Below, piece after piece: positions 1-64,000 of a stretch of 64,000 nucleotides of DNA. Within the stretch, counting starts at the first letter, position 1. Each line of letters opens with the position of its first letter. The notes beneath the pieces were generated by a model. That model was given only the letters and a program-made list of their open reading frames with translations. It ran no database searches and was not told where the DNA came from. Source of the DNA: a bacterium. Its GTDB lineage: Bacteria > Desulfobacterota > Binatia > DP-6. The translations under genes and the position numbers were made by a program. The stretch is taken from contig JAHCID010000008.1 in NCBI GenBank assembly GCA_026129405.1, positions 1-64,000 of the forward strand, in the 5' to 3' direction.

Positions 1-860
1 GGCGGCGCCGCCGGTCGCCAGCGGCGCGAGCCAGCGCGCCGCGTACGCCCGCCGTCCGCGCCGCGGTACGAGGCCGAGGAGCGCGAGCGCGCTCATGCCG
101 GCGAGCGCCGTCGCCGCGGGCATCGGGCCGCCGAAGTCGGTCCGTGCGGCCCCCACGAGGGTGGCGCGCAGCAGGCTCGTCTCGCCCGGCAGCGGCGTGG
201 CGACGTGCGGCGCCAGCCAGGCGACGAACGACGCCACACATGCCACCACGGCGAAATGCCGCGGGGCGCGCCGGGCAGCGGCGCCGCCGCCGGCGGTGCT
301 CCCGACGAGGAGCCCGAGCGCCACCGCGATCGTCGCGAGGTTCACCCACGCGGCCACGAGCAGGAGGAGGACGCCGAGCCCCGGCGTGTCGCGGCCCGGG
401 TCCGGCGAGGCGTCCGAGAGCGAGCAGCGCCAGCGCCAGCCCGATCGCGTACGGCTGCGCGAGGAACCAGCAGAAGAGGAGATGGTCGGCCGTCGTCGCG
501 ACGAAGAGCGCGAGCAGCGCCACGAGCGGCGCGGAACGTCGCGGTCGCAGGTGATGAGCCAGCAGCGGGAAGACCGCCGCGCCCGTGAATCCCATCACCG
601 CGGTCTGCGCGAGCAGGTTCGCGATCGGCTCGTCGAGCCAGCCGAAGAGCGCGGGCACCAGCATGCCCCCAGCGCGCCTGCCCCCAGTAGTACGGCGTCC
701 AGTGCTGGATGCTGACGAGCGTCGGCAGGAACGAGTCGGAGTCGTGGAAGGCGACCAGGCGGCTCGTGCAGGCGAGCACGCCCAGGGCTCCGCAGCCCAC
801 GAGCGCCGCCGGCGGGAGCGCGTGTGTCCGGATCGGCAGGGCCGTTCGGCGCGGGGGCAC
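1..860 (-). pseudogene. Polytopic membrane protein, interrupted by two apparent frameshifts, truncated at window edge
   Basis: The reading starts at a GTG at 860. The first frame gives about 60 residues with a hydrophobic N-terminus and a soluble stretch containing FHDSDSFLPTL and PYYWGQARWG. The second frame picks up at about 664 (MLVPALFGWLDEP) and runs through hydrophobic helices to about 425. The third frame (DTPGLGVLLLLVAAWVNLAT) continues to the window edge. Together they read as one multi-helix inner-membrane protein of at least 285 residues, resembling membrane glycosyltransferases in texture only. The first shift falls at a run of five G on the coding strand (666-670); removing one base restores the frame. 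I recognise no family. It is the last gene of a minus-strand run behind the FNR-like gene. Confidence 0.55.
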
Positions 861-902
861 GGCCGGCCCTCGGATCGCCGCCGTCGGCCCGCGTCGAGCC
901 GC

Positions 903-1796
903 TCAGGCGTAGCGCTCGACCTGTACCGTGAAGCCGAGCTCGCCGAGGCGTCCCTGCACGCCGTCGATCATGGCGGGATGGCCGCAGGCGTAGGCGGCGG
1001 TCGTCGCCGGCGCCAGGCCGTGCCGGGCGACGGCGGCGTCGAGGTGCGCCTCGGCGCGGCCCTGCGCCCCGGTCCAGCCGGCGTTGCGTGCCTCGCCGGG
1101 GCGGCTGATCGTCGGCAGGTAGACGAGGAGGTCCGGCCGCGCCGCCGCGAGCGCCGCCAGCTCGTCGGCGTACCCGAGCTCGTCGGCGTAGCTGGCGCCG
1201 TGCACGAGCACGCAGCCGAGATCGCGCCGGCCGCGCTCTACGGCGTCGCGCAGCAGGCTGACGAACGGATTCACGCCGGTGACGGTGGCGAGCATCAGGT
1301 GGCGGCGCGCGTCCGGGGCGAGGGCGAGGCCGTCCTTCGCCGCGCCCGCGAGGCCGACGGCGTCGCCGGGGCGCAGCGCCCGCCAGCGCTCCGACATCGG
1401 ACCGCCCGGCACCAGCTCGACGAAGAGCTCGAGGTCGCGCTCGTGCGGCGCGGACACGAGTGTGTAGCGCCGGCGCACGCCGCCCAGCACGAGTCGCACC
1501 GACTGGCCGGCGCGGTACGTGAAGCCCGGCGGGCGGGCGAGGACGACGCGCAGGAGGTCCGGCGTCGGCCGCTCGAGGCGCAGGACGGCGGCGCCGCTGC
1601 CCGCTCCCTCGCGGCCTGCGGCGCCGTCGGCCGCCGCGGGTCGTCGCGCGTCGGTCGTCGCGGCAGGCGCCGGGGCCACGCCGGCGAGGCGCTGCCGTGC
1701 CCGCGCGCGCCGTTGCTCGACGTGGAGCAGGAGCGCACGCAGCGACGGATCCGTCGCATCGACGTCGCGGCGCATGCGGCCGACCATGGCGCGCAT
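903..1796 (-). CDS. Ferredoxin-NADP reductase-like FAD/NAD(P)H oxidoreductase
   Basis: This is a cytosolic flavoprotein of the ferredoxin-NADP+ reductase superfamily that probably moves electrons between NAD(P)H and an unidentified carrier. After a basic, Ala/Pro-rich N-terminus of about 70 residues, the FAD-binding barrel shows the RxYT motif (RRYTLVSAP). The NAD-binding half shows TGVNPFVSLLRD, and a C-terminal CGHP motif (YACGHPAMIDGV) closes the nicotinamide site. No iron-sulfur or flavodoxin domain is fused. The ATG at 1796 is chosen because it lies 28 bases after the preceding gene's stop; ATG 1787 is also possible. The partner and substrate cannot be told from sequence. Confidence 0.8.
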   Translation of the reverse strand: MRAMVGRMRRDVDATDPSLRALLLHVEQRRARARQRLAGVAPAPAATTDARRPAAADGAAGREGAGSGAAVLRLERPTPDLLRVVLARPPGFTYRAGQSVRLVLGGVRRRYTLVSAPHERDLELFVELVPGGPMSERWRALRPGDAVGLAGAAKDGLALAPDARRHLMLATVTGVNPFVSLLRDAVERGRRDLGCVLVHGASYADELGYADELAALAAARPDLLVYLPTISRPGEARNAGWTGAQGRAEAHLDAAVARHGLAPATTAAYACGHPAMIDGVQGRLGELGFTVQVERYA

Positions 1797-1824
1797 CGCG
1801 CGGGATGCCAAGCCCGCGCGCGGC

Positions 1825-2436
1825 TCAGCGTCCGAAGCGCGAGCGCAGCCAGGCCCCGACGCCGCGCGGGGCGGGCGTCGCACCCGTCTCCGTACCGAGG
1901 AGCAGGCGGGCGACGGTGGCGACCGCGTCGTCGACGGTCGCCACGCGCACCAGGGCGAGGCTGCGATCGTCCAGCTCCTGGCGGACGTCGGGTGACAGCG
2001 CGGCCGCGCCGGCGGCGGGCAGCACGACGGTGCCGCCCGGGGTGAGCGCCAGCGTGCCGGCCTGGGCGCGGCCGTCGAGCGCGTCCACGGCCGTGATCGG
2101 CGCGTCGGCCGCGTCGCCGCCGACGCCGCCCGCGGCGGCGACGCCGATCGGCAGCGCTCGCCCATGGGCATGCCCGAGCGCGTGCGCCGCGTAGGCCAGG
2201 AGGAGCGGCAGCCCGAGCGCGTCCGGCTCGCCCGCGGCGTCGACGGCGAGCCGACAGCCGAGCACCGACGGCACCAGGCGACGCGCCTCGAGCGCGCGCG
2301 CGGCGGCGGCGACGGCGCGGCTCGCGACCGCGTCCAGCGCCGGCGTCGCGGCGGTCACGCGCACGCCGGGCGTGGTCTCGATCGCCACCGTGATCGTCGC
2401 GGACGATCCGTCCGCGAGCAGCGCGTGGAACGGCAT
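1825..2436 (-). CDS. Protein with degenerate Lon-protease-like (S5-fold) domain
   Basis: This 203-residue protein opens with MPFHALLADGSSATITVAIE. Its layout follows the Lon/ComM/RadA S5-like fold: an N-terminal strand region, a segment LGLPLLLAYAAHALG where Lon carries its GPSAG serine, a segment PITAVDALDGRAQAGTLAL resembling Lon's LPVGGIKEK region, and a final strand with VATVDDAVATVARLLL. At the catalytic places I see Ala or Leu instead of Ser, and no matching Lys, so proteolysis is unlikely. The match is by eye and moderate. It is co-oriented with the FNR-like gene 28 bases downstream. The start at 2436 follows from where the fold begins; an upstream in-frame extension shows only low-complexity sequence. 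Confidence 0.5.
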   Translation of the reverse strand: MPFHALLADGSSATITVAIETTPGVRVTAATPALDAVASRAVAAAARALEARRLVPSVLGCRLAVDAAGEPDALGLPLLLAYAAHALGHAHGRALPIGVAAAGGVGGDAADAPITAVDALDGRAQAGTLALTPGGTVVLPAAGAAALSPDVRQELDDRSLALVRVATVDDAVATVARLLLGTETGATPAPRGVGAWLRSRFGR

Positions 2437-2589
2437 GGGCCCAGGACGTGTAGCCGCGCCGACCCGGGCCGTCAAAAGCGCCGCGATGCTGGCGTCAAAT
2501 GGCAAGACCCCGGTGACGGGCGGCGCGCATCGTCGGCGCGCAAGGCGGCGGGCGTCGGCTCCACCATGGGACACGAAGGAGGAAGTGTC

Positions 2590-4008
2590 GTGATCGCACA
2601 TCGTCATCGGGAGCGCGGAGCCTGCAGGCTCCGCGGCATCACGGCCGTCGCCGTGCTCGCCGTCGCGTCCCTCGGGCACGCGTTGCCCATCGAGCTGAAG
2701 GATCAGAACGGGACGAAGTACTGGGTCAACACCGACGTCGACCCGCTCGAGGACCTCTCGAACGCGTCGGGCGCGCTCACCAACGCCACCTACGTGAAGC
2801 CGGTCACGGTGACGAGCTACTTCGTCGGCTTCACGCCGTTCTTCGGCTTCGCGACCGTCTACACGGTGCAGCGCCAGGTGGACATTCCGCTCACCAACGC
2901 CTTCGCCGGCTTCAACGGACTCGCCATCACGTCGGTGGGCGGCACGCCGCTGCCGGCACCGCGTATCTACAATCCCGGCGAGCCGCTGGCGGCGGAGGAG
3001 TGCGAGCAGAACGGGGCGAACCGCCAGCTCGTGTTCCCGACCCAGACCTTCACCGCGCCGTCGTTGGCGGTGAGCCGCAAGGTCTTCGTGCCGAGCAACG
3101 GCGACTTCGTGCGCTGGATGAACGTCGTCACCAACACCGGCGCCGCTCCCGTCGAGGTGGGCATCTCGCTGCGCGGCCTCCTCGGCTCGGGGAGCGACAC
3201 GTCCATCGTCGCGACCTCGACCGGCGGCTCGAGCCTCGGCGCCTCCGTACAGTGGTTCACCACCGCGCAGATGCTGCCGGGCAACGTGCAGTCCGATCAG
3301 CCGCGGCTGGGCTTCGTCGTGCAGGGGCCGGGCGCGGTGAGCCCGCCGACGTCGGTCGGCATCAACAGCGCGGGCCAGGCCGCGTTCACGTGGACGCCGA
3401 CGATCGCGGCGGGCGGCACGGCGATCGTGATGACGTTCTCCACCGTGCAGGGGAGCAGCAAGCAGGCGAAGAACACGGTCGAGAACCTCGTCGACCTGGA
3501 TGCGAAGAGCATCAACTGTCTCAGCGAGGCCGAGCTGTCGCAGGTCGTCAACTTCGCACCCATCACGCCGCCGCAGTTCAAGTCGGCCACCATCGAGCTG
3601 AAGTTCAAGAAGACCGGCGCCGACACGATCCAGTGGAAGGGCAAGCTGACGGTCGCCGAGGGCGTCTCGCTCGCCGGCCTGCCGGTGACGGTCGACGTCG
3701 GCGGCGTGCAGCAGGCCTTCGTGCTGGACAAGCAGGGCAAGGCGAACGACGGCAACGGCAACAAGTTCGCGCTGAACGCCTCGCTGAAGAACGGCGTCAC
3801 CAAGGCCGGCACCTACAAGTTCACCTTCCACCTGAAGGGCGACTTCCAGACGGCGCTCGCGGACTACGGCCTCGTCGACGCCAGCGAGAAGAACGTCCCG
3901 GTCACGCTGCCGGTGGTGTTCGACGCCGGGCCCGGAGCGTACGCGACCAGCCAGGCGTTCACCTACAAGGCGACGCAGGGGAAGTCGGGCACTGCGACCG
4001 GATCGTGA
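2590..4008 (+). CDS. Secreted protein of unknown function
   Basis: This is a 472-residue exported protein. The GTG start at 2590 is preceded by a strong AGGAGG at 2577-2582 with a 7-base gap. The N-terminus is basic (IAHRHRERGACRLRG) and is followed by a hydrophobic core (ITAVAVLAVASLGHA), giving a signal peptide cleaved before LPIELKDQ. The mature part is rich in Thr, Val, Gly and Asn and looks all-beta, with no repeats long enough to delimit. There are only two cysteines, in EECEQNG and INCLSEAE. I do not recognise a family. It stands alone, upstream of the broken sulfatase gene, and is divergent from the Lon-like gene. Confidence 0.75.
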   Translation: MIAHRHRERGACRLRGITAVAVLAVASLGHALPIELKDQNGTKYWVNTDVDPLEDLSNASGALTNATYVKPVTVTSYFVGFTPFFGFATVYTVQRQVDIPLTNAFAGFNGLAITSVGGTPLPAPRIYNPGEPLAAEECEQNGANRQLVFPTQTFTAPSLAVSRKVFVPSNGDFVRWMNVVTNTGAAPVEVGISLRGLLGSGSDTSIVATSTGGSSLGASVQWFTTAQMLPGNVQSDQPRLGFVVQGPGAVSPPTSVGINSAGQAAFTWTPTIAAGGTAIVMTFSTVQGSSKQAKNTVENLVDLDAKSINCLSEAELSQVVNFAPITPPQFKSATIELKFKKTGADTIQWKGKLTVAEGVSLAGLPVTVDVGGVQQAFVLDKQGKANDGNGNKFALNASLKNGVTKAGTYKFTFHLKGDFQTALADYGLVDASEKNVPVTLPVVFDAGPGAYATSQAFTYKATQGKSGTATGS

Positions 4009-4054
4009 ACCGCCGCGGCGCGCGGCCCCGTGCCGCCGAGGCCGCGCCTGGGGC

Positions 4055-4958
4055 GTGCTGCTCGTCCTTGCCGCCGGCCTCGCCGGCTGCGATCGGCGGC
4101 AGCCGCCCAACCTGCTGATCGTCACCGTCGACACGCTGCGCGCCGATCGGCTCGGGTGCTACGGCTTCGCGCTCGCGCAGACGCCGGCGATCGACGGGCT
4201 GGCCCGCGAGGGCGTGCGCTGTGCCGACGCCGCCTCGTCGGCGCCGATCACGCTGCCGGCGCACAGCTCGATCATGACCGGGCTGTGTCCGCCGGCGGGA
4301 GTACGAAGCGTCGCTCGCGCGCGATCCGCGCCAGCATCGCGTGCTGGGCGCGCTCGGCGCGCTGGCCCTGCGCCGCGACGACTTGGACGAGGCCGAGCGG
4401 CGCTTCCGCGCGGCGCTGGAGCTGGCGCCGTCCTACGTCGAGGCGATGAGCAACCTCGGCGGCGTGGCCGCGGTACGCGGCGACGCCGCGGGCGCCGAGG
4501 CCTGGTACGAGCGCGCGATCGCCGTCGATCCGAGCTACCCGCACGTGCACCGGCGGCTCGCCGACCTGTTCTACGACCGCCATGACTGGGCGCGCGCGCT
4601 CGCGTACTACCGCCGGGTGCTGGCAGCGCTGCCGACGCCTTTCGAGGTGCTCGTCCAGGCGGGCAACGCGGCGCGCTTCCTCGGCGACGACGCTGCGGCG
4701 CGGGACTACTATGCGGCGGCGGGACGCGTGCGCGCCGACTCGTGGATCCCGCCCTACAACCTCGCCTGCCTCGCCGCGCTGGCCGGCGACGCCGGCGGCG
4801 CGCTCGCGCTGCTCGGCGAGGCCGCGGACCTCGGCCTCGCCGCACCGCCCCTCCTCGACGACAACGACGACTTCGCGTCGCTGCGGGCGACGCCCGAGTG
4901 GACGCAGCTCGCGGCCCGCGTGCAGACCGCCGCGATCGTGCGCCCGCGGCGCTCGTGA
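4055..4958 (+). pseudogene. Sulfatase-like/TPR protein with central deletion and frame change
   Basis: The first 80 codons from GTG 4055 encode a lipoprotein signal (LAAGLAGC) and the opening of an alkaline-phosphatase-superfamily sulfatase: NLLIVTVDTLRADRLGCYG followed by ITLPAHSSIMTGL. At about 4290-4305 this stops matching and a different frame takes over (YEASLARDPRQHRVLGALGALALRR). That frame encodes at least four TPR-type helical hairpins, among them LDEAERRFRAALELAPSYVEA, to the stop at 4958. Intact sulfatase-TPR proteins of this kind are usually 600-750 residues. Here roughly a kilobase of the sulfatase domain, including the C-terminal metal ligands, is absent. The downstream part could still be translated from GTG 4341. 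It is either a real pseudogene or a collapsed assembly. Confidence 0.7.
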
Positions 4959-5023
4959 GCGCGCGCTGGCGTCAGATGGCAAGCGGGGGGACGCACGGCG
5001 GGCTAGGGACGCCCGTCGGGACG

Positions 5024-5884
5024 ATGATCGGATCGATGTTGATGCTGCTGCTCGCCGCGACGGTGCCGGGCGATGCGTTCGCCGCGGGCAGTGCCGCGAC
5101 GTGCGGCGGGCCGTGCTTCCGTGCGGCGCGGAGCGAGCAGCAGGAGTGCCGCGGCAGCGCCGACGGCGCCTTCGTCCTCGAGCGGGCGCGTTGCCTCGAG
5201 CGCGACCCGGTGTGCGTCGGGGCGTGCCTCGAGACGCAAGAGGAGTGTCGCGACGCCACCGGCCATCCCGACCAGATCGCGCACTGCGATGCGCAGCTCG
5301 AGAGCGCGCTCGCGCGGTGCGTGACGAGCCATCCGACGGCGCCGAAGAAGCGTGCCCGGTGCGTCGATCGCGCGCAGCTCGACGGCTACGAGTGCCGCGC
5401 CGGCGCGCGCCGCGCGTCGCGCGACGCGCTGGCCGAGTGCGACCGCACCGGCGACGCTTGCCGGCAGGACTGTGGTCCGGGCACTCCGCCCGCCGGCGCC
5501 GCGGCGTGCAAGGGGGCGGCGCGGCTGGCACGCCGTGCGGCGCTCCAGTCGTGCCGGCGGACGTTCCAGATCACGGCGAGCGCCTGTCTCGACAAGGACG
5601 CGACCTGCGCGCAGGCCTGTGGGGCGACGCGCCGGGCCTGCGAGGCGCCGATCGAGGCCACGCTCGGGGCGGCGGTCGGCGCGTGCGTGCAGGCGAAGGA
5701 CGCCGCCGTCGCCGCCTGTCGCGCCACCGAGCCGCCCGGCAGCCCGCAGCGCGAGTCGTGCGAGCAGGAGGCGGGGGCGACGGCGTTCACCTGTCGGCTG
5801 GCCGCCCGCGACGCCGCGGCGCCCGGCCTCACCGCCTGCGGCGACGCGTACGTCGCCTGCGTGAAGGCGTGCCCGGCATCCTGA
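5024..5884 (+). CDS. Secreted cysteine-rich helical protein
   Basis: This is a protein of about 286 residues. ATG 5024 gives a good signal peptide (MIGSMLMLLLAATVPGDAFA); an in-frame ATG at 4976 would add 16 residues with no signal character. The mature protein is Arg/Ala-rich and predicted helical, with about 30 cysteines, many spaced CxxxC or CxxxCxxxxxxC as in CGGPCFRAARSEQQECRG and CVGACLETQEECRD. This suggests repeated disulfide-stapled helical hairpins. No metal- or heme-binding motif (CxxCH) is present. It is followed 11 bases later by the outer-membrane barrel gene, so the two may be co-transcribed. The family is unknown. Confidence 0.7.
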   Translation: MIGSMLMLLLAATVPGDAFAAGSAATCGGPCFRAARSEQQECRGSADGAFVLERARCLERDPVCVGACLETQEECRDATGHPDQIAHCDAQLESALARCVTSHPTAPKKRARCVDRAQLDGYECRAGARRASRDALAECDRTGDACRQDCGPGTPPAGAAACKGAARLARRAALQSCRRTFQITASACLDKDATCAQACGATRRACEAPIEATLGAAVGACVQAKDAAVAACRATEPPGSPQRESCEQEAGATAFTCRLAARDAAAPGLTACGDAYVACVKACPAS

Positions 5885-5895
5885 GGGGAGGGGCG

Positions 5896-6726
5896 GTGCC
5901 GCAGCATCCGATCGTGCGCGCGCTCGCCCTCGTGCTGGCCCTGGCCCTGCCGGGGCTCGCGGCGGCCGAGGAGGTCCCCGCCGCGGGCGCGTCCGCCTGG
6001 CGCTTCGAGGTGGCGCCGTACGCCTGGCTCACCGGCACGTTCGGCACCGTCGAGGTGGAGAACCGGACCGCCTTCGTCGACCTCACCGTCGACGATCTCC
6101 TCACCCTGCTGTTCGACGGCGACGCGCTCGCCGGCGCCGCCTGGTTCCAGGCGTCGTACGGACGCTGGAGCGCCTTCCTCGACGCCTTCGGCGGCTACGT
6201 CGAGCTGAAGACCGACGCCAAGGTGTGCTGCACGACGCTCGACGCCAAGCTCACGATGTACCCCGTCGCGATCGACGTCGGCTTCGGCTACCAGCTCGGC
6301 GCCTGGACGCTGCGCGACCGCCGCCGTCCGCTGACCCTCGGCGTCTACGCCGGCACGCGCATCATGCACCTCGGCAACGTCCTGCGTGCCGACACGCAGC
6401 GCCCGGGCGTCGTCGGCCGCGCGCTCGCCGCGGACGAGGCGTTCGACTGGGCCGATCCGATGATCGGCGTGCGCTGGGAGGTGCCCGTGCACGACCGCCT
6501 GTCGCTCGACTTCCGCGGCGACATCGGCGGCTTCGGCGCCAGCTCGGATCTGATCTGGGGGCTCGTCGGCGGTGTGCGCTGGTGGCTCCCGTGGAGCCCG
6601 TGGGGCAGCCAACCGTGGCTCGGCCTCGGCTACCGCGCGATCTCGTTCGATCACGACTTCGGGCCGGACTCGGCCGGGAACCTCGAGATGCGTGGACCCT
6701 ACAGCGCGCTCGGCTTCGCGTTCTGA
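5896..6726 (+). CDS. Outer-membrane beta-barrel protein
   Basis: A GTG start at 5896, right behind a purine-rich GAGGGGAGGGG ribosome site, gives 276 residues. The signal peptide is RALALVLALALPGLAAA. The mature protein shows alternating aromatic/small residues in strands such as WRFEVAPYAWLTGTFG, LSLDFRGDIGGFG and WLGLGYRAISFDHDF. It ends in a C-terminal strand with terminal Phe (YSALGFAF), the signal expected for BAM-assembled barrels. Eight to ten strands would fit the length. No substrate can be inferred. The 3' end overlaps the convergent AraC-family gene by 28 bases. Confidence 0.75.
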   Translation: MPQHPIVRALALVLALALPGLAAAEEVPAAGASAWRFEVAPYAWLTGTFGTVEVENRTAFVDLTVDDLLTLLFDGDALAGAAWFQASYGRWSAFLDAFGGYVELKTDAKVCCTTLDAKLTMYPVAIDVGFGYQLGAWTLRDRRRPLTLGVYAGTRIMHLGNVLRADTQRPGVVGRALAADEAFDWADPMIGVRWEVPVHDRLSLDFRGDIGGFGASSDLIWGLVGGVRWWLPWSPWGSQPWLGLGYRAISFDHDFGPDSAGNLEMRGPYSALGFAF

Positions 6727-7121
6727 CGGCCGGGCAGGAGGCGGGCGCGGCGATACGCGATCGGCGACTGTCCGGTCCAGCGGCGGAACGCGCGCGTGAA
6801 GTGCGCGTGGTCCGAGTAGCCGAGGTCGAAGGCGATGTCGACGACCTTGGCGTCGGTGTCGCCGAGCAGGCGGAGCGCCGCGACACGGCGGCGGGTCGCG
6901 AGCAGGCTCTCGACGCTGCATCCCTGCTCGGCGAGGCGGCGCTGGAGCGTCCGGACGCTCGTGCCGAGCGCCGTGGCGATCGCGTGCACGCTCGGCGACG
7001 GGTCTGCCACCGACAACACCGCGCGCACGCGCTCGACCAGGCTCGATGGGGGTTCCGGCTCCTCGTCCGCCCGGGCGGGCGCGGGTTGCGTGGGGCTGTC
7101 GGGCGGACGGCTGTGCGGCAT
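6699..7121 (-). CDS. AraC-family transcriptional regulator, DNA-binding domain only
   Basis: This 140-residue protein consists of an acidic, Pro-rich N-terminal tail of about 35 residues and then a complete AraC/XylS double helix-turn-helix. The first HTH is VHAIATALGTSVRTLQRRLAEQG and the second VVDIAFDLGYSDHAHFTRAF, followed by the family signature RRWTGQSPIAYR. There is no ligand-binding domain, so it is much shorter than a typical 280-300-residue AraC protein. Small stand-alone versions often act as redox or stress regulators (SoxS/MarA type). The target is unknown; the convergent barrel gene is only a neighbour. Confidence 0.85.
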   Translation of the reverse strand: MPHSRPPDSPTQPAPARADEEPEPPSSLVERVRAVLSVADPSPSVHAIATALGTSVRTLQRRLAEQGCSVESLLATRRRVAALRLLGDTDAKVVDIAFDLGYSDHAHFTRAFRRWTGQSPIAYRRARLLPGRQNAKPSAL

Positions 7122-7219
7122 CGCTCGCGCCTCTCATGGCGCAGGCGCGGCTTGATCGCAAGATGAACGCGTCGCGAGCTAGCGTCCCGGCGGCGCGCGG
7201 TCCGCCGCCGGGTACGGCC

Positions 7220-9016
7220 TCAGCCGCGCTTGGCTTCGAGCTCGCTCCAGCGCGTGTAGAGCCGATCGATCGCCTCCTGCGCGCCGTGCAGCGCCGCGCA
7301 GCGTGCGGCGAGCTCGTCGGCGCTGCTGGCGACGGCGGGATCGTCGAGCGCCGCCTGGCAGGACGCGAGGTGCGTCTCGGCGGCGAGGATGGCGGCCTCC
7401 ATCCCGTCCCACTCGCGTTGCTCGGCCCAGGTGAGGCGCTTCGCCGCCGGCCTCGGCGGTGCGGGCAGAGGGGCGGCGGCCTTCGACTTCGCCGCCGCCG
7501 GCCGGGCACGGCGCTGCGCCTCCCACTGCGCGTAGTCGGCGAACGGCACCGCCGCGCCGCTGCCGTCGAGTGCGAGCACCGTCGTGGTCACGCGCTCGAA
7601 GAGGAAGCGGTCGTGCGTGACCAGCACGACCGCGCCGGGGAACTCGAGCAGGCTCTCCTCGAGCACCTCGAGGGTCGGGATGTCGAGGTCGTTGGTCGGC
7701 TCGTCGAGCACGAGCACGTCGGCGGGCTGGAGCATCAGCGCCGCGAGCAGCACGCGCGCCTGCTCGCCGCCGGAGAGCCGGCCGACCGCCATGGGCAGTT
7801 GCTCGGGGCGGAAGAGGAAGCGCTGCGCCCAGCCGGCGACGTGGATCGGCCGCCCGCCGAAGACCACCTGGTCGCCCTCGGGGGCGAGCGCGCGGCGCAG
7901 CGGCACGGTCGGGTCGAGCGCGGTGCGGTGCTGGTCGAGGGTGGCGATGCGCAGCCCGGGGATGCGCTCGATGCGGCCGGCGTCGGGCTCGAGCGCGCCG
8001 GTGAGGAGCCGGATGAGCGTCGACTTGCCGCTGCCGTTCGCGCCGAGGAGGCCGAGCCGGGTGCCGGGGCCGAGGACGAGATTCACGTCGTCGAGCACGC
8101 GGCGTGCGCCGAACGCCTTGGCGGCGTGCTCGACGACGAGGAGCCGCTTCGTGCGTCGCTCGGTGGCCGTGAAGTCGAGCGCGGTCGTACGCCGGGTCTG
8201 CCGTGCCTGCACCGCGGCCAGCTCGTCCGCCAGCCGTCCGGCCTCGTCGATGCGCGACTGCGCCTTCGTGGTGCGCGCCTTCGGACCGCGGCGCAGCCAC
8301 TCGGTCTCGCGGCGCACGCGGTTCGCGAGCGTCGCCTGCCAGCGCGCCTGCTCGTGCAGGGCGGCGTCCTTGCGCTCGAGGAAGTCGCTGTAGCGGCCGC
8401 GGGTCTCGAAGAAGCCGCCCGGATGCACCGGGTCGAGGTCGAGGACGCGCCGCGCGGTGTGCTCGAGGAACCAGCGGTCGTGGCTGACGACGAGCTGCGC
8501 GGCGGCGAGGCCCTCCAGCAGCTCCTCGAGCCAGAGGATGCCCTCGAGATCGAGGTGGTTCGTCGGCTCGTCCATGAGCAGGAGGTCGGGCTCGGCGACG
8601 AGCGCGCACGCGATCGCGAGCCGCTTGCGCCAGCCGCCCGACAGCGGACCCGGGGTCGCGTCGGGATCGGCGAAGCCGCAGCGGGTGAGGGTGGCGCGGA
8701 CGCGCACGGCGCGCGCCGTCGGGTCGAGCCCGTCGCCGGCGAGCGCGTCGTCGACGATCGCCAGGATCGGGCGATCGTCGGGGAAGGTCGGGTGCTGCGG
8801 CACGAAGGCGAGCCGCGCCTGACGGCGGAGCGCGATCGTGCCCGCGTCCGGCGTCTCGAGACCCGCGAGCAGGCGCAGCAGCGTCGACTTGCCGGCGCCG
8901 TTCGGGCCGACGAGCCCGATGCGGTCGCCGTCGTGGACGCCGAACGACACGTCGGCGAAGAGCGGCGCGGCGCCGTAGGCCTTGGTGACGTTCTGACAGC
9001 CGAGCAGGAGGGCCAT
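7220..9016 (-). CDS. uup: ABC-F family ATPase, Uup-like
   Basis: This is a soluble ribosome- and nucleic-acid-associated ABC-F ATPase of 598 residues with no membrane domain. It has two ATP-binding cassettes. The first shows Walker [12 protein letters not shown], signature LSGGWRKRLA and Walker [12 protein letters not shown]. The second shows GANGSGKSTLI, LSGGEQARVLLA and [12 protein letters not shown]. Between them is the charged inter-domain linker (VRRETEWLRRGPKARTTKAQ). The last 85 residues form the Ala/Glu-rich coiled coil typical of Uup (AAETHLASCQAAL). Known Uup proteins affect precise transposon excision, replication-fork stability and ribosome assembly. A second ABC-F gene (ettA) lies at 39842. 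Confidence 0.88.
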   Translation of the reverse strand: MALLLGCQNVTKAYGAAPLFADVSFGVHDGDRIGLVGPNGAGKSTLLRLLAGLETPDAGTIALRRQARLAFVPQHPTFPDDRPILAIVDDALAGDGLDPTARAVRVRATLTRCGFADPDATPGPLSGGWRKRLAIACALVAEPDLLLMDEPTNHLDLEGILWLEELLEGLAAAQLVVSHDRWFLEHTARRVLDLDPVHPGGFFETRGRYSDFLERKDAALHEQARWQATLANRVRRETEWLRRGPKARTTKAQSRIDEAGRLADELAAVQARQTRRTTALDFTATERRTKRLLVVEHAAKAFGARRVLDDVNLVLGPGTRLGLLGANGSGKSTLIRLLTGALEPDAGRIERIPGLRIATLDQHRTALDPTVPLRRALAPEGDQVVFGGRPIHVAGWAQRFLFRPEQLPMAVGRLSGGEQARVLLAALMLQPADVLVLDEPTNDLDIPTLEVLEESLLEFPGAVVLVTHDRFLFERVTTTVLALDGSGAAVPFADYAQWEAQRRARPAAAKSKAAAPLPAPPRPAAKRLTWAEQREWDGMEAAILAAETHLASCQAALDDPAVASSADELAARCAALHGAQEAIDRLYTRWSELEAKRG

Positions 9017-9062
9017 GGGCGGAGGACGTCCATGGCCGGTCCGCCCCGGGGACGCAAGCCGC

Positions 9063-10586
9063 CTACGGCGCGAGCCCGTTCAGCGTCGCGGTGACGGCGA
9101 AGACGTCGCCGATGTCGTGGAAGTCGACGGTGACGAAGTTGGGCAGCCGGTTGCGCGCCGTCTGGCAGGCGCGCGCGCGGTCGATGAAGAGCGGGTTGTG
9201 GTTGATCTGCTCGGCGAGCTGCGGGCTGCCGAGGATCTGGGTGAGGAAGTGGTTCAGGATGAACAGCGGGCGGCTCGGGTTGCCGCGGTTCGGCGCGCAC
9301 GAGAGCTGCGCCGGCGTCTCGAACGAGTACGGCGTCTCGGAGGCGTAGTCCCACACGTAGTGGTGCCAGGGGAGGGCGCCGCGCACGTCGGTGAAGACGA
9401 CGAGGCGGGTCTCGGCGTCGATCAGCTGGCGCAGGGTCGGCCACGGCGCCGCGGCGGGCTGCACGTGCAGCGCCGGCAGCAGGCCGGCGGCGGCGAAGGC
9501 GGCGGCGGTGTCGGCTTCGGAGACGTAGGCCTCGAAGATGATCGTCACCACCTCCTGCGGGTGCAGGTCGAGGTAGCGGCGGATCTTGAAGAGGCCGCTC
9601 ACCAGGGTCTCCTTCCCGAGCTGGCAGAACGCGTGGCAGAGGTGCGCGACGCCGCCGTCGTAGTGCGTGTCGAGCATGAGGCCGCGGATGCCGTCCTCGA
9701 GCTGGCGGCCGATGCCGCGCCGCTGGTTCGGCCCGAGCCAGCCCTCGTCGGCGTTCGACATCGCGTTGTGCGTGGTCGCGTAGGCGACCTGATCGTAGCG
9801 CCGGTCGCAGAGCGCGGCGTCGCCGTTGCAGCGGCCGTCGTCGAGCACCGCCGGCAGGCAGAGCGTATCCTCGCGCCCGAGGTCGAGCCTCTGCGGGCCG
9901 AGGTCGTCGCGGACGTGCAGCCCGCGCGCGGGCGTCGGCGCGGCCTCGGCGCGGGCGCGGCGGACCTTGAAGCAGGCGAGGCTCGCGGCGGCGCGCTCGA
10001 CGTCGGCGCCGTCGGCCCGCGCCGGCGTGCACACGCTGCGCAGCCCCTTCAGCGTGTACGTCCGCTCGGCGCCGAACGCGTCGGCGACCCGGGCCGTGAG
10101 GCCCTTCGGCAGGCCGGGCGTCCCGCGCGTCGAGCCTGCCTTCCAGCACTGGTAGTGGTTGACGTCGTGCGCGGCGGGATCCGGCGGCGCCGGGGCGGCG
10201 CCCGCGTCCGTCGCCGCCGGAGCGGTCGCGAGGGCGGGGATCTTCAGATCGACGTCGAGCGTCGCGACGGCGGTGGTGAGGCGCAGCCCGCGCTGCGGCG
10301 CGGCGGCCGGGATCGTCGTGCGCACGCGGTAGGACGCGAGATGCGTCGTCGCGTCGCCGACCGTGCCGCCGTCGACGCCCGCCGGCGTGCAGACGTGCTG
10401 CGGCTTCGGCAGGTCGACGCTGCGCGCCCCGAAGCGGTCGGCGACCGCAACGACGCGACCGGGGAAGCGTGCCGCGCCCCGGCTGGGACGCGTCTGGTAG
10501 CAGAGGTAGGCGTCGCCCACCTGGGCGGCGGCGACGGTCGGGAGCAGGGCGGCGGCGGCGACGAGGGCGACGGACAGGCTGCGCAT
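9063..10586 (-). CDS. Secreted PI-PLC-like phosphodiesterase with two N-terminal cysteine modules
   Basis: This 507-residue protein has signal peptide MRSLSVALVAAAALLPTVAAA. Residues about 25-105 and 140-225 are two copies of one module. Each has an aromatic/cysteine start (DAYLCYQTRP and NHYQCWKAG), a conserved VADRFGA or VADAFGA core, then VCTPA and a final cysteine or valine pair. The C-terminal 280 residues resemble the PI-PLC X / GDPD TIM barrel, with catalytic-type His in TTHNAMSNADEGW, LMLDTHYD, and the strand VVTIIFEAYV. Eukaryotic-like PI-PLC X proteins of this bacterial type cleave phosphodiesters in the periplasm or outside the cell. The substrate is not deducible. It is 46 bases from uup, in the same direction. 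Confidence 0.72.
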   Translation of the reverse strand: MRSLSVALVAAAALLPTVAAAQVGDAYLCYQTRPSRGAARFPGRVVAVADRFGARSVDLPKPQHVCTPAGVDGGTVGDATTHLASYRVRTTIPAAAPQRGLRLTTAVATLDVDLKIPALATAPAATDAGAAPAPPDPAAHDVNHYQCWKAGSTRGTPGLPKGLTARVADAFGAERTYTLKGLRSVCTPARADGADVERAAASLACFKVRRARAEAAPTPARGLHVRDDLGPQRLDLGREDTLCLPAVLDDGRCNGDAALCDRRYDQVAYATTHNAMSNADEGWLGPNQRRGIGRQLEDGIRGLMLDTHYDGGVAHLCHAFCQLGKETLVSGLFKIRRYLDLHPQEVVTIIFEAYVSEADTAAAFAAAGLLPALHVQPAAAPWPTLRQLIDAETRLVVFTDVRGALPWHHYVWDYASETPYSFETPAQLSCAPNRGNPSRPLFILNHFLTQILGSPQLAEQINHNPLFIDRARACQTARNRLPNFVTVDFHDIGDVFAVTATLNGLAP

Positions 10587-10664
10587 GGGGGCGCAGACCG
10601 TACCGCCCGCCGACCGCGCCGGGCAAGACGTTTCGCGACGGACGTGTCGCGGCTGCGCAGGTGC

Positions 10665-12173
10665 TCAGGTGGCCGGAGCGGGCAGGGGCGTCGCGACCGG
10701 CTCGTGGGCCGGCGTGCCCTCGGGCACGCACTCGTAGTCGGAGAGCGCGAGCCGGCGGGTCTGCCACCAGTACTGCCAGGTGAAGCCCGGCCACGTCGTG
10801 GTGTTGTAGCCGTCGGCGTCCAGGTACCAGCTCTGGCAGCCGCTCGCCCAGATCGAGCGGCGCAGCTTCGCCTGGAGGGCGTCGGTGAAGGCGCGCTGCC
10901 GCGCCGGGAGCACGTCGACGAAGCGCAGGCGCCGGCGGCGCAGGGCCTGGATGGCCTGGAGCGCATAGCGCGCCTGCGCCTCGATCATGAAGATCATCGA
11001 GTTGTGGCCGAGGCCGGTGTTCGGGCCCATCAGCATGAAGAGGTTCGGGAAGCCGTGGACGGCGATGCCGAGGTAGTGGCCGTCGCGCGCCGCCATGGCG
11101 TCGTGCAGGGTGCGGCCGCCGCGGCCGACGACGTGGAGGCGGGTGAGGAAGTCGCCGACCATGAAGCCGGTGCCGCAGACGATGGCGTCGGCCGGGTGCA
11201 GCACGCCGTCGCGCGTGCGGACGCCCGCGGGCGTCACCGCGGCGATGCCCTCGGTGACGACGTCGACGTTCTCGCGCCCGAGCGCGGGGTAGTAGTCGTT
11301 CGAGAGCAGGATGCGCTTGCAGCCCATGGCGTAGCGCGGCGTCACCTTCTCGCGCAGGACGGGATCGGGGACGGCGCGGGCGAGGTAGCGGTGCGCGAGG
11401 CGCTGGAGCAGCGTCATCAGCTTCGGGTTGACGACGAAGCCGAGCGCGCGCGCCTCCATGGTCCAGTAGATCCACGCGCGGTGCAGCCGGTTCACGAACG
11501 GCAGCCGGCGGAAGAGGCGCTGCTCGAAGCGCCGCATGCGGCGGTCGGGCTTCGGCAGCACCCAGGGCGGCGTGCGCTGGAAGAGGTCCAGATGGCCGAC
11601 CCGCGGCGCCAGCTGCGGCACGAACTGGATGGCGCTGGCTCCGGTGCCGATGACGGCGACGCGCTTGCCGGCGAGGTCGACGTCGTGGTCCCAGCGCGCG
11701 GAGTGGAAGCAGGGGCCGGTGAAGGTCGCGAGGCCGGGGATGTCGGGCATCGCCGGCTCGCAGAGCGCGCCGTTGCCGAGGACGAGGGCACGCGCCACCA
11801 GCGGCGCCTGGCCTTCGATGCGCACCGTCCAGGTGCCGGCCGCGGCGTCGAACTCGGCTCCGCTGACGGCGCAGCCGAAGCGGATGTGGCGGCGGAGGTC
11901 GTACTTCTCGACGCAGTGACGGAGGTAGGCGTGAATCTCGGCCTGCGGCGAGAAGGCGCGCGACCACTGCGGGCGCGGCTCGAAGGAGAAGCAGTAGAGG
12001 TGCGAAGGCACGTCGCAGGCCGCGCCGGGATAGTGGTTGTCGCGCCAGGTGCCGCCGACGTCGTCCGCCTTCTCGAGGATGGTGAACGATTCGATCCCGG
12101 CCCGGCGCAGCAGCACGCCCATGGCGATGCCCGAGAAGCCGGTGCCGACGATGACGATGGGGAAGTCCTGCAT
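10665..12173 (-). CDS. Flavin-containing (Baeyer-Villiger type) monooxygenase
   Basis: This is a 502-residue FAD/NADPH-dependent monooxygenase that inserts oxygen into ketones or heteroatom substrates. It has an N-terminal FAD-binding GxGxxG (GTGFSGIAMG) and the class-B sequence DVGGTWRDNHYPGAACDVPSH. The BVMO-like fingerprint FTGPCFHSARWD deviates from FxGxxxHxxxWP by an Asp at the end. The NADPH-binding Rossmann motif is GTGASAIQF. The start ATG 12173 has a GGAGGA ribosome site. It is divergent from a TetR-family gene with a 113-base intergenic region holding an inverted repeat, so that regulator probably controls it. The substrate is unknown. Confidence 0.85.
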   Translation of the reverse strand: MQDFPIVIVGTGFSGIAMGVLLRRAGIESFTILEKADDVGGTWRDNHYPGAACDVPSHLYCFSFEPRPQWSRAFSPQAEIHAYLRHCVEKYDLRRHIRFGCAVSGAEFDAAAGTWTVRIEGQAPLVARALVLGNGALCEPAMPDIPGLATFTGPCFHSARWDHDVDLAGKRVAVIGTGASAIQFVPQLAPRVGHLDLFQRTPPWVLPKPDRRMRRFEQRLFRRLPFVNRLHRAWIYWTMEARALGFVVNPKLMTLLQRLAHRYLARAVPDPVLREKVTPRYAMGCKRILLSNDYYPALGRENVDVVTEGIAAVTPAGVRTRDGVLHPADAIVCGTGFMVGDFLTRLHVVGRGGRTLHDAMAARDGHYLGIAVHGFPNLFMLMGPNTGLGHNSMIFMIEAQARYALQAIQALRRRRLRFVDVLPARQRAFTDALQAKLRRSIWASGCQSWYLDADGYNTTTWPGFTWQYWWQTRRLALSDYECVPEGTPAHEPVATPLPAPAT

Positions 12174-12219
12174 GGCCTGCGTCCTCCGTTCGTAGGTGAT
12201 ACCTCTATCGGCGAAAATG

Positions 12220-12235
12220 CCCTGTCAATACAGGG
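12220..12235. promoter_or_regulatory. Candidate TetR operator overlapping the monooxygenase -35
   Basis: CCCTGT at 12220-12225 and ACAGGG at 12230-12235 form a perfect 6-base inverted repeat around CAAT. On the minus strand TTGACA (12223-12228) sits inside it, a good -35 for the monooxygenase gene; no convincing -10 was found at 17 bases. TetR proteins bind inverted repeats in such divergent promoters, so repression at this site is an inference. Nothing else is visible in 12174-12286 apart from the ribosome-binding site of the monooxygenase. Confidence 0.45.
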
Positions 12236-12286
12236 TGGTGATTTGTCGTTGAACGGCTCCGGCAATGCTGTTATCGGTCATATTCC

Positions 12287-12925
12287 ATGGCGACGCGGAC
12301 GCTGACCCGGGAGGAGGCCAAGTCGATCACCCGGCGCCGTCTCCTCGAGGCCTCGGCGACGGTGCTGGCCGAGACCGGCTACGGCGGTCTCTCGGCGAGC
12401 GCGGTGGCGCGGGCGGCGGGGGTCGCGCAGCCGACCTTCTACGTCCACTTCCGCGACAAGGACGACCTCCTGCGGACGCTCGGCGAGGAGCAGATGGGGC
12501 TCCTGCGCACGCGGCTGCGGGCTGCGCGGCAGGCCGTGCTCGCCGGGCAGGGGGTCGAGGCGGTGAAGGAGACGTTCCGCGTCCCGCTGCGCACCTGGGT
12601 CGAGCATCCGGTGCTGCTCCGCCTCTATCTCCAGGAGCTGCACCAGCCGGCCTCGCCGCTCGGCGAGCTGGCACGGGTGCTGCGCGCCGACATCCGGCGT
12701 GACCTGGTCGACGACCTCGTGCAGCTCGGGCTGCCGGCGTCCACGCCGGCGGAGCGCGAGCGCGTCGAGATGATCGCCGAGGGGATGATCGCGCAGACGG
12801 AGGCGCTGGCGACGGCCTACGTCGACGGCCGCTGGACCGACTTCGACGCCGTCGTCGACGTGCTGACGCAGTACGCCGTCGGCGTGCTGCCGCTCGCGCA
12901 CGACGCCGCCACGGCGAAGTCCTGA
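12287..12925 (+). CDS. TetR/AcrR-family transcriptional regulator
   Basis: This 212-residue regulator has an N-terminal helix-turn-helix: RRRLLEASATVLAETGYGGLS, then SAVARAAGVAQPTFYVHFRDK, the classic TetR recognition helix. It is followed by a helical ligand-binding domain of about 150 residues with no recognisable ligand signature. It is divergent from the BVMO-type monooxygenase gene and is the likely local repressor. The ATG at 12287 is the first in-frame start before the HTH and has no clear Shine-Dalgarno sequence. The ligand may be the monooxygenase substrate or product, but this is inference. Confidence 0.85.
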   Translation: MATRTLTREEAKSITRRRLLEASATVLAETGYGGLSASAVARAAGVAQPTFYVHFRDKDDLLRTLGEEQMGLLRTRLRAARQAVLAGQGVEAVKETFRVPLRTWVEHPVLLRLYLQELHQPASPLGELARVLRADIRRDLVDDLVQLGLPASTPAERERVEMIAEGMIAQTEALATAYVDGRWTDFDAVVDVLTQYAVGVLPLAHDAATAKS

Positions 12926-12934
12926 GCCTTCGCT

Positions 12935-12966
12935 GCGCGCTCCGGGATTGCCGGATCGGAGCGCGC
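12935..12966 (+). terminator. Hairpin after the TetR gene
   Basis: A perfect 10-base stem (GCGCGCTCCG with CGGAGCGCGC) encloses a 12-base loop that starts 10 bases after the TetR stop codon. There is no U-tract, as is common in very GC-rich genomes, so its terminator role is inferred from position. Confidence 0.5.
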
Positions 12967-13023
12967 GGCGTATCCAGGAGACGGTTGCGGCGGTGGGCGG
13001 GGAACCGGGAGCGCGGGTTCCGC

Positions 13024-13707
13024 ATGCCACACACGAAGAGCCTTCTGGCCGTCGTCGTGGCCCTCGGGCTGGGCGCGACGGCCGCGTTCGCGGCGCCGGC
13101 GGTCGAGCTGGCGGACGGCGGTGCGACCATCGTCTACCGCGCGCAGGCGGGCGACACGGCGAGCGCCATCGCCGCCGCGCTCGGCGTCGCACCCGACCAG
13201 ATCGGCCGTTTCCTCGGCGACAACGGCGTGAAGGACGCGGGACGCATCCCGCTCGGTTTCCCGTTCCGCGTGCCGAACCCGGCGACGGCACGGGCGACCG
13301 CGGCCGAGGCGCGTGCGGCCGCGGCGGAGGCGGAGCGGGGCACGCTCGCGCAGCGCCTGCGGGCGGCCGAGCGGGCGCTCGTCGTCGCTCGCGAGGGGGT
13401 GACGTTCGTGGAGGCGGATCGGGCCCGGCTCGCGGCGCTCGAGACGCGCTGGAGCGTGGCGCTGTGGGCGCTCGTCGTCGGCGGCCTCCTGCTGGCGGGC
13501 TCGCTCGCCGTCACCGTCGCCGCGCTGGGGCGCGAGCGCCGTGCGTCGGCATGGGCGCGGTCGCTGGCGCTCGATCTCGACGACAAGCGCCGGGCCGCGC
13601 TTGCCGAGCGCCAGCAGAGCGCGCGGCGCATCGTCGAGCTCGAGGATCGGCTGCGGCATCCCGACCTGCGCGGCTCGACCCGCGTCGTCCTCGACGAGAG
13701 CGCCTGA
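13024..13707 (+). CDS. LysM domain protein with coiled coil and transmembrane helix
   Basis: This 227-residue envelope protein has a signal-like N-terminus (LLAVVVALGLGATAAFA). A LysM-like peptidoglycan-binding module follows at residues about 36-84 (IVYRAQAGDTASAIAAALGV through IPLGFPFRVP). An Ala/Glu-rich coiled coil lies at about 90-140, and a single transmembrane helix at 143-168 (SVALWALVVGGLLLAGSLAV). The charged C-terminal tail ends in RVVLDESA. It probably ties the inner membrane to the cell wall. ATG 13024 is preferred over the upstream 12985 because the signal peptide then begins properly. It is convergent with the small cysteine protein gene. Confidence 0.7.
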   Translation: MPHTKSLLAVVVALGLGATAAFAAPAVELADGGATIVYRAQAGDTASAIAAALGVAPDQIGRFLGDNGVKDAGRIPLGFPFRVPNPATARATAAEARAAAAEAERGTLAQRLRAAERALVVAREGVTFVEADRARLAALETRWSVALWALVVGGLLLAGSLAVTVAALGRERRASAWARSLALDLDDKRRAALAERQQSARRIVELEDRLRHPDLRGSTRVVLDESA

Positions 13708-13713
13708 TCCGCG

Positions 13714-13917
13714 TCAGCGCGGCGCGTGCGGCGTGAAGCCCGGGCAGGCGCCGACGGGGAGCCGCGGGTAACGCACGAAGCGCGGGTCGGTGGCCGCGCG
13801 GCCGCAGCGCCAGAAGCGGCTGCCGCGGGCCGTCTCCTGCACGCGCGCGTGGGTGCACAGCGCGCACAGGCCGACGGTGCGGACCAGCTCAGGATCGGGC
13901 GGATCGGAGCTCGGCAT
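13714..13917 (-). CDS. Small cysteine-motif protein (possible zinc-binding)
   Basis: This 67-residue protein has four cysteines arranged CALCTHARVQETARGSRFWRC, then a later ACPGF. The order CxxC-(16)-C-(22)-C could bind one zinc ion, or the first pair plus one. Its start lies inside the end of the acyl-CoA synthetase gene (29-base overlap), suggesting translational coupling. Small proteins with this CALCxHAR...FxxYPxLPV pattern recur across GC-rich proteobacteria without known function. No role beyond its coupling with the synthetase gene can be suggested. Confidence 0.7.
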   Translation of the reverse strand: MPSSDPPDPELVRTVGLCALCTHARVQETARGSRFWRCGRAATDPRFVRYPRLPVGACPGFTPHAPR

Positions 13918-16054
13918 ACTCGACCAGGGCGCGCAGCGCCGCGACGGCGCGATGGCCGCTCGGGTAGCAGAGGCGGCCGCTCTCGCGCACGCCGACCGGA
14001 CCGGCGTTGCCGTAATGCCGATCGGTGTGCACCAGCTCGGTCGCGACCAGCACCGGCTTTCCGTGCCGCTCCGACGCCTGCGTCGCGGCTTCGGCGTAGC
14101 GGCGGTCCTGGCGCTCGTGGAACTCCACGATGCGGTCGAGGCCGTGGTCCGGATGGAACGCGCCGCTGCGGAAGACGTGCGCCTGGTTCGCCTGGATGCC
14201 GAGGCCGAGGAAGACGACGGCGTCGACGTCGGGATGTGCGCAGACCAGATCGAGCACCTGCGGGATGGTGTCGCGGGTCTCGCCGCCCGCGAGGTCGATC
14301 GGGTTCTGCCGGCTCCAGCGCGCCGGCACCATGCCGTCGATCGTGGTCTTGAGATCGGCGGGCAGCGGCGTCAGCGCGAGGCCGGCGGCGGCGAGCGCGT
14401 CGGCGGTGAGCACGCCCCAGCCGCCCGCGGTCGTGAAGACGACGACGCGGCGGCCGCGCGGCAGCGGCTGGGTAGCGAACGTCGCCGCCCACTCGAAGGC
14501 GTGCTCGACGGTCGGCGCGCGCAGGACGCCGAGCTGGCGGCAGACGCCGTCGAAGACGCGGTCGTCGGTGGCGAGCGAGCCGGTGTGGCTCGCGGCCGCC
14601 TTCTGCCCCTCGGCGGCGGCGCCGCCCTTCACCAAGACGAGCGGCTTCTCGGCGACCAGGCGGCGCGCGGCGGCGAGGAACGGGCGGCCGTCGGCCATGC
14701 CTTCGAGGTAGGCGAGCGCGACCGCGGTGTCCGGATCGACGGCGAAGTACTCGAGGTAGTCGGCGATCGTCGTCTGCGCCGAGTTGCCGCACGAGATCGC
14801 CTTCGAGACGCCGATGCCGCTCGCGACGGCGTAGTTGAGGAAGCCCGAGACCAGATTGCCGCTCTGGCTCGCGACCGAGATGCGGCCCGGCGGCGGATAG
14901 GGCGCGACGATCTGCGCGCAGAGATGATCGGCCGTCGAGACGAGGCCCTGGCCGTTCGGGCCCGCGAGCAGGATGCCGCACGCGTCGGCGGTGCGGACCA
15001 GCTCGGCCTCGAGCGCGCGGCCCTCGTCGCCCGCCTCGCCGTAGCCGCCGCTGGCGACGAACGCTGCCCGGACGCCGCGCGCGGCGCAGGCGCGCAGCAG
15101 CCCCGGGTTCGCGGCCGTCGGCGTACAGACGAAGACGAGGTCGGCGGCGCCGTCCGGCACCGCGGCGACGTCGCGCAGCGTCTGGTGCCCGAGCACCGTC
15201 GCGCCCTCGCGGTTCACGCCGAAGAGCGCGCCGCGGTAGCCGAAGCGCAGGATGTTGTGGAAGGCGACGAAGCCGAACTTGCCCGGGTGCCCCGACACGC
15301 CGGCGACCACGACGCCGCGCGGATGGAAGAGCGGGGCGAAGCGCGCGCGCAGCGTCGCGGCGTCGCGCGCGGCGGGCATCGGGGCGGGCGCGGCGGCGTC
15401 GCCCAGCACGACCAGCGCGTCGACGGCGACCGGCGTGCCGTCGCGCACGATGAGCGGGTTCACGTCGACGCTCTCGACCTCGGGCCGCTCGACCCCGAGG
15501 CGCCCGAGGCCGACGAGGATCGCCGCCAGCGCGTCGCGATCGACGGCCGGCTCGCCGCGGAACGCGCCGAGCAGGCGCCGCGTGCGCAGCCCGTCGATCA
15601 TGCGCCGCGCCTCGGCCGGCGCCAGCGGCGCGGCGGCGAAGACGACGTCGCCGAGGGCCTCGGTGAAGATGCCGCCGAGCCCGAGCACGACGCACGGGCC
15701 GAACTGCGGATCGCGCACGAGGCCGGCGATCAGCTCACGCCGCCCGCGCACCTGCTCGGCGACGAGGAGGGCGACGGGACCGTCGTCGGGCCGCGCCTGG
15801 CCGAGGAGCTCCGTCGCCGCGGCGCGGACGGCGCCCGCCTCGCCGCAGCCGAGGCGCACGAGGTTGCGCTCGGTCTTGTGCGCGATGGCGTCGCCGCAGA
15901 GCTTCACGACCACGGGGAAGCCGAGCCCGGCGGCGGCGTGCACCGCCGCGTCGGCGTCGGCGACCAGCTGGGCGCGTGCCACCGGCACGTCGTACGCGGC
16001 CAGGAGAGCGGCGGAGGCGTGCTCGGAGAGGGTGCGCGACGACGGGGCGGCCAT
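13889..16054 (-). CDS. ADP-forming acyl-CoA synthetase (acetate-CoA ligase family)
   Basis: This 721-residue protein of the NDP-forming acyl-CoA synthetase family interconverts acyl-CoA plus ADP and phosphate with acid plus ATP plus CoA. The order is ATP-grasp first (residues 1-230, with FPVVVKLCGDAIAHKTE), then a CoA-binding Rossmann domain (HPRGVVVAGVSGHPGKFG) and two ligase-CoA domains. The phospho-histidine that carries the phosphate is H490 in AASHTGSLA. It is divergent from the thiolase-like gene at 16146 with 91 bases between, so the pair could supply or recycle CoA esters of the same pathway. The substrate acid is unknown. Confidence 0.85.
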   Translation of the reverse strand: MAAPSSRTLSEHASAALLAAYDVPVARAQLVADADAAVHAAAGLGFPVVVKLCGDAIAHKTERNLVRLGCGEAGAVRAAATELLGQARPDDGPVALLVAEQVRGRRELIAGLVRDPQFGPCVVLGLGGIFTEALGDVVFAAAPLAPAEARRMIDGLRTRRLLGAFRGEPAVDRDALAAILVGLGRLGVERPEVESVDVNPLIVRDGTPVAVDALVVLGDAAAPAPMPAARDAATLRARFAPLFHPRGVVVAGVSGHPGKFGFVAFHNILRFGYRGALFGVNREGATVLGHQTLRDVAAVPDGAADLVFVCTPTAANPGLLRACAARGVRAAFVASGGYGEAGDEGRALEAELVRTADACGILLAGPNGQGLVSTADHLCAQIVAPYPPPGRISVASQSGNLVSGFLNYAVASGIGVSKAISCGNSAQTTIADYLEYFAVDPDTAVALAYLEGMADGRPFLAAARRLVAEKPLVLVKGGAAAEGQKAAASHTGSLATDDRVFDGVCRQLGVLRAPTVEHAFEWAATFATQPLPRGRRVVVFTTAGGWGVLTADALAAAGLALTPLPADLKTTIDGMVPARWSRQNPIDLAGGETRDTIPQVLDLVCAHPDVDAVVFLGLGIQANQAHVFRSGAFHPDHGLDRIVEFHERQDRRYAEAATQASERHGKPVLVATELVHTDRHYGNAGPVGVRESGRLCYPSGHRAVAALRALVEYAELRSARS

Positions 16055-16145
16055 GGGCGGGGACCGGTTTGGCCGGGCGGCCGCATGGTGTCAAATTGCG
16101 GCCGCGTGCTTGCCGCTCGCGCGCGCCCGCTGGTAGAGCCCCGGC
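16055..16145. promoter_or_regulatory. Divergent promoter region, synthetase / thiolase
   Basis: This 91-base gap must drive both the acyl-CoA synthetase (minus) and thiolase-like (plus) genes. It holds two copies of GCGGCCGC (16077-16084, 16098-16105), 13 bases apart, flanking TGTCAAATT. On the minus strand TTGACA lies at 16089-16094, but no good -10 was found. No operator can be assigned with confidence. Confidence 0.35.
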
Positions 16146-17336
16146 GTGCTCTCGCTCCGCGACCAGGCCGCGCTCGTCGGCATCGGCGAGACCGCCTACT
16201 GTCGCGCGCCGGGGTCGGGGAAGAGCGAGCTCGGCCTCATGCTCGAGGCGGCGCGCGCGGCGCTGGCCGACGCGGGCCTCGCGCCGGGCGACGTCGACGG
16301 CGTGGTGACGCCGATCTGGGGCGCGTCGGCGGAGGACTTCGCGGTCAACTTCGGCGTCCGCGACCTGCGCTGGGCGGTGCAGGTGAACATGGGCGGCGCG
16401 AGCCCGGTCGTCGGGCTCCAGAACGCGGCCATGGCGGTGGCGTTCGGGATCGCGTCGCACGTGCTCGTGACGTTCGGCTGGAACGGCTTCTCGGGTCGCC
16501 GCGTGCGCGGCGACTTCAGCGCGCTGGAGGACGAGCTGGCGCGCTTCGAGGCGTCGATCGGCGTCCCGGTGCGCGACTTCTACCTTCCGTACGGCTCGGC
16601 GTCGCCGGCGCAGTGGTACACGCTGATGGCGCAGCGGCACATGCAGACCTACGGCACGCCGCGCGAGGCGCTCGGCGCCGTCGCCGTCGCCTGCCGCGCG
16701 CACGCGCAGCTGAATCCGCGCGCGGTCATGCGCGGGCGGCCGATGACGATGGACGACTACCTCGCGTCGCCGTGGATCTGCGAGCCCTACAAGCTGCTCG
16801 ACTGCTGCCTCGAGACCGACGGCGCGGCGGCGGTGATCGTCACCACCACCGAGCGCGCGAAGCGGCTGCGCCAGCCGCCGGTCGCGATCAGCGGCGTCGC
16901 CGAGGGCCATCCGTGGCCCGCCGACGACATCGTGAACCGGCCCGATCTCCTGACCATCGGTCTCACGCACGCGGCGCCGCGCGCCTACGCGATGGCGGGC
17001 CTCGGCCCCGAGGACGCCGACTTCGCGCAGGTGTACGACTGCTTCACCTTCGAGGTGCTGCACCAGCTCGAGGAGGCCGGCTTCTGCGCGCGCGGCGAGA
17101 GCCCGCGCTTCGTCGCCGACGGCAACGTCGCGCTCGGCGGCCGCTGCCCGATCAACACGCACGGCGGGCTGCTCTCGCAGGCGCACGTCGGCGGCATGAA
17201 CCACGTCGTGGAGGCGGTGCGCCAGCTGCGCGGCCAGGCCGGCGCGGCGCAGGTCGACGGCGCGCGCGTCGGCATCGTCACCGGCTGGGGCGACTTCGGC
17301 GACGGCGGCCTCGCGGTGCTGCGGAGCCTCGCATGA
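16146..17336 (+). CDS. Thiolase-fold lipid-transfer protein (Ltp2/SCPx-like)
   Basis: This 396-residue protein of the SCP-x/Ltp2 branch of the thiolase superfamily starts at GTG 16146. It has the two-lobe thiolase fold but no nucleophilic cysteine at the usual place: NMGGASPVVGLQNAAMAV stands where thiolases have Cys. The NTHGG motif (CPINTHGGLLSQAHVGGMNH) and the C-terminal TGWGDFGDGG are kept. Proteins of this branch act with a DUF35 partner, and Ltp2 of actinobacteria is a retro-aldolase in steroid side-chain degradation. Here the DUF35 gene follows with an ATGA overlap. An aldolase or acyl-transfer role is therefore plausible; the substrate is unknown. Confidence 0.8.
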   Translation: MLSLRDQAALVGIGETAYCRAPGSGKSELGLMLEAARAALADAGLAPGDVDGVVTPIWGASAEDFAVNFGVRDLRWAVQVNMGGASPVVGLQNAAMAVAFGIASHVLVTFGWNGFSGRRVRGDFSALEDELARFEASIGVPVRDFYLPYGSASPAQWYTLMAQRHMQTYGTPREALGAVAVACRAHAQLNPRAVMRGRPMTMDDYLASPWICEPYKLLDCCLETDGAAAVIVTTTERAKRLRQPPVAISGVAEGHPWPADDIVNRPDLLTIGLTHAAPRAYAMAGLGPEDADFAQVYDCFTFEVLHQLEEAGFCARGESPRFVADGNVALGGRCPINTHGGLLSQAHVGGMNHVVEAVRQLRGQAGAAQVDGARVGIVTGWGDFGDGGLAVLRSLA

Positions 17337-17740
17337 GCGACGTCTTCGCGCGGCCGCTGCCGAAGCTCCAGGGGCTGACGGCCGAGTTCTACGCCTTCAC
17401 GAAGCGGCGCGAGCTGCGCTTCCAGCGTTGCACCGCGTGCGGCGTCTGGCGGCACGTGCCGCGCCTGTGGTGCGCGGCGTGCGGCAGCGAGGCGTGGGAG
17501 TGGGCGCGCTCGGCGGGGGAGGGCGCGGTCTACGCGTGGTCCGTCACCCACAAGCCGATGCACCCGGGCTTCCTCGACCTGCCGTACGCGACCGTCGTCG
17601 TGGAGCTGGCCGAGGGGCCGCGGCTCCTCACCTGGGTGCGCGACGTGGCGCCGGCCGACCTGCGCATCGGCCTGCCCGTGCGCGTCGACTTCGAGGACGC
17701 GAGCGACGCGGTGACGCTGCCTATCTTCCGCCCGCGCTGA
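17333..17740 (+). CDS. DUF35 OB-fold / zinc-ribbon partner of the thiolase
   Basis: This 135-residue protein has an N-terminal helix (LTAEFYAFTKRRELRFQRC), a rubredoxin-like zinc ribbon with two CxxC knuckles (CTACGVWRHVPRLWCAACG), and an OB-fold domain from about residue 60. Family members bind a thiolase or Ltp2-type enzyme and help recognise the acyl-CoA. The start codon overlaps the thiolase stop (ATGA), giving translational coupling and probably a fixed stoichiometry. All four zinc-ligand cysteines are present. Confidence 0.88.
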   Translation: MSDVFARPLPKLQGLTAEFYAFTKRRELRFQRCTACGVWRHVPRLWCAACGSEAWEWARSAGEGAVYAWSVTHKPMHPGFLDLPYATVVVELAEGPRLLTWVRDVAPADLRIGLPVRVDFEDASDAVTLPIFRPR

Positions 17741-17749
17741 GCGCGGGCG
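17729..17749. terminator. Bidirectional hairpin at convergent ends
   Basis: A 9-base stem (CGCCCGCGC with GCGCGGGCG) has the TGA stop codon of the DUF35 gene as its loop. It lies between that gene and the convergent DUF427 gene, which ends at 17753, so it can serve both. There is no U-tract. Confidence 0.5.
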
Positions 17750-17752
17750 GGC

Positions 17753-18217
17753 TCACCGGCCGGCAGGCCCGAAGGGGCCGAGCACGTCCGGCGTCACCCA
17801 GCCGCCGTGCGCGTCGCCCGGCTGTGCGACGACGCGCTGGCCGTCGACGAAGCACGCGTCCATGCGGCTCGGGAAGAACGCATAGTGGCCGGCGAGCAGC
17901 TCGTAGCCGGGCTCGGGAGCCGGGAAGGTCCAGGCGCCCTGCATCGTCTGGCGACCGCAGACGACGACGTCGAAGTAGCGCGCGATGCCCTTCCACGAGC
18001 AGGCGCTCGCGTAGGCGCTCGGGCGCAGGCACTCGAGGCGGACGTCGCCGCGCGGGAAGTAGTAGTTGGGCGGGTGGCTGATCGTCAGCACGCGGAGCGC
18101 GCGCTGCGAGTCGGCGATGACCTCGCCGTTGTAGACCACCTGCACGTGGCGGCGGACGCATTCGATGCGCGGCGGGCACGGGTAATCCCACACGCACTCC
18201 TGCTTCGGGTGCGACAT
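17753..18217 (-). CDS. DUF427 family protein
   Basis: This is a 154-residue cytosolic protein of the DUF427 family, which forms a small beta-barrel of unknown role. Typical segments are VQVVYNGEVIADSQRALRVL, PNYYFPRGDVRLECL, and CSWKGIARYFDVVV with the conserved Trp-Lys-Gly. The C-terminal YAFFPSRMDACFVDGQRV is also characteristic. The start at 18217 is the ATG directly ahead of the conserved N-terminus. It is convergent with the DUF35 gene. No operon partner is evident. Confidence 0.85.
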   Translation of the reverse strand: MSHPKQECVWDYPCPPRIECVRRHVQVVYNGEVIADSQRALRVLTISHPPNYYFPRGDVRLECLRPSAYASACSWKGIARYFDVVVCGRQTMQGAWTFPAPEPGYELLAGHYAFFPSRMDACFVDGQRVVAQPGDAHGGWVTPDVLGPFGPAGR

Positions 18218-18465
18218 GCGACCTGTCAGGCCGCCGCGCGGCCGGCGTTCAGGGGCTCCAGCGGGAGCGCGCATCGCATCTCGCAGCATACGCGCAGCTT
18301 CTTCGGGTCCGGCGCTCCCCGGACGTCCAACGACTTCATGCGCGGTCCTGGCTACACGCACCGCCAGCTCAGGCAAGTCTCGCGGGCCCTTGCGTCGGCG
18401 TGGCGGCGAGGCGTTGCGGCGTCGGGGTTGCGGGACGCGGGGCCAGCGCCTAGGACGCCGGTCGC
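18218..18465. other. Intergenic region, nothing recognised
   Basis: This 248-base gap lies between the divergent DUF427 and GH17-like genes. I see no convincing gene, repeat, hairpin or sigma-70 promoter pair in it. Confidence 0.5.
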
Positions 18466-19593
18466 GTGCGCGTGCGGCGACGGTGTCCTCCCCGGTGGAG
18501 CGCGGCGGCGGGTCTGGCCGTCGTCGTGTCGCTCGCGACCCTGCCCGCGGCGGCGGAGACGGGACGCGCCGTCGTCTACACGCCGCGCGGCTACGCGCCG
18601 GGAGACCCGGCGTGGCGGCCGCGGGCGCGCGAGCTGCGCGCCGACGCTGCCGACCTCCGCGCCCTCGGCGTCGACCTCGTCGCCACCTGGGCGAGCCCCC
18701 GCGTGCTGGCGCCGGTGTGCCGGCACCTGAAGCGTCATGGCCTGCCGAGCGTCGTCCTCGGCGTCGCCGATCCGGGCGACGCGGCCGAGGTGCGGGCGGC
18801 GGCGCACGCTCGCCGCTGCGCGGACGGCTACGCCGTCGGCAGCGGCGGTCTCGGCACGCGCTACGACCGCGACGCCCTGCGTGCGGCGGTGACGCGCCTG
18901 CGTGCGACCGGGCGTCCGGTCGTGGTGCGCGAGGCGGCGGACGTCCTCGCGACCGACGCCGTGCTGCGCGCGCTCGGCGACGAGCCGTCGCCGCTGGCGT
19001 TCCCGAGCGCCGACGAGGGCTCGCAGGCGGCCTGCGGCATCGCCATCGCGGACTACCGGCGCGTCGAGCAGACGCTGCCCGCGGGACAGATCCTGCGTCT
19101 CGGCGCGAGCGGCCTCGCGGCCGCCGGCGGCGGCGTGGCCAACCCGTCGTACCAGCGTGCCTACTTCCTGTGCCTGTCGAGCCGCGGCGTGCCGGCGGCG
19201 ATGTTCGAGGCCTACGATCAGCCGTGGCGCACGACGCCCGTCGGCCCGCACGCGGGGCTGTTCCGCGCCGACGGCACGCCGCGCCGCTTCGCGCAGGAGC
19301 TGCTGCGGTTGACGCTGACGGCGACGCTCGAGCCGGACGGTCGTCTCCACGGCCGCGTCGCCCCCGCCGTCGGCGCACGCTGGCGCGTCGTGCCCTGGTC
19401 GCACGGCACGACGTGGGCGCCCGGCGTGCCCGTGCCGATCGAACGCGACGGCCGCTGGCAGGCGGCGGTCGCGCCGGGCCGGCCATGGGCCGCGACGCTC
19501 GAGCCGCGCGACGCGCCGCCGCCGGTTGCGAGCGCGCCGCCGCCGGCGGTCGACGAGGAGCGCGTCTACGCGGTGGTGCAGTCCCCACGATGA
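18466..19593 (+). CDS. Exported GH17-like glycoside hydrolase homologue, possibly inactive
   Basis: This 375-residue protein starts at GTG 18466 with signal peptide AAGLAVVVSLATLPAAA. The TIM-barrel texture follows bacterial GH17 beta-1,3-glucanase-like proteins, most clearly in the late strand MFEAYDQPWR, which matches the usual FEAFDxPWK. At the expected nucleophile segment (GEAGWPS in GH17) this protein reads LGASGLAAAGG, so the catalytic Glu appears to be replaced. The C-terminal 90 residues look like a small beta domain. The family assignment is tentative. The last codon overlaps the start of the GNAT gene (ATGA). Confidence 0.55.
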   Translation: MRVRRRCPPRWSAAAGLAVVVSLATLPAAAETGRAVVYTPRGYAPGDPAWRPRARELRADAADLRALGVDLVATWASPRVLAPVCRHLKRHGLPSVVLGVADPGDAAEVRAAAHARRCADGYAVGSGGLGTRYDRDALRAAVTRLRATGRPVVVREAADVLATDAVLRALGDEPSPLAFPSADEGSQAACGIAIADYRRVEQTLPAGQILRLGASGLAAAGGGVANPSYQRAYFLCLSSRGVPAAMFEAYDQPWRTTPVGPHAGLFRADGTPRRFAQELLRLTLTATLEPDGRLHGRVAPAVGARWRVVPWSHGTTWAPGVPVPIERDGRWQAAVAPGRPWAATLEPRDAPPPVASAPPPAVDEERVYAVVQSPR

Positions 19594-20099
19594 TGCTGCC
19601 CACGCTGACGAGCGCGCGCCTGCGCCTGCGGCAGGCGACGACGAATGACGTCGATACGCTGCATGCGCTGTGGATCGACCCCGCGGTGCGCCGATTCCTC
19701 TGGGACGACGTCGCGATTCCGCGCGCGCACGCCGCTGCGGCGATCGCCGGCTGGTCGGCGGCGGCCGCCGCGTGCCGGCTCGGCCTGTGGGTCGTCGAGC
19801 GGCTCGGCGACGCCGCGCTCGTGGGCTTCGTCGCGCTGCTGCCCTACGGCGGTGGGCCGGACGCCGAGCTGCTCTATGGCCTCGCGCCTGCGGCGTGGGG
19901 TCAGGGCCTTGCGACTGAGGCTGCGGCGGTGGTTCTCGACTGGGGCCTCGGACCGCGCGGCCTCGCGCGCGTGGTGGCCCGCGCCGATGTTCCGAACACG
20001 GCCTCGCTGCGCGTGATGGCGCGGCTCGGCATGATTCGCGTCGGCCGCGAGGCAGGGCCCGCGGGCCCGCTCGAACGCTGGGAGCGGGCGCGCGGCTAG
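19590..20099 (+). CDS. GNAT-family N-acetyltransferase
   Basis: This 169-residue acetyl-CoA-dependent transferase of the RimJ/RimL-like type opens with LTSARLRLRQATTNDVDTL. The acetyl-CoA-binding segment is GLAPAAWGQGLATEAAAVVLDW, and the C-terminal VVARADVPNTASLRVMARLGM is typical of amino-acid or ribosomal-protein acetyltransferases. The start overlaps the GH17-like stop codon. Its stop codon (CTAG, shared on both strands) abuts that of the convergent MAPEG gene. The substrate cannot be inferred. Confidence 0.85.
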   Translation: MMLPTLTSARLRLRQATTNDVDTLHALWIDPAVRRFLWDDVAIPRAHAAAAIAGWSAAAAACRLGLWVVERLGDAALVGFVALLPYGGGPDAELLYGLAPAAWGQGLATEAAAVVLDWGLGPRGLARVVARADVPNTASLRVMARLGMIRVGREAGPAGPLERWERARG

Positions 20100-20488
20100 A
20101 AGAGCTGCGCCAGAATCAGGAGCTCGCCGACCGTCCCCGCGAAGAACGCCAGCGTGCGGATGCCGGTGAGGCCGAGGACGTAGACTGCGGCGTGCGCCAC
20201 CCGGGCCCAGAAGAAGAGGGTGGCGCCCAGCGCCGTGGTCGCGTTGGCCCTGCCCGCGAGGTGGGCGACGAGGACCAGGATCGCGAACACCGCGAGGTTC
20301 TCGACCAGGTTCGCGTGGGCGCGGACGCCGCGCTTCACCCAGGCGGGCTCCGGCGGCGGCTCGCCCTCGCGGTTGCCCATCCCGTAGGCGAGGCCGCCGG
20401 GCGACGAGAGCCGGCCGGACGCGTAGACGACCGGCAGGGTGAGGCAGAGCATCGCGGTCCACACCAGCATCCACAGGTCGGTCGTCAT
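20096..20488 (-). CDS. MAPEG family membrane protein
   Basis: This 130-residue protein has four predicted transmembrane helices, matching the MAPEG (microsomal glutathione S-transferase-like) family. Helix 1 is MLVWTAMLCLTLPVVYASG, and the conserved Arg-Ala-His-Ala-Asn-Leu-Val-Glu-Asn motif (RAHANLVENLAVFAILVL) begins helix 2. Later helices include FFWARVAHAAVYVLGL and FFAGTVGELLILAQL. Bacterial relatives are integral membrane proteins of largely unknown substrate. It shares a CTAG with the end of the convergent GNAT gene. Confidence 0.85.
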   Translation of the reverse strand: MTTDLWMLVWTAMLCLTLPVVYASGRLSSPGGLAYGMGNREGEPPPEPAWVKRGVRAHANLVENLAVFAILVLVAHLAGRANATTALGATLFFWARVAHAAVYVLGLTGIRTLAFFAGTVGELLILAQLF

Positions 20489-20576
20489 GGCGCGCCGCTA
20501 GCATGCTTCCCGGCGCGGCGGAAGCGGAGCCGGGCGGTGCTGGCAAGGTCCGTGCGAGCCGGGCACAACCGACGGC

Positions 20577-22088
20577 ATGGACGCCATGCTCCGCCGCGCC
20601 TTCAACGCGCACGTGACCGACGTCCTGCCGGAGCCGACGCCGCTCGATCCCGCCCCACGCCTGGGCGGGCGCCTCGGCCGCGTCGTCCTGCTGAAGCGCG
20701 AGGACCTGACGCCCGTATTCTCGTTCAAGATCCGCGGCGCTTACAACCGCATCGTGCACCTGTCCGAGGCGGAGCGGGCCGCGGGCGTGATCGCGTCGTC
20801 GGCCGGCAACCATGCGCAGGGGGTGGCGTTCGCGGCGCGCAAGCTCGGGCTGCGGGCGCACATCGTGATGCCGCGCACCACGCCGGCCATCAAGGTCGAC
20901 GCCGTGCGCCGGCTCGGCGCCAGCATCGATCTGGTCGGCGACGACTACGCCGACGCCGCGGCCCACTGCACGGCGGTCGCGGCCGACACCGGCATGACCG
21001 TCGTGCCGCCGTACGACCATCCCGACGTGATCGCCGGGCAGGCGACCGTCGGCCTCGAGCTGCTCTCGCAGGCGCCGCGCGCGCTCGCCACGGTGCTGAT
21101 GCCGATCGGCGGCGGAGGGCTCGCCGCCGGCATCGCGGCGGTCGTGAAGGAGCTGCGGCCCGACGTGCGCGTCGTCGGCGTGCAGCCCGACGACGCCGAC
21201 GCCATGGCGCGCTCGCTGGCGGCGGGCGCGCGCGTCGCGCTGGACCACGTCGGCATCTTCGCCGACGGCGTCGCCGTGCGCACGCCGGGCGAGCACACGT
21301 TCGCGCTCTGCCGGCGCTATCTCGACGGCATCGTCACCGTCTCCGTCGACGAGATATGCGCCGCGATCCGCGACGTCTTCACCGACACGCGCTCGGTGCT
21401 GGAGCCCGCGGGCGCGCTCGGCGTCGCCGGGCTGAAGCGGCTGGCGGCCGACGGGGCCCTCGCCGCGGGACCGGCCGTGGCCGTCCTCTCCGGCGCCAAC
21501 ATGAGCTTCGCGCGCCTCGGCTACGTCGCCGAGCGGGCGGCGGTCGGCGAGCATCGCGAGGCGCTCTTCGCGGCCACCATCCCCGAGCGGCCGGGCGCTT
21601 TCCTCGCCTTCTGCCGCCGGATCGGCGACCGCAGCGTCACCGAGTTCAACTACCGGCTGGCCACGCGCGACGCGGCGCACGTGTTCGTCGGCGTCGAGGT
21701 GGCGGGGCGCGACGAGGCGCAGGCGCTGCTCGCGCGCCTGGCGCACGACGGCACCGCCTGCATCGACCTGTCCGAGAACGACCTCGCGAAGACCCACGTC
21801 CGGCACATGGTGGGCGGGCGGACGCCTGCGGTCCGCGACGAGGTGCTGCTCGCCGTCGACTTCCCGGAGCGCCCCGGCGCACTGCTCCAGTTTCTCGAGA
21901 GCCTCGGCCAGCGGTGGAACATCTCGCTGTTCCACTACCGCAACGCGGGCGGGGCCTTCGGCCGCGTCCTCGTGGGCCTCGAGGTCCCCGGGCCGGAGCG
22001 CGACGAGCTGCGCGCGCGCCTCGACCGGCTCGGGTTCGCCTACACCGACGAGTCCGCGAACCCCGCCGGCCGCCTCTTCCTTGGCTGA
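20577..22088 (+). CDS. ilvA: Threonine dehydratase, biosynthetic, with two ACT-like domains
   Basis: This 503-residue PLP enzyme deaminates threonine to 2-oxobutanoate, the first step of isoleucine synthesis. K51 in FSFKIRGAYN holds PLP, SAGNHAQGVAF binds the carboxylate, and a glycine loop (GGGGLAAG) binds phosphate. The C-terminal 170 residues contain two ACT-like repeats, each starting ERPGA (ERPGAFLAFCRRIG and ERPGALLQFLESLG). This marks the isoleucine-feedback-regulated long form rather than the catabolic short form. Acetolactate synthase for the next step lies 34 kb away at 55897. Confidence 0.92.
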   Translation: MDAMLRRAFNAHVTDVLPEPTPLDPAPRLGGRLGRVVLLKREDLTPVFSFKIRGAYNRIVHLSEAERAAGVIASSAGNHAQGVAFAARKLGLRAHIVMPRTTPAIKVDAVRRLGASIDLVGDDYADAAAHCTAVAADTGMTVVPPYDHPDVIAGQATVGLELLSQAPRALATVLMPIGGGGLAAGIAAVVKELRPDVRVVGVQPDDADAMARSLAAGARVALDHVGIFADGVAVRTPGEHTFALCRRYLDGIVTVSVDEICAAIRDVFTDTRSVLEPAGALGVAGLKRLAADGALAAGPAVAVLSGANMSFARLGYVAERAAVGEHREALFAATIPERPGAFLAFCRRIGDRSVTEFNYRLATRDAAHVFVGVEVAGRDEAQALLARLAHDGTACIDLSENDLAKTHVRHMVGGRTPAVRDEVLLAVDFPERPGALLQFLESLGQRWNISLFHYRNAGGAFGRVLVGLEVPGPERDELRARLDRLGFAYTDESANPAGRLFLG

Positions 22089-22100
22089 ATAATTCATGGA

Positions 22101-22117
22101 CAGCCGGATTCCGGCTG
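22101..22117 (+). terminator. Short hairpin after ilvA
   Basis: CAGCCGG and CCGGCTG pair as a 7-base stem around ATT, 12 bases after the ilvA stop. There is no U-tract. It may be a terminator, or a regulatory palindrome for the next gene, which starts at 22146. Confidence 0.4.
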
Positions 22118-22145
22118 CGCTAGCGTCCGCCCAGGAGGACGCTCC

Positions 22146-24350
22146 ATGCGTACGAGGGGGATCATCGTCGCGTTCGTCGTCACCGTCGTGGCCCACGGGG
22201 CCGTCGCGGCACCGACGCCGGCGCAGAAATGCCAGGACGCCATCGCGTCGGCCGCGGGCAAGTACTTCGGTACACGCGCGAAGACGCTCGGGAAGTGCCG
22301 GGACGGTCGGGCCGCGAGCGGCACGCCCGCCGACTGCGCCAGCGACGCGGGCGTCGTCACGTCGCTCGCCAAGGCCCAGGACAAGCTGACCAAGTCGGTC
22401 ACGGCCAAATGCCCGGGCGCGACCATCGCCGACGCCGACCTCGGCCTCGCCTGCGACGGCGCGGCCACCGTCGGCGACGTCGTCACCTGCGTCGTCGCCG
22501 CCGTGCACGGGCCGCGTGCCGACGAGCTCATCGACACCGGTTACGACGACGCCGGGCAGCTCGCCGACGCCGGCGTGCGCGCCTGCCAGAAGACCATCGG
22601 GAAGGCGATCCAGAAGGCGGCCAACGCGCGCCTGAAGCTGCGCCGCGCCTGCGCCAAGAAGGCGGTGTTCTCCGGCAGCGGCGCGCGCTGCCCCGACGAG
22701 AAGACCCTCGCGAAGCTCGACAAGGCGCGCGAGAAGCTGATCGCCGTCGTCGAGACCAAGTGCACCGACGCGCAGGTGCTCGACGCCGCCATCGAGTTCG
22801 GCGGCGAGTGCGGCGACACGCGCGCCGGCGCGCCGGTGCACCCGTTCAGCTTCCTCACGTTCCTGCGCGTCGGGGTCACGAACGCGAACGCGATCCCGCC
22901 CGTCGCGCGGCTCTCGCGCTGCCTCGCCGCGGCGTCGGCGGTGCAGGGCGACACGGGCGCGGCGGCGGTCTATCCGCTCTCCGACGCCGCGCCGTTCTCG
23001 TACGGCGTGGCCGCCGGCGACGCCACGCCGAGCGCCTTCATCGCCTGGACGCGCGCCGACGGACCCGGGCCGGTGACCCTCGAGGTCTCCACCGACGCGC
23101 GCTTCACGAACGTCGTGCAGACCCAGCCGGGCCTGGTTCCCAACCCGGCACGCGACAACGTCGTCAAGACCGACGTGAGCGGGCTGTCGGCCGCCACGAC
23201 CTACTTCTACCGCTTCACCCAGGGCGCCGACACGAGCCGCACCGGCCGCGTGCGCACCGCCCCGTCCCCGTCCTCCACGGCGCCGCTCCACTTCGCCTTC
23301 ACCGGCGACTCGAACGCCTTCTTCATGCCGTACAGCGTCCTCGAGGGGATCACCCGCGATGCACCGGACCTATGGCTGTACATCGGCGACACGATCTACG
23401 GCGACGATCCGCGCAGCGGCACGGGCATCGCGACCACGCTGCCGGAGTACTGGACGAAGTACCGGGAGAACCGCGAAGACCGCGCGCTGCGCGACCTCAT
23501 GGCCAGCACCGGCACGGTCAGCATGACCGACGACCACGAGGTGACGAACGACTACTACGGCTCGCCGTTCGGCGCCTTCGGCCCGCAGATCATCGCCGGA
23601 AACCACGCGTTCCGCGACTGGCAGCCGGTGCGCGAGGACGGCGTCGACCCGATGCGGCTCTACCGCAGCTTCAAGTGGGGCGACGTTGCGGAGTTCTTCG
23701 TCATCGACGCGCGCCAGTACCGCAACCCACAGGCCTACCTCACGCAGCCGGCCTGCCTGTCGGGCGGCCAGCCGGCCACGCTGCCGCCGGCGGGCCCGTG
23801 CACGACCGAGATCAACAGCCCGAGCCGCACCTACCTCGGCGCCGCGCAGAAGGCGTGGCTGAAGGCGGGGCTCCAGAGCTCGACCGCGAAGTGGAAGTTC
23901 GTGATGAACGGCCCGCTGCTGACGAGCCTGCTCTTCGTGCCCTACGACCGCTGGGAGGGCTATGCGGCGGAGCGCACCGAGATCATGGAGTTCATCCGCA
24001 ATCCCGACGGCAACCCGATGACGAACGACCACGTGCGGAACGTCGTCTTCCTCTCCACCGACATCCACGCCGCGATCTACAACACCGGCGCCGCCAACCC
24101 GGGCCCGGCGGGCGGTGCGATCCCGGAGATCGTCGCGGGCGCCATCGGCATGGATCCGATCTACCGCGAGCTGCCGCCGGCGGTGCTGGGGCTCGTCGGC
24201 AGCCTCCCGTCGCTCTTCCCGACGGTGCAGTACTACGACATCGATCGGCGCAACTACGTGAGCATCGTCGCCGACACCGCCACGGCCGCGGTCGCCTACA
24301 AGGACAACAACGGCGAGGTCATCCGGACCTTCACGCTCACCGCCGAATAG
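22146..24350 (+). CDS. phoD: PhoD-like secreted alkaline phosphatase/phosphodiesterase with helical cysteine domain
   Basis: This 734-residue protein has an AGGAGG ribosome site and signal peptide IIVAFVVTVVAHGAVA. Residues about 25-240 are a helical, Lys-rich, cysteine-paired domain with repeats such as AKAQDKLTKSVTAKC and LDKAREKLIAVVETKC. A PhoD N-terminal Ig-like domain (FSYGVAAGDATPSAFIAWTR) follows at about 280-370. The metallophosphatase has FTGDSNAF, WLYIGDTIYGDD (about 415), DDHEVTNDY and STDIHAAIYN. PhoD enzymes use iron and calcium and release phosphate from phosphodiesters outside the cytoplasm. The helical N-domain is not part of classical PhoD. Confidence 0.82.
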   Translation: MRTRGIIVAFVVTVVAHGAVAAPTPAQKCQDAIASAAGKYFGTRAKTLGKCRDGRAASGTPADCASDAGVVTSLAKAQDKLTKSVTAKCPGATIADADLGLACDGAATVGDVVTCVVAAVHGPRADELIDTGYDDAGQLADAGVRACQKTIGKAIQKAANARLKLRRACAKKAVFSGSGARCPDEKTLAKLDKAREKLIAVVETKCTDAQVLDAAIEFGGECGDTRAGAPVHPFSFLTFLRVGVTNANAIPPVARLSRCLAAASAVQGDTGAAAVYPLSDAAPFSYGVAAGDATPSAFIAWTRADGPGPVTLEVSTDARFTNVVQTQPGLVPNPARDNVVKTDVSGLSAATTYFYRFTQGADTSRTGRVRTAPSPSSTAPLHFAFTGDSNAFFMPYSVLEGITRDAPDLWLYIGDTIYGDDPRSGTGIATTLPEYWTKYRENREDRALRDLMASTGTVSMTDDHEVTNDYYGSPFGAFGPQIIAGNHAFRDWQPVREDGVDPMRLYRSFKWGDVAEFFVIDARQYRNPQAYLTQPACLSGGQPATLPPAGPCTTEINSPSRTYLGAAQKAWLKAGLQSSTAKWKFVMNGPLLTSLLFVPYDRWEGYAAERTEIMEFIRNPDGNPMTNDHVRNVVFLSTDIHAAIYNTGAANPGPAGGAIPEIVAGAIGMDPIYRELPPAVLGLVGSLPSLFPTVQYYDIDRRNYVSIVADTATAAVAYKDNNGEVIRTFTLTAE

Positions 24351-24357
24351 CGCGCCA

Positions 24358-24389
24358 CGCGGGGCGGGCGGCAGGCCGCCCGTCCCGCG
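24358..24389 (+). terminator. Hairpin after the phoD-like gene
   Basis: A 15-base stem with one G-U pair (arms 24358-24372 and 24375-24389) starts 7 bases after the stop codon. It would be very stable, but there is no U-tract. Confidence 0.5.
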
Positions 24390-24528
24390 TCGACGACCAG
24401 ATCTGGACGCGGCGGCACGTCCTCGTCGCTCGTGCCGCCGCCGTCCGCGCGGATCGTCCCGCGCGCGGCGGCTCCGTGCGCACCGGCCCGACCGGGGAAT
24501 GGCGCGCGGCTTGCAACCCGCAGCCGGC

Positions 24529-25575
24529 ATGCCGACCATGCAAGCGCTGCTGCAGGAGGCCGCCGACAAGGGCGCCTCGGACCTCCACCTGAGCTCCGGC
24601 GAGCCGCCGATGCTGCGTGTCTGCGGCGACCTCGTGCGGACCGAAACCGGCCCGCTCGACGCCGAGACGGTGCTGTCCCTCGTCACCTCGATCATGGGCC
24701 CGCCGCAGAAGAAGCACTTCGAGGAGAACCTCGAGGCCGACTTCGCGACCGAGCTGGACGGCGTCGGCCGCTACCGCGTCAACGTCTTCCAGCACAACCG
24801 CGGCCCGGGCGCGGTGCTGCGCACGATCCCGACCAGGATCCCGGCGCTCGAGTCGATGGAGCTGCCGCCGGTGCTGAAGGAGCTGTGCACGAAGGAGCGC
24901 GGTCTGGTGCTGGTCACCGGGCCGACGGGCTCGGGCAAGTCGACGACGCTCGCGGCGATGCTCGATCACATCAACGACACGTGGGAGGGCCATGTCCTCA
25001 CGGTCGAGGACCCGATCGAGTTCGTGCACCGACCGAAGAAGTGCCTGGTCAACCAGCGCGAGGTCGGCCCGCACACGCACTCGTTCGCGAACGCCCTGAA
25101 GAGCGCGCTGCGCGAGGACCCCGACGTGATCCTCGTCGGCGAGCTGCGCGACCTCGAGACCATCTCGCTCGCCATCACCGCCGCCGAGACCGGGCACCTC
25201 GTGTTCGGCACCCTGCACACCTCGAGCGCGCCGAAGACGGTCGACCGCATCATCGACGCCTTCCCCGCCGGCCAGCAGTCGCAGATCCGCACCATGCTCT
25301 CCGAGTCGCTCGAGGCCGTGATCTCGCAGACGCTGCTCAAGAAGAAGGGCGGCGGCCGCGTCGCCGCGTGCGAGGTGCTGATCGGGACGCCGGCGGTGCG
25401 CAACCTGATCCGCGAGGCCAAGCTGCATCAGATCCCGTCGATGATGCAGACCGGCACGCGCCTCGGCATGCAGACGCTCGACATGGCGCTGCAGGACCTC
25501 GTGAAGCGCGGGATCATCGACAAGGAGCTGCTGCCGAAGCCCGCGGGGATGCCCGGCGCGACGGCGGCGGCCTGA
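24529..25575 (+). CDS. pilT: Type IV pilus retraction ATPase
   Basis: This protein of about 348 residues is a hexameric ATPase that powers pilus retraction at the inner membrane. It has the opening ADKGASDLHLSSGEPP, Walker A GPTGSGKSTTLAAML, the Asp box VLTVEDPIEF, Walker B ILVGELRDLETI and the His box GHLVFGTLHT. It also carries the C-terminal regulatory AIRNLIRE-like helix (AVRNLIREAKLHQIPSMMQT) of PilT rather than PilB or PilU. ATG 24529 fits the usual PilT N-terminus; ATG 24499 or 24538 are possible and none has a clear ribosome site. No other pilus gene is nearby. Confidence 0.92.
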   Translation: MPTMQALLQEAADKGASDLHLSSGEPPMLRVCGDLVRTETGPLDAETVLSLVTSIMGPPQKKHFEENLEADFATELDGVGRYRVNVFQHNRGPGAVLRTIPTRIPALESMELPPVLKELCTKERGLVLVTGPTGSGKSTTLAAMLDHINDTWEGHVLTVEDPIEFVHRPKKCLVNQREVGPHTHSFANALKSALREDPDVILVGELRDLETISLAITAAETGHLVFGTLHTSSAPKTVDRIIDAFPAGQQSQIRTMLSESLEAVISQTLLKKKGGGRVAACEVLIGTPAVRNLIREAKLHQIPSMMQTGTRLGMQTLDMALQDLVKRGIIDKELLPKPAGMPGATAAA

Positions 25576-25584
25576 TCGTCTTCT

Positions 25585-25609
25585 CGGCGTTGCGCCCGGC
25601 GCAACGCCG
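25585..25609. terminator. Bidirectional hairpin between pilT and the thioredoxin-like gene
   Basis: A perfect 11-base stem (CGGCGTTGCGC with GCGCAACGCCG) with a 3-base loop lies between the convergent stop codons at 25575 and 25620. It is well placed to end transcription from both sides. Confidence 0.6.
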
Positions 25610-25619
25610 TGTTGCAGCG

Positions 25620-26669
25620 TTACTCGCGCGACGCCGGGTCGCGCATGGCCGGGTAGTAGGGCCGCCCGGCCGCGGTCCATTCCTCCATGAGGGGGATGAG
25701 GTCGGCCCCGAACGGGTCCTTGCCGCGCGACCACATGCTGCCGCGGCGGATCGTCCAGTCGTGCGGCGCCAGCGCCTCGGCGGCCTGGAACTGGCGCTCG
25801 GCGGCGTCGGGCTCGCCGCGCGCGAGGAGATGGCGCGCCAGCGCCGCCTGCGTGCGTGCCTGCTGCTCCGCGGGCGTGGGGAGCATCTGCCGCGCGCGCA
25901 CGCCGGCGTCGTCGAACGGCCGCACGCCGTCCCGCACCCAGGCGCGCAGCGCGGCGAGGTGGGGAGCGGCCGGGGCGCCGGTCATCGCCACGAACGTGTC
26001 GGTCGAGAAGGCGGCGTCGTTCGGGCGCACGATGCGGCCGGCCTCGTCGATCCACACCCCGGTCGGGACGTTGGTGATGCGGTAGAGGTCGGCGAGCCGG
26101 TGCTCGGCGTCGAGCAGCACGGGGAACGTCGGCGCGGCGGCGTCGACCCAGGGCCGGACGTCCTCGGCGGCGCGGTCGAGCGCGACGGCGACGAGCGTGA
26201 AGCCTGCCGGCGCCAGCTCGGCGTGGATCGCCTGCCAGGCGGGCAGGTCGTGGCGGCAGCCGCACCACGAGGAGAACGCGAGCAGCAGGACCTTTCGCCC
26301 GCGCCAGTCCGCGAGCGCGTGCGGCGTGCCGTCGAGCGCCGGCAGCGTCACGTCGGGGGCCTCGAGCGAGCGCAGCCGGGCGCCGCGCTCGGCGGCCGAG
26401 GCGCCGAGCGCGGCGGTCGCGGTGGCGACGTCGACGGCGAGCGGACGTCCGAGCAGCCGCGCCAGCTCGCCGAGGTCGACGCCCGCCGCGGTCGCGAGGC
26501 CGTCCCGATCGCGCACCGGCACGCAGGTCGCGTCGCGGCAGAGGCCCTCGGGGCGCAGCGTCCAGCCGAGCGCGGCGAGCGCCGCGGGCGCGAGGAGGAC
26601 GCGGCCGTCGGCCGTGGCGGTGGCGTCGACGGCGAGCGGGCGACCGTCGTCGAGGAGGGTGAACGGCAT
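25620..26669 (-). CDS. Thioredoxin-like (TlpA/AhpC-type) protein with N-terminal domain and CXC site
   Basis: This protein has 349 residues. Residues 1-100 resemble a copper-amine-oxidase N-domain-like or stalk repeat (LLDDGRPLAVDATATADGRV). Residues about 105-240 are a TlpA/AhpC-TSA thioredoxin fold: LRSLEAPDVTLPALDG, then the redox segment FSSWCGCRHDLPAW, and the cis-Pro loop NVPTGVWID. The active site reads C-G-C rather than the usual C-x-x-C. The C-terminus is TPR-like (LLARGEPDAAERQFQAAEAL). There is no signal peptide, so it may be cytosolic. It is divergent from the small gene at 26762. Confidence 0.7.
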   Translation of the reverse strand: MPFTLLDDGRPLAVDATATADGRVLLAPAALAALGWTLRPEGLCRDATCVPVRDRDGLATAAGVDLGELARLLGRPLAVDVATATAALGASAAERGARLRSLEAPDVTLPALDGTPHALADWRGRKVLLLAFSSWCGCRHDLPAWQAIHAELAPAGFTLVAVALDRAAEDVRPWVDAAAPTFPVLLDAEHRLADLYRITNVPTGVWIDEAGRIVRPNDAAFSTDTFVAMTGAPAAPHLAALRAWVRDGVRPFDDAGVRARQMLPTPAEQQARTQAALARHLLARGEPDAAERQFQAAEALAPHDWTIRRGSMWSRGKDPFGADLIPLMEEWTAAGRPYYPAMRDPASRE

Positions 26670-26761
26670 GCGCCGCAGCTACTCCGCACGGCGCCGCGGG
26701 GGCAAGGGCGCGGGGCGGCGCGCCTTTCCCCGCCGGCGCCCGGTCGGCATGATCGTCGCCG

Positions 26762-27067
26762 ATGCCGCCCCTCGACTGGTCGCGCGTCCGCTTCACGCAG
26801 CACATGGTGGAGGCGGCCGCCGTCGTCGCCGAGTGCCAGGTCGCCTTCGACTTCGAGGGCGCGGAGCAGGTCTGCTACGAGGTGAAGGTGCTGCGTCCGC
26901 TGAAAGGCGCGTCGGCGCGGCCGTTCTTCGCCGTCGCCACCGATCGTGCGTCGCCCGGCGCCTTTCGGCCGGTCGGCGAGGGCGACACGGCCGAGGAGGC
27001 GCTCGACGACTGCCTGCGCAACGCCGGCATCCATCATCGTCGCCGCGTGCGCCAGGGCGACGCATGA
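26762..27067 (+). CDS. Small conserved hypothetical protein
   Basis: This is a 101-residue soluble alpha/beta protein with the segments FTQHMVEAAAVVAECQVAF and CYEVKVLRPLKGASARPFFA, and a C-terminal helix with a DDCLRNAGIHHRRRV tail. No signal peptide, membrane helix or metal motif is visible. It lies 51 bases upstream of the 2-oxoglutarate dehydrogenase operon in the same direction and might share its transcript. The family is not recognised. Confidence 0.6.
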   Translation: MPPLDWSRVRFTQHMVEAAAVVAECQVAFDFEGAEQVCYEVKVLRPLKGASARPFFAVATDRASPGAFRPVGEGDTAEEALDDCLRNAGIHHRRRVRQGDA

Positions 27068-27118
27068 GGCTCGCGTCCCGGGTGGCCAACCCTCCCGGCG
27101 ACGGCTAGAAGGATTGGG

Positions 27119-29950
27119 ATGAACGCGCTGGAGGGCGTGGCGCTCGCCAACAAGGACTTCGTGGCGGAACAGTATCGGCGGTGGAAGGCGGAGCCGTCCT
27201 CGGTGGACGCCAGCTGGGCGCTGTTCTTCGCCGGCTACGAGCTGGCCGGAGAGAGCGGCAACGGCGACCTCGCGCATGCGGGCAACGGTGCGGCGGCGGC
27301 CGACGCCGCGGCAGGTCCGACGCCGGCCGCCGCGGCCGCGCCGGCGCCCGCCGCCCAGGTCACCCCGGCGCCGGTCATCGGCGTCTTCGATCTGGTGCAC
27401 TCCTACCGCGAGCTGGGCTTCCTCTCCGCGCACCTGAATCCGCTCGCGTCCAAGCCCGAGCTGCATCCCCTGCTCGCCCCGAGCGAGTTCGGGTTCCGCG
27501 ATGCCGACCTCGACCGCGTCGTGCAGCCGGCGAGCTTCCGCGGCGCCGGCCCGATGCCGCTGCGCGAGCTCATCGCTCGCCTCCAGACGACGTACTGCCG
27601 CACGCTCGGCGTCGAGTACCTCCACATCCCCGTGCGCGAGGAACGCGTCTGGCTCCAGGAGCGCATGGAGCCGTCGCTCAACTACCCGTCGCTCACCACC
27701 GACGACCGCCAGCGCGTCCTCGACATGCTCGTCTACGCCGAGGGGTTCGAGCAGTTCCTGCACGTCCGCTACCCCACCGCGAAGCGCTTCTCGCTCGAGG
27801 GCGCCGACGCGCTCATCCCGATGCTCGACTTCCTCATCGAGGACGGCGGCGCGCTCGGGGTCGAGGAGATGGTGCTGGGCATGGCGCACCGCGGACGCCT
27901 GAACGTCCTCGTCAACATCCTGCGCAAGCCCTACGAGATGGTGCTCGCCGAGTTCGAGGGCAGCATGCTCTCGCGCGAGGTCACCGGCGACGGCGACGTC
28001 AAGTACCACCAGGGCTACTCGCGCGATCACACCACGCGCGCCGGGCACAAGGTGCACCTGTCGCTCAGCCCGAACCCGAGCCACCTCGAAGCGGTCAACC
28101 CGGTCATCGAGGGCATGGTGCGCGCGAAGCAGAACCACCTGCGCGACATCGCGCGCAGCCGCGTGGTCCCGGTCCTGATCCACGGCGACGCCGCGTTCAC
28201 CGGGCAGGGCGTCGTCGCCGAGACCCTCTGGCTGTCCGAGCTCGAGGCCTATCGGACCGGCGGCACGGTCCACATCATCGTCAACAACCAGATCGGTTTC
28301 ACGACCCCGCCGCAGGCGTTCCGCTTCACGCCGCACCCGAGCGACGTCGCGAAGATCATCCAGGGTCCGGTGTTCCACGTGAACGGCGACGACCCCGAGG
28401 CGGCCATCCAGGCGATCCGCCTCGCCATCGACTTCCGGCAGACCTTCAAGAAGGACGTCTTCATCAACCTCGTCTGCTATCGCCGGCACGGCCACAACGA
28501 GCTCGACGATCCGACGTTCACGCAGCCGGTGATGTACAAGCAGATCGCGGCGCACCCGACGACGCTGACGCTCTACCGGGGCGCGCTCGCGGCGTCCGGC
28601 GTCGTGCCTGCGGAGGAGGCGGACCGCCGCGCCACCGAGTTCCGCGAGCTGCTGAGCGACGCGCAGGGCTACGCGCGCGACTTCATGCCGCGCCAGCAGG
28701 TCTTCGTGTTCGGCGGCCTGTGGCGCGGCCTCGGCTGGGCCGGCGACGACTGGAGCGCCGACACCCGGGTGCCGCGCGAGACGCTCGCCCTGATCGCACA
28801 GGCGCTCACGCGCGTCCCGGAGGGCTTCCATCCGAACCCCAAGGTCATGCGGCTGATGGAGCAGCGGGCGGCCATGGTGTCCGACGAAGGCCTCATCGAC
28901 TGGGGCTGCGGCGAGACGCTCGCCTACGGCTCGCTGCTCCTCGAGGGCACCGCCGTGCGCCTCTCGGGCCAGGACACGGGCCGCGGTACGTTCAGCCACC
29001 GCCACGCCGTCCTGCACGACGTCGAGAACGACGCGACCTACGTGCCGCTCGCGAGCATCCGTCCCGGCCAGGCCAACGTCATGATCATCGACAGCATGCT
29101 GTCGGAGGCGGCGTGCCTGGGCTTCGAGTTCGGCTTCAGCTGCGCCGATCCGACCAAGCTGGTCGTCTGGGAGGCCCAGTTCGGCGACTTCGCCAACGGT
29201 GCGCAGGTCGTCATCGACCAGTTCATCTCGAGCTCCGAGTCGAAGTGGCAGCGCATGAGCGGCCTCGTGATGCTGCTGCCGCACGGCTACGAGGGCCAGG
29301 GCCCCGAGCACTCGAGCGCGCGCCTCGAGCGCTATCTCCAGCTCTGCGCCGAGAACAACATGCAGGTCTGCAATCTGACGACGCCGGCGCAGCTGTTCCA
29401 TGCGCTGCGCCGCCAGATCCACCGCAAGTTCCGCAAGCCGCTCGTGGTGATGAGCCCGAAGAGCCTGCTCCGCCACAAGCTGGCGGTGTCGCGCCTGCGC
29501 GACTTCACCGACGGCACCTTCGAGCCCGTGCTCGACGACCCCGCACGCGGGGGCGCGGTGGAGACGGGCGTCGCGGTCGACCCGGCCGCGGTGCGTCGCC
29601 TCATCCTGTGCAGCGGCAAGATATACTACGCACTGCTCGCAGGGCGGCGGGAGCGCGAGCTGGCGACCGCGGCGCTGGTGCGCGTCGAGCAGCTCTATCC
29701 GCTCCCGCAGGCCGAGCTGCGCGCCATCCTCGAGACCTATCCGAACGCCGACCAGGTGTACTGGGTGCAGGAAGAGCCGCACAACATGGGCGCGTGGAAC
29801 TTCATGTCGCACCGCCTGCCGCCGATGATCGGGGAGCGGCGGCTCTCGTACATCAGCCGTGAGGAAGCGGCGAGCCCGGCGACGGGCTCCTACAAGATGC
29901 ATCAGGCCGAAGAGGCCGACCTGGTGAACCGCGCCTTCGCGCGCCTGTGA
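27119..29950 (+). CDS. sucA: 2-oxoglutarate dehydrogenase E1 component
   Basis: This 943-residue thiamine-diphosphate enzyme decarboxylates 2-oxoglutarate and passes the succinyl group to E2 in the TCA cycle. The N-terminal E2-binding segment (FVAEQYRRWKAEPSSVDASW) is followed by an Ala/Pro linker and the E1 core. The core shows EEMVLGMAHRGRLNVL, HGDAAFTGQGVVAETL, the metal-binding INNQIGFTT-like VNNQIGFTTPPQ, and in the C-terminal half RLSGQDTGRGTFSHRHA. The length matches SucA (about 930). The ribosome site AGAAGGA precedes ATG 27119. It is the first gene of the sucA-sucB-lpd operon. Confidence 0.95.
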   Translation: MNALEGVALANKDFVAEQYRRWKAEPSSVDASWALFFAGYELAGESGNGDLAHAGNGAAAADAAAGPTPAAAAAPAPAAQVTPAPVIGVFDLVHSYRELGFLSAHLNPLASKPELHPLLAPSEFGFRDADLDRVVQPASFRGAGPMPLRELIARLQTTYCRTLGVEYLHIPVREERVWLQERMEPSLNYPSLTTDDRQRVLDMLVYAEGFEQFLHVRYPTAKRFSLEGADALIPMLDFLIEDGGALGVEEMVLGMAHRGRLNVLVNILRKPYEMVLAEFEGSMLSREVTGDGDVKYHQGYSRDHTTRAGHKVHLSLSPNPSHLEAVNPVIEGMVRAKQNHLRDIARSRVVPVLIHGDAAFTGQGVVAETLWLSELEAYRTGGTVHIIVNNQIGFTTPPQAFRFTPHPSDVAKIIQGPVFHVNGDDPEAAIQAIRLAIDFRQTFKKDVFINLVCYRRHGHNELDDPTFTQPVMYKQIAAHPTTLTLYRGALAASGVVPAEEADRRATEFRELLSDAQGYARDFMPRQQVFVFGGLWRGLGWAGDDWSADTRVPRETLALIAQALTRVPEGFHPNPKVMRLMEQRAAMVSDEGLIDWGCGETLAYGSLLLEGTAVRLSGQDTGRGTFSHRHAVLHDVENDATYVPLASIRPGQANVMIIDSMLSEAACLGFEFGFSCADPTKLVVWEAQFGDFANGAQVVIDQFISSSESKWQRMSGLVMLLPHGYEGQGPEHSSARLERYLQLCAENNMQVCNLTTPAQLFHALRRQIHRKFRKPLVVMSPKSLLRHKLAVSRLRDFTDGTFEPVLDDPARGGAVETGVAVDPAAVRRLILCSGKIYYALLAGRRERELATAALVRVEQLYPLPQAELRAILETYPNADQVYWVQEEPHNMGAWNFMSHRLPPMIGERRLSYISREEAASPATGSYKMHQAEEADLVNRAFARL

Positions 29951-29979
29951 GCGGCGCCGGCGGCGGCGGAGGAGGGCGG

Positions 29980-31306
29980 ATGGTGGAATTGCGCATCCCG
30001 AGCCTCGGCGAATCGGTGACGGAAGGCGTCATCGTGCGCTGGGTGCGGGAGGACGGGCAGTCGGTTTCGACCGACGACGTCGTGCTCGAGATCGAGACCG
30101 ACAAGGCGACGACGGAGATCCCGGCGGGCGGCATCGGCGTGCTGCGCGTGCTGAAGCCCGCGGGCGAGACGGTGGCGGTCGGCGAGCTGGTCGCCCGCAT
30201 CGAGGACGGCGCCGCGCCGCGCGCCGGCGCGTCGGCCGGCGCGGGCCGCGACGCCGGCGCCGCCCGCGGCGCCGGCCGCCCCTGCGGCGCCGCCCGAGCC
30301 GGCCACGAGCGCCCTGCCGCCCGCCGCCGCGCCGGCGCCGCGCGCTGCGGCGGAGGCGGACGACGACCCGGCCGGCGCCCCCGGCCGTCTCGTCGGACCG
30401 CTCCCCGCCGTGCGCAACCTGCTCGAGGAGCACGGCCTCGACCCGGCGCACATTCCGGCCTCCGGCAAGGGCGGCCGCCTCACCAAGGGCGACGTGCTCG
30501 AGTACTTGGACCGTCACGCCGCCGCGCGCCGCGACGAGCAGGTGCCGCCGCCGCGTGCCGTGCCGGCACCGCCGGCCGCCGCGCGTCACGCGCCGCGCGC
30601 ACCGCAGGACGGCGAGGAGCGCGTGCCCATGCCGCCGATCCGCCGGCGCATCGCCGATCGGCTGGTCGCGGCCCAGCACACCGCCGCGATCCTGACCACG
30701 TTCAACGAGATCGACATGACGGCGGTCATGGCGCTGCGCGCGCAGTACAAGGAACGCTTCCAGAAGACCCATGGCATCGGCCTCGGCTTCATGTCGTTCT
30801 TCGGGCGCGCCTGCATCGCGGCGCTCCAGGAGATCCCGGCGGTGAACGCCGAGATCGACGGTACCGACATCGTCTTCAAGCACTTCGTCCACCTCGGCAT
30901 CGCCGTCGGCACGCCGCGCGGCCTCGTGGTGCCGGTCGTGAAGCACGCCGAGCGCCTGTCGTTCGCCGAGCTCGAGCGCGAGATCGACCGCCTCGCCGGC
31001 CTCGCCCGCGACGGCAAGCTCAGCGTCGACGACCTCACCGGCGGCACCTTCACGATCTCGAACGGCGGCGTCTACGGCTCGCTGCTCTCGACGCCGATCC
31101 TGAACCCGCCCCAGAGCGGCATCCTCGGCATGCACAAGATCGAGAAGCGCCCGGTGGTGGTCGGCGACGAGATCGTCGTTCGCCCGATGATGTACGTGGC
31201 GCTCTCCTACGATCACCGCATCGTCGACGGCGAGCAGGCGGTCACCTTCCTCGTGCGCGTCAAGGAGCGGCTCGAGGATCCGACGCGGCTCCTGCTCGAG
31301 GTCTGA
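29980..31306 (+). CDS. sucB: 2-oxoglutarate dehydrogenase E2 (dihydrolipoyl succinyltransferase), apparent frameshift
   Basis: ATG 29980 follows GGAGGAGGG. The first 80 codons encode the lipoyl domain, with K42 in [11 protein letters not shown] as lipoylation site. In the Ala/Pro-rich linker at about 30235-30250 the frame shifts, and the protein continues as [12 protein letters not shown]. The E1/E3-binding domain ([20 protein letters not shown]) and the catalytic domain follow, with the SYDHRIVDG His. Everything on both sides is intact and the gene sits between complete E1 and E3 genes. A single-base error in GC-rich low-complexity DNA is therefore more likely than inactivation. The stop at 31306 is 2 bases before the E3 start. 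Confidence 0.85.
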
Positions 31307-31308
31307 CC

Positions 31309-32694
31309 GTGGCCGACGCGTACGACCTCGTCGTCGTCGGTGGCGGCCCGGCAGGCTACACCGGCGCCATCCGTGCGGCGCAGCTCGGCATGACGGTGGC
31401 CTGCGTCGAGAAGGACGGGCCGCTCGGCGGCACGTGCCTCAACGTCGGCTGCATCCCGTCGAAAGCCCTGCTCGACTCGAGCGAGCACTATCACTACGTG
31501 CGCCAGGGCATCGGCGTGCACGGCGTCCGGGTCGGCGACGTCGGGCTCGACCTCGGCGCCATGATGGCGCGCAAGGAGAAGATCGTCGGCGGCCTCACGA
31601 GCGGTATCGCCGGGCTCTTCAAGAAGCACGCGATCACGCGCCTCACCGGCACCGGAAAGCTGGTGGCGCCGGACCGCGTCGCCGTCGGCGAGCAGGTGGC
31701 CCTGGCGAAACGGGTGCTGCTGTGCACGGGCAGCGAGCCGACGCCGTTGCCGGCGCTGCCGTTCGACGGCGAGCGCGTCCTGTCGTCGACCGAGGCGCTG
31801 GCGCTGGCGCGCGTGCCGCAGCGGCTGGTGGTCGTCGGCGCGGGCGCCGTCGGGCTCGAGCTGGGCTCGGTGTGGCGCCGGCTCGGGGCCGAGGTGACCG
31901 TCGTCGAGTTCCTGCCCGTCATCGTGCCGTGGGCCGACGGCACGATCGGCCGGGCGCTCAAGCGCGCGCTCGAGAAGCAGGGCATCGTCTTTCGCATGGA
32001 GACGACGGCGACCGGCGCCGAGCGCACCGCCGACGGCCTGCGCCTCACGGTCGAAGCGAAGGGCGCGGCCGAGACGCTCGAGGCCGACGTCGCGCTCGTC
32101 GCCGTCGGGCGCCGGCCGTTCGCGGGCGGCTCGGGCGCGCGCGAGCTGGGCGTCGCCTTCGACGCCAAGGGTCGCATCACCGTGAACGACCGCTTCGAGA
32201 CCAGCGTGCCGGGCGTGTATGCCGTCGGCGACGTCATCGCCGGGCCGATGCTGGCGCACAAGGCCGAGGAGGAGGCCATCGCCGCGGTCGAGGGCATGGC
32301 CGGCCATCCGGTGCACGTGAACTACGACGTGATCCCGAACGTCGTCTACACGGCGCCGGAGCTGGCGAGCGTCGGCCTCTCGGAAGAGGCCTGCAAGGAG
32401 AAGGGCCTGGCCGTCCGCACCGGCACCTTCCCGTTCCAGGCCAACGCGCGCGCCCGCTGCCTCGACGCCACCGAGGGCAGCGTCAAGGTCATCGCCGACG
32501 CGACCAGCGATCGTGTGCTGGGCGTTCACATCCTCGGCCCGCGCGCGTCGGACCTGATCGCCGAGGCCGCGCTCGCGATGGAGTTCGGGGCGAGCAGCGA
32601 GGACATCGCGCGCACCTGTCACGCGCATCCGACGCTGCCCGAGGCGCTCAAGGAGGCCGCGCTCGGCGTCGCCAAGCGCAGCCTCAACATCTGA
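31309..32694 (+). CDS. lpd: Dihydrolipoyl dehydrogenase (E3)
   Basis: This is a 461-residue FAD enzyme of the disulfide reductase family that reoxidises dihydrolipoamide of E2 with NAD+. It shows FAD motif VVVGGGPAGYTGAIRAAQLG and the redox disulfide GGTCLNVGCIPSKALL. The NAD motif is VVVGAGAVGLELGSVW. The second FAD segment is VYAVGDVIAGPMLAHKAEEE, and the C-terminal His-Glu interface motif is CHAHPTLPEALKEA. It starts with GTG 31309, two bases after the sucB stop, so it is co-translated in the sucA-sucB-lpd operon. The length is normal. Confidence 0.95.
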   Translation: MADAYDLVVVGGGPAGYTGAIRAAQLGMTVACVEKDGPLGGTCLNVGCIPSKALLDSSEHYHYVRQGIGVHGVRVGDVGLDLGAMMARKEKIVGGLTSGIAGLFKKHAITRLTGTGKLVAPDRVAVGEQVALAKRVLLCTGSEPTPLPALPFDGERVLSSTEALALARVPQRLVVVGAGAVGLELGSVWRRLGAEVTVVEFLPVIVPWADGTIGRALKRALEKQGIVFRMETTATGAERTADGLRLTVEAKGAAETLEADVALVAVGRRPFAGGSGARELGVAFDAKGRITVNDRFETSVPGVYAVGDVIAGPMLAHKAEEEAIAAVEGMAGHPVHVNYDVIPNVVYTAPELASVGLSEEACKEKGLAVRTGTFPFQANARARCLDATEGSVKVIADATSDRVLGVHILGPRASDLIAEAALAMEFGASSEDIARTCHAHPTLPEALKEAALGVAKRSLNI

Positions 32695-32700
32695 GCGGCG

Positions 32701-33650
32701 CTACGGCAGCCAGCTCATCGGGAACGGGCCCTCGTCGCCGCCGGCCGCGCGCAGGGTCAGCGTCGCGGCGGTGGCCGGCGTCGGCGCGGGATCGAGCCCG
32801 ACGCGCCCGGCGGTGAGGCCGACGGCGAGCGTGAAGGTCCCCGTGCAGTGCCAGGTGTCGGCCGCCGCCGTCGTCGTTGCGGCGGCGCACGCGAAGCCCG
32901 GCGGCACCTGGCTGGCGACGATCGCGTGCCCGGTGAAGACGACGTCGAAGCCGGTGTAGAGGCCGGGCTCGACGTCGCAGGCGAAGCTCATGGCGACGAG
33001 CCCGTCCTGGTCGGCGAGCGTGCCGGTGCAGGCGAGGGGCGGGGCGACGTCGGGCAGCGTCGTGGTCGTGGTGGTCGGCGGCGGCACGCCGCGGCCGCCG
33101 GCTTCGGCGACCTCCGCGATCGCAGCGTCGAGGCCGTCGGCGATGCCCGTCCACGCCTCGGCGCAGGCGTCGTCGAGCCTGCCGCGGGCGACGAGCTTCG
33201 CGAGCTTCGTGCGCAGGCGTGTCAGCCCGCGGACGGCGGCGGCGAGCTTGCGGTCGGCGCCGGGCCTGCTCGCGAGGCAGCGCTCCTGCGACTGGCCGAG
33301 TCCGCGCGCAGCGTCGCCGCGGCGCGCCGGGCCGCCTTGGTCGCGGCCGCGACGTCGCATGGCGGCGTGTCGAGCGCGGCCGCCGCGGCCCGCGGCACGT
33401 CGAAGCGGCAGGAGAGCGGCCCCGCGCCCCGCGAGCAGCCGCAGCAGCAGACGGCGTCGGTGCCGAGCCCGACCGTGATCTTGCAGGTCGCGGCGCGCGG
33501 CGGCGCGCAGGCGTCGCCCGCGGTGCTGCCGGCGCAGGCTGCCGCCGAGGCGCAGCCGTCGTCGCGATCGCCGCAGACGCACAGGGCCGACGCGTGTGCC
33601 GCGACGACGAGCCACGCCAGCACCATGAGCAGCCACCATCCCGTCCGCAT
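32701..33650 (-). pseudogene. Exported cysteine-rich protein, apparent frameshift (paralogue of 33742-34728)
   Basis: ATG 33650 follows GGGGAGGTCGC and encodes a signal peptide (WLLMVLAWLVVAAHA), then a Cys-rich head (CVCGDRDDGCASAAACAG and VCCCGCSRG). Near 33300-33310 the frame changes: the helical domain continues in another frame as LGQSQERCLASR and LTRLRTKLAKLVARG. A TTTTTTLP linker and a beta tail to 32701 follow. Alignment by eye to the intact neighbour shows that restoring one base within GCGCGCGGA repairs the protein to about 316 residues. It is either a recent pseudogene or a sequencing error. The function is unknown. Confidence 0.65.
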
Positions 33651-33741
33651 GCGACCTCCCCGCCGTGCGCCGCAGGCGCGCCGGCGCGCCACGCCGGCGC
33701 CGCGATCACGATGGCGGCGGTGCCGCCGAGTCGCAAACCGC

Positions 33742-34728
33742 TCAGCCGGCGTCGAGCAGGGAGAAGGCCCCGAAGCGCGCCGGCCCCTGCAGCACCCACA
33801 GGCTCGCGGCGATGCCGGCGCTCGGTGCCGGATCGAGCACCAGCCGGCCGCCGTCGACCGGCGTGCCCGGCGCGAACGCGCCCGTGCAGCTCCAGTAGTC
33901 GTTGGGCGTCGTCCAGGTGCGGATCTCGCAGGTGAAGCCGGAGGGTGGGGTGAAGGCGGTGATCTGATGACGGCTCGGCACGCGGATCCCGAAGGCCGTG
34001 AAGACGCCGGGACCGCCGGGGCAGGTGAAGGCGACGTCGAGCGCGAAGCCGCCCGCGCGGGCGAGCGTGCCCTGACACCAGACGGCGCTGCCCGGCAGCG
34101 TGGTCGTCGTCACCGGCGTGCCGCCGCCGGGCATGCCGCGCGCGGCGATGTCGTCGACGTCGGCGTCGAGCGCGTCGACGGCGCTGCCGAGACGCGCGGC
34201 GCACTCGGCGGTGGCCTTGCCGCGCTCGACCAGCTTCACGAGCTTGCGTCGCAGGCGCTCGAGACGGCGCCGGGCCCCGTTGACGAGCCGGGAGGCCTGA
34301 CGTGAGCCGTCCCGACACGCGCGCTCGGCACGCCCGAGCCGCAGCGCGAGATCCTCGAGGGCGGCGGTCATCGCCCTGGTCGCGGCGCGCCCGCAGTCGA
34401 GCGCGCCGAGCGCTCCGTTCGCACGCCCGATCACCGGCGCGAACACACACGAGCGGGGTCCCGGGCCGCGTCCGCACGTGCAGCAGCAGGTCGGATCCGC
34501 GCTGCTCCCGAGGGTGATGCGGCAGGCGCTGCGACCGTCGGGGGAGCAGGCGTCGCCGGGGACGGCGTCGGCGCACGCCGGTGGGGTGGTGCAGCCGTCG
34601 CGGTCGGCGCACACGCAGCTGGCGGCGTCTGCGAAGGCCGGCGCGCACAGGAGGGCCGCCAGCAGGAGCGGCCGCAGTGCGCGTCGGACCCGGTCCTCCG
34701 GGACGTTGGGTCGACGGCGCGCGGGCAT
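33742..34728 (-). CDS. Exported cysteine-rich modular protein
   Basis: This 328-residue protein has a signal peptide (RPLLLAALLCAPAFADA). The Cys-rich head (CVCADRDGCTTPPACAD, then PTCCCTCGRGPG) resembles a small disulfide or metal domain. A helical bundle follows (LRLGRAERACRDGSRQASRL and LRRKLVKLVERGKATAECA), then a TTTTLPG linker and a beta-rich C-terminal domain (about 110 residues, with LDVAFTCPGGPGVFTAFGI). The 32701-33650 gene is its tandem paralogue, in the same direction. Start 34728 gives the signal peptide; an upstream in-frame start adds only unstructured sequence. The role is unknown, possibly a surface or adhesion protein. Confidence 0.7.
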   Translation of the reverse strand: MPARRRPNVPEDRVRRALRPLLLAALLCAPAFADAASCVCADRDGCTTPPACADAVPGDACSPDGRSACRITLGSSADPTCCCTCGRGPGPRSCVFAPVIGRANGALGALDCGRAATRAMTAALEDLALRLGRAERACRDGSRQASRLVNGARRRLERLRRKLVKLVERGKATAECAARLGSAVDALDADVDDIAARGMPGGGTPVTTTTLPGSAVWCQGTLARAGGFALDVAFTCPGGPGVFTAFGIRVPSRHQITAFTPPSGFTCEIRTWTTPNDYWSCTGAFAPGTPVDGGRLVLDPAPSAGIAASLWVLQGPARFGAFSLLDAG

Positions 34729-34803
34729 CGTCGATGCGATAGCGGCCTGCTCCGTAGCGAGCAACGTTCGCAGACCGCGAGGCGGATGCCGGGTGGTGCC
34801 GCC

Positions 34804-34831
34804 GCGGGTGCCCGCCGTGGCGGGCACCCGC
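34804..34831 (-). terminator. Perfect hairpin after the FKBP gene
   Basis: A 12-base perfect stem (GCGGGTGCCCGC with GCGGGCACCCGC) and a 4-base loop begin 16 bases beyond the FKBP stop codon on the minus strand. There is no U-tract, but stability and place fit a terminator that separates the FKBP gene from the paralogue gene downstream. Confidence 0.6.
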
Positions 34832-34847
34832 AGCAGTCACCGGACGG

Positions 34848-35582
34848 TCAGGGCGTCTTCGGTGCGGCGTCCGGCGCCGGCGCCGTGCCCGGCACCGCCG
34901 GCGGCGGCGCGTCCTTCACGATCTCGAGCAGGTCGACGTCGAAGACGAGCGTCGCGCCCGGCTTGATGCGCGGCGGTGCGCCGCGGTCGCCGTAGGCGAT
35001 GTCCGACGGGCAGACGATGGTCGCGCTGCCGCCGACCTTCATCATCGCCACGCCCTCGGTCCAGCACTTGATGACGCCGTTCAGCGGGAAGGTGGCGGGC
35101 TGGCCGCGGTCCTTCGAGCTGTCGAACACGGTGCCGTCCGTGAGCTTACCGTGGTAGTTCACCTTCACCTTGTCGGTGGGCTTCGGCGACTCGCCGGTGC
35201 CGGCCTTGGTCTCCTTGTAGATGAGGCCAGACTCGGTCTTCTTCGCACCCGGCTCCTTCTCGGCCTTGGCGAGGAACTCGGCCGAGCTCTTCTTCTCGGT
35301 CTCCGCGGCGACCTTGGCGCGAGCCTGCGCGAACGCCTGTATCTTGGGGCCGTAGGTCTCGATGTCGACCTTCTTGTCCTTCGCGAAGAGCCCGTCCTCC
35401 ATGCCGGCGGCGACGACGGCGAGCTCTTCCTTCGTCAGGCCGAACGTGGACAGGTTGCGCGCCAGCGACAGGCCGATGGCGTAGAGGGTCTTCTGGTCGT
35501 CCGTCTGAAGCGTCGGCTCGGCGGCGGTGGCGGTGGCCACGGCGAGCGAGCACGAGACGGCGAGCGCGACGAGGGTTCGCAT
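34848..35582 (-). CDS. FKBP-type peptidyl-prolyl isomerase, exported (Mip/FkpA-like)
   Basis: This 244-residue periplasmic folding catalyst has ribosome site GGAAGGAG and signal peptide TLVALAVSCSLAVATATAA. The FKBP_N dimerisation region (LYAIGLSLARNLSTFGLTKE) and a long charged helix (KIQAFAQARAKVAAETEKKS) precede the FKBP domain. That domain has VKVNYHGKLTDGTVFDSS, the pocket segment GVIKCWTEGVAMMKVGG, IAYGDRGAPPRIKPGATLVF and a final strand FDVDLLEI. A Pro/Ala-rich tail ends the protein. The architecture matches Mip/FkpA V-shaped dimers that fold outer-membrane and secreted proteins. Confidence 0.9.
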   Translation of the reverse strand: MRTLVALAVSCSLAVATATAAEPTLQTDDQKTLYAIGLSLARNLSTFGLTKEELAVVAAGMEDGLFAKDKKVDIETYGPKIQAFAQARAKVAAETEKKSSAEFLAKAEKEPGAKKTESGLIYKETKAGTGESPKPTDKVKVNYHGKLTDGTVFDSSKDRGQPATFPLNGVIKCWTEGVAMMKVGGSATIVCPSDIAYGDRGAPPRIKPGATLVFDVDLLEIVKDAPPPAVPGTAPAPDAAPKTP

Positions 35583-35713
35583 TACGGGGGACTCCTTCCC
35601 GGCTTGAGTGGCGCGGATGTATCCGCGTTCCTGGGTGGGTGCAACCACGGCGCGGCGCATGCATCGCGCCGTGTGCGGCGTCCGGCGAGACGCGTTGCGC
35701 GCCTCGCCGCAGC

Positions 35714-37915
35714 TCAGCGACAGACGATCTTCTTGCCCGTGCGCGTCGCCGTGCACAGCGGGAAGGCGTAGCGGCCGCAGGCGGCGGCGGTGCCCGCCGC
35801 CTCGTCGCCGAGCAGCACGGTGACGCTGACCGGCAGATCCGCGCCCGTCACGGGGAAGCTGCCCTTGCCGCGCAGGCGGAGGTCGACGTTGGTGACGCCG
35901 GCGCCCACGGCGGGCCGCAGCGTGACGCGCTGGACGCCGTCGCTGCTCGTGCCCGAGGCGTCGACGTAGTCGAGGCGCGCGCCCTTGCCGCGCCAGCGCG
36001 CGCCGCCCGGCACGGTGAGCGCGAGCGCCGGCGCCTCCGTGGCGTCGGCGACTTCGATGCGCAGGCCCGCCGTGCCGACGGCGAGGTTCGCCGGCGGCAC
36101 CGGGATGCCGAAGCGGGCGCGCAGCTTCACGCGGTCGCTGCGGGCGCCGTGCAGGATCGTCAGGCGGGCCGGGGCCCAGAGCTTCTGGTGCGGGATCACG
36201 ACGGCGCACGACTCGGCGGCACAGCCGGCCGAGCAGCCGTCGCCCGACACGGTGTTGCCGTCGTCGCACTCCTCGTCGGCGTCGAGCGTGCCGTCGCCGC
36301 AGCGCGGCTCGCGTTGGCAGGCGGCGTCGCAGCCGTCGCCCGGCGTGGTGTTGCCGTCGTCGCAGGTCTCGCCCGGGTCGACGACGCCGCTGCCGCAGAC
36401 CTCGGGCGTGCAGACCGGCGAGCAGCCGTCGCCGGCGACGGCGTTGCCGTCGTCGCACTGCTCCTTGCCCTCGATGACGCCGTCGCCGCAGGTCGTCTCG
36501 AGCGTGCAGGCGTCGGAGCAGCCGTCGCCCGACGCGGTGTTGCCGTCGTCGCATTCCTCGTCCGCGTCGAGGCTGCCGTTGCCGCAGCTCGTCGGCACGA
36601 CGTCGAGGCAGCTCTGCGCGCGCGTGAAGTCCTTGATGCGGCTGCCGACGCGATCGCCGAAGAGCAGCTTCACGTTGGCCAGGCCGCCGCTCGGGTTCAG
36701 GTGGCAGTAGCTCATGAGGGTGCCGCTCGAGCTCCACACGACCGCGCCGCCGTAGCAGCTGGGCTCCGCGTTGAAGCAGCGGTCGATCGGCGGGTTGTAG
36801 CAGTGCGTGTGCGGCGAGCCGAAGTTGTGGCCGAGCTCGTGCACGAACACCATGACGTCCCAGATGTCGTACGGGTCCATGACGTCGAAGCCGCCGAAGA
36901 CCTGCGAGACGCCGAAGCCGTACGTCGGGTCGCAGACGGCGTCGAGATAGGCGATGCCGCCGGTGACCGGCTTGCCGGAGAGGAAGTGGACGAGGTCGCG
37001 GGTGCCGGCGACGGCGCCCATCGCGTGCGCGGGATCGAGCCAGTAGTCCTGCACCTCGTAGAGCGCCTGCTCCGTGTCGCCCGTGGTCCACGGGTCGTTG
37101 CCGCTCTCCCAGAGGCGCACGTACGACAGCTGGATGCGCAGCTGCGCGTCGCGCTCGTAGATGACGTTCGCGGCGGCGGTGAGGCTCGCGAGATAGTCCA
37201 TCGCGAGCTGCGCGTCGCCGAACTTCTCGAAGAACTCGCGGTCGGTCTCGACGGCGACCTGCACGCGCCGGAGCGTGCCCAGCTTGGCCACCGGCGGCGG
37301 CGCGGCCTCGAGCTGCCGGCGCAGCGCCGCCAGGGCCGACGGCGCCGACATCGCCTCCTTGTGGAGGTCCAGGTGGCAGAAGTCGCCCGGGGCCTTCCAG
37401 GTCGCGGCGTCGAGCTGCGAGAGCGTCCAGCTGCGATGGCGGCCCGCCTGATCGGGGCCGAAGGCGTAGAGGTCGCCGCCCGAGACGACGAAGCCGTGCA
37501 CGCGGCTGCGTCCGGCCACGACGAGGGCGTACGTGCCGGGCTCGCCGCGCACGCTGCCCGCGAAGTAGGCCTCGTCCGGCGGGGTGCCGGCGCGCGGGCC
37601 GCCGGCGGTCATGACGACGAGACGGGCGTCCGGCGTCAGCGGCTCGATGCGGCGGAGATCGAGCGTCGCGCGCCGCGTGCGGCCGAGCGGCAGATCGTCG
37701 ATCACCGCCGCCGTGCGCCCGCGCAGCCGCCCGAGCGCGCCCGGGTCGACGCGCAGCCGCTCGACCGCGCCCAGGCCGGGGCGCGAGACGGCGCCGCGGC
37801 CGGCGGGCTCGGCGGACACGAGGCGCTCGGCGTGCGCCGGCGCAGCCACGGCGCACACGGCGACGGCGAGGAGGATGCGGGATGCGAGCATCACGCCGCG
37901 CAGGCAGCAATCCAT
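35714..37915 (-). CDS. Secreted M12-type zinc metalloprotease with DUF4215 repeats
   Basis: This 733-residue protein starts at ATG 37915, behind GGGGG, and ATG 37891 gives the shorter signal peptide [19 protein letters not shown]. After a propeptide-like region, the reprolysin-type protease domain spans about residues 220-450. Its zinc site is [11 protein letters not shown] (H359, H363, H369, catalytic E360), with a downstream [19 protein letters not shown] Met-turn. Four DUF4215 (Myxococcus cysteine-rich) repeats follow, then a beta-rich C-terminal domain. Such repeats occur in secreted proteins of Myxococcota-like bacteria. It is probably an extracellular protease or surface adhesin; the target is unknown. 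Confidence 0.85.
36205..36592 (-). repeat. Four DUF4215 cysteine-rich coding repeats
   Basis: Within the metalloprotease gene, four repeats of about 30-32 codons each carry the core ECDDGNxxxGDGCSxxC. The cores are [45 protein letters not shown] and [15 protein letters not shown]. This is a coding tandem repeat, not CRISPR: the units are protein-level and adjacent without distinct spacers. Confidence 0.85.
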
Positions 37916-37937
37916 GTGCCCCCGCACGGCGCCCGTC

Positions 37938-37968
37938 CGGCGGCGCGCGCACCGGGCGCGCGCCGCCG
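37938..37968. promoter_or_regulatory. Strong hairpin upstream of the metalloprotease
   Basis: A perfect 13-base stem (CGGCGGCGCGCGC with GCGCGCGCCGCCG), loop ACCGG, sits 22 bases upstream of the metalloprotease start, in the gap to the divergent methyltransferase gene. On the minus-strand transcript it would be a 5' UTR structure near the ribosome site. It might modulate expression, but there is no further evidence. Confidence 0.4.
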
Positions 37969-38063
37969 AAAACGTAGCGCGCGTCATCACCGCGGAGCGC
38001 GGGCGCCGTGCGCCATGCGGCATCGCTCGCGCCCGCGGCCGGGCATGCTATCGGTCGGACCGC

Positions 38064-38726
38064 ATGCGGTGTGCGCGCGGCCTGGTGCTGTCCCTGACGC
38101 TCGCGGCGGTCGCGTTCGCGGCCGCGCCCGGCGACCACGCCACCTCCGACCGCGTCTTCGACGACGTGCCGTACTGGGAGAGCGTCTTCGACGATCCGAA
38201 GCGCGATGCCTGGCAGAAGCCCGCCGACCTGGTCGCGGCCCTCGCCGTGCTGCCGGGCACGGCGGTCGCGGATCTCGGGGCGGGCACGGGCTACTTCGTC
38301 CGCTACCTGTCCCGCGCCGTCGGGCCGCACGGGACCGTCTACGCCGTCGAGGTCGAGCCGAAGCTCGTCGCCCACCTGCGCGAGCGCGCCGAGCGCGAGG
38401 AGACCGCGAACGTGGTGCCGGTGCTGACCTCGAAGACCGCCGTGCGCCTGCCGGCCGCGGGCGTCGACCTGCTCCTCGTCGTCGACACCTACCACCACAT
38501 CGACGCGCGCGTGGTCTACATGCGGCGCGCGGCCGGCGTCCTGCGCCCGGGCGGACGCGTGGCGATCGTCGACTGGCACAAGCGGCCGCTGCCGGAGGGG
38601 CCGGCGATGGACCACAAGCTCGCCGAGGAGCAGGTGGTGGCCGAGATGGAGCGCGCCGGCTACCGCCTCCTGTCGGCGCCGGACGTGCTGCCGTATCAGT
38701 ACGTGCTGATCTTCGCGCGCCGGTGA
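38064..38726 (+). CDS. Exported class I SAM-dependent methyltransferase
   Basis: This 220-residue protein starts at ATG 38064 with a signal-like N-terminus (RGLVLSLTLAAVAFAAAPGD). The SAM-binding Rossmann fold has the motif VADLGAGTGYFVRYLSRAVG, an acidic ribose-binding residue in VYAVEVEPKLVAHL, and LLLVVDTYHHIDARVVYMRR with conserved His. The final RVAIVDWHKRPLPEGPAM and GYRLLSAPDVLPYQYVLIF are typical of small exported methyltransferases found in deltaproteobacteria. Since SAM is cytosolic, either the leader is not cleaved or the substrate is made inside. It overlaps the DUF456 gene (GTGA), suggesting coupling. Confidence 0.75.
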   Translation: MRCARGLVLSLTLAAVAFAAAPGDHATSDRVFDDVPYWESVFDDPKRDAWQKPADLVAALAVLPGTAVADLGAGTGYFVRYLSRAVGPHGTVYAVEVEPKLVAHLRERAEREETANVVPVLTSKTAVRLPAAGVDLLLVVDTYHHIDARVVYMRRAAGVLRPGGRVAIVDWHKRPLPEGPAMDHKLAEEQVVAEMERAGYRLLSAPDVLPYQYVLIFARR

Positions 38727-39508
38727 CGGCGATGCTGGCAGCGCTGGGGCTGGCGGCGTTCTTCGCCGTGCAGGTGCTCGGGCTGCTGCTGATCCCGCTC
38801 GGGCTGCCCGGCATCTGGCTCCAGGTCGCGGCGTGCGCGGGCGTGGTGCTGGCGTCGGACGGCGTGCGGCTCGGCTGGGGCTGGGTGGCGACGTTCGCGG
38901 GGCTCGCGGTGGTGGGCGAGGTCGTCGAGTTCCTCTTGGGTCAATGGGGCGCGCGCCGCTTCGGCGGCTCGCACGCGGCGGGGTGGGGCGCGCTCGTCGG
39001 CGGCATCGTCGGGGCGTTCGTCGGCGGCATCCCGATCCCGGTGCTCGGGGCGGTCGTGATGTCGTTCGTCGACACCTTCGCCGGCGCCATCGCCGGCGAG
39101 ATGTGGGCGCGGCGCCACGGCGCGCCGGACCTCCGCATCGGCGTCGGCGCGGTCCTCGGGCGCGCCGTGGGCGTCGCGACCAAGCTGGCGCTGGCGCTGG
39201 TGATCCTGATCCTGTCGGCGGCGGCGTTGCTCTTCGAGACGGGGCCGGGCCCTCAGGCGTCGGGCGCCGGGCACTCGATCACGCAGGCCATCGTGCCGCG
39301 GCAGCAGGTGCGGCAGTGGCCGTCGGGGATCGCCGTGTGCCAGCAACCGATGCCACCCGGCTGGAGCGGCGCCCCGGTGCCGGCGCGCAGATCGGCGGGC
39401 AGGAGCCCGATCAGGCCGGAGGGGAGCGGTGAGACGACGCTGTGGGTGCTGGGCTCGCCGAGCGCGGGACGGTGGAAGTGCACCAGCTCGCTCGCGCCCC
39501 GCGTGTAG
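38723..39508 (+). CDS. DUF456 family membrane protein
   Basis: GTG 38723 (overlapping the methyltransferase stop) or ATG 38732 begins a polytopic protein. Hydrophobic segments include LAAFFAVQVLGLLLIPLGLPG and WLQVAACAGVVLA. The conserved core is FAGLAVVGEVVEFLLGQWGARRFGGS, and the glycine-rich helix is WGALVGGIVGAFVGGIPIP. DUF456 proteins are usually about 165 residues with 4-5 helices and unknown function. Here the frame stays open to 39508, adding about 85 residues antisense to the lipoprotein gene. That tail is unlike a DUF456 protein, so the real C-terminus may lie near 39250. Confidence 0.75.
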   Translation: MTAMLAALGLAAFFAVQVLGLLLIPLGLPGIWLQVAACAGVVLASDGVRLGWGWVATFAGLAVVGEVVEFLLGQWGARRFGGSHAAGWGALVGGIVGAFVGGIPIPVLGAVVMSFVDTFAGAIAGEMWARRHGAPDLRIGVGAVLGRAVGVATKLALALVILILSAAALLFETGPGPQASGAGHSITQAIVPRQQVRQWPSGIAVCQQPMPPGWSGAPVPARRSAGRSPIRPEGSGETTLWVLGSPSAGRWKCTSSLAPRV

Positions 39509-39756
39509 ATCAGCTCGAGGTCGGTGGGGCTCGCCAGCAGCACGAAGTCCGGACCCCCGTCCTGCTGCAGGAACGCGGCCAGCGCCGGATCGGCCGCCGC
39601 CTCCTGGCGCAGCACCTCGGCGCCGAGGTCGCGCGCGTCGAGGATCTGCCCGAGGTAGCGGGTGTCCGGCGTGTGTCGCAGGCCGCTCTTCTTCGCGGCG
39701 CCGCCGCAGGCGGCGAGGAGGCAGAGGAGGAGGGCGAGCCCGGCGAGCCGTCGCAT
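39253..39756 (-). CDS. Lipoprotein of unknown function
   Basis: This 167-residue protein has ribosome site GGGAGG and a lipobox (LLLCLLAACGG), so it should be lipidated at the first Cys. The mature part has FVLLASPTDLELIYTRGASE and a C-terminal half with several cysteines (CWHTAIPDGHCRTCCRGTMAC). No family is recognised. It overlaps the open reading of the convergent DUF456 gene by 256 bases. Because its start, ribosome site and lipobox are strong, this is the more credible of the two in the shared stretch. Confidence 0.7.
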   Translation of the reverse strand: MRRLAGLALLLCLLAACGGAAKKSGLRHTPDTRYLGQILDARDLGAEVLRQEAAADPALAAFLQQDGGPDFVLLASPTDLELIYTRGASELVHFHRPALGEPSTHSVVSPLPSGLIGLLPADLRAGTGAPLQPGGIGCWHTAIPDGHCRTCCRGTMACVIECPAPDA

Positions 39757-39804
39757 GGGGCCTCCCGGTAGCAGACCGCCCCGGCGCCTCCAAAGGGCCG
39801 AACG

Positions 39805-39832
39805 TTGACACGCGCCCCTCGGTGCGGATCAT
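39805..39832 (+). promoter_or_regulatory. Candidate sigma-70 promoter for ettA
   Basis: TTGACA at 39805-39810 is a perfect -35. GATCAT at 39827-39832, 16 bases later, matches TATAAT at four of six places. The ettA start codon follows at 39842, which would leave an almost leaderless mRNA; a start further downstream of the -10 is possible. Confidence 0.4.
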
Positions 39833-39841
39833 CGGACGGCT

Positions 39842-41524
<1,683 letters not shown>

Positions 41525-41532
41525 ACGGCGGG

Positions 41533-41561
41533 CGGCGCCGGCCGGGCAACGGCCGGCGCCG
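41533..41561 (+). terminator. Hairpin after ettA
   Basis: An 11-base perfect stem (CGGCGCCGGCC with GGCCGGCGCCG) with a 7-base loop begins 8 bases after the ettA stop. The rest of the gap to 41695 holds only G/C-rich sequence with no recognised feature. Confidence 0.55.
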
Positions 41562-41695
41562 TCGCGTCGGCGGCCCCTGCGGCCCCTGCGGCGCCGGCGG
41601 CGGGCGGCCGCGGCAGCTCTCCTTCGAGCGGTTGCTCGGGTCGTCGTCGGCGCAGAGCCGCCGCCGCGACGCCACGCCACGGCGCCCGCGTCAGC

Positions 41696-42046
41696 TCACA
41701 GCACCTCCTCCACTTTCTCCGAAGGCCGGGCGATCACCGCGCGCTCGCCGCGGATCACCACCGGGCGCTCCATCAGCTCCGGGTGCTCGAGCAGGAGGGC
41801 GACCACCTCGTCGCGGGTGGTGTAGGACGCCGGGTCGAGCCCCAGCTCCTTGAAGCGCTTGTCCTTGCGGACGAGGTCGGCGGGAGGGCCGGCGAGGAGG
41901 GTGAGGAAGCGCTCCAGGGTGGCGCGGTCGGGGGGAGCCTCGAGGTAGAGGACGACGTCGTGGGGGACGTTGCGCTCGCGGAGGATATCGAGGGCGCCGC
42001 GGGACTTTCCGCAGGCGGGGTTGTGGTAGACGGTCACGCGCTCCAT
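41696..42046 (-). CDS. ArsC-family (arsenate reductase-like / Spx-type) protein
   Basis: This 116-residue thioredoxin-fold protein of the ArsC/YffB family has the catalytic cysteine C12 in VYHNPACGKSRGALDIL, the conserved Arg in KDKRFKELGL and the C-terminal segment RPVVIRGERAVIARPSEKV. True ArsC enzymes reduce arsenate with glutaredoxin, and many relatives reduce other substrates. No arsenite pump or ars regulator lies nearby, so arsenate detoxification is not supported by context. ATG 42046 is chosen; a longer upstream start adds only a Pro/Arg stretch. Confidence 0.85.
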   Translation of the reverse strand: MERVTVYHNPACGKSRGALDILRERNVPHDVVLYLEAPPDRATLERFLTLLAGPPADLVRKDKRFKELGLDPASYTTRDEVVALLLEHPELMERPVVIRGERAVIARPSEKVEEVL

Positions 42047-42100
42047 GCGGGCGTCGTAGCGGAGCGGCGGCGGCGGTCGCAAGGTGCGGCGGCGACGGCG

Positions 42101-44791
42101 TCAGAGCGGGCCGATCCGCATGCGGGCGTCGACGACGATGGCGCCGCGGCCGGGCTCGAGCACTTTCACCGGGTTCAGGTCGAGCTCGCGCAGCTCGGGG
42201 ACGACGTCGACCAGGGCCGAGATGCGCAGCACGATCTGCGCGAGCGCGGCGCGGTCGCCGGGCGGGGCGCCGCGGTAGCCGTCGAGCAGCGGCGCGGCGC
42301 GCAGGCGGGCGAGCATCTCCTCGGCGTCGCGGTCGGTGACCGGGGGGACGCAGAAGGCGACGTCGCGCAGGAGCTCGACCAGGACGCCGCCGAGACCGCA
42401 GACGACGAGCGGGCCGAAGGTCGGGTCGCTGGTGACGCCGACCAGCGCTTCGATGCCGCCCGGGACCTGCCGCTGGAGCACGACCGCCTCGAGCGTCGTG
42501 CCGGCGCGGGCGACGCGGTCGCGCAGCAGGTCGACGGCGGGCGCGACGGCGGCCGCGTCGCCGATGTCGCGCAGCACGGCGCCGGCGTCGCTCTTGCGCA
42601 GGAGGCCGGGGGCGACGGCCTTCAGCACCAGGGGGAAGCCGAGGCGGGCGGCGGCGGCCCGCGCATCGCGCGGGGCGACGACCACCGTTTCGGCATGATC
42701 GATGCCGACGGCGCGCAGGATGGTGGCGATGTCGTCGGCATCGAGCCAGGTGGCGCCGCCGGCGGTGTCGAGAGCGCGCTCGACGACGGCGCGGACGGCG
42801 TCGCGGGCGAAGTCGTCGAGGACGTGGGCGCTGCCCGGGGGACGCCGGCGCCAGGCGCCGTACTGGGCGGCGGCGGCGAGCGCGGCGGCGGCATTCTCGG
42901 GGAAGTCGTAGGCCGGGATGGCGCGGCGCGGACCGGTGCCGAGCAGCGCGGGGGCGCCGCGCGCGGAGAGGAACACCGTCAGCACGGGCTTCTCGGCGGG
43001 CATCTCGCCGGCGGCGACGGCGATCGCCGCCGCCGCCTCGGCGGGATGCGTGACCAGGGCGGGGACGTAGACGACCACCACCGCGTCGACCCCCGGATCG
43101 CGGCCGACGGCGAGCGTCGCCTGCCGGTAGGCGTCCGGCACGGCCGTCGGCCGCAGGTCGACCGGGTTGGCGGCGGCGACGCCCGCCGGCAGCGCCGCGG
43201 CGGTCTCGGCTGCGAGCGCGGGCAGCGTGAGGCCGCGGGCGATGCAGGCGTCGGCGAGCAGGGTGGCCGGTGCACCCGCGTTGGTGACGACGCCGACGCG
43301 CAGGCCCGGCGGCACGGGCTGCGTCGCCAGCAGCGTCGCGACGTCGAACATGCCCTCGAGCGTGTCGGTGCGCAGCACGCCGGCGTGGGCGAAGAGCGCG
43401 TCGACGGCGACGTCGAGGCTCGCCAGTGCGCCCGAGTGGCTCTGCGTGGCGCGCCTCGGTGCGGCCGTGCGCCCGGACTTCACGGCCACGACCGGCTTGC
43501 GCCGCGCGACCAGCGGGGCGAGGCGCGCGAAGCGACGCGGGTTGCCGAACGCCTCGAGGTAGAGCAGCACGACGTGGGTCCGCTCGTCCTCGGCCCAGTG
43601 CGCGAGGAGATCGTTGCCCGAGACGTCCGCCTTGTTGCCGAGCGACACGAAGCTCGACAGGCCGAGGCCGACGTTACGCGCATGCTCGAGGATCGCGAGG
43701 CCGAGCGTGCCGCTCTGCGACAGGATCGCGACGTGGCCGGCCGGCGGCAGCGTGGGCGCGAAGGTGGCGTGCAGCGCGACGGTCGGGTCGGTGTTGAGCA
43801 CGCCCATGCAGTTCGGGCCGACGAGGCGCATGCCGGCGCGCCGGGCGAGCGTCACGAGGTCGCGCTCGCGCGCGGCGCCCTCGGGCCCGGCGTCGGCGAA
43901 TCCGGCCGACAGGACGACGAGCGCGTGTGCGCCGGCGCGGGCGGCGTCCTCGGCGACCTCGAGCACCGCTTCGGCGGGTACGGCGACGACGACCAGGTCG
44001 ACGGGCGTCCCGATCGCCGACACCGTCCGCACCGCCGGCAGGTCGCCGACCGTCGCGGCGTGGGGGTGCACGGGATGGATCGTCCCCGTGAACCCGCCGC
44101 GCACGAGGTTCCGCAGCACGGCGCCGCCGAGCGAGTCGGGGCGGTCCGAGGCGCCGACGACGGCGACCGCGCGCGGGTGCAGCACGGCGTCGAGGCTGCG
44201 CGCCGCGGCCTCGCGGTCGCGCTCGGTCTGGATGCGCTGGTGCTCGGGCGTCTCCGCGGTGGGGAACGACAGCTGGAAGACCCCGGCGTCGAGGCTGCGG
44301 CGGACGCGGAACCCGCTCGACGCGAACATCTTCAGCATGCGGTTGTTGTCGCCGAGCACGTTGGCCTCGAACTCGGTGACGCCGCCCGCGCGCGCGAGCG
44401 GCACGAGGTGCTCGAGCAGCAGCGTGCCGATGCCCTTGCCCTGCCAGTCGTCCATCACCACGAACGCCACCTCCGCGCGGTGGGGCGGCGTCAGCCGCTC
44501 GTCGACGATGGCGTAGCGTGCGACGCCGAGCAGCTGCTCGACGCCGTCCTGATGGAGCGTGGCGACGAGCGCGACGTGGCGCACGAAGTCGAGCTGCGTG
44601 AAGGCGGTGAGCTCGTCGTCGGTGAGGCGCGTCTTCACGCGGAAGAAACGGAAGTAGACCGACTGGGGCGAGAGCCGCGCGAACTGCTCCGCGAGCCCTG
44701 CGCGGTCCTCCGGGCGGATGGCGCGGACGACGACGGCGGTGCCGTCGCGCAGGATGCCGCCGCTCGCGTAGGTCGCCGGCGTCGCGCCCAT
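42101..44791 (-). CDS. GNAT domain fused to ADP-forming acyl-CoA synthetase (Pat-like protein acyltransferase)
   Basis: This 896-residue protein carries a GNAT domain at residues about 20-180 (acetyl-CoA loop WQGKGIGTLLLEHL), then a CoA-binding Rossmann domain (HPRAVAVVGASDRPDSLGG). Ligase-CoA domains and a C-terminal ATP-grasp (AAARLGFPLVLKAVAPGLL) follow. In Salmonella Pat the GNAT is C-terminal and the synthetase half is inactive. Here the GNAT is N-terminal and the phospho-His position is still His (H452 in QSHSGALAS). It probably acetylates proteins such as acyl-CoA synthetases, and might also still make acyl-CoA. A closely related synthetase is at 13889. Confidence 0.82.
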   Translation of the reverse strand: MGATPATYASGGILRDGTAVVVRAIRPEDRAGLAEQFARLSPQSVYFRFFRVKTRLTDDELTAFTQLDFVRHVALVATLHQDGVEQLLGVARYAIVDERLTPPHRAEVAFVVMDDWQGKGIGTLLLEHLVPLARAGGVTEFEANVLGDNNRMLKMFASSGFRVRRSLDAGVFQLSFPTAETPEHQRIQTERDREAAARSLDAVLHPRAVAVVGASDRPDSLGGAVLRNLVRGGFTGTIHPVHPHAATVGDLPAVRTVSAIGTPVDLVVVAVPAEAVLEVAEDAARAGAHALVVLSAGFADAGPEGAARERDLVTLARRAGMRLVGPNCMGVLNTDPTVALHATFAPTLPPAGHVAILSQSGTLGLAILEHARNVGLGLSSFVSLGNKADVSGNDLLAHWAEDERTHVVLLYLEAFGNPRRFARLAPLVARRKPVVAVKSGRTAAPRRATQSHSGALASLDVAVDALFAHAGVLRTDTLEGMFDVATLLATQPVPPGLRVGVVTNAGAPATLLADACIARGLTLPALAAETAAALPAGVAAANPVDLRPTAVPDAYRQATLAVGRDPGVDAVVVVYVPALVTHPAEAAAAIAVAAGEMPAEKPVLTVFLSARGAPALLGTGPRRAIPAYDFPENAAAALAAAAQYGAWRRRPPGSAHVLDDFARDAVRAVVERALDTAGGATWLDADDIATILRAVGIDHAETVVVAPRDARAAAARLGFPLVLKAVAPGLLRKSDAGAVLRDIGDAAAVAPAVDLLRDRVARAGTTLEAVVLQRQVPGGIEALVGVTSDPTFGPLVVCGLGGVLVELLRDVAFCVPPVTDRDAEEMLARLRAAPLLDGYRGAPPGDRAALAQIVLRISALVDVVPELRELDLNPVKVLEPGRGAIVVDARMRIGPL

Positions 44792-44900
44792 GGCGGGCGA
44801 TCATACGCACGGCGGCGTCGCGCGCCAGCGATTCGGCGCCCGCCGTCGCTTCCAACGGCCCGGGGCGCACCGTACGACGGGGCTCCGAGGGGGACTCCGC

Positions 44901-45428
44901 ATGATCTGGTACTTCGCCTACGGCTCGAACATGCAGCGCGAGACGTTCTGCGGCCGGCGCGGCATCGTGTGCGAGCGCGCGGTGCCGGTGCGGGTGCCGG
45001 GCTGGCGCGTGGTCTTCGACAAGCCGCCGCTGCTGCCCATCGGCGAGGCGTTCGCGAATCTCGTGCCCGATCCGGCGGCCACGGCGATCGGCGTCGCCTA
45101 CGCGGTGAGCGCGGACGACCTCGCGCACATCGAGCTCACCGAGGGCGTCGCGATCGGCAACTACCGGCGCGTCACGATCCCGGTGGAGCCGCTGGCGGCG
45201 GTGTCGGATGGGCCGTGCGAGGCGGCGTCGCTGTCGTCGGACCGGCGCGACGGCAGCCTGCGGCCCTCGACGCGCTACATGGGGCTCATCATCGCCGGCG
45301 CGCTCGAGCACGGCCTCCCGGAGCCGTGGCTGGCGTTCCTGCGCGGCGTGCCGACGGGAGCCGAGAGCGCGCTCGCCAGCGCCACGCGACCGCTGCTCGA
45401 CGCCTTCATGCGCCGGCGCGACCGTTGA
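44901..45428 (+). CDS. Gamma-glutamylcyclotransferase-like protein
   Basis: This 175-residue protein has the GGCT-like opening IWYFAYGSNMQRETF, a short beta barrel with conserved PGWRVVFDKPPLL, a GVAYAVSADDLAHIELTEGV segment and the final ALEHGLPEPWLAFL helix. The YGSN substrate-binding loop is intact, and the Glu in the ELTEG region is a plausible general base. Family members cleave gamma-glutamyl amines or amino acids. The start ATG 44901 follows GGGGGAC. It stands between the Pat-like and sulfatase genes without sign of an operon. Confidence 0.8.
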   Translation: MIWYFAYGSNMQRETFCGRRGIVCERAVPVRVPGWRVVFDKPPLLPIGEAFANLVPDPAATAIGVAYAVSADDLAHIELTEGVAIGNYRRVTIPVEPLAAVSDGPCEAASLSSDRRDGSLRPSTRYMGLIIAGALEHGLPEPWLAFLRGVPTGAESALASATRPLLDAFMRRRDR

Positions 45429-45527
45429 GGCGGCGATCCAGCCCGCCGGCTCCGGTCTCGCGGCGCCGGGTCCGAAGGGGAAGGGCCGTCGTGCGGGGCT
45501 TCCTGGCGCGGCAGGGGCGGGGCGGCT

Positions 45528-47426
45528 ATGGGACCCGTCCGCCGTATGCCCGCCGCCGCGCCGCACGGTCGTCATCCAGGCTCGTTGCGGGCGGCGACGT
45601 CGCTCGTGCTCCTCGCCGTCGCGACGGCGTCGGCACAGATGCCGCAGCCCGGTCAGGTCCGCATCGCGAGCGCGATCGTCGCCCCGGATACGGCGGCTGC
45701 GGGTGCCACCGGACGCGTGCGGCTGAACGTCCTCATGCGCCGGGTCGACGTCGTGCCGGCGCTCGTCGAAGGCCGGTTCCGCGTTCGTGTGCAGGACGGG
45801 GCCGCGTTCGACACGACGATCGTCCCCACCGGCTGCCGGGCGGTGGGGCGCAGACTCCGGTGCCGCGAGCGCTCGAGCGGTCTGACGCTGCGCCTGCGCG
45901 TGCGTTCCGCCGGCGGCGAGCCCACATGGGATATGCGCCTCGTCGCCAAGCGGCTGGGCGACGCCCAGACCGGCACCCGGCGCCCGCAAGCGCCGCTTCG
46001 CGTGCTGTTCGAGGGCCTCGGACGCGACGCCGTGACGGTTCGGCTCCGTGGCTGCTCGCCGCAGGGTGCGCGCAGCCTCGAGTGCGGGGCGTCGCGTCCT
46101 CCGAACGTCGTGGTGATCGTCACCGACGACCAGCGCTGGGACTCGCTCGGCTTCATGCCGGTCGTACAGTCGCGGCTCGCGGGCGAAGGCATGCGCTTCG
46201 ACAACGCCTTCGTGTCGACGCCGGTGTGCTGTCCCAGCCGCGCGACGATCCTCACCGGCCTGTGGGCACACAACCACGGCACCCACACGCTCGTGCCGCC
46301 CAACGGGGGGGCGACGAAGTTCGTCGGCGCGGACACCTCGACGATGGCCACCTGGCTCCAGGCCGCCGGCTACCGCACCGGGTTCTTCGGCAAGTACCTG
46401 AACGGCTATCGCGACCTCGGGCCGCCCGCGAAGCCGACGTGGTACGTCCCGCCGGGCTGGAGCCGCTGGCGCGCGATGCGCGAGGAGAGCTACTTCGACT
46501 TCGACGTCGTCGGCGAGGACGGCCTCGTGGAGACGTTCACCGGGCGCGAGAGCTACTCGACCGACGTGCTGCGCGATCAGGCGCTCGCCTTCATGGACGA
46601 GGCGCTCGCGGCGGACGAGCCGTTCCTCGTGCACTTCACGCCGTTCGGTCCCCACTCGGCGCGCGACTCGGTGTACCCGCGCCCGGCGCCGCGGCACGAA
46701 GGCCTGTTCGGGGATATGCCGCTGCCGCTGCCGCCGAACTTCGAGGAGGTCGACGTCGGCGACAAGCCGCAGTCGCTCCAGGCACTGCCGCTGGGCCACC
46801 TGCTGCGGATCGGGATCTCGCGCGAGAGCCACCGGCGGCACGCCGCGACGCTCCAGTCGATCGACGAGGCGGTGGACGCCATGCTCGGGCGACTCGAAGC
46901 CGCGGGGGCGCTCGACGACACGGTCGTGATCTTCACGTCCGACAACGGCTTCACGTTCGGCGAGCACCGCCTGCATCTCCGTAAGCTGTGTGGCTTCGAG
47001 GAGTGCATCCGGGTGCCGTTCGTCGTGCGCGCGCCCGGTTTCGCGCCCGCGGGCACGGTGAGCGCGCGTCTGGTGCAGAACATCGACATCGCCCCGACGG
47101 TCGCGGCGCTCGCCGGCGTCGTCCCGCCGGCCCTGGTCGACGGGCGCAGCGTCGTCCCGTTGCTCCTCGGGGAAGAAGCGGGGTGGCGCTGGGAGCTTCT
47201 GTTCGAGCAGTGGCAGGTCTTCGACAACCGGGAGTTCGTCGCGCTGCGCACCGAGACGTGGAAGTTCATCGAGGACATCACCACCGGCGAGCAGGAGCTC
47301 TACGACCTCGTCGGCGATCCGTGGGAGCTCGAGAACCGGGCCGCGGCGCGGGGGTACGAGACCATCCGCGACGCGCTGCGCACGCGTGCCTTCGCGCTCT
47401 TCGCCGCGTCCCCCGGCGAGCACTGA
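45528..47426 (+). CDS. Secreted sulfatase with N-terminal domain
   Basis: This 632-residue arylsulfatase-type enzyme is exported by a signal peptide (TSLVLLAVATASAQ). Residues about 40-185 form an unassigned beta domain. The sulfatase part begins PNVVVIVTDDQRWDSLGFM, with metal-binding Asp pair and the formylglycine motif C234-C-P-S-R (PVCCPSRATILTG), so Cys is modified by FGE. Later segments are HNHGTHTLV, FTSDNGFTFGEHRLH with metal ligands Asp, Asn and His, and the C-terminal subdomain EQELYDLVGDPWELEN. It hydrolyses sulfate esters; the substrate is unknown. It is convergent with the gene at 47437. Confidence 0.88.
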   Translation: MGPVRRMPAAAPHGRHPGSLRAATSLVLLAVATASAQMPQPGQVRIASAIVAPDTAAAGATGRVRLNVLMRRVDVVPALVEGRFRVRVQDGAAFDTTIVPTGCRAVGRRLRCRERSSGLTLRLRVRSAGGEPTWDMRLVAKRLGDAQTGTRRPQAPLRVLFEGLGRDAVTVRLRGCSPQGARSLECGASRPPNVVVIVTDDQRWDSLGFMPVVQSRLAGEGMRFDNAFVSTPVCCPSRATILTGLWAHNHGTHTLVPPNGGATKFVGADTSTMATWLQAAGYRTGFFGKYLNGYRDLGPPAKPTWYVPPGWSRWRAMREESYFDFDVVGEDGLVETFTGRESYSTDVLRDQALAFMDEALAADEPFLVHFTPFGPHSARDSVYPRPAPRHEGLFGDMPLPLPPNFEEVDVGDKPQSLQALPLGHLLRIGISRESHRRHAATLQSIDEAVDAMLGRLEAAGALDDTVVIFTSDNGFTFGEHRLHLRKLCGFEECIRVPFVVRAPGFAPAGTVSARLVQNIDIAPTVAALAGVVPPALVDGRSVVPLLLGEEAGWRWELLFEQWQVFDNREFVALRTETWKFIEDITTGEQELYDLVGDPWELENRAAARGYETIRDALRTRAFALFAASPGEH

Positions 47427-47436
47427 GCGCGCGGCG

Positions 47437-47979
47437 TCAGCCGAGCGTCTCGACCCAGCGCCGCAGGGTCGGCAGCGTGCGCTCCGACCACGCCGACGCG
47501 CCCCGCAGCTTGCAGAAGTCGGCGAAGAGCCCGTCGAGCACGCCGATGGCCTCGTCGATGTCGGCGAGGCGCAGGAACAGGTCGTTCTCGAACTGGACGC
47601 GCGGATCGTCGGCGGTGTGATCGCGCTCGCCGAGCTCGGGGCAGCGCAGCGAGTCGTAGGTGAGCATGCCGCCGTCGAGCGTCAGCTCCCAGCGCCGCTC
47701 GCCGCGGGTGAGCACCAGGTGCGCGCGATCGACGACCTTGCCGCGCCGCAGGCCGGCGCCGAGCTCGGGTCCGAGGTCGCCCTGACCGACCACCGTCAGG
47801 CGCGGGCGATCGATCCCGCCGCCCTCGAGCACCACGCGGTCGCCGAGCGTGATCTCGATCGTGCCGCCCTCGACGTCGACCTTGCCGCCGCCCTCTTCGA
47901 CGTGGTGCACGAGCCAGGTGAGGAACTCGCGCCCGAGGAAGCGCTTCGCCTCGACGACGGCGAGGAAGTCCTCGTTCAC
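47437..47979 (-). CDS. Conserved protein coupled to RdgC-like gene
   Basis: This 180-residue cytosolic protein opens with NEDFLAVVEAKRFLGREFLTWL and shows alternating strands and helices (VDVEGGTIEITLGDRVVLEG, ELTLDGGMLTYDSLRCP) plus a C-terminal helical region. The GTG start at 47979 overlaps the stop of the RdgC-like gene (GTGA), so translation is coupled. The REFLTWL motif recurs in deltaproteobacterial proteins encoded beside RdgC homologues, to my recollection, which would support a functional pair. No enzymatic motif is visible. Confidence 0.65.
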   Translation of the reverse strand: MNEDFLAVVEAKRFLGREFLTWLVHHVEEGGGKVDVEGGTIEITLGDRVVLEGGGIDRPRLTVVGQGDLGPELGAGLRRGKVVDRAHLVLTRGERRWELTLDGGMLTYDSLRCPELGERDHTADDPRVQFENDLFLRLADIDEAIGVLDGLFADFCKLRGASAWSERTLPTLRRWVETLG

Positions 47980-48656
47980 GGCGCCGCCTCCTCTTCGCGC
48001 AGCAGGGGCAGGTGCGGCACGTCGGCGCGCGGATCGGCGGCACCGGGCACGAAGCTCGCCGGCTCGACGGAGCGGACCGCCTCGACGGTGCGCGACGTCA
48101 GGCCGACGTGCTCGGCCGCGAGGTAGGGGATCAGCGGCACCGGCTGCACGCCGAACGTCTCGCGGAACAGGTCGACGAACGCGTCGCGCGCCGCCTTCTG
48201 CTTGCCGCTGAAGTAGACGCGGCCGTTGTCGAGGTTCCAGGCGCAATCGAACAGCCGCGGGGCGGGCAGGGCGCGCACGAGCAGGCGCGCCTCGACCTCG
48301 TCCTTGATCTCGCGGCGCGCGGCGGCGCCCAGGCGCGGGATGCCGCGCTCGGCCTTGCGCTCCTCCTCGAGGCGGCGGCGCTCGAGCCACAGCAGCTTGC
48401 CCGGCACGGCGCGCTTGTCGAAGCGGAAGCCGATCACGAGGAACTGCTGGTAGAAGAGGTCGGCCGGCTCGACGAGCACCGCGAGCGGATCGTGGATCGC
48501 GACCCAGCCGCACGTCTGCTTGTCGGCGACGGCGTCGGCGTCGAACGGCCGGAAGGTACGGCGCGAGATCGCCTCGGCCGTGGCGTCGCGATCGAGACGC
48601 GCCGGTGGCGGAGCGATGAAGCGGGTGATGGTCGAGCTGGCAGAGAGCAGTCCCAC
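47976..48656 (-). CDS. rdgC: RdgC-like recombination-associated protein
   Basis: This protein of about 226 residues resembles RdgC, a DNA-binding ring protein that limits RecA loading and exchange. Typical features are the opening SASSTITRFIAPPP, GFRFDKRAVPGKLLWLERRR with a charged helix, the central EIKDEVEARLLVRALPAPRL, and the strand DCAWNLDNGRVYFSGKQKAA. E. coli RdgC is 303 residues, so this is a shorter deltaproteobacterial-type version. GTG 48656 is chosen with a GGAGGA upstream; the ATG further upstream adds a low-complexity stretch. It shares an operon with the 47437 gene. Confidence 0.65.
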   Translation of the reverse strand: MGLLSASSTITRFIAPPPARLDRDATAEAISRRTFRPFDADAVADKQTCGWVAIHDPLAVLVEPADLFYQQFLVIGFRFDKRAVPGKLLWLERRRLEEERKAERGIPRLGAAARREIKDEVEARLLVRALPAPRLFDCAWNLDNGRVYFSGKQKAARDAFVDLFRETFGVQPVPLIPYLAAEHVGLTSRTVEAVRSVEPASFVPGAADPRADVPHLPLLREEEAAP

Positions 48657-48709
48657 GGGGCGTCCGTTCCTCCGTGCGTCGGGGGCGTGGAGGTAGCACC
48701 GCCCCGCTC

Positions 48710-48725
48710 CCGCGCGCAAGCGCGG
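48710..48725 (-). terminator. Small GCAA-loop hairpin after the Dus gene
   Basis: CCGCGC and GCGCGG pair around GCAA, a stable GNRA-type tetraloop. It lies 28 bases beyond the Dus stop codon on the minus strand. The stem is short (6 bases) and there is no U-tract. Confidence 0.35.
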
Positions 48726-48752
48726 AAGTGTGGCGTCCGAGGCGCCGCGCGC

Positions 48753-49934
48753 TCACCCGCCGTCGAGCGCGCGCTCCCATGCGGCGCGCTCCTCGGGATC
48801 GCGCGGACCCGCGGGCGGCGTGTCGTCGTCGCGATCGTCGAGGTAGCCGTGGGGCAGGGCGACGCGCTTCTGCGCGCGGCCGTCCTTCACGCGGCTCTGG
48901 CGCACGGTGTGGAGCGGGAACGCGGCGTCGGGATCGAGGGTCGCGAGGATCGCGTCGAGCTGCTCCAGGCGATCGATGCGCGCCAGCGCGGCACGCACCG
49001 TGGCGGTGTGCGGGAAGCCCGCCGTGTACCAGCCGCACCACTTGCGCATCTGGCGCATGCCGTTCGACTCGCCGAAGAAATCGCAGAGGAGCCGGGCGTG
49101 GCGCCGCATGAGGCCGACCACTGCGCCGAGCCGCGGCTGCGGCGCGGGCTCGCGTCCCGCGAACACGGCACCGAGCTCGGCGAACAGCCACGGCCGGCGC
49201 AGGCAGCCGCGGCCGACGATGACGCCGTCGCAGCCCGTGCGGCGCATGAGGCGCAGCGCGTCCCAGCACTCCCAGACGTCGCCGTTGCCGAGGACCGGGA
49301 TCGTCGTCACCGCCGCCTTCAGGCGGGCGACCGCGTCCCAGTCGGCTTCGCCGGCATAGAGCTGCTGCGCCGTGCGCGCGTGGAGGCCGATGGCGGCGGC
49401 GCCCTCGCCCGCGGCGACGCGGCCGGCGTCGAGGTAGGTCGAGATGTCGTCGTCGATGCCGATGCGGACCTTCACCGTGACGGGCACGGCGCCGGCCCCT
49501 TCGACCGCGGCGCGCACCAGCCGCGCCATGAGACGCGGCTTCACCGGGATGGCGGCGCCGCCGCCGTGGCGCGTGACCTTCGGCACCGGGCAGCCGAAGT
49601 TGAGGTCGAGATGCGCGACGCCGTCCTGCACGAGGCCGCGCGCGGCGTCGCGCAGGGCGATGGGATCGCTGCCGTAGAGCTGCACCGAGCGCGGCGCGTC
49701 GCCGGGGCCGCCGCTGGCGAGGAGGCGCGTCAGGTGGTTGCCCTCGAGCCAGCCGCGCGCCGTGATCATCTCGGAGACGTAGAGCCCGGCCCCGTACTCG
49801 CGGCACAGCGTGCGGAACGGGTAGTTCGTGACGCCGGCCATCGGGGCGAGCACGATCGGCGGCCACACCGAGAGCGGGCCGATCCGCAGCGGGCGAAACT
49901 CGCCGGGGCGCGCGACCGGGACGTCGCGGTTCAC
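48753..49934 (-). CDS. dus: tRNA-dihydrouridine synthase
   Basis: This flavoenzyme of about 393 residues reduces uridines in tRNA D-loops. The FMN-binding TIM barrel starts VLAPMAGVTNYPFRTL. Catalytic C115 lies in HLDLNFGCPVPKV, followed by VKVRIGIDDD, the HARTAQQLYAGEADW substrate region, and VIVGRGCLRRPWLF phosphate-binding glycines. GTG 49934 is chosen because it precedes the barrel closely with GAGGCGAC upstream; an ATG at 50009 would add 25 unconserved residues. The C-terminal helical domain binds tRNA. Which Dus subfamily (A/B/C) is not certain; DusB-like features fit best. Confidence 0.9.
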   Translation of the reverse strand: MNRDVPVARPGEFRPLRIGPLSVWPPIVLAPMAGVTNYPFRTLCREYGAGLYVSEMITARGWLEGNHLTRLLASGGPGDAPRSVQLYGSDPIALRDAARGLVQDGVAHLDLNFGCPVPKVTRHGGGAAIPVKPRLMARLVRAAVEGAGAVPVTVKVRIGIDDDISTYLDAGRVAAGEGAAAIGLHARTAQQLYAGEADWDAVARLKAAVTTIPVLGNGDVWECWDALRLMRRTGCDGVIVGRGCLRRPWLFAELGAVFAGREPAPQPRLGAVVGLMRRHARLLCDFFGESNGMRQMRKWCGWYTAGFPHTATVRAALARIDRLEQLDAILATLDPDAAFPLHTVRQSRVKDGRAQKRVALPHGYLDDRDDDTPPAGPRDPEERAAWERALDGG

Positions 49935-50026
49935 CGGCGTCGCCTCGCGGTCGGGCGGGATTTGCGGCGATACGTGCACGCGACTAGAGGCACCGGCATG
50001 CGCCGGCACGTCAAGCGGCGCCCGCG

Positions 50027-50773
50027 ATGCCCGGCTCCTACGACGCGTTCGCGCCGCACTTCGACGCCTGGCAGCAGGCGTTCGGCGGGCCCTACGACGC
50101 GCTGATCCTGCCGCGTCTCCTCGCGGCCCTCGGGCGGTGGGCGCCGGGCGCGCGCCGTCTCGTCGACCTCGGGATCGGCACCGGCGACCTCGTCGTGGCG
50201 CTCGCCCGGCGCGGCTTCGACGTCGTCGGTGTCGACCGCTCCGCTCCCATGCTGGAGGTGGCGCGGGCCAAGGTCGCCGCCGCCGCGCTGCCGCGCCCGC
50301 CGCGGCTCCTCGAGCAGGATCTGCGGGCGCTGGCGCCGGGCGCCCCGTGCGACGCCGCGATCTGCGTCTACACGGTGATGAACCAGCTCACCGCCGACGG
50401 CGACCTCGCCGCCGCCTGCGCCGCCGTGCGCGACGCGCTCGTCGCGGGCGGCGTCTTCCTCTTCGAGCTGAACCTGCCCGCGGCGTACGCGCGCTGGTGG
50501 CAGGGCACGGAGATGCAGGTGCTGGGCGACGTCACCGTGACGCGCACGCACGCGCCGGTGCCGGGCACGTCGTGTGTCGAGGCGGAGGTGACGATCCGTC
50601 GCGGCGCCGACGTGCGCCGCGACCACGTCCGGCAGCGGCCGTTCGCCGACGCCGAGGTGACGGCCGCGCTCGCCGCCGCCGGGCTCGTCGCGCTCGGGTG
50701 CGAGGGCTACGACCCGTTCGGCGACGGCCCTGCGTCGAAGGCGCTGTGGGCGGCTCAGCGCCCGCGCGCGTAG
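50027..50773 (+). CDS. Class I SAM-dependent methyltransferase
   Basis: This 248-residue cytosolic protein starts YDAFAPHFDAWQQAFG and shows the SAM motif LVDLGIGTGDLVVALARRG, the acidic residue in VVGVDRSAPMLEVARAK, DAAICVYTVMNQLTADGDL and LVAGGVFLFELN. The central part (VTVTRTHAPVPGTSCVEAE) resembles small-molecule methyltransferases of the methyltransf_25/Methyltransf_11 type. The substrate is unknown. Its 3' end overlaps the convergent queC gene by 19 bases. Confidence 0.85.
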   Translation: MPGSYDAFAPHFDAWQQAFGGPYDALILPRLLAALGRWAPGARRLVDLGIGTGDLVVALARRGFDVVGVDRSAPMLEVARAKVAAAALPRPPRLLEQDLRALAPGAPCDAAICVYTVMNQLTADGDLAAACAAVRDALVAGGVFLFELNLPAAYARWWQGTEMQVLGDVTVTRTHAPVPGTSCVEAEVTIRRGADVRRDHVRQRPFADAEVTAALAAAGLVALGCEGYDPFGDGPASKALWAAQRPRA

Positions 50774-51423
50774 ACGGTGCGGTCCGGCACGCCGGCGCGT
50801 GCGAAGGCCTCGACGCGCTCGCGGCACTTGTTGCAGGCGCCGCAGTGGTCGCCGCCGCCCGTCGGGCGCAGGCAGGAGAGCGTGTGCTCGAGCGGCAGGC
50901 CGTCGCCGCGGCGGATGACGGCGTCCTTGTGGAGGCTGCGATAGGGCGCGACGATGCTCAGCTCGGCGCGCACCGCGGGGCCGGCGGCGCGCGCCAGCGC
51001 CGCGAAGAACCCGGGCGTCGCGTCGGGGAACGGGTTGCCGGCGAGCGAGCCGAGTGCCAGCGTCGGCCAGCCTTCGAGCGCGGCGAGCACGATCGCCTTC
51101 GCGAGCAGCACGAGGTTGCGGCCGGGCAGCTCGACGGCCGCGTCCGGCGCGTCCCACCCCGGAGCACCGTCGCCAGTGACGCTCCAGTGGCGGCCGTAGA
51201 CGTCGGTCATCGGCATCGCCAGCTCGCGCACGGCGCCGAGACCCGGCACGGCGGCCGCAGCGAGGAAGCGCCCCAGCGCCGCACGCTCCGCGTCCTCCCA
51301 GGGGTGGCCCGCCCGCACGAAGAGAGGGATGGCGCCGACGTTGCGGCCGAGCTCGGCCAGCAGCACCGCGGAGTCGAGGCCGCCCGAGCACAGCACGCCG
51401 ACGGGGCCGCGTACGCTCTCCAT
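50755..51423 (-). CDS. queC: QueC-like 7-cyano-7-deazaguanine synthase
   Basis: This 222-residue PP-loop ATPase makes 7-cyano-7-deazaguanine (preQ0), a queuosine precursor. It has the ATP motif SGGLDSAVLL (residues 13-22). The C-terminal zinc cluster has four Cys (LSCLRPTGGGDHCGACNKCRER), and a segment SIVAPYRSLHKDAVIRRG resembles the PxxxxxK substrate region. It is somewhat divergent from canonical QueC, and no queD, queE or queF lies nearby, so a related PP-loop role is possible. ATG 51423 is directly ahead of the ATP motif. Confidence 0.8.
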   Translation of the reverse strand: MESVRGPVGVLCSGGLDSAVLLAELGRNVGAIPLFVRAGHPWEDAERAALGRFLAAAAVPGLGAVRELAMPMTDVYGRHWSVTGDGAPGWDAPDAAVELPGRNLVLLAKAIVLAALEGWPTLALGSLAGNPFPDATPGFFAALARAAGPAVRAELSIVAPYRSLHKDAVIRRGDGLPLEHTLSCLRPTGGGDHCGACNKCRERVEAFARAGVPDRTVYARGR

Positions 51424-51661
51424 GGGCGCGCCGCTATCGGCGGGTGGGGCACCCGTCAAGGTGCGCGATCGGCGGGGTCGTGGCCCCACGGCGCCACGCG
51501 TCAGGGCGATTGCGAAGGCGTCGGCGGGGTCCATGACGCTGTCCGGCACGATCGGCTGCGCGAGCGGTCGTTCCCTCGCTCGGTCGACATCGACCGCTGC
51601 GAGTCGGGCGTGCTACCCCACGGACGAGTCTCGGCTTTCTGTGGGGCTCGGAGGGGGAAGC

Positions 51662-53101
51662 ATGCCGAAGACACCGCCCGAGGACGACGTCACCCTACCG
51701 TTCCCCGTCGCACCCGTCTCCAACATGGAGTGGGTGCCGAACGGGATCACTCCGAAGCAGCGTGTCGCCGCGCAGCTGATCCGCGAGGAGACCGAAGCGC
51801 GCGCCAAGCGCCACGGTCTGACGCGCGGCCAGTTCCTGCGTACCGCGGCCGCCACCGCGACGGCCTTCATGGTGCTGAACAAGCTCCACGGCCTCGACCA
51901 GTCCGGCGACGCCGCCGCGATGCCGCTCAAGAAGGTGCACTGCGACGACATCGCCGCCGGCCGTGAGCTGCTCGGCCGCAAGCTGTTCGTGATGGACGTG
52001 CAGCAGCACCACGTCGACACCGCCGCCTTCCCGGGCACCGGCACGTGCTTCCTCGCCTTCACGCCCGAGCTGCGCGCCAACTGCCCGGAGAGCATCGCGC
52101 AGAACAACTTCATCCGCGAGGTCTACGTGAACAGCGAGACCGACGTGGGCGTGATCAGCGGGCTGCCCTACGGCGCACCGATGGGCCCGGACGCGATGGC
52201 GGCGACGCGCGATCTCATCAACCAGCTGGCCGGCTCGGAGCGCGCGCTGTCGCAGGCGATCATCGATCCGAAGGCGCCGCAGGGAACCGTGACGTCGCTC
52301 GAGACGCTCGAGTATCAGGTGAAGACACTGAAGGGCCGCGCCCTCAAGACCTACACCTACTCGTACGACGGCTGGCGTCTCGACGACGAGGACCTCGCGT
52401 ACCCGATGCTCCAGAAGGCGCAGGATCTCGGGCTGCGCCTCGTCAACTGCCACAAGGGGCTGCCCGCGATCTTCGCGCGGGGCAGCTCCGAGTCGGTGCG
52501 GACGACGGATTTCCCGAAGGTCGTGCGCGACTTCCCGAAGCTCAACTTCTGCGCCTACCACTCGGGCTGGTTCCAGGACGACACCCATCCCGAGGGCAAG
52601 CTCGGCAACTCCGAGTTCATCGAGATCGTCCAGGCGATGCCGAAGAAGCATCGCAAGCGCTGCTACGCCGAGATCGGCAGCACGTTCGCGTTCATCCTGC
52701 TCGATCAGGGTCCCGAGGGGGCGGCTCGCTTCATGGGCCAGCTCCTGAAGACGTTCGGCTCGCGCAACATCCTCTGGGGCACGGACTCCATCTGGTGGGG
52801 CTCGCCGCAGTTCCTCATCGACGCCTTCAAGAACCTCCAGATCCCGGCGCCGATGCGGGAGCAGTACGGCTTCCCGCAGCTCACCGAGCGCGTGAAGAAG
52901 CGCATCCTCGGCGAGAACGCCGCCCGTCTCTACGGGGTCAAGCGCAAGGCCAAGCGCTGCACCATCAACGTCGATCAGCTGGCGACGCTCCAGGAGGCAC
53001 AGGGCGGGGCCCGCGAGGGACGCAGCCTGCGCTGGTGGGGACCGCAGACGCGGCGGCAGTTCTTCGCGATGCTCCGGCGCGAGAAGCAGCTGGTCGGGTG
53101 A
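51662..53101 (+). CDS. Exported amidohydrolase-family (ACMSD-like) metal-dependent hydrolase
   Basis: This 479-residue protein follows a strong GGAGGGGGAAGC site. After a charged 45-residue region comes a Tat-like signal with only one of the twin arginines (LTRGQFLRTAAATATAFMVL). The TIM barrel of the amidohydrolase-2 family shows FVMDVQQHHVDT, where the usual HxH appears as QxH, then a metal/base His in RLVNCHKGLP, FCAYHSGWF and the late Asp in WGTDSIWWG. The reaction may be a decarboxylation or hydrolysis; the substrate is unknown. It lies 47 bases upstream of the copper monooxygenase gene in the same direction. Confidence 0.75.
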   Translation: MPKTPPEDDVTLPFPVAPVSNMEWVPNGITPKQRVAAQLIREETEARAKRHGLTRGQFLRTAAATATAFMVLNKLHGLDQSGDAAAMPLKKVHCDDIAAGRELLGRKLFVMDVQQHHVDTAAFPGTGTCFLAFTPELRANCPESIAQNNFIREVYVNSETDVGVISGLPYGAPMGPDAMAATRDLINQLAGSERALSQAIIDPKAPQGTVTSLETLEYQVKTLKGRALKTYTYSYDGWRLDDEDLAYPMLQKAQDLGLRLVNCHKGLPAIFARGSSESVRTTDFPKVVRDFPKLNFCAYHSGWFQDDTHPEGKLGNSEFIEIVQAMPKKHRKRCYAEIGSTFAFILLDQGPEGAARFMGQLLKTFGSRNILWGTDSIWWGSPQFLIDAFKNLQIPAPMREQYGFPQLTERVKKRILGENAARLYGVKRKAKRCTINVDQLATLQEAQGGAREGRSLRWWGPQTRRQFFAMLRREKQLVG

Positions 53102-53148
53102 GGGCTCTTCGGAAAGGGAGCGGCCGCTCGGGCCGCAGGAGGTTCGCA

Positions 53149-55074
53149 ATGATGGGGACGATCTCGCGCGGGCTCGCGCTCGCGGCCATGGCGCTCGTCG
53201 GCAGTGCACAGCTCGCGGCCGCGCAGAGCGAGTGCATGACGTCGAAGTGCCAGAACCTCGCCGCCATCTCGGCGATGCAGACCGGCATCGCCGGCGAGTG
53301 CGACTGCGCGGGCGCGACCAACGCCAAGAAGTACATGCAGTGCGTGAAGAAGTCGCTGAACGCGGCGATCGCGTCGGGGGGCTTCCCGCGTAGCTGCAAG
53401 ACGGCGGTGGCGCGCTGTGAGGCGGCCGTGGGCTGCGGCAAGGGCCTGCGGCCCTTCCGCACGATCCAGACGGTCTTCACCCAGAGCTGCGCGCTGTCGA
53501 CCTGCCACTCGACGCTCACGCGCCAGGGCGGCCTCGTGCTCGAGTCGGAGGAGGTCGCGTACGCGGCGCTCGTCGATCGGCCGGCCTCCCACCCCGAGGC
53601 GGGCGGCGCGAAGCTGGTCGTGCCCGGCGATCCGAAGTCGAGCTTCCTCGTCCGCAAGCTGCGCGGCACCGCGCCGGGCGACCGCATGCCGGTGGGCTCG
53701 CAGCTGTCCGACGGCACGATCAAGCTGATCGAGCGCTGGATCGATCGCGGCGCGAAGACGACGTTCGACGAGTGTCCGCCCTCGGACGGCAGCGGCAAGA
53801 AGCGTAAGGGCAAGAAGGCCTGCAACGACCGCCCGCTGCGCACCGGCAACTTCGTCTGGGAGCCGCAGCCGGCCCTCGAGCCTCCCGCGCCGGGCACGGG
53901 TCTCCAGCTCTACACGCCGAAGCGCGACGTCGTCCCGGGCACGGAGTGGGAGACCTGCTTCGCGTTCAAGAACATCCCCTGGCAGCAGCTCGGCCTCGCG
54001 GCCGGCTACGCGCCCGGCGAGACGCCGATCATCAAGAAGCAGACGTACCGCATGCACGAGGGCAGCCATCACCTGCTCCTGTACGCGTACTTCGGGCCGA
54101 CGCCCGAGGGCTGGGCCGACGGCTTCTTCCCCTGCAACGCCGCCAACTGCGAGTCCGAGAACCCGAACGACTGCCCGCCCGACGCCAGCCAGTACACGAT
54201 CCCGATCGGCGGCACGCAGGTGGCGGGCACGCGCTACGAGGTGAACTACCCGGAGGGCGTCGGCATCCCCGTGCTCACGCCCGATACGGTGCTGATCGCC
54301 AACCTCCACTACACGAACCCGTTCCAGCCCGCGCAGCCGATCTACTCCGAGGCCTGGCTCAACCTCGACTTCTACAAGCCGGGTGAGTTCAAGGCGATCC
54401 TCGACGGCATCTTCGCCATCAACTACCAGGACCTCTTCGTCGAGCCCTACACGTCGAAGACCTACTCGCGCATGTGGATGCCGCGCGGGCTGCTCTCGGG
54501 CGGCTCGACCGACGCGGCCGTGTTCCAGCTCTTCGGCCACATGCACAAGCGCGGCACGGAGTTCCAGATCGACATCGTGCGCGGCGGCACGTGCTCGGGC
54601 CGTCCGGACTGGGCGTGCGGGCGCGACGACGACTGCCGCTGCTGGCCGGGCCGCGGGGGCGGCGGCGGCTGTCCGAAGGACCAGGTTTGCAACAAGCCGG
54701 CGGGCGCCGAGGATGCGCCCATCTACTACACGTCGGCCTGGGACCGGGCCCCGGTGGTCGAGTACCAGAAGCCGTACCTCCTCGTGGACAAGACGGAGGG
54801 CCTGCGCTGGACGTGCACGCACACGAACGGCGTCGAGGGCGATCCGTCGAAGCCGCCGAAGCGGTGCCACGAGAACTGCGGCTCGTGCGGCTGGGACGCG
54901 GCCACCCGGACCTGCATCTTCCGCCGCGGGGTGGCGCAGGGCTACCACACCACGCTGCGCACCTACGCCGAGGGCGAGCCCATGCCGGTCGTGTTCGGCG
55001 AGCTGGCCGACGACGACATGTGCAACATGTTCGGCTACTTCATCAAGCAGGCCGACCTGCCGCTCCTGCCCTGA
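53149..55074 (+). CDS. Secreted copper type II (PHM-like) monooxygenase with cytochrome-like domain
   Basis: This 641-residue protein has AGGAGG 6 bases before ATG 53149 and signal peptide GLALAAMALVGSAQLAAA. Residues about 28-100 are a cysteine-rich helical head. Residues 105-205 form a cytochrome-c-like domain with C114-x4-C119-H120 (CALSTCH). From about 255 the PHM/DBH fold shows both copper sites: CuH with H307, H308 (GSHHLLLYAY) and H387 (ANLHYTN), and CuM with H464, H466 (FGHMHKRG) and M624 (DDDMCNMFGYF). All six ligands of ascorbate-dependent monooxygenases are present. It presumably hydroxylates a substrate outside the cytoplasm; the substrate is unknown. Confidence 0.8.
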   Translation: MMGTISRGLALAAMALVGSAQLAAAQSECMTSKCQNLAAISAMQTGIAGECDCAGATNAKKYMQCVKKSLNAAIASGGFPRSCKTAVARCEAAVGCGKGLRPFRTIQTVFTQSCALSTCHSTLTRQGGLVLESEEVAYAALVDRPASHPEAGGAKLVVPGDPKSSFLVRKLRGTAPGDRMPVGSQLSDGTIKLIERWIDRGAKTTFDECPPSDGSGKKRKGKKACNDRPLRTGNFVWEPQPALEPPAPGTGLQLYTPKRDVVPGTEWETCFAFKNIPWQQLGLAAGYAPGETPIIKKQTYRMHEGSHHLLLYAYFGPTPEGWADGFFPCNAANCESENPNDCPPDASQYTIPIGGTQVAGTRYEVNYPEGVGIPVLTPDTVLIANLHYTNPFQPAQPIYSEAWLNLDFYKPGEFKAILDGIFAINYQDLFVEPYTSKTYSRMWMPRGLLSGGSTDAAVFQLFGHMHKRGTEFQIDIVRGGTCSGRPDWACGRDDDCRCWPGRGGGGGCPKDQVCNKPAGAEDAPIYYTSAWDRAPVVEYQKPYLLVDKTEGLRWTCTHTNGVEGDPSKPPKRCHENCGSCGWDAATRTCIFRRGVAQGYHTTLRTYAEGEPMPVVFGELADDDMCNMFGYFIKQADLPLLP

Positions 55075-55080
55075 TCGGGG

Positions 55081-55115
55081 GGGCGGCCGCGACGCAGCCC
55101 GCGTCGCGGCCGCCC
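55081..55115 (+). terminator. Strong hairpin after the copper monooxygenase
   Basis: A perfect 15-base stem (arms 55081-55095 and 55101-55115) with loop AGCCC begins 6 bases after the stop codon. It separates the copper monooxygenase from miaE. Confidence 0.7.
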
Positions 55116-55157
55116 TCGACTCGCACGCCGGTGCGTGCCAGCGTCGGCCGCCGGACG

Positions 55158-55733
55158 ATGCTGAACCTCGCGACTCCCACCGACCCGGCCTGGGTCGCGC
55201 GCGCCGTCGCGCACCTCGACGAGATCCTCGTCGACCACGCCCACTGCGAGAAGAAGGCCGCGTCGACTGCGGTGAGCCTCCTCTTCCGCTACACCGAGCG
55301 CCCCGCGCTCCTCGTTCCGCTGAGCCGCCTGGCGCGCGAGGAGCTCGCCCACTTCGAGGAGGTCCTCCGACACCTCGAGGCGCGCGGCATCCCCTTCCGC
55401 CACCAGGAGCCCGCCCCCTACGCCGCCGCCCTCCTGCGCGCCGTCCGCCCGCCCGAGCCGCAACGTCTCCTCGACACGCTCCTCTGCCTCTCCCTCATCG
55501 AAGCCCGCAGCTGCGAACGCATGCAGCTCCTCGCCGCTGCCGTCCCCGACCAGCCCCTCGCCACCCTCTACCGCAGCCTCCTCGCCTCCGAGGCCCGCCA
55601 CCACACCACCTACGTCGACCTCGCCGCCGAGATCGCCTCACCCGACGCCGCAAAGCAGCGCCTCCAGGAGCTCGCCCGACACGAAGCAGCAGTGCTGGCC
55701 CGGATGCCTCCGACGCCCCGCTTCCACGCCTGA
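55158..55733 (+). CDS. miaE: tRNA 2-methylthio-N6-isopentenyladenosine hydroxylase (MiaE)
   Basis: This 191-residue di-iron four-helix-bundle enzyme hydroxylates the isopentenyl group of ms2i6A-37 in tRNA. Ferritin-like iron ligands are visible in LVDHAHCEKKAAS, LAREELAHFEEVLRHLE, LIEARSCERMQLLA and ASEARHHTTYVDLAAE. The length is near that of known MiaE (about 200-270). It stands alone between the copper monooxygenase and acetolactate synthase genes. It would need MiaA and MiaB elsewhere in the genome. Confidence 0.88.
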   Translation: MLNLATPTDPAWVARAVAHLDEILVDHAHCEKKAASTAVSLLFRYTERPALLVPLSRLAREELAHFEEVLRHLEARGIPFRHQEPAPYAAALLRAVRPPEPQRLLDTLLCLSLIEARSCERMQLLAAAVPDQPLATLYRSLLASEARHHTTYVDLAAEIASPDAAKQRLQELARHEAAVLARMPPTPRFHA

Positions 55734-55896
55734 CCCGAGCGAGCCTTCTCGAGGAGGGCACGCCCCCCCGCACTCGCCACCCCCCGAGCGCGAGCAACGC
55801 CGTGCCCGCCCCGACCGCGCACCCCGCCTCGCCCGCGTACGGCCGCGGCGACCACCGCCGTCGCGCCCGCAACCAGGACACGGTATAGGCGAACCC

Positions 55897-57744
55897 ATGA
55901 CCAAGGCGGCCAAGGCGGCCCTCCGCCAGACCCCGACCCCTCCCGCCCCGCACCCGCTCGCCGGCACGACCATGAGCGGCGCCGACATGATTCTGCAGGT
56001 GCTCGCCGACGAGGGCGTCGACACGATCTTCGGCTACAGCGGCGGTGCCATCCTGCCCACCTACGACGCCGTCTTCCGCTACAACGCCGAGCACGCCGAC
56101 AAGGAGATCCGCCTGATCGTCCCCGCCACCGAGCAGGGCGCCGGCTTCATGGCCGCCGGCTACGCCCGCTCGACCGGCAAGGTCGGCGTCTTCCTCGTCA
56201 CCTCCGGGCCGGGGGCCACGAACGCGGTCACCCCGATCCGTGACTGCCAGGCCGACTCGGTGCCGGTGGTCCTCATCTGCGGCCAGGTGCCGCGCGCGGC
56301 GATGGGCACCGACGCGTTCCAGGAGGCGCCGGTCTTCAACATCATGGCCGCCTGCGCGAAGCACGTCTTCCTCCTCACCGACGAGACCAAGATCGAGGAG
56401 ACCATCCGCACCGCGTTCGACATCGCCCGGCACGGGCGCCCGGGGCCGGTCGTGATCGACATCCCGAAGGACGTCCAGCTCGCCGAAGGCGTCTTCAAGG
56501 GCCACGGCCTGCTGCCGCTGCACGGCTACAAGGAGCGCGTCGACCGCATCGAGAACGCCGGCATCCAGCCCGCCGAGGCCGAGGCGTTCTGGAAGCTGCT
56601 CGCCGCCTCCGAGCGGCCGCTCATCTATGCCGGCGGCGGGGTCATCAACGGCGACGCCGCGGAGGAGCTGCGCACGTTCTCGCGCCGCTTCGGCATCCCC
56701 GCGGTCACGACGCTGCTCGGCATCGGCGCGATGGACACGACCGACGACCTGTCGCTGCAGATGCTCGGCATGCACGGCACGGCGTACGCCAACTACGCCG
56801 TCGAGGACTGCGACTTCCTCTTCGCCGTCGGCTCGCGCTTCGACGATCGCGTCGCCGGCAAGGTGAAGGAGTTCGCGCCCAACGCGAAGATCGCGCACCT
56901 CGACATCGACGCCTCCGAGATCGGCAAGGTGAAGCACGTCGACTGGGCCCACGTCTGCGACTGCAAGCCGGGGCTGCGCCAGCTCACCGACTACGGCGCC
57001 GGCTTCAAGAAGGGCTTCGGGCCGTGGCGGGCGTATCTCGCGGATCTGAAGAAGCGGCACGCGCTCGCGTACAACGCGGGCTCCGACCGCATCCAGGCGG
57101 AGTACGTGCTCGAGCAGCTGAACGCGATCACGCAGGGCGAGGCGATCGTCGCGACCGGCGTCGGCCAGCACCAGATGTGGGCGGCGCAGTACCTCGACTT
57201 CAAGCATCCGCGCACGTGGCTCACGTCGGGCAGCATGGGGACGATGGGCTTCGGCCTGCCCGCGGCCATCGGCGCGCAGCTCGCGAACCCCGGCAAGCTC
57301 GTCATCGACGTCGACGGCGACGGCTCGATCCGCATGAACCTCGGCGAGCTCGAGACGCTCACGAACTACGACATCCCGGTGAAGGTGCTGCTGCTGAACA
57401 ACCTCGGCGACGGCATGGTCCGGCAGTGGCAGGACCTCTTCTACACGAGCCGCTACTCGGGCTCGGACAAGACGCTGCACAAGAAGGACTTCGTGCGTGC
57501 CGCCGAGGCCGACGGCTTCGGCTTCGCGCGGCGGGTCACGAAGCCGGACGAGGTGCGTGCGGTGCTCGAGGAGTTCGTGCGCTTCGCGGGCGCCGCCTTC
57601 CTCGAGGTGATGGTCGATCCGACCGAGCACGTCTACCCGATGGTCGGACCGGGCCTCGGCTACAAGGACATGATCACCGGCAAGTACATCCCGTCGCGCA
57701 AGCCGCCGGAGACGGGCGGGACGTCGTCGGGCGGCATGTTCTAG
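55897..57744 (+). CDS. ilvB: Acetolactate synthase large subunit
   Basis: This 615-residue thiamine-diphosphate and FAD enzyme makes acetolactate or acetohydroxybutyrate, the first common step of branched-chain amino acids. The catalytic Glu is E79 in PATEQGAGFMAAGYARSTG. The FAD region includes DIDASEIGKVK, and the TPP motif runs from GDGSIRMNLGEL to NN in VKVLLLNNLGDGMVRQWQ. The tail KYIPSRKPPETGG is slightly long, and the N-terminus has a 25-residue Pro-rich extension before SGADMILQ. No regulatory small subunit (ilvN) follows, since the next gene is on the other strand. Confidence 0.92.
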   Translation: MTKAAKAALRQTPTPPAPHPLAGTTMSGADMILQVLADEGVDTIFGYSGGAILPTYDAVFRYNAEHADKEIRLIVPATEQGAGFMAAGYARSTGKVGVFLVTSGPGATNAVTPIRDCQADSVPVVLICGQVPRAAMGTDAFQEAPVFNIMAACAKHVFLLTDETKIEETIRTAFDIARHGRPGPVVIDIPKDVQLAEGVFKGHGLLPLHGYKERVDRIENAGIQPAEAEAFWKLLAASERPLIYAGGGVINGDAAEELRTFSRRFGIPAVTTLLGIGAMDTTDDLSLQMLGMHGTAYANYAVEDCDFLFAVGSRFDDRVAGKVKEFAPNAKIAHLDIDASEIGKVKHVDWAHVCDCKPGLRQLTDYGAGFKKGFGPWRAYLADLKKRHALAYNAGSDRIQAEYVLEQLNAITQGEAIVATGVGQHQMWAAQYLDFKHPRTWLTSGSMGTMGFGLPAAIGAQLANPGKLVIDVDGDGSIRMNLGELETLTNYDIPVKVLLLNNLGDGMVRQWQDLFYTSRYSGSDKTLHKKDFVRAAEADGFGFARRVTKPDEVRAVLEEFVRFAGAAFLEVMVDPTEHVYPMVGPGLGYKDMITGKYIPSRKPPETGGTSSGGMF

Positions 57745-57748
57745 CCGC

Positions 57749-58117
57749 TCAGTTCCCCAGCACGACCTTGCGGGCGCCGTGCTTCGCGAGCCAGTCGGCG
57801 ACCCGCGGCGCGCCGTCGCCCTGGACGACGACGTCGGCGTCGGCCACGTGCGCGCCGCAGCCGAGCGCCTTCTTGAGCCCCCGCATGACCGGCTCGCGCA
57901 GCGGCGCGGGGAGACCGCTCACCACCACCACCGTCTTGCCGCCGTGGCCTTTGCGCTCCCGGCGCGCGACGAGCTTGGCGCAGCCGCCGAGGTCGGGACC
58001 GCCGGCCGGCGGCGCCGCGGCCGGGGCCGGCTCGGGAGCGGGCGCGGCCGGCGGATCGGAGACGCGCAGGCCCGCGTGCTTCAGGAGGTCGCCGAGCGTC
58101 CCGCGGTCACGGCCCAT
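57749..58117 (-). CDS. SUI1/eIF1-like translation initiation factor (YciH family)
   Basis: This 122-residue protein has an Ala/Pro-rich N-terminal half followed by an eIF1-type domain: KGHGGKTVVVVSGLPA, the loop KKALGCGAHVADADVVVQGD and the end VADWLAKHGARKVVLGN. Bacterial YciH/SUI1 proteins bind the small ribosomal subunit and influence start-codon choice. The length fits the family (about 105-120). It is convergent with acetolactate synthase. Confidence 0.88.
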   Translation of the reverse strand: MGRDRGTLGDLLKHAGLRVSDPPAAPAPEPAPAAAPPAGGPDLGGCAKLVARRERKGHGGKTVVVVSGLPAPLREPVMRGLKKALGCGAHVADADVVVQGDGAPRVADWLAKHGARKVVLGN

Positions 58118-58155
58118 GGCGGCGGTCTAGCAGGCCGGCCCCGGCGGCCCAACCG

Positions 58156-59055
58156 TCAGTTCAGGATCCAGCGGCGCAGGAACGCGTCGTAGGCGTTCTG
58201 CTCGTCGACGTTGTAGCCGTGCCCCTCGAGCTCGAAGCGGTCGAAGGTGAAGCGGTCGGGAACGCCGGCGCGGAGATACGCGTCGGTCAGGACCTGTGCG
58301 GTGGTATCGACGCAGCCGATCGGGATGAGCGGGTCGCCCACCCGGCCGGTGAGGAGGATCGGCGTCGGCGGCAGGGCGTCCGGGAAGCGGATCACCTCCT
58401 GCGTCCGGATCCAGTCTGCGTAGGCGGGGTCGAGCGCCAACGGCTTGCCCGCCATGCCCATGCTCGAGTCCTGGAGGAAGGTGAGGTAGTCGCCGCACGC
58501 GAGGAAGACGCCGACGGCGGCCAGGCGCTTCTCGCGACTCGCCGCCTGGAGCGCGGCAAAGCCGTTCGTCGACGCGCCGCCGAGGGCGATGCGTCCGGGG
58601 TCGACGTCGTCGCGCGCGGTGAGGTGGTCGAGGATCTCGGGGACGAACTCCCAGGCCGTGCGCGAGATGGTTTCGAGGTACTTGCGGCCGAGCACCGCAG
58701 CGGAGGCCGAGGTCAGGACGAACGTGCCGACGGTGTGCTCGGTCGGCGCCGGCGGCGGGGCGTCCTTGAGGCGCGTCCACTGGATCGTGTAGTCGCCCCA
58801 GATCGCTCCTGCCTGTAGGACGGGTGCCCGCATGCCCGGGATGCCCAGCACGACCGGCCGGCGCCGATGGCTCCCGTCGATCGGGATCTCGAGCGTCAGC
58901 TCGATCGCGCCGTCGTGGAGCAGGACGCGTTCGACGTTGGCGCGCAGCGCACCGCCCGCGGGGGCGGCCTTCGCGCCCCGGATGCAGCCGCTGGCGACGA
59001 CCAGGAGCACGAGGAGGACAGGGAGGAGACGACGGGCGGGCACGGCGGCGGGCAT
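58156..59055 (-). CDS. Lipoprotein alpha/beta-hydrolase-like protein
   Basis: This 299-residue protein has a lipoprotein signal (LLVLLVVASGCIRG). The mature part reads as an alpha/beta hydrolase: strand PVVLGIPGMRAPVL (oxyanion region), the nucleophile elbow IALGGASTNGFAALQ (GxS variant), late Asp in GRVGDPLIPIGC and catalytic-type His in ELEGHGYNV. The elbow deviates from strict GxSxG, so activity is uncertain. It is divergent from the gene at 59063, only 7 bases from it. The substrate is unknown. Confidence 0.7.
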   Translation of the reverse strand: MPAAVPARRLLPVLLVLLVVASGCIRGAKAAPAGGALRANVERVLLHDGAIELTLEIPIDGSHRRRPVVLGIPGMRAPVLQAGAIWGDYTIQWTRLKDAPPPAPTEHTVGTFVLTSASAAVLGRKYLETISRTAWEFVPEILDHLTARDDVDPGRIALGGASTNGFAALQAASREKRLAAVGVFLACGDYLTFLQDSSMGMAGKPLALDPAYADWIRTQEVIRFPDALPPTPILLTGRVGDPLIPIGCVDTTAQVLTDAYLRAGVPDRFTFDRFELEGHGYNVDEQNAYDAFLRRWILN

Positions 59056-59062
59056 CGTACGC

Positions 59063-59803
59063 GTGGTGGCCGCCGTGATGCCAGCGGGCGCGGTGCTCCT
59101 CGCCGCCGTCGCCGCCGGCGCGGCTCCGCAGCCCGCGCTCCTCGAGCGCGCGATCCGCGCCCGCGGCGGGCCGCTCGAGAGCGTCGTCCGCCGCGTCGAG
59201 GCCGACGTCCGCAGCGGCTTCCCGGGCCTGTGGAACGCGCGGCTCGCCTATCGGCGCCCGGATCGCTGGGCGCTCACGATCGAGACCACGGGTGCGCCCG
59301 ACTCCTACACCTGGGACGGCACGGCCGCCCACACCGTGATCGGCTCCCGTACCGTCGCGGTGGACCGCTCGCCGGCGACGCCGCTGCACTCGCAGGCGCG
59401 CTTCTGGTCGGTCGTATACCTCGACGCCCTGCGCGGCCCCGGCGTCGAGGTGACGCCGCTCGAGCGCCAGGAGCTGCCGCCCGGCGTCGTCTGGGGCCTG
59501 CTCGCCACCTGGCGCGACGACGGCAGCCGCTACCGGCTGGGTGTCGACGAGGCGGACCGCGTGGTGTGGGTCCGCGGGCCGGTGCAGCTGCCGCCGTTCG
59601 GCTCGGCCGAGCTGACGATGCGCTTCACCGACTTCCGCCGCACCGGGCGCTTCCTCCTGCCGTGGCGCGCCGAGTACTGGCTGGCCGGCGCGGCGATCCT
59701 CGAGGAGCGCACGCTGTCCGCCTGCCCGGACGATCCCGCCGCCACCGACGCCGCCTTCGTCGATCCGGCGCTGCTGCCGTCCTGCGCGGCGGCGGCGGAC
59801 TGA
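59063..59803 (+). CDS. Exported protein of unknown function
   Basis: This protein of about 246 residues has a leader (VVAAVMPAGAVLLAAVAAGA). GTG 59063 is used; ATG 59078 would leave a shorter leader. The mature part shows an LERAIRARGGPLESVVRRVE helix followed by repeated beta strands (LAYRRPDRWALTIETTG, ELTMRFTDFRRTGRFLLPWRAEYW). This is the texture of outer-membrane lipoprotein-carrier-like (LolA/LolB-type) or DUF sorting proteins, but no firm family match is made. There are only two Cys near the end. The gene is divergent from the lipoprotein hydrolase. Confidence 0.6.
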   Translation: MVAAVMPAGAVLLAAVAAGAAPQPALLERAIRARGGPLESVVRRVEADVRSGFPGLWNARLAYRRPDRWALTIETTGAPDSYTWDGTAAHTVIGSRTVAVDRSPATPLHSQARFWSVVYLDALRGPGVEVTPLERQELPPGVVWGLLATWRDDGSRYRLGVDEADRVVWVRGPVQLPPFGSAELTMRFTDFRRTGRFLLPWRAEYWLAGAAILEERTLSACPDDPAATDAAFVDPALLPSCAAAAD

Positions 59804-59807
59804 CGCC

Positions 59808-60899
59808 TCACGCGTCGGGCTGCAGCATCGGCACGCCGAGCCGCTGGATGCGGCGCGCGTTGCCGCCCTCCTCGTAGCGGGGCAGGCGTCCCTCGGCACG
59901 CCAGAGCCGCCAGGCGAGGGCCCCCGTGAGCACACGGATCGGGTAGTCGCGCGGCAGGTTCTGCAGGTACGGCTGGATGGTGACGAAGTCGGTGGCGCCG
60001 TACTGGTCCATGATGCTGCGCAGGCCGCCGTTGCGCGGGCCGATGTTGTAGGCGAGCAGCCCGAGGAACGGGTCGCCGGCCATCTGCTGGAGGTACTGCC
60101 GCAGGGTCGCGGCGGCGACGAAGGCGTTGTGGCGCTGGTTGTCGAGGTCGAGCTTCTCGACCGCGAGCCGGCCGCGCGCGTCGGTCAGCGCCAGGCTGGG
60201 CGCAGCCGTGATCTGGAAGAGCCCGCGGCCGCCGTCGGCGCTGTCGCGCGGATCGAACGACGACTCGGCCCAGCCGATGCCCATCAGCACGTCGGCATCG
60301 ACGCCGTAGGTGCGCGCGGCCTCCTCGATGATCGCGACGTAGACCTGGCCGCGCTCCAGGTCGCGGGCCATGGCCTTCAGATCGAGCCGCCGGTAGTTGG
60401 CGAACACCTGATGCGCGAGCGTCTGGCGGTGTGCCTCGATCGGACCGCCGATCAGCCGGCGGACGTCGGACACCTGCGCTTCGAAGCCCGGTCGCGCCGC
60501 CGCCCACAGTGCGAGCCCCGCGAGGACCAGGGCTGCGAGCGCCGGCGCCGCGTCGGCGCGTGCCGCGAGTACCGGCTGGACGAGCCGCCAGCCGCGCAGC
60601 GCCCCGGCCGCCACGAGCCCGAGCCCGAGGACGGTGACCGCGAACGGGACGAGGTGCGACCAGACCCCGGAGCCGGTGAGGCGCTGCGCGACCAGGCCGA
60701 GCGCGCTCACGATGCCGACCACCGCGACGCACAGGAGGCCCAGCGCCTCGAGGCCGTGCCAGAGCCAGACACGGCCCCGCACCCGCGCCGGCCTGCGGGC
60801 CTTCGTCCCGCGCCCCGGCGGGCGGCGCCGCGGCGCCGCGGGCGGACGCGTCGCGCGTGTCGCCTGGCGGGACGACGCGGAACGGGACGCGGCGCTCAT
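59808..60899 (-). CDS. Membrane-anchored lytic transglycosylase
   Basis: This 363-residue peptidoglycan-cleaving enzyme starts at ATG 60899. A basic Arg/Pro-rich tail of about 45 residues precedes three transmembrane helices (LEALGLLCVAVVGIVSALGLV, LVPFAVTVLGLGLVAAGALRG, ALAALVLAGLALWAAA). The SLT domain covers residues about 190-320 with catalytic E212 in GIGWAESSFDP, GGRGLFQIT and LLAYNIGPRNGG. It cleaves the MurNAc-GlcNAc bond to form anhydro-MurNAc. The cytosolic N-terminal tail and several helices before the catalytic domain are unusual. Confidence 0.85.
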   Translation of the reverse strand: MSAASRSASSRQATRATRPPAAPRRRPPGRGTKARRPARVRGRVWLWHGLEALGLLCVAVVGIVSALGLVAQRLTGSGVWSHLVPFAVTVLGLGLVAAGALRGWRLVQPVLAARADAAPALAALVLAGLALWAAARPGFEAQVSDVRRLIGGPIEAHRQTLAHQVFANYRRLDLKAMARDLERGQVYVAIIEEAARTYGVDADVLMGIGWAESSFDPRDSADGGRGLFQITAAPSLALTDARGRLAVEKLDLDNQRHNAFVAAATLRQYLQQMAGDPFLGLLAYNIGPRNGGLRSIMDQYGATDFVTIQPYLQNLPRDYPIRVLTGALAWRLWRAEGRLPRYEEGGNARRIQRLGVPMLQPDA

Positions 60900-60989
60900 G
60901 GCACCGCGCTAGTACGTGCCGTCCCCGCAACTTTCAACTCGGGTCGTGGCGCGCGGCGAGCGCCGCGCCCGCCGCGCGCGACGCCGGGA

Positions 60990-61199
60990 TCAGTCCTCGT
61001 ACTTGAAGCTGACCTTCAGCTTGGTGCGGTAGGCACGCACGACGCCGTCCTCGATCTGGAGGTCGAGCTCGGCGACCTCCGCGATCCGCAGATCGCGCAG
61101 CGTACGCGAGGCCTTGGCGACCGCGGCGGCGGCGGCCTTCTCCCAGGACTCGTCGCTCGTGCCGACCAGCTCGATGATCTTGTAGACGCTCTCGGCCAT
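60990..61199 (-). CDS. Dodecin family flavin-binding protein
   Basis: This 69-residue protein forms hollow dodecamers that bind flavins and coenzyme A. It has the dodecin pattern VYKIIELVGTSDESWEKAAAAA, AKASRTLRDLRIAEVAELDL and the final strand RAYRTKLKVSFKYED. A strong GGAGG precedes ATG 61199. Dodecins store and buffer FMN and FAD. The 60900-60989 gap downstream contains GC-rich palindromic sequence that may stop transcription. Confidence 0.92.
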   Translation of the reverse strand: MAESVYKIIELVGTSDESWEKAAAAAVAKASRTLRDLRIAEVAELDLQIEDGVVRAYRTKLKVSFKYED

Positions 61200-61305
61200 C
61201 GGAACCTCCTCTGGGTTGAGATGCGTGTCGCTCGTCGGTCCGGACTCGCTTTCCCAATAGCCGCGAACGGCCCCGGCGGGGAAGCCACCTGCGTGCGGCG
61301 TGTGC

Positions 61306-62067
61306 TCAGAGCGCGAGGCGCTCGGGCGCCTCGAAGCGGGCGTGCATGTGCTCGAGCGAGCTCGAGCACAGGGCCGGCTTCGGCAGGCCGAGCGCGCGCA
61401 GCTCGTCGGCGATCGGATGGCGGCCGAGGATCACGCGCGCACCGCCCAAGCGAAAGCCCGCGCCGTCGCCGCCCATGGTCGACGGCGTGCGCCAGACGGC
61501 GCCGTCGCGTACGGCGACCGCGTCCTGCGGCATGTCCGGGAGCGTGCGCCGGCCGCGGCGCGCCACGGACAGCGTCAGCACGTGCTCGCCGTCGACGATG
61601 AGGGAGCCGCTGCGCCGGCCGCCGGCGTCCTGGAACTCGATGCGGTCGACCGTCTTCGGGAAGCCCCAGATGTCGCGGCCGGCGTCACGCGAGAAGGCAG
61701 TGGTCACCGGCAGGCGATGGATGTAGGCCACCGCCTCGCGCCGGCGCAGCGCCTGGAGCATGCCCACCACGGGGCGGGGCCGGGCACCGCCGGGGCGCAC
61801 GAAGAAGCTGACCGCGATCTCGTTGTAGCGTCCGAGGTCGTTGTCGCGGTACTCGACGCCCGCGAGCACGCAGACCGCGCGCCCGGGCCACGGCTCGAGC
61901 GGATGCAGGGACGGGTGGGGGATCAGGCGGCGTGCTGCGGCGGTGGGGACGAGGAACATCGCCGTCACCGCGACCGCGTCGCGTACGACCACCGGCAACG
62001 CCACCGTGCGGCCCTGCACCACGACGGTGCGTGCAGCGTCGACGGGCGCCGCCGGAGCGGTGGTCAC
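61306..62067 (-). CDS. Acetoacetate decarboxylase family protein
   Basis: This 253-residue member of the ADC-like superfamily forms a Schiff base through a Lys. The catalytic-type Lys is K138 in IWGFPKTVDRIEF, the region that in acetoacetate decarboxylase holds K115. Other features are RLIPHPSLHPLEPW, CVLAGVEYRDNDLGRYNE and SFFVRPGG. ADC superfamily members include decarboxylases, aldolases and dehydratases, so the reaction is uncertain. It starts at ATG 62067. Confidence 0.78.
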   Translation of the reverse strand: MTTAPAAPVDAARTVVVQGRTVALPVVVRDAVAVTAMFLVPTAAARRLIPHPSLHPLEPWPGRAVCVLAGVEYRDNDLGRYNEIAVSFFVRPGGARPRPVVGMLQALRRREAVAYIHRLPVTTAFSRDAGRDIWGFPKTVDRIEFQDAGGRRSGSLIVDGEHVLTLSVARRGRRTLPDMPQDAVAVRDGAVWRTPSTMGGDGAGFRLGGARVILGRHPIADELRALGLPKPALCSSSLEHMHARFEAPERLAL

Positions 62068-62144
62068 GCCTCCGGTCGTACGGCCGGGCGCGCGCCGTTG
62101 TCAACGTGGGGCGCAGCGACTCCCGCCGCACGACGAGGCGACGC

Positions 62145-63251
62145 TCATTCGGCCAGCAGGAAGCGCATGACGTCGTCCCACAGCGCCTCGAAGGCGCCGC
62201 GGTCGAATCCCGTGCCGGTAGCGAGCCAATCGACGTGCGGCGGCTCGGCGCCGTAGTGCCCGAGGACGTCGAGGTGGTCGCCGCGCGCCGCGTGCAGCAG
62301 CGTGCCCCACGGCTGCGAACGTGTCGGCACGACGCCGTCGTTGGCGTCGGCGTCGGGCACCGTGCCGTAGGCCGCGCGCATGACGTCGGCCTGCGCGTCG
62401 GTGCACGGAGGCACCTCCTCGGGGCGCATGCGGGTCAGGCGGTGCAGTGCCTGATACATGACGTGGGTCGCCTGGGCGGCGGGGTCGAGGCCCACGCGCA
62501 GGGTCGAGCGCACGCCGGGCGGCGCCGCCATCGCGACCACGGAGCCGGCGCGCAGCCCCGGGCGCGGGGCGGCGGTGGCGTTGAGGAGCGCCATGCCCTC
62601 GGGCGTCAGCTGGGGGAGGAGGCCGCGGTCGGACTCCACGTCGGCGAGGAAGGCGGCGACGGCGTCGCGCCGCTCGGGCGAGAAGTCGGCGAGCAGCTGC
62701 GCGTACAGCTCGTCGAGCAGCGCGCCCTCGAGGCCGAGGCGGCCGTCCAGATGCGCGAAGACCTGGCCCACCTTGAAGACGGCCGTCAGCGGCAGATGGC
62801 CGAAGCGCAGGACGTAGATCGTGACCAGCGAGAGGAGCTGGAGCAGCCGCTGGCCGAGCAGCCCGGTGAAGACCGCGGCGAGCGGCGTGCCGTGGTGCGG
62901 CGTCGTCACCGTCACCACCGAGCGCACGCGGGCGAGCAGCGCCTCGACGGCGACCTCGGTCGGCAGGGCGACGCCGGGCGAGGTGAGGAGGCGAAGGTCG
63001 AGCCCGCCGCTCGAGTGCCCGACGAGGTGCACCGGCGCGCCGTCGTCGGGGAGCGTCGCGAGCGTGGCGGCGACGCGGGCCGCGCGTCGCGGCAGCGACG
63101 CCGTGGGCAGCGTGCGCACGACCGCGACCGAGGCCTCGAGCCCGCGCGCCGCAAAGCCGCGCAGCAGGGCGTCGCGCACGTGGCCGAAGTAGCGCAGGTC
63201 GCCGAGGTTCGTGAAGCCGAAGAATCCCGGCACCAAGAGGACGTGCTGCAC
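62145..63251 (-). CDS. Alpha/beta-hydrolase, lipase-like
   Basis: This 368-residue protein starts at GTG 63251. The opening strand HVLLVPGFFGFTNLGDLRYF and the nucleophile elbow GHSSGG (S80) match triacylglycerol lipase/esterase-like proteins. A second strand VVTVTTPHHGTPLA carries the usual HG region of bacterial lipases. An Asp in PDADANDGVVPTRSQ and a His in GDHLDVLGHYG complete a plausible triad. No signal peptide is clear, so it may be cytosolic. It is separated from the copper protein gene by 50 bases. Confidence 0.75.
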   Translation of the reverse strand: MQHVLLVPGFFGFTNLGDLRYFGHVRDALLRGFAARGLEASVAVVRTLPTASLPRRAARVAATLATLPDDGAPVHLVGHSSGGLDLRLLTSPGVALPTEVAVEALLARVRSVVTVTTPHHGTPLAAVFTGLLGQRLLQLLSLVTIYVLRFGHLPLTAVFKVGQVFAHLDGRLGLEGALLDELYAQLLADFSPERRDAVAAFLADVESDRGLLPQLTPEGMALLNATAAPRPGLRAGSVVAMAAPPGVRSTLRVGLDPAAQATHVMYQALHRLTRMRPEEVPPCTDAQADVMRAAYGTVPDADANDGVVPTRSQPWGTLLHAARGDHLDVLGHYGAEPPHVDWLATGTGFDRGAFEALWDDVMRFLLAE

Positions 63252-63301
63252 GCGGCGGTCCTACCCGAGCCCGGCGCGCCGGGCCAGTCCGGCGCGCACC
63301 G

Positions 63302-64000
63302 TCAGTGCCGGACCGTCACCGTGACCCGGCTGTCCTGCTGCACGCAGGTCATGAACTCCTGCTTGCTGAGCGTCGGGTAGTAGAACGCGAACAGGTTGCA
63401 GTGCTCGTTGTCGTCGGTGAAGGGTCCGAAGGTGTAGTCGCGATCGGTGTCGTTCTCGTAGGTGCAGGTCCACTCGATGCCGGGGATCTGCGCCTGCTCG
63501 CCGGCGGCGAAGCGACGGAACGTCGGCTCGTCGTAGCCGTGATACTCGTAGAGGGGCGTGCCGGTCTTCTCGCCGTCCCACACGTGGGCGGTGAACTTCA
63601 CGCCGCGGAAGTGGTAGTGCCCGGTGAGCGCGAGCAGGTCGACCGGCCGATCGAAGACGCAGCGGGTGGTTGCGGTGGCGATCGAATGCGCGGGCACGAC
63701 CACGTCTTTGTCCTGCCCGAAGAGCGCGCCCGCGTACGACGTCACCTTGCGCTCCGGAATCGCGTAGAGGTTGTAGATCGCCCAGCCGTCCGCCGGCGTC
63801 GAGAGCGCGCCGTTGTCGACGAAGTGCGTCTGCGCCGCGAGCTGCTCGCGCGCGGTGAAATGGAAGGCGATGCCGTCGGGCAGCTTCCAGTTGAGCAGCA
63901 CGCTCTGGCTGCCGAGGATCAGCTGCCAGACGTCGAAGTCGAGCGCGAAGTTGCACGTCTCGTGGCCGTTCTCGATCGACAGCGTGCGGTCGTGGGGCCG
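63302..64000 (-). CDS. Copper type II (PHM-like) monooxygenase, C-terminal part, truncated at window edge
   Basis: The gene enters from beyond position 64000. The 232 visible residues resemble the C-terminal half of PHM/DBH copper monooxygenases: THFVDNGAL (like the CuH third His), ALTGHYHFRG (HxH of CuM) and DNEHCNLFAFYYP near the end. In the last motif the Met expected as CuM axial ligand (as in the paralogue's DDDMCNMFGYF) is replaced by His. The N-terminal part with the HH motif lies outside the window. The length suggests a long gene continuing to the right. The substrate is unknown. Confidence 0.7.
   Translation of the reverse strand, partial: RPHDRTLSIENGHETCNFALDFDVWQLILGSQSVLLNWKLPDGIAFHFTAREQLAAQTHFVDNGALSTPADGWAIYNLYAIPERKVTSYAGALFGQDKDVVVPAHSIATATTRCVFDRPVDLLALTGHYHFRGVKFTAHVWDGEKTGTPLYEYHGYDEPTFRRFAAGEQAQIPGIEWTCTYENDTDRDYTFGPFTDDNEHCNLFAFYYPTLSKQEFMTCVQQDSRVTVTVRH

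Follow-up and report, generated by a model that had tools for sequence, protein, structure and literature searches.

A 64,000-nucleotide stretch of contig JAHCID010000008.1 from an uncultured bacterium of the Binatia (hereafter the window) encodes a predicted exported protein in which a c-type cytochrome domain is fused ahead of a copper domain homologous to those of PHM and DBH. PHM and DBH have mainly been described in eukaryotes, where ascorbate is the donor, and animals make peptide hormones and noradrenaline with such oxygenases. We propose that the bacterial protein is a dicopper monooxygenase whose coppers would be reduced through its tethered His/Met haem, and we regard this reading, in which a substrate would be hydroxylated and a neighboring hydrolase would act in the same pathway, as moderately probable. 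Searches of openly accessible papers turned up no account of a protein that joins cytochrome c to PHM, which within that scope argues weakly for novelty.

Organization of the locus

Both open reading frames lie where the initial annotation placed them, and each residue that it named in the copper protein (C114, C119, H120, H307, H308, H387, H464, H466 and M624) occupies the position given (Table 1). The AGGAGG of the copper-protein gene ends six bases 5′ of the ATG, and scanning of the gap between the two genes revealed neither promoter-like nor terminator-like sites. Taken with the short gap and the recurrent neighborhoods described below, this makes it plausible that the hydrolase and copper-protein genes form an operon, as had been suggested.

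Table 1. Coordinates in the window of the hydrolase gene, the copper-protein gene and their predicted features.
Feature	Coordinates	Strand	Basis
Amidohydrolase-2 family protein, 479 aa	51662..53101	+	PF04909 E 1e-20; homologue alignments
AGGAGG ribosome-binding site of the copper-protein gene, in the 47-base intergenic gap	53137..53142	+	Sequence
Cytochrome c-PHM fusion protein, 641 aa	53149..55074	+	
Predicted signal peptide of Sec type, lacking a lipobox (about residues 1-26)	53149..53226	+	Sequence inspection
Cysteine-rich head, residues 27-98, exchangeable module	53227..53442	+	
PSCyt1-like cytochrome c domain, about residues 99-207	53443..53769	+	PF07635; FoxE profile match
CALSTCH haem-attachment motif (C114, C119, H120; CX4CH)	53488..53508	+	Motif count, alignment
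M180, probable second axial haem ligand	53686..53688	+	Column unchanged across 36 sequences
Dicopper domain of PHM/DBH type carrying cysteine-rich inserts, residues 226-641	53824..55071	+	Profiles, ligand alignment
H307-H308, CuH ligands (predicted)	54067..54072	+	Alignment to PHM/DBH
H387, third CuH ligand (predicted)	54307..54309	+	Alignment to PHM/DBH
H464 and H466 (HMH), CuM ligands (predicted)	54538..54546	+	Alignment to PHM/DBH
M624 (DDMCN), CuM Met ligand (predicted)	55018..55020	+	Alignment to PHM/DBH

The signal peptide of the copper protein is followed by a cysteine-rich head. Similar heads recur on other proteins of the same genome (L002, L003 and L005), and the closest relatives of the copper protein carry EF-hand/dockerin-like repeats at the corresponding position. 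The head was considered as a part of the enzyme, and this was rejected because it is exchanged in relatives; judged from these comparisons, it is a module of its own that can be exchanged. Several relatives resemble lipoproteins, and for the copper protein a periplasmic location is as likely as an extracellular one.

The copper domain is related to PHM and DBH

Single-sequence searches of Pfam, NCBIfam and the PDB with the window copper protein gave no PHM match, and neither PF01082 nor PF03712 matches it above cut-off. Since relatives do match, we take this miss to be a limit of the models: an HMM iterated from the relatives linked the window protein to proteins of the same class that match PF03712 (Cu2_monoox_C), a model that recognizes 21 of 28 copper domains from the class.

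The relationship to PHM and DBH is apparent from several comparisons. First, a profile of 28 homologous copper domains (A2) finds DBH as its best profile match (4zel, E 1.1e-12) and PHM at E ~1e-12, with the ligand columns in register in both. Second, the five His columns (H307, H308, H387, H464 and H466) are invariant in all 28 domains, at identities down to about 19%. Third, the domains were split so as to avoid the circularity of the 28-domain profile, with A3 containing six sequences (the window-protein clade and two distant relatives) and A7 containing 16 other copper domains of the same class; hhalign joins the two with a probability of 99.9 (E 7.6e-35), and A7, which is without the window clade, matches PHM at E 2e-12. 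Because the A3 profile alone has no PDB match and does not reach PHM, membership of the window protein in the PHM/DBH family rests on transitive profile evidence through its relatives.

By these profile comparisons the C-terminal half of the protein is a PHM/DBH homologue, and the claim that it has all six ligands of the two copper sites stands; the ligand pattern, given the conservation of the His residues and the DBH and PHM profile matches, is far beyond chance. An AlphaFold model of the whole copper protein from a three-sequence alignment is of very low confidence (pLDDT 31).

On a tree of the copper domains a single event suffices for the change of the CuM Met to His in one subclade. A second PHM-like gene is present at the right edge of the window (63302-64000, minus strand) and runs past it (L084:3306-4220); its product is a stand-alone protein that matches PF03712 above cut-off and has a His (NEHC) replacing the CuM Met.

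The N-terminal module is a cytochrome c domain

The initial annotation had described a fused cytochrome-like domain with a CX4CH motif, and profile and alignment evidence bears it out. PF07635 (PSCyt1) scores 25.3 bits on the isolated domain and 20.1 bits on the whole copper protein (cut-off 22), and a 36-member profile of the cytochrome module has FoxE as its closest solved structure (E 8e-6). Invariant columns in the 36 aligned modules include both Cys residues, the His, a Met and a Pro. The Met corresponds to M180 within DRMPVG, which had not been named in the initial annotation.

The module precedes 42 of the 55 distinct copper domains examined from the same bacterial class, and the fused state is spread across most of the copper-domain tree. 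Among these 42 fused members the haem motif is CX4CH in 37, CX5CH in five and CXXCH in none, and the downstream Met-Pro is present in every one. The window protein has a non-standard motif relative to the CXXCH by which c-type cytochromes are defined; the idea that its CX4CH is a one-off degenerate motif was rejected, as the motif is conserved across the family. The other 13 copper domains have no fused cytochrome within the DNA seen, although some of these loci end at contig ends, and L068 and L142 are labelled cytochrome-less on the tree only because their loci are cut. Since 13 members are found without it in the DNA seen, the module does not seem essential to the copper fold. Its profile matches and conserved residues mark the N-terminal module as a cytochrome domain of the c type, and haem loading is predicted.

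Two further observations concern cytochromes at other loci. Modules with the unusual CX5CH spacing (e.g. CAFTGVCH) lie ahead of PHM-type domains at L112, L113, L116, L117 and L152. Stand-alone secreted cytochromes, both with CX4CH, are encoded on the minus strand at L007:3910-4677 and L008:4095-4760, divergently from the nearby copper gene, and are possible electron donors.

Distribution of the family

The copper family is present in 46 of 145 genomes of the class, with at least 15 PHM-like matches in each of several (G101-G105). Three genomes from a different family within the class contain the closest relatives of the window protein, which share about 60% identity with it. When the phylum was sampled with 395 genomes and at most five candidates were scored in each, no relative turned up outside the class. 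NCBI places one related record (L008) in the Myxococcota. Several of the scanned members have no copper family above its Pfam cut-off, and these sequence data suggest that the family is large and largely unrecognized.

The neighboring hydrolase

The hydrolase has conserved metal-site residues (H264, H300 and D375) and has QxH in place of HxH. The latter had been pointed out in the initial annotation and is a conserved feature of a subfamily: QxH is present in 28 of the 29 rows covering the motif (the window hydrolase included, and a few rows being near-copies) and HxH in one. The Tat-like leader ascribed to the protein is Tat-like in general character but lacks the twin Arg, having a single Arg only (LTRGQFLRTAAAT); most relatives have RR, within SRRxFLRTAAGT, at the position of the RG of the window hydrolase, and we read the leader as a degenerate Tat-like one. 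A profile of the hydrolase found no match in the PDB.

A homologue of the hydrolase adjoins a fused copper gene in four genomes (that of the window, G068 at L007, G094 and G095). These represent three independent contexts with differing gene order, compared with 0.16-0.32 expected (p ~0.0006-0.004, a rough estimate that assumes one gene per kb). In G058 and G063, which belong to the same taxonomic family, the hydrolase orthologues are without a copper gene in their vicinity. The recurrent adjacencies together with these exceptions therefore indicate that a functional link between the hydrolase and the copper protein is likely but loose, and we consider it moderately supported.

At two loci a hydrolase homologue is followed by a separate c-type cytochrome gene (L075:8418-9119, minus strand, and L079:5018-6289, plus strand), one product being a single-haem CXXCH cytochrome and the other multihaem. 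The multihaem cytochrome downstream of the homologue at L079 is in G067, and in G101 a gene for a secreted CXXCH cytochrome lies 45 bases downstream of the hydrolase orthologue.

A proposed mechanism and its alternatives

We propose that CuH would be bound by H307, H308 and H387 and CuM by H464, H466 and M624, and that O2 would be activated at CuM and a C-H bond of the substrate hydroxylated. A c-type haem, attached via C114 and C119 and axially ligated by H120 and M180, would receive electrons singly from a periplasmic donor and hand them to the coppers, filling the role that ascorbate has in animals. Such haem-to-copper electron transfer is predicted and plausible. The initial annotation had gone further and suggested a self-sufficient oxygenase, which the chemistry does not support: a turnover of PHM consumes two reducing equivalents, one at each copper (PMC6123673), and a single haem can store only one electron, so that it must be recharged from outside the protein. 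The amidohydrolase is probably in the same pathway and may act on the oxygenated product, by analogy with PAM, in which the hydroxylase product goes to a second metal enzyme. Gene duplication would have given rise to the many paralogues per genome, probably with differing substrates.

There are alternative readings of the fusion. PHM receives its electrons from ascorbate (PMC6123673), some members of the family are without the cytochrome module, and the myxobacterial cytochrome c TfcP works without electron transport (PMC8833165); the copper domain might take its electrons straight from ascorbate or some other small reductant, with the cytochrome module having a role in docking, in stability or in a separate redox reaction. 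We consider this unlikely, although it deserves some weight. The CX4-5CH motif and the MP are kept throughout the fused members, and Met as the second ligand, unlike the His/Cys ligation of TfcP, leads one to expect a potential in the high, canonical range (canonical cytochromes c being near +250 mV, as cited in PMC8833165).

It is less likely again that electrons flow in the reverse direction, with a substrate or metal ion being oxidized at the copper domain and its electrons being passed by the haem to the respiratory chain, so that the protein would be an oxidase or dehydrogenase and not an oxygenase. The resemblance of the cytochrome module to FoxE, an iron-oxidation protein, is in keeping with this, and the neighboring stand-alone cytochromes could serve as acceptors as well as donors. 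However, the FoxE match is weak and reflects the general cytochrome fold, and the full complement of PHM/DBH ligands, CuM Met included, is the one that O2-activating hydroxylases have.

The large cysteine-rich inserts, the massive expansion of paralogues and the subclade with His for the CuM Met might instead point to a non-catalytic copper protein with a PHM fold and a role in storage, delivery or sensing, but this is very improbable, as both copper sites are exactly retained in divergent paralogues and a redox module is attached. Slightly fainter still is the prospect that the cytochrome-like module no longer binds haem and is a structural N-terminal domain on a plain PHM homologue, for although CX4CH and CX5CH depart from CXXCH and an AlphaFold model of the domain alone from five sequences is of very low confidence (pLDDT 44), 36 divergent members all keep both Cys residues, the His and the Met, published surveys include CX4CH among the haem motifs that they count (PMC5566968; PMC10734462), and the genome has cytochrome c assembly genes (three PF01578, Cytochrom_C_asm, matches over cut-off).

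If reduction of the coppers through the tethered haem is correct, then members of this family may draw their electrons from a haem of their own in place of vitamin C. The crossing of about 11 Å by electrons between the PHM/DBH coppers is a long-standing question, and a natural haem-tethered PHM would offer a spectroscopically visible one-electron donor for studying copper-copper transfer. The size of the family and the fact that Pfam and NCBIfam recognize it poorly point to an overlooked pool of exported C-H oxygenases, and laboratory-made CuM mutants would have a natural counterpart in the His-for-Met subclade. We suggest more tentatively, and with somewhat less than even confidence, that there is a large, unrecognized class of bacterial oxygenases with PHM-type dicopper sites fed by a tethered c-type haem, duplicated much as P450 sets are to at least 15 copies in a genome, and including the subclade in which the CuM Met is replaced by His.

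Comparison with known systems

The copper region of the window protein is homologous to PHM, the catalytic core of PAM, and the six copper ligands are in register (H107, H108, H172, H242, H244 and M314 in PHM). The window protein differs from PHM in being bacterial and predicted to be exported, in its N-terminal c-haem module and in its large cysteine-rich inserts. The ligand spacings are 79/77/158 compared with 64/70/70 in PHM, with the inserts accounting for most of the longer last interval, and no lyase domain such as that of PAM was found in the window copper protein. DBH, the best profile match, shares the same ligand set but is an ascorbate-dependent animal enzyme, and it carries an N-terminal DOMON domain where the window protein has the cytochrome c domain. 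Bacterial PF03712 proteins belong to the same wider family, within which the window protein, with no PF03712 match of its own, represents a cysteine-rich, cytochrome-fused branch.

The cytochrome module shares with the planctomycete-type PSCyt1 domain (PF07635) and with FoxE the CH motif and the Met-Pro of the second ligand, but in the fused family CX4CH or CX5CH replaces CXXCH and the module is joined to a putative copper oxygenase. A precedent for a cytochrome c tethered in a copper enzyme is the three-domain copper nitrite reductase (PMC13324648), which has an unrelated cupredoxin fold and a C-terminal tether and reduces nitrite, but embodies the same design idea, in which a c-haem donor is fused to a copper enzyme.
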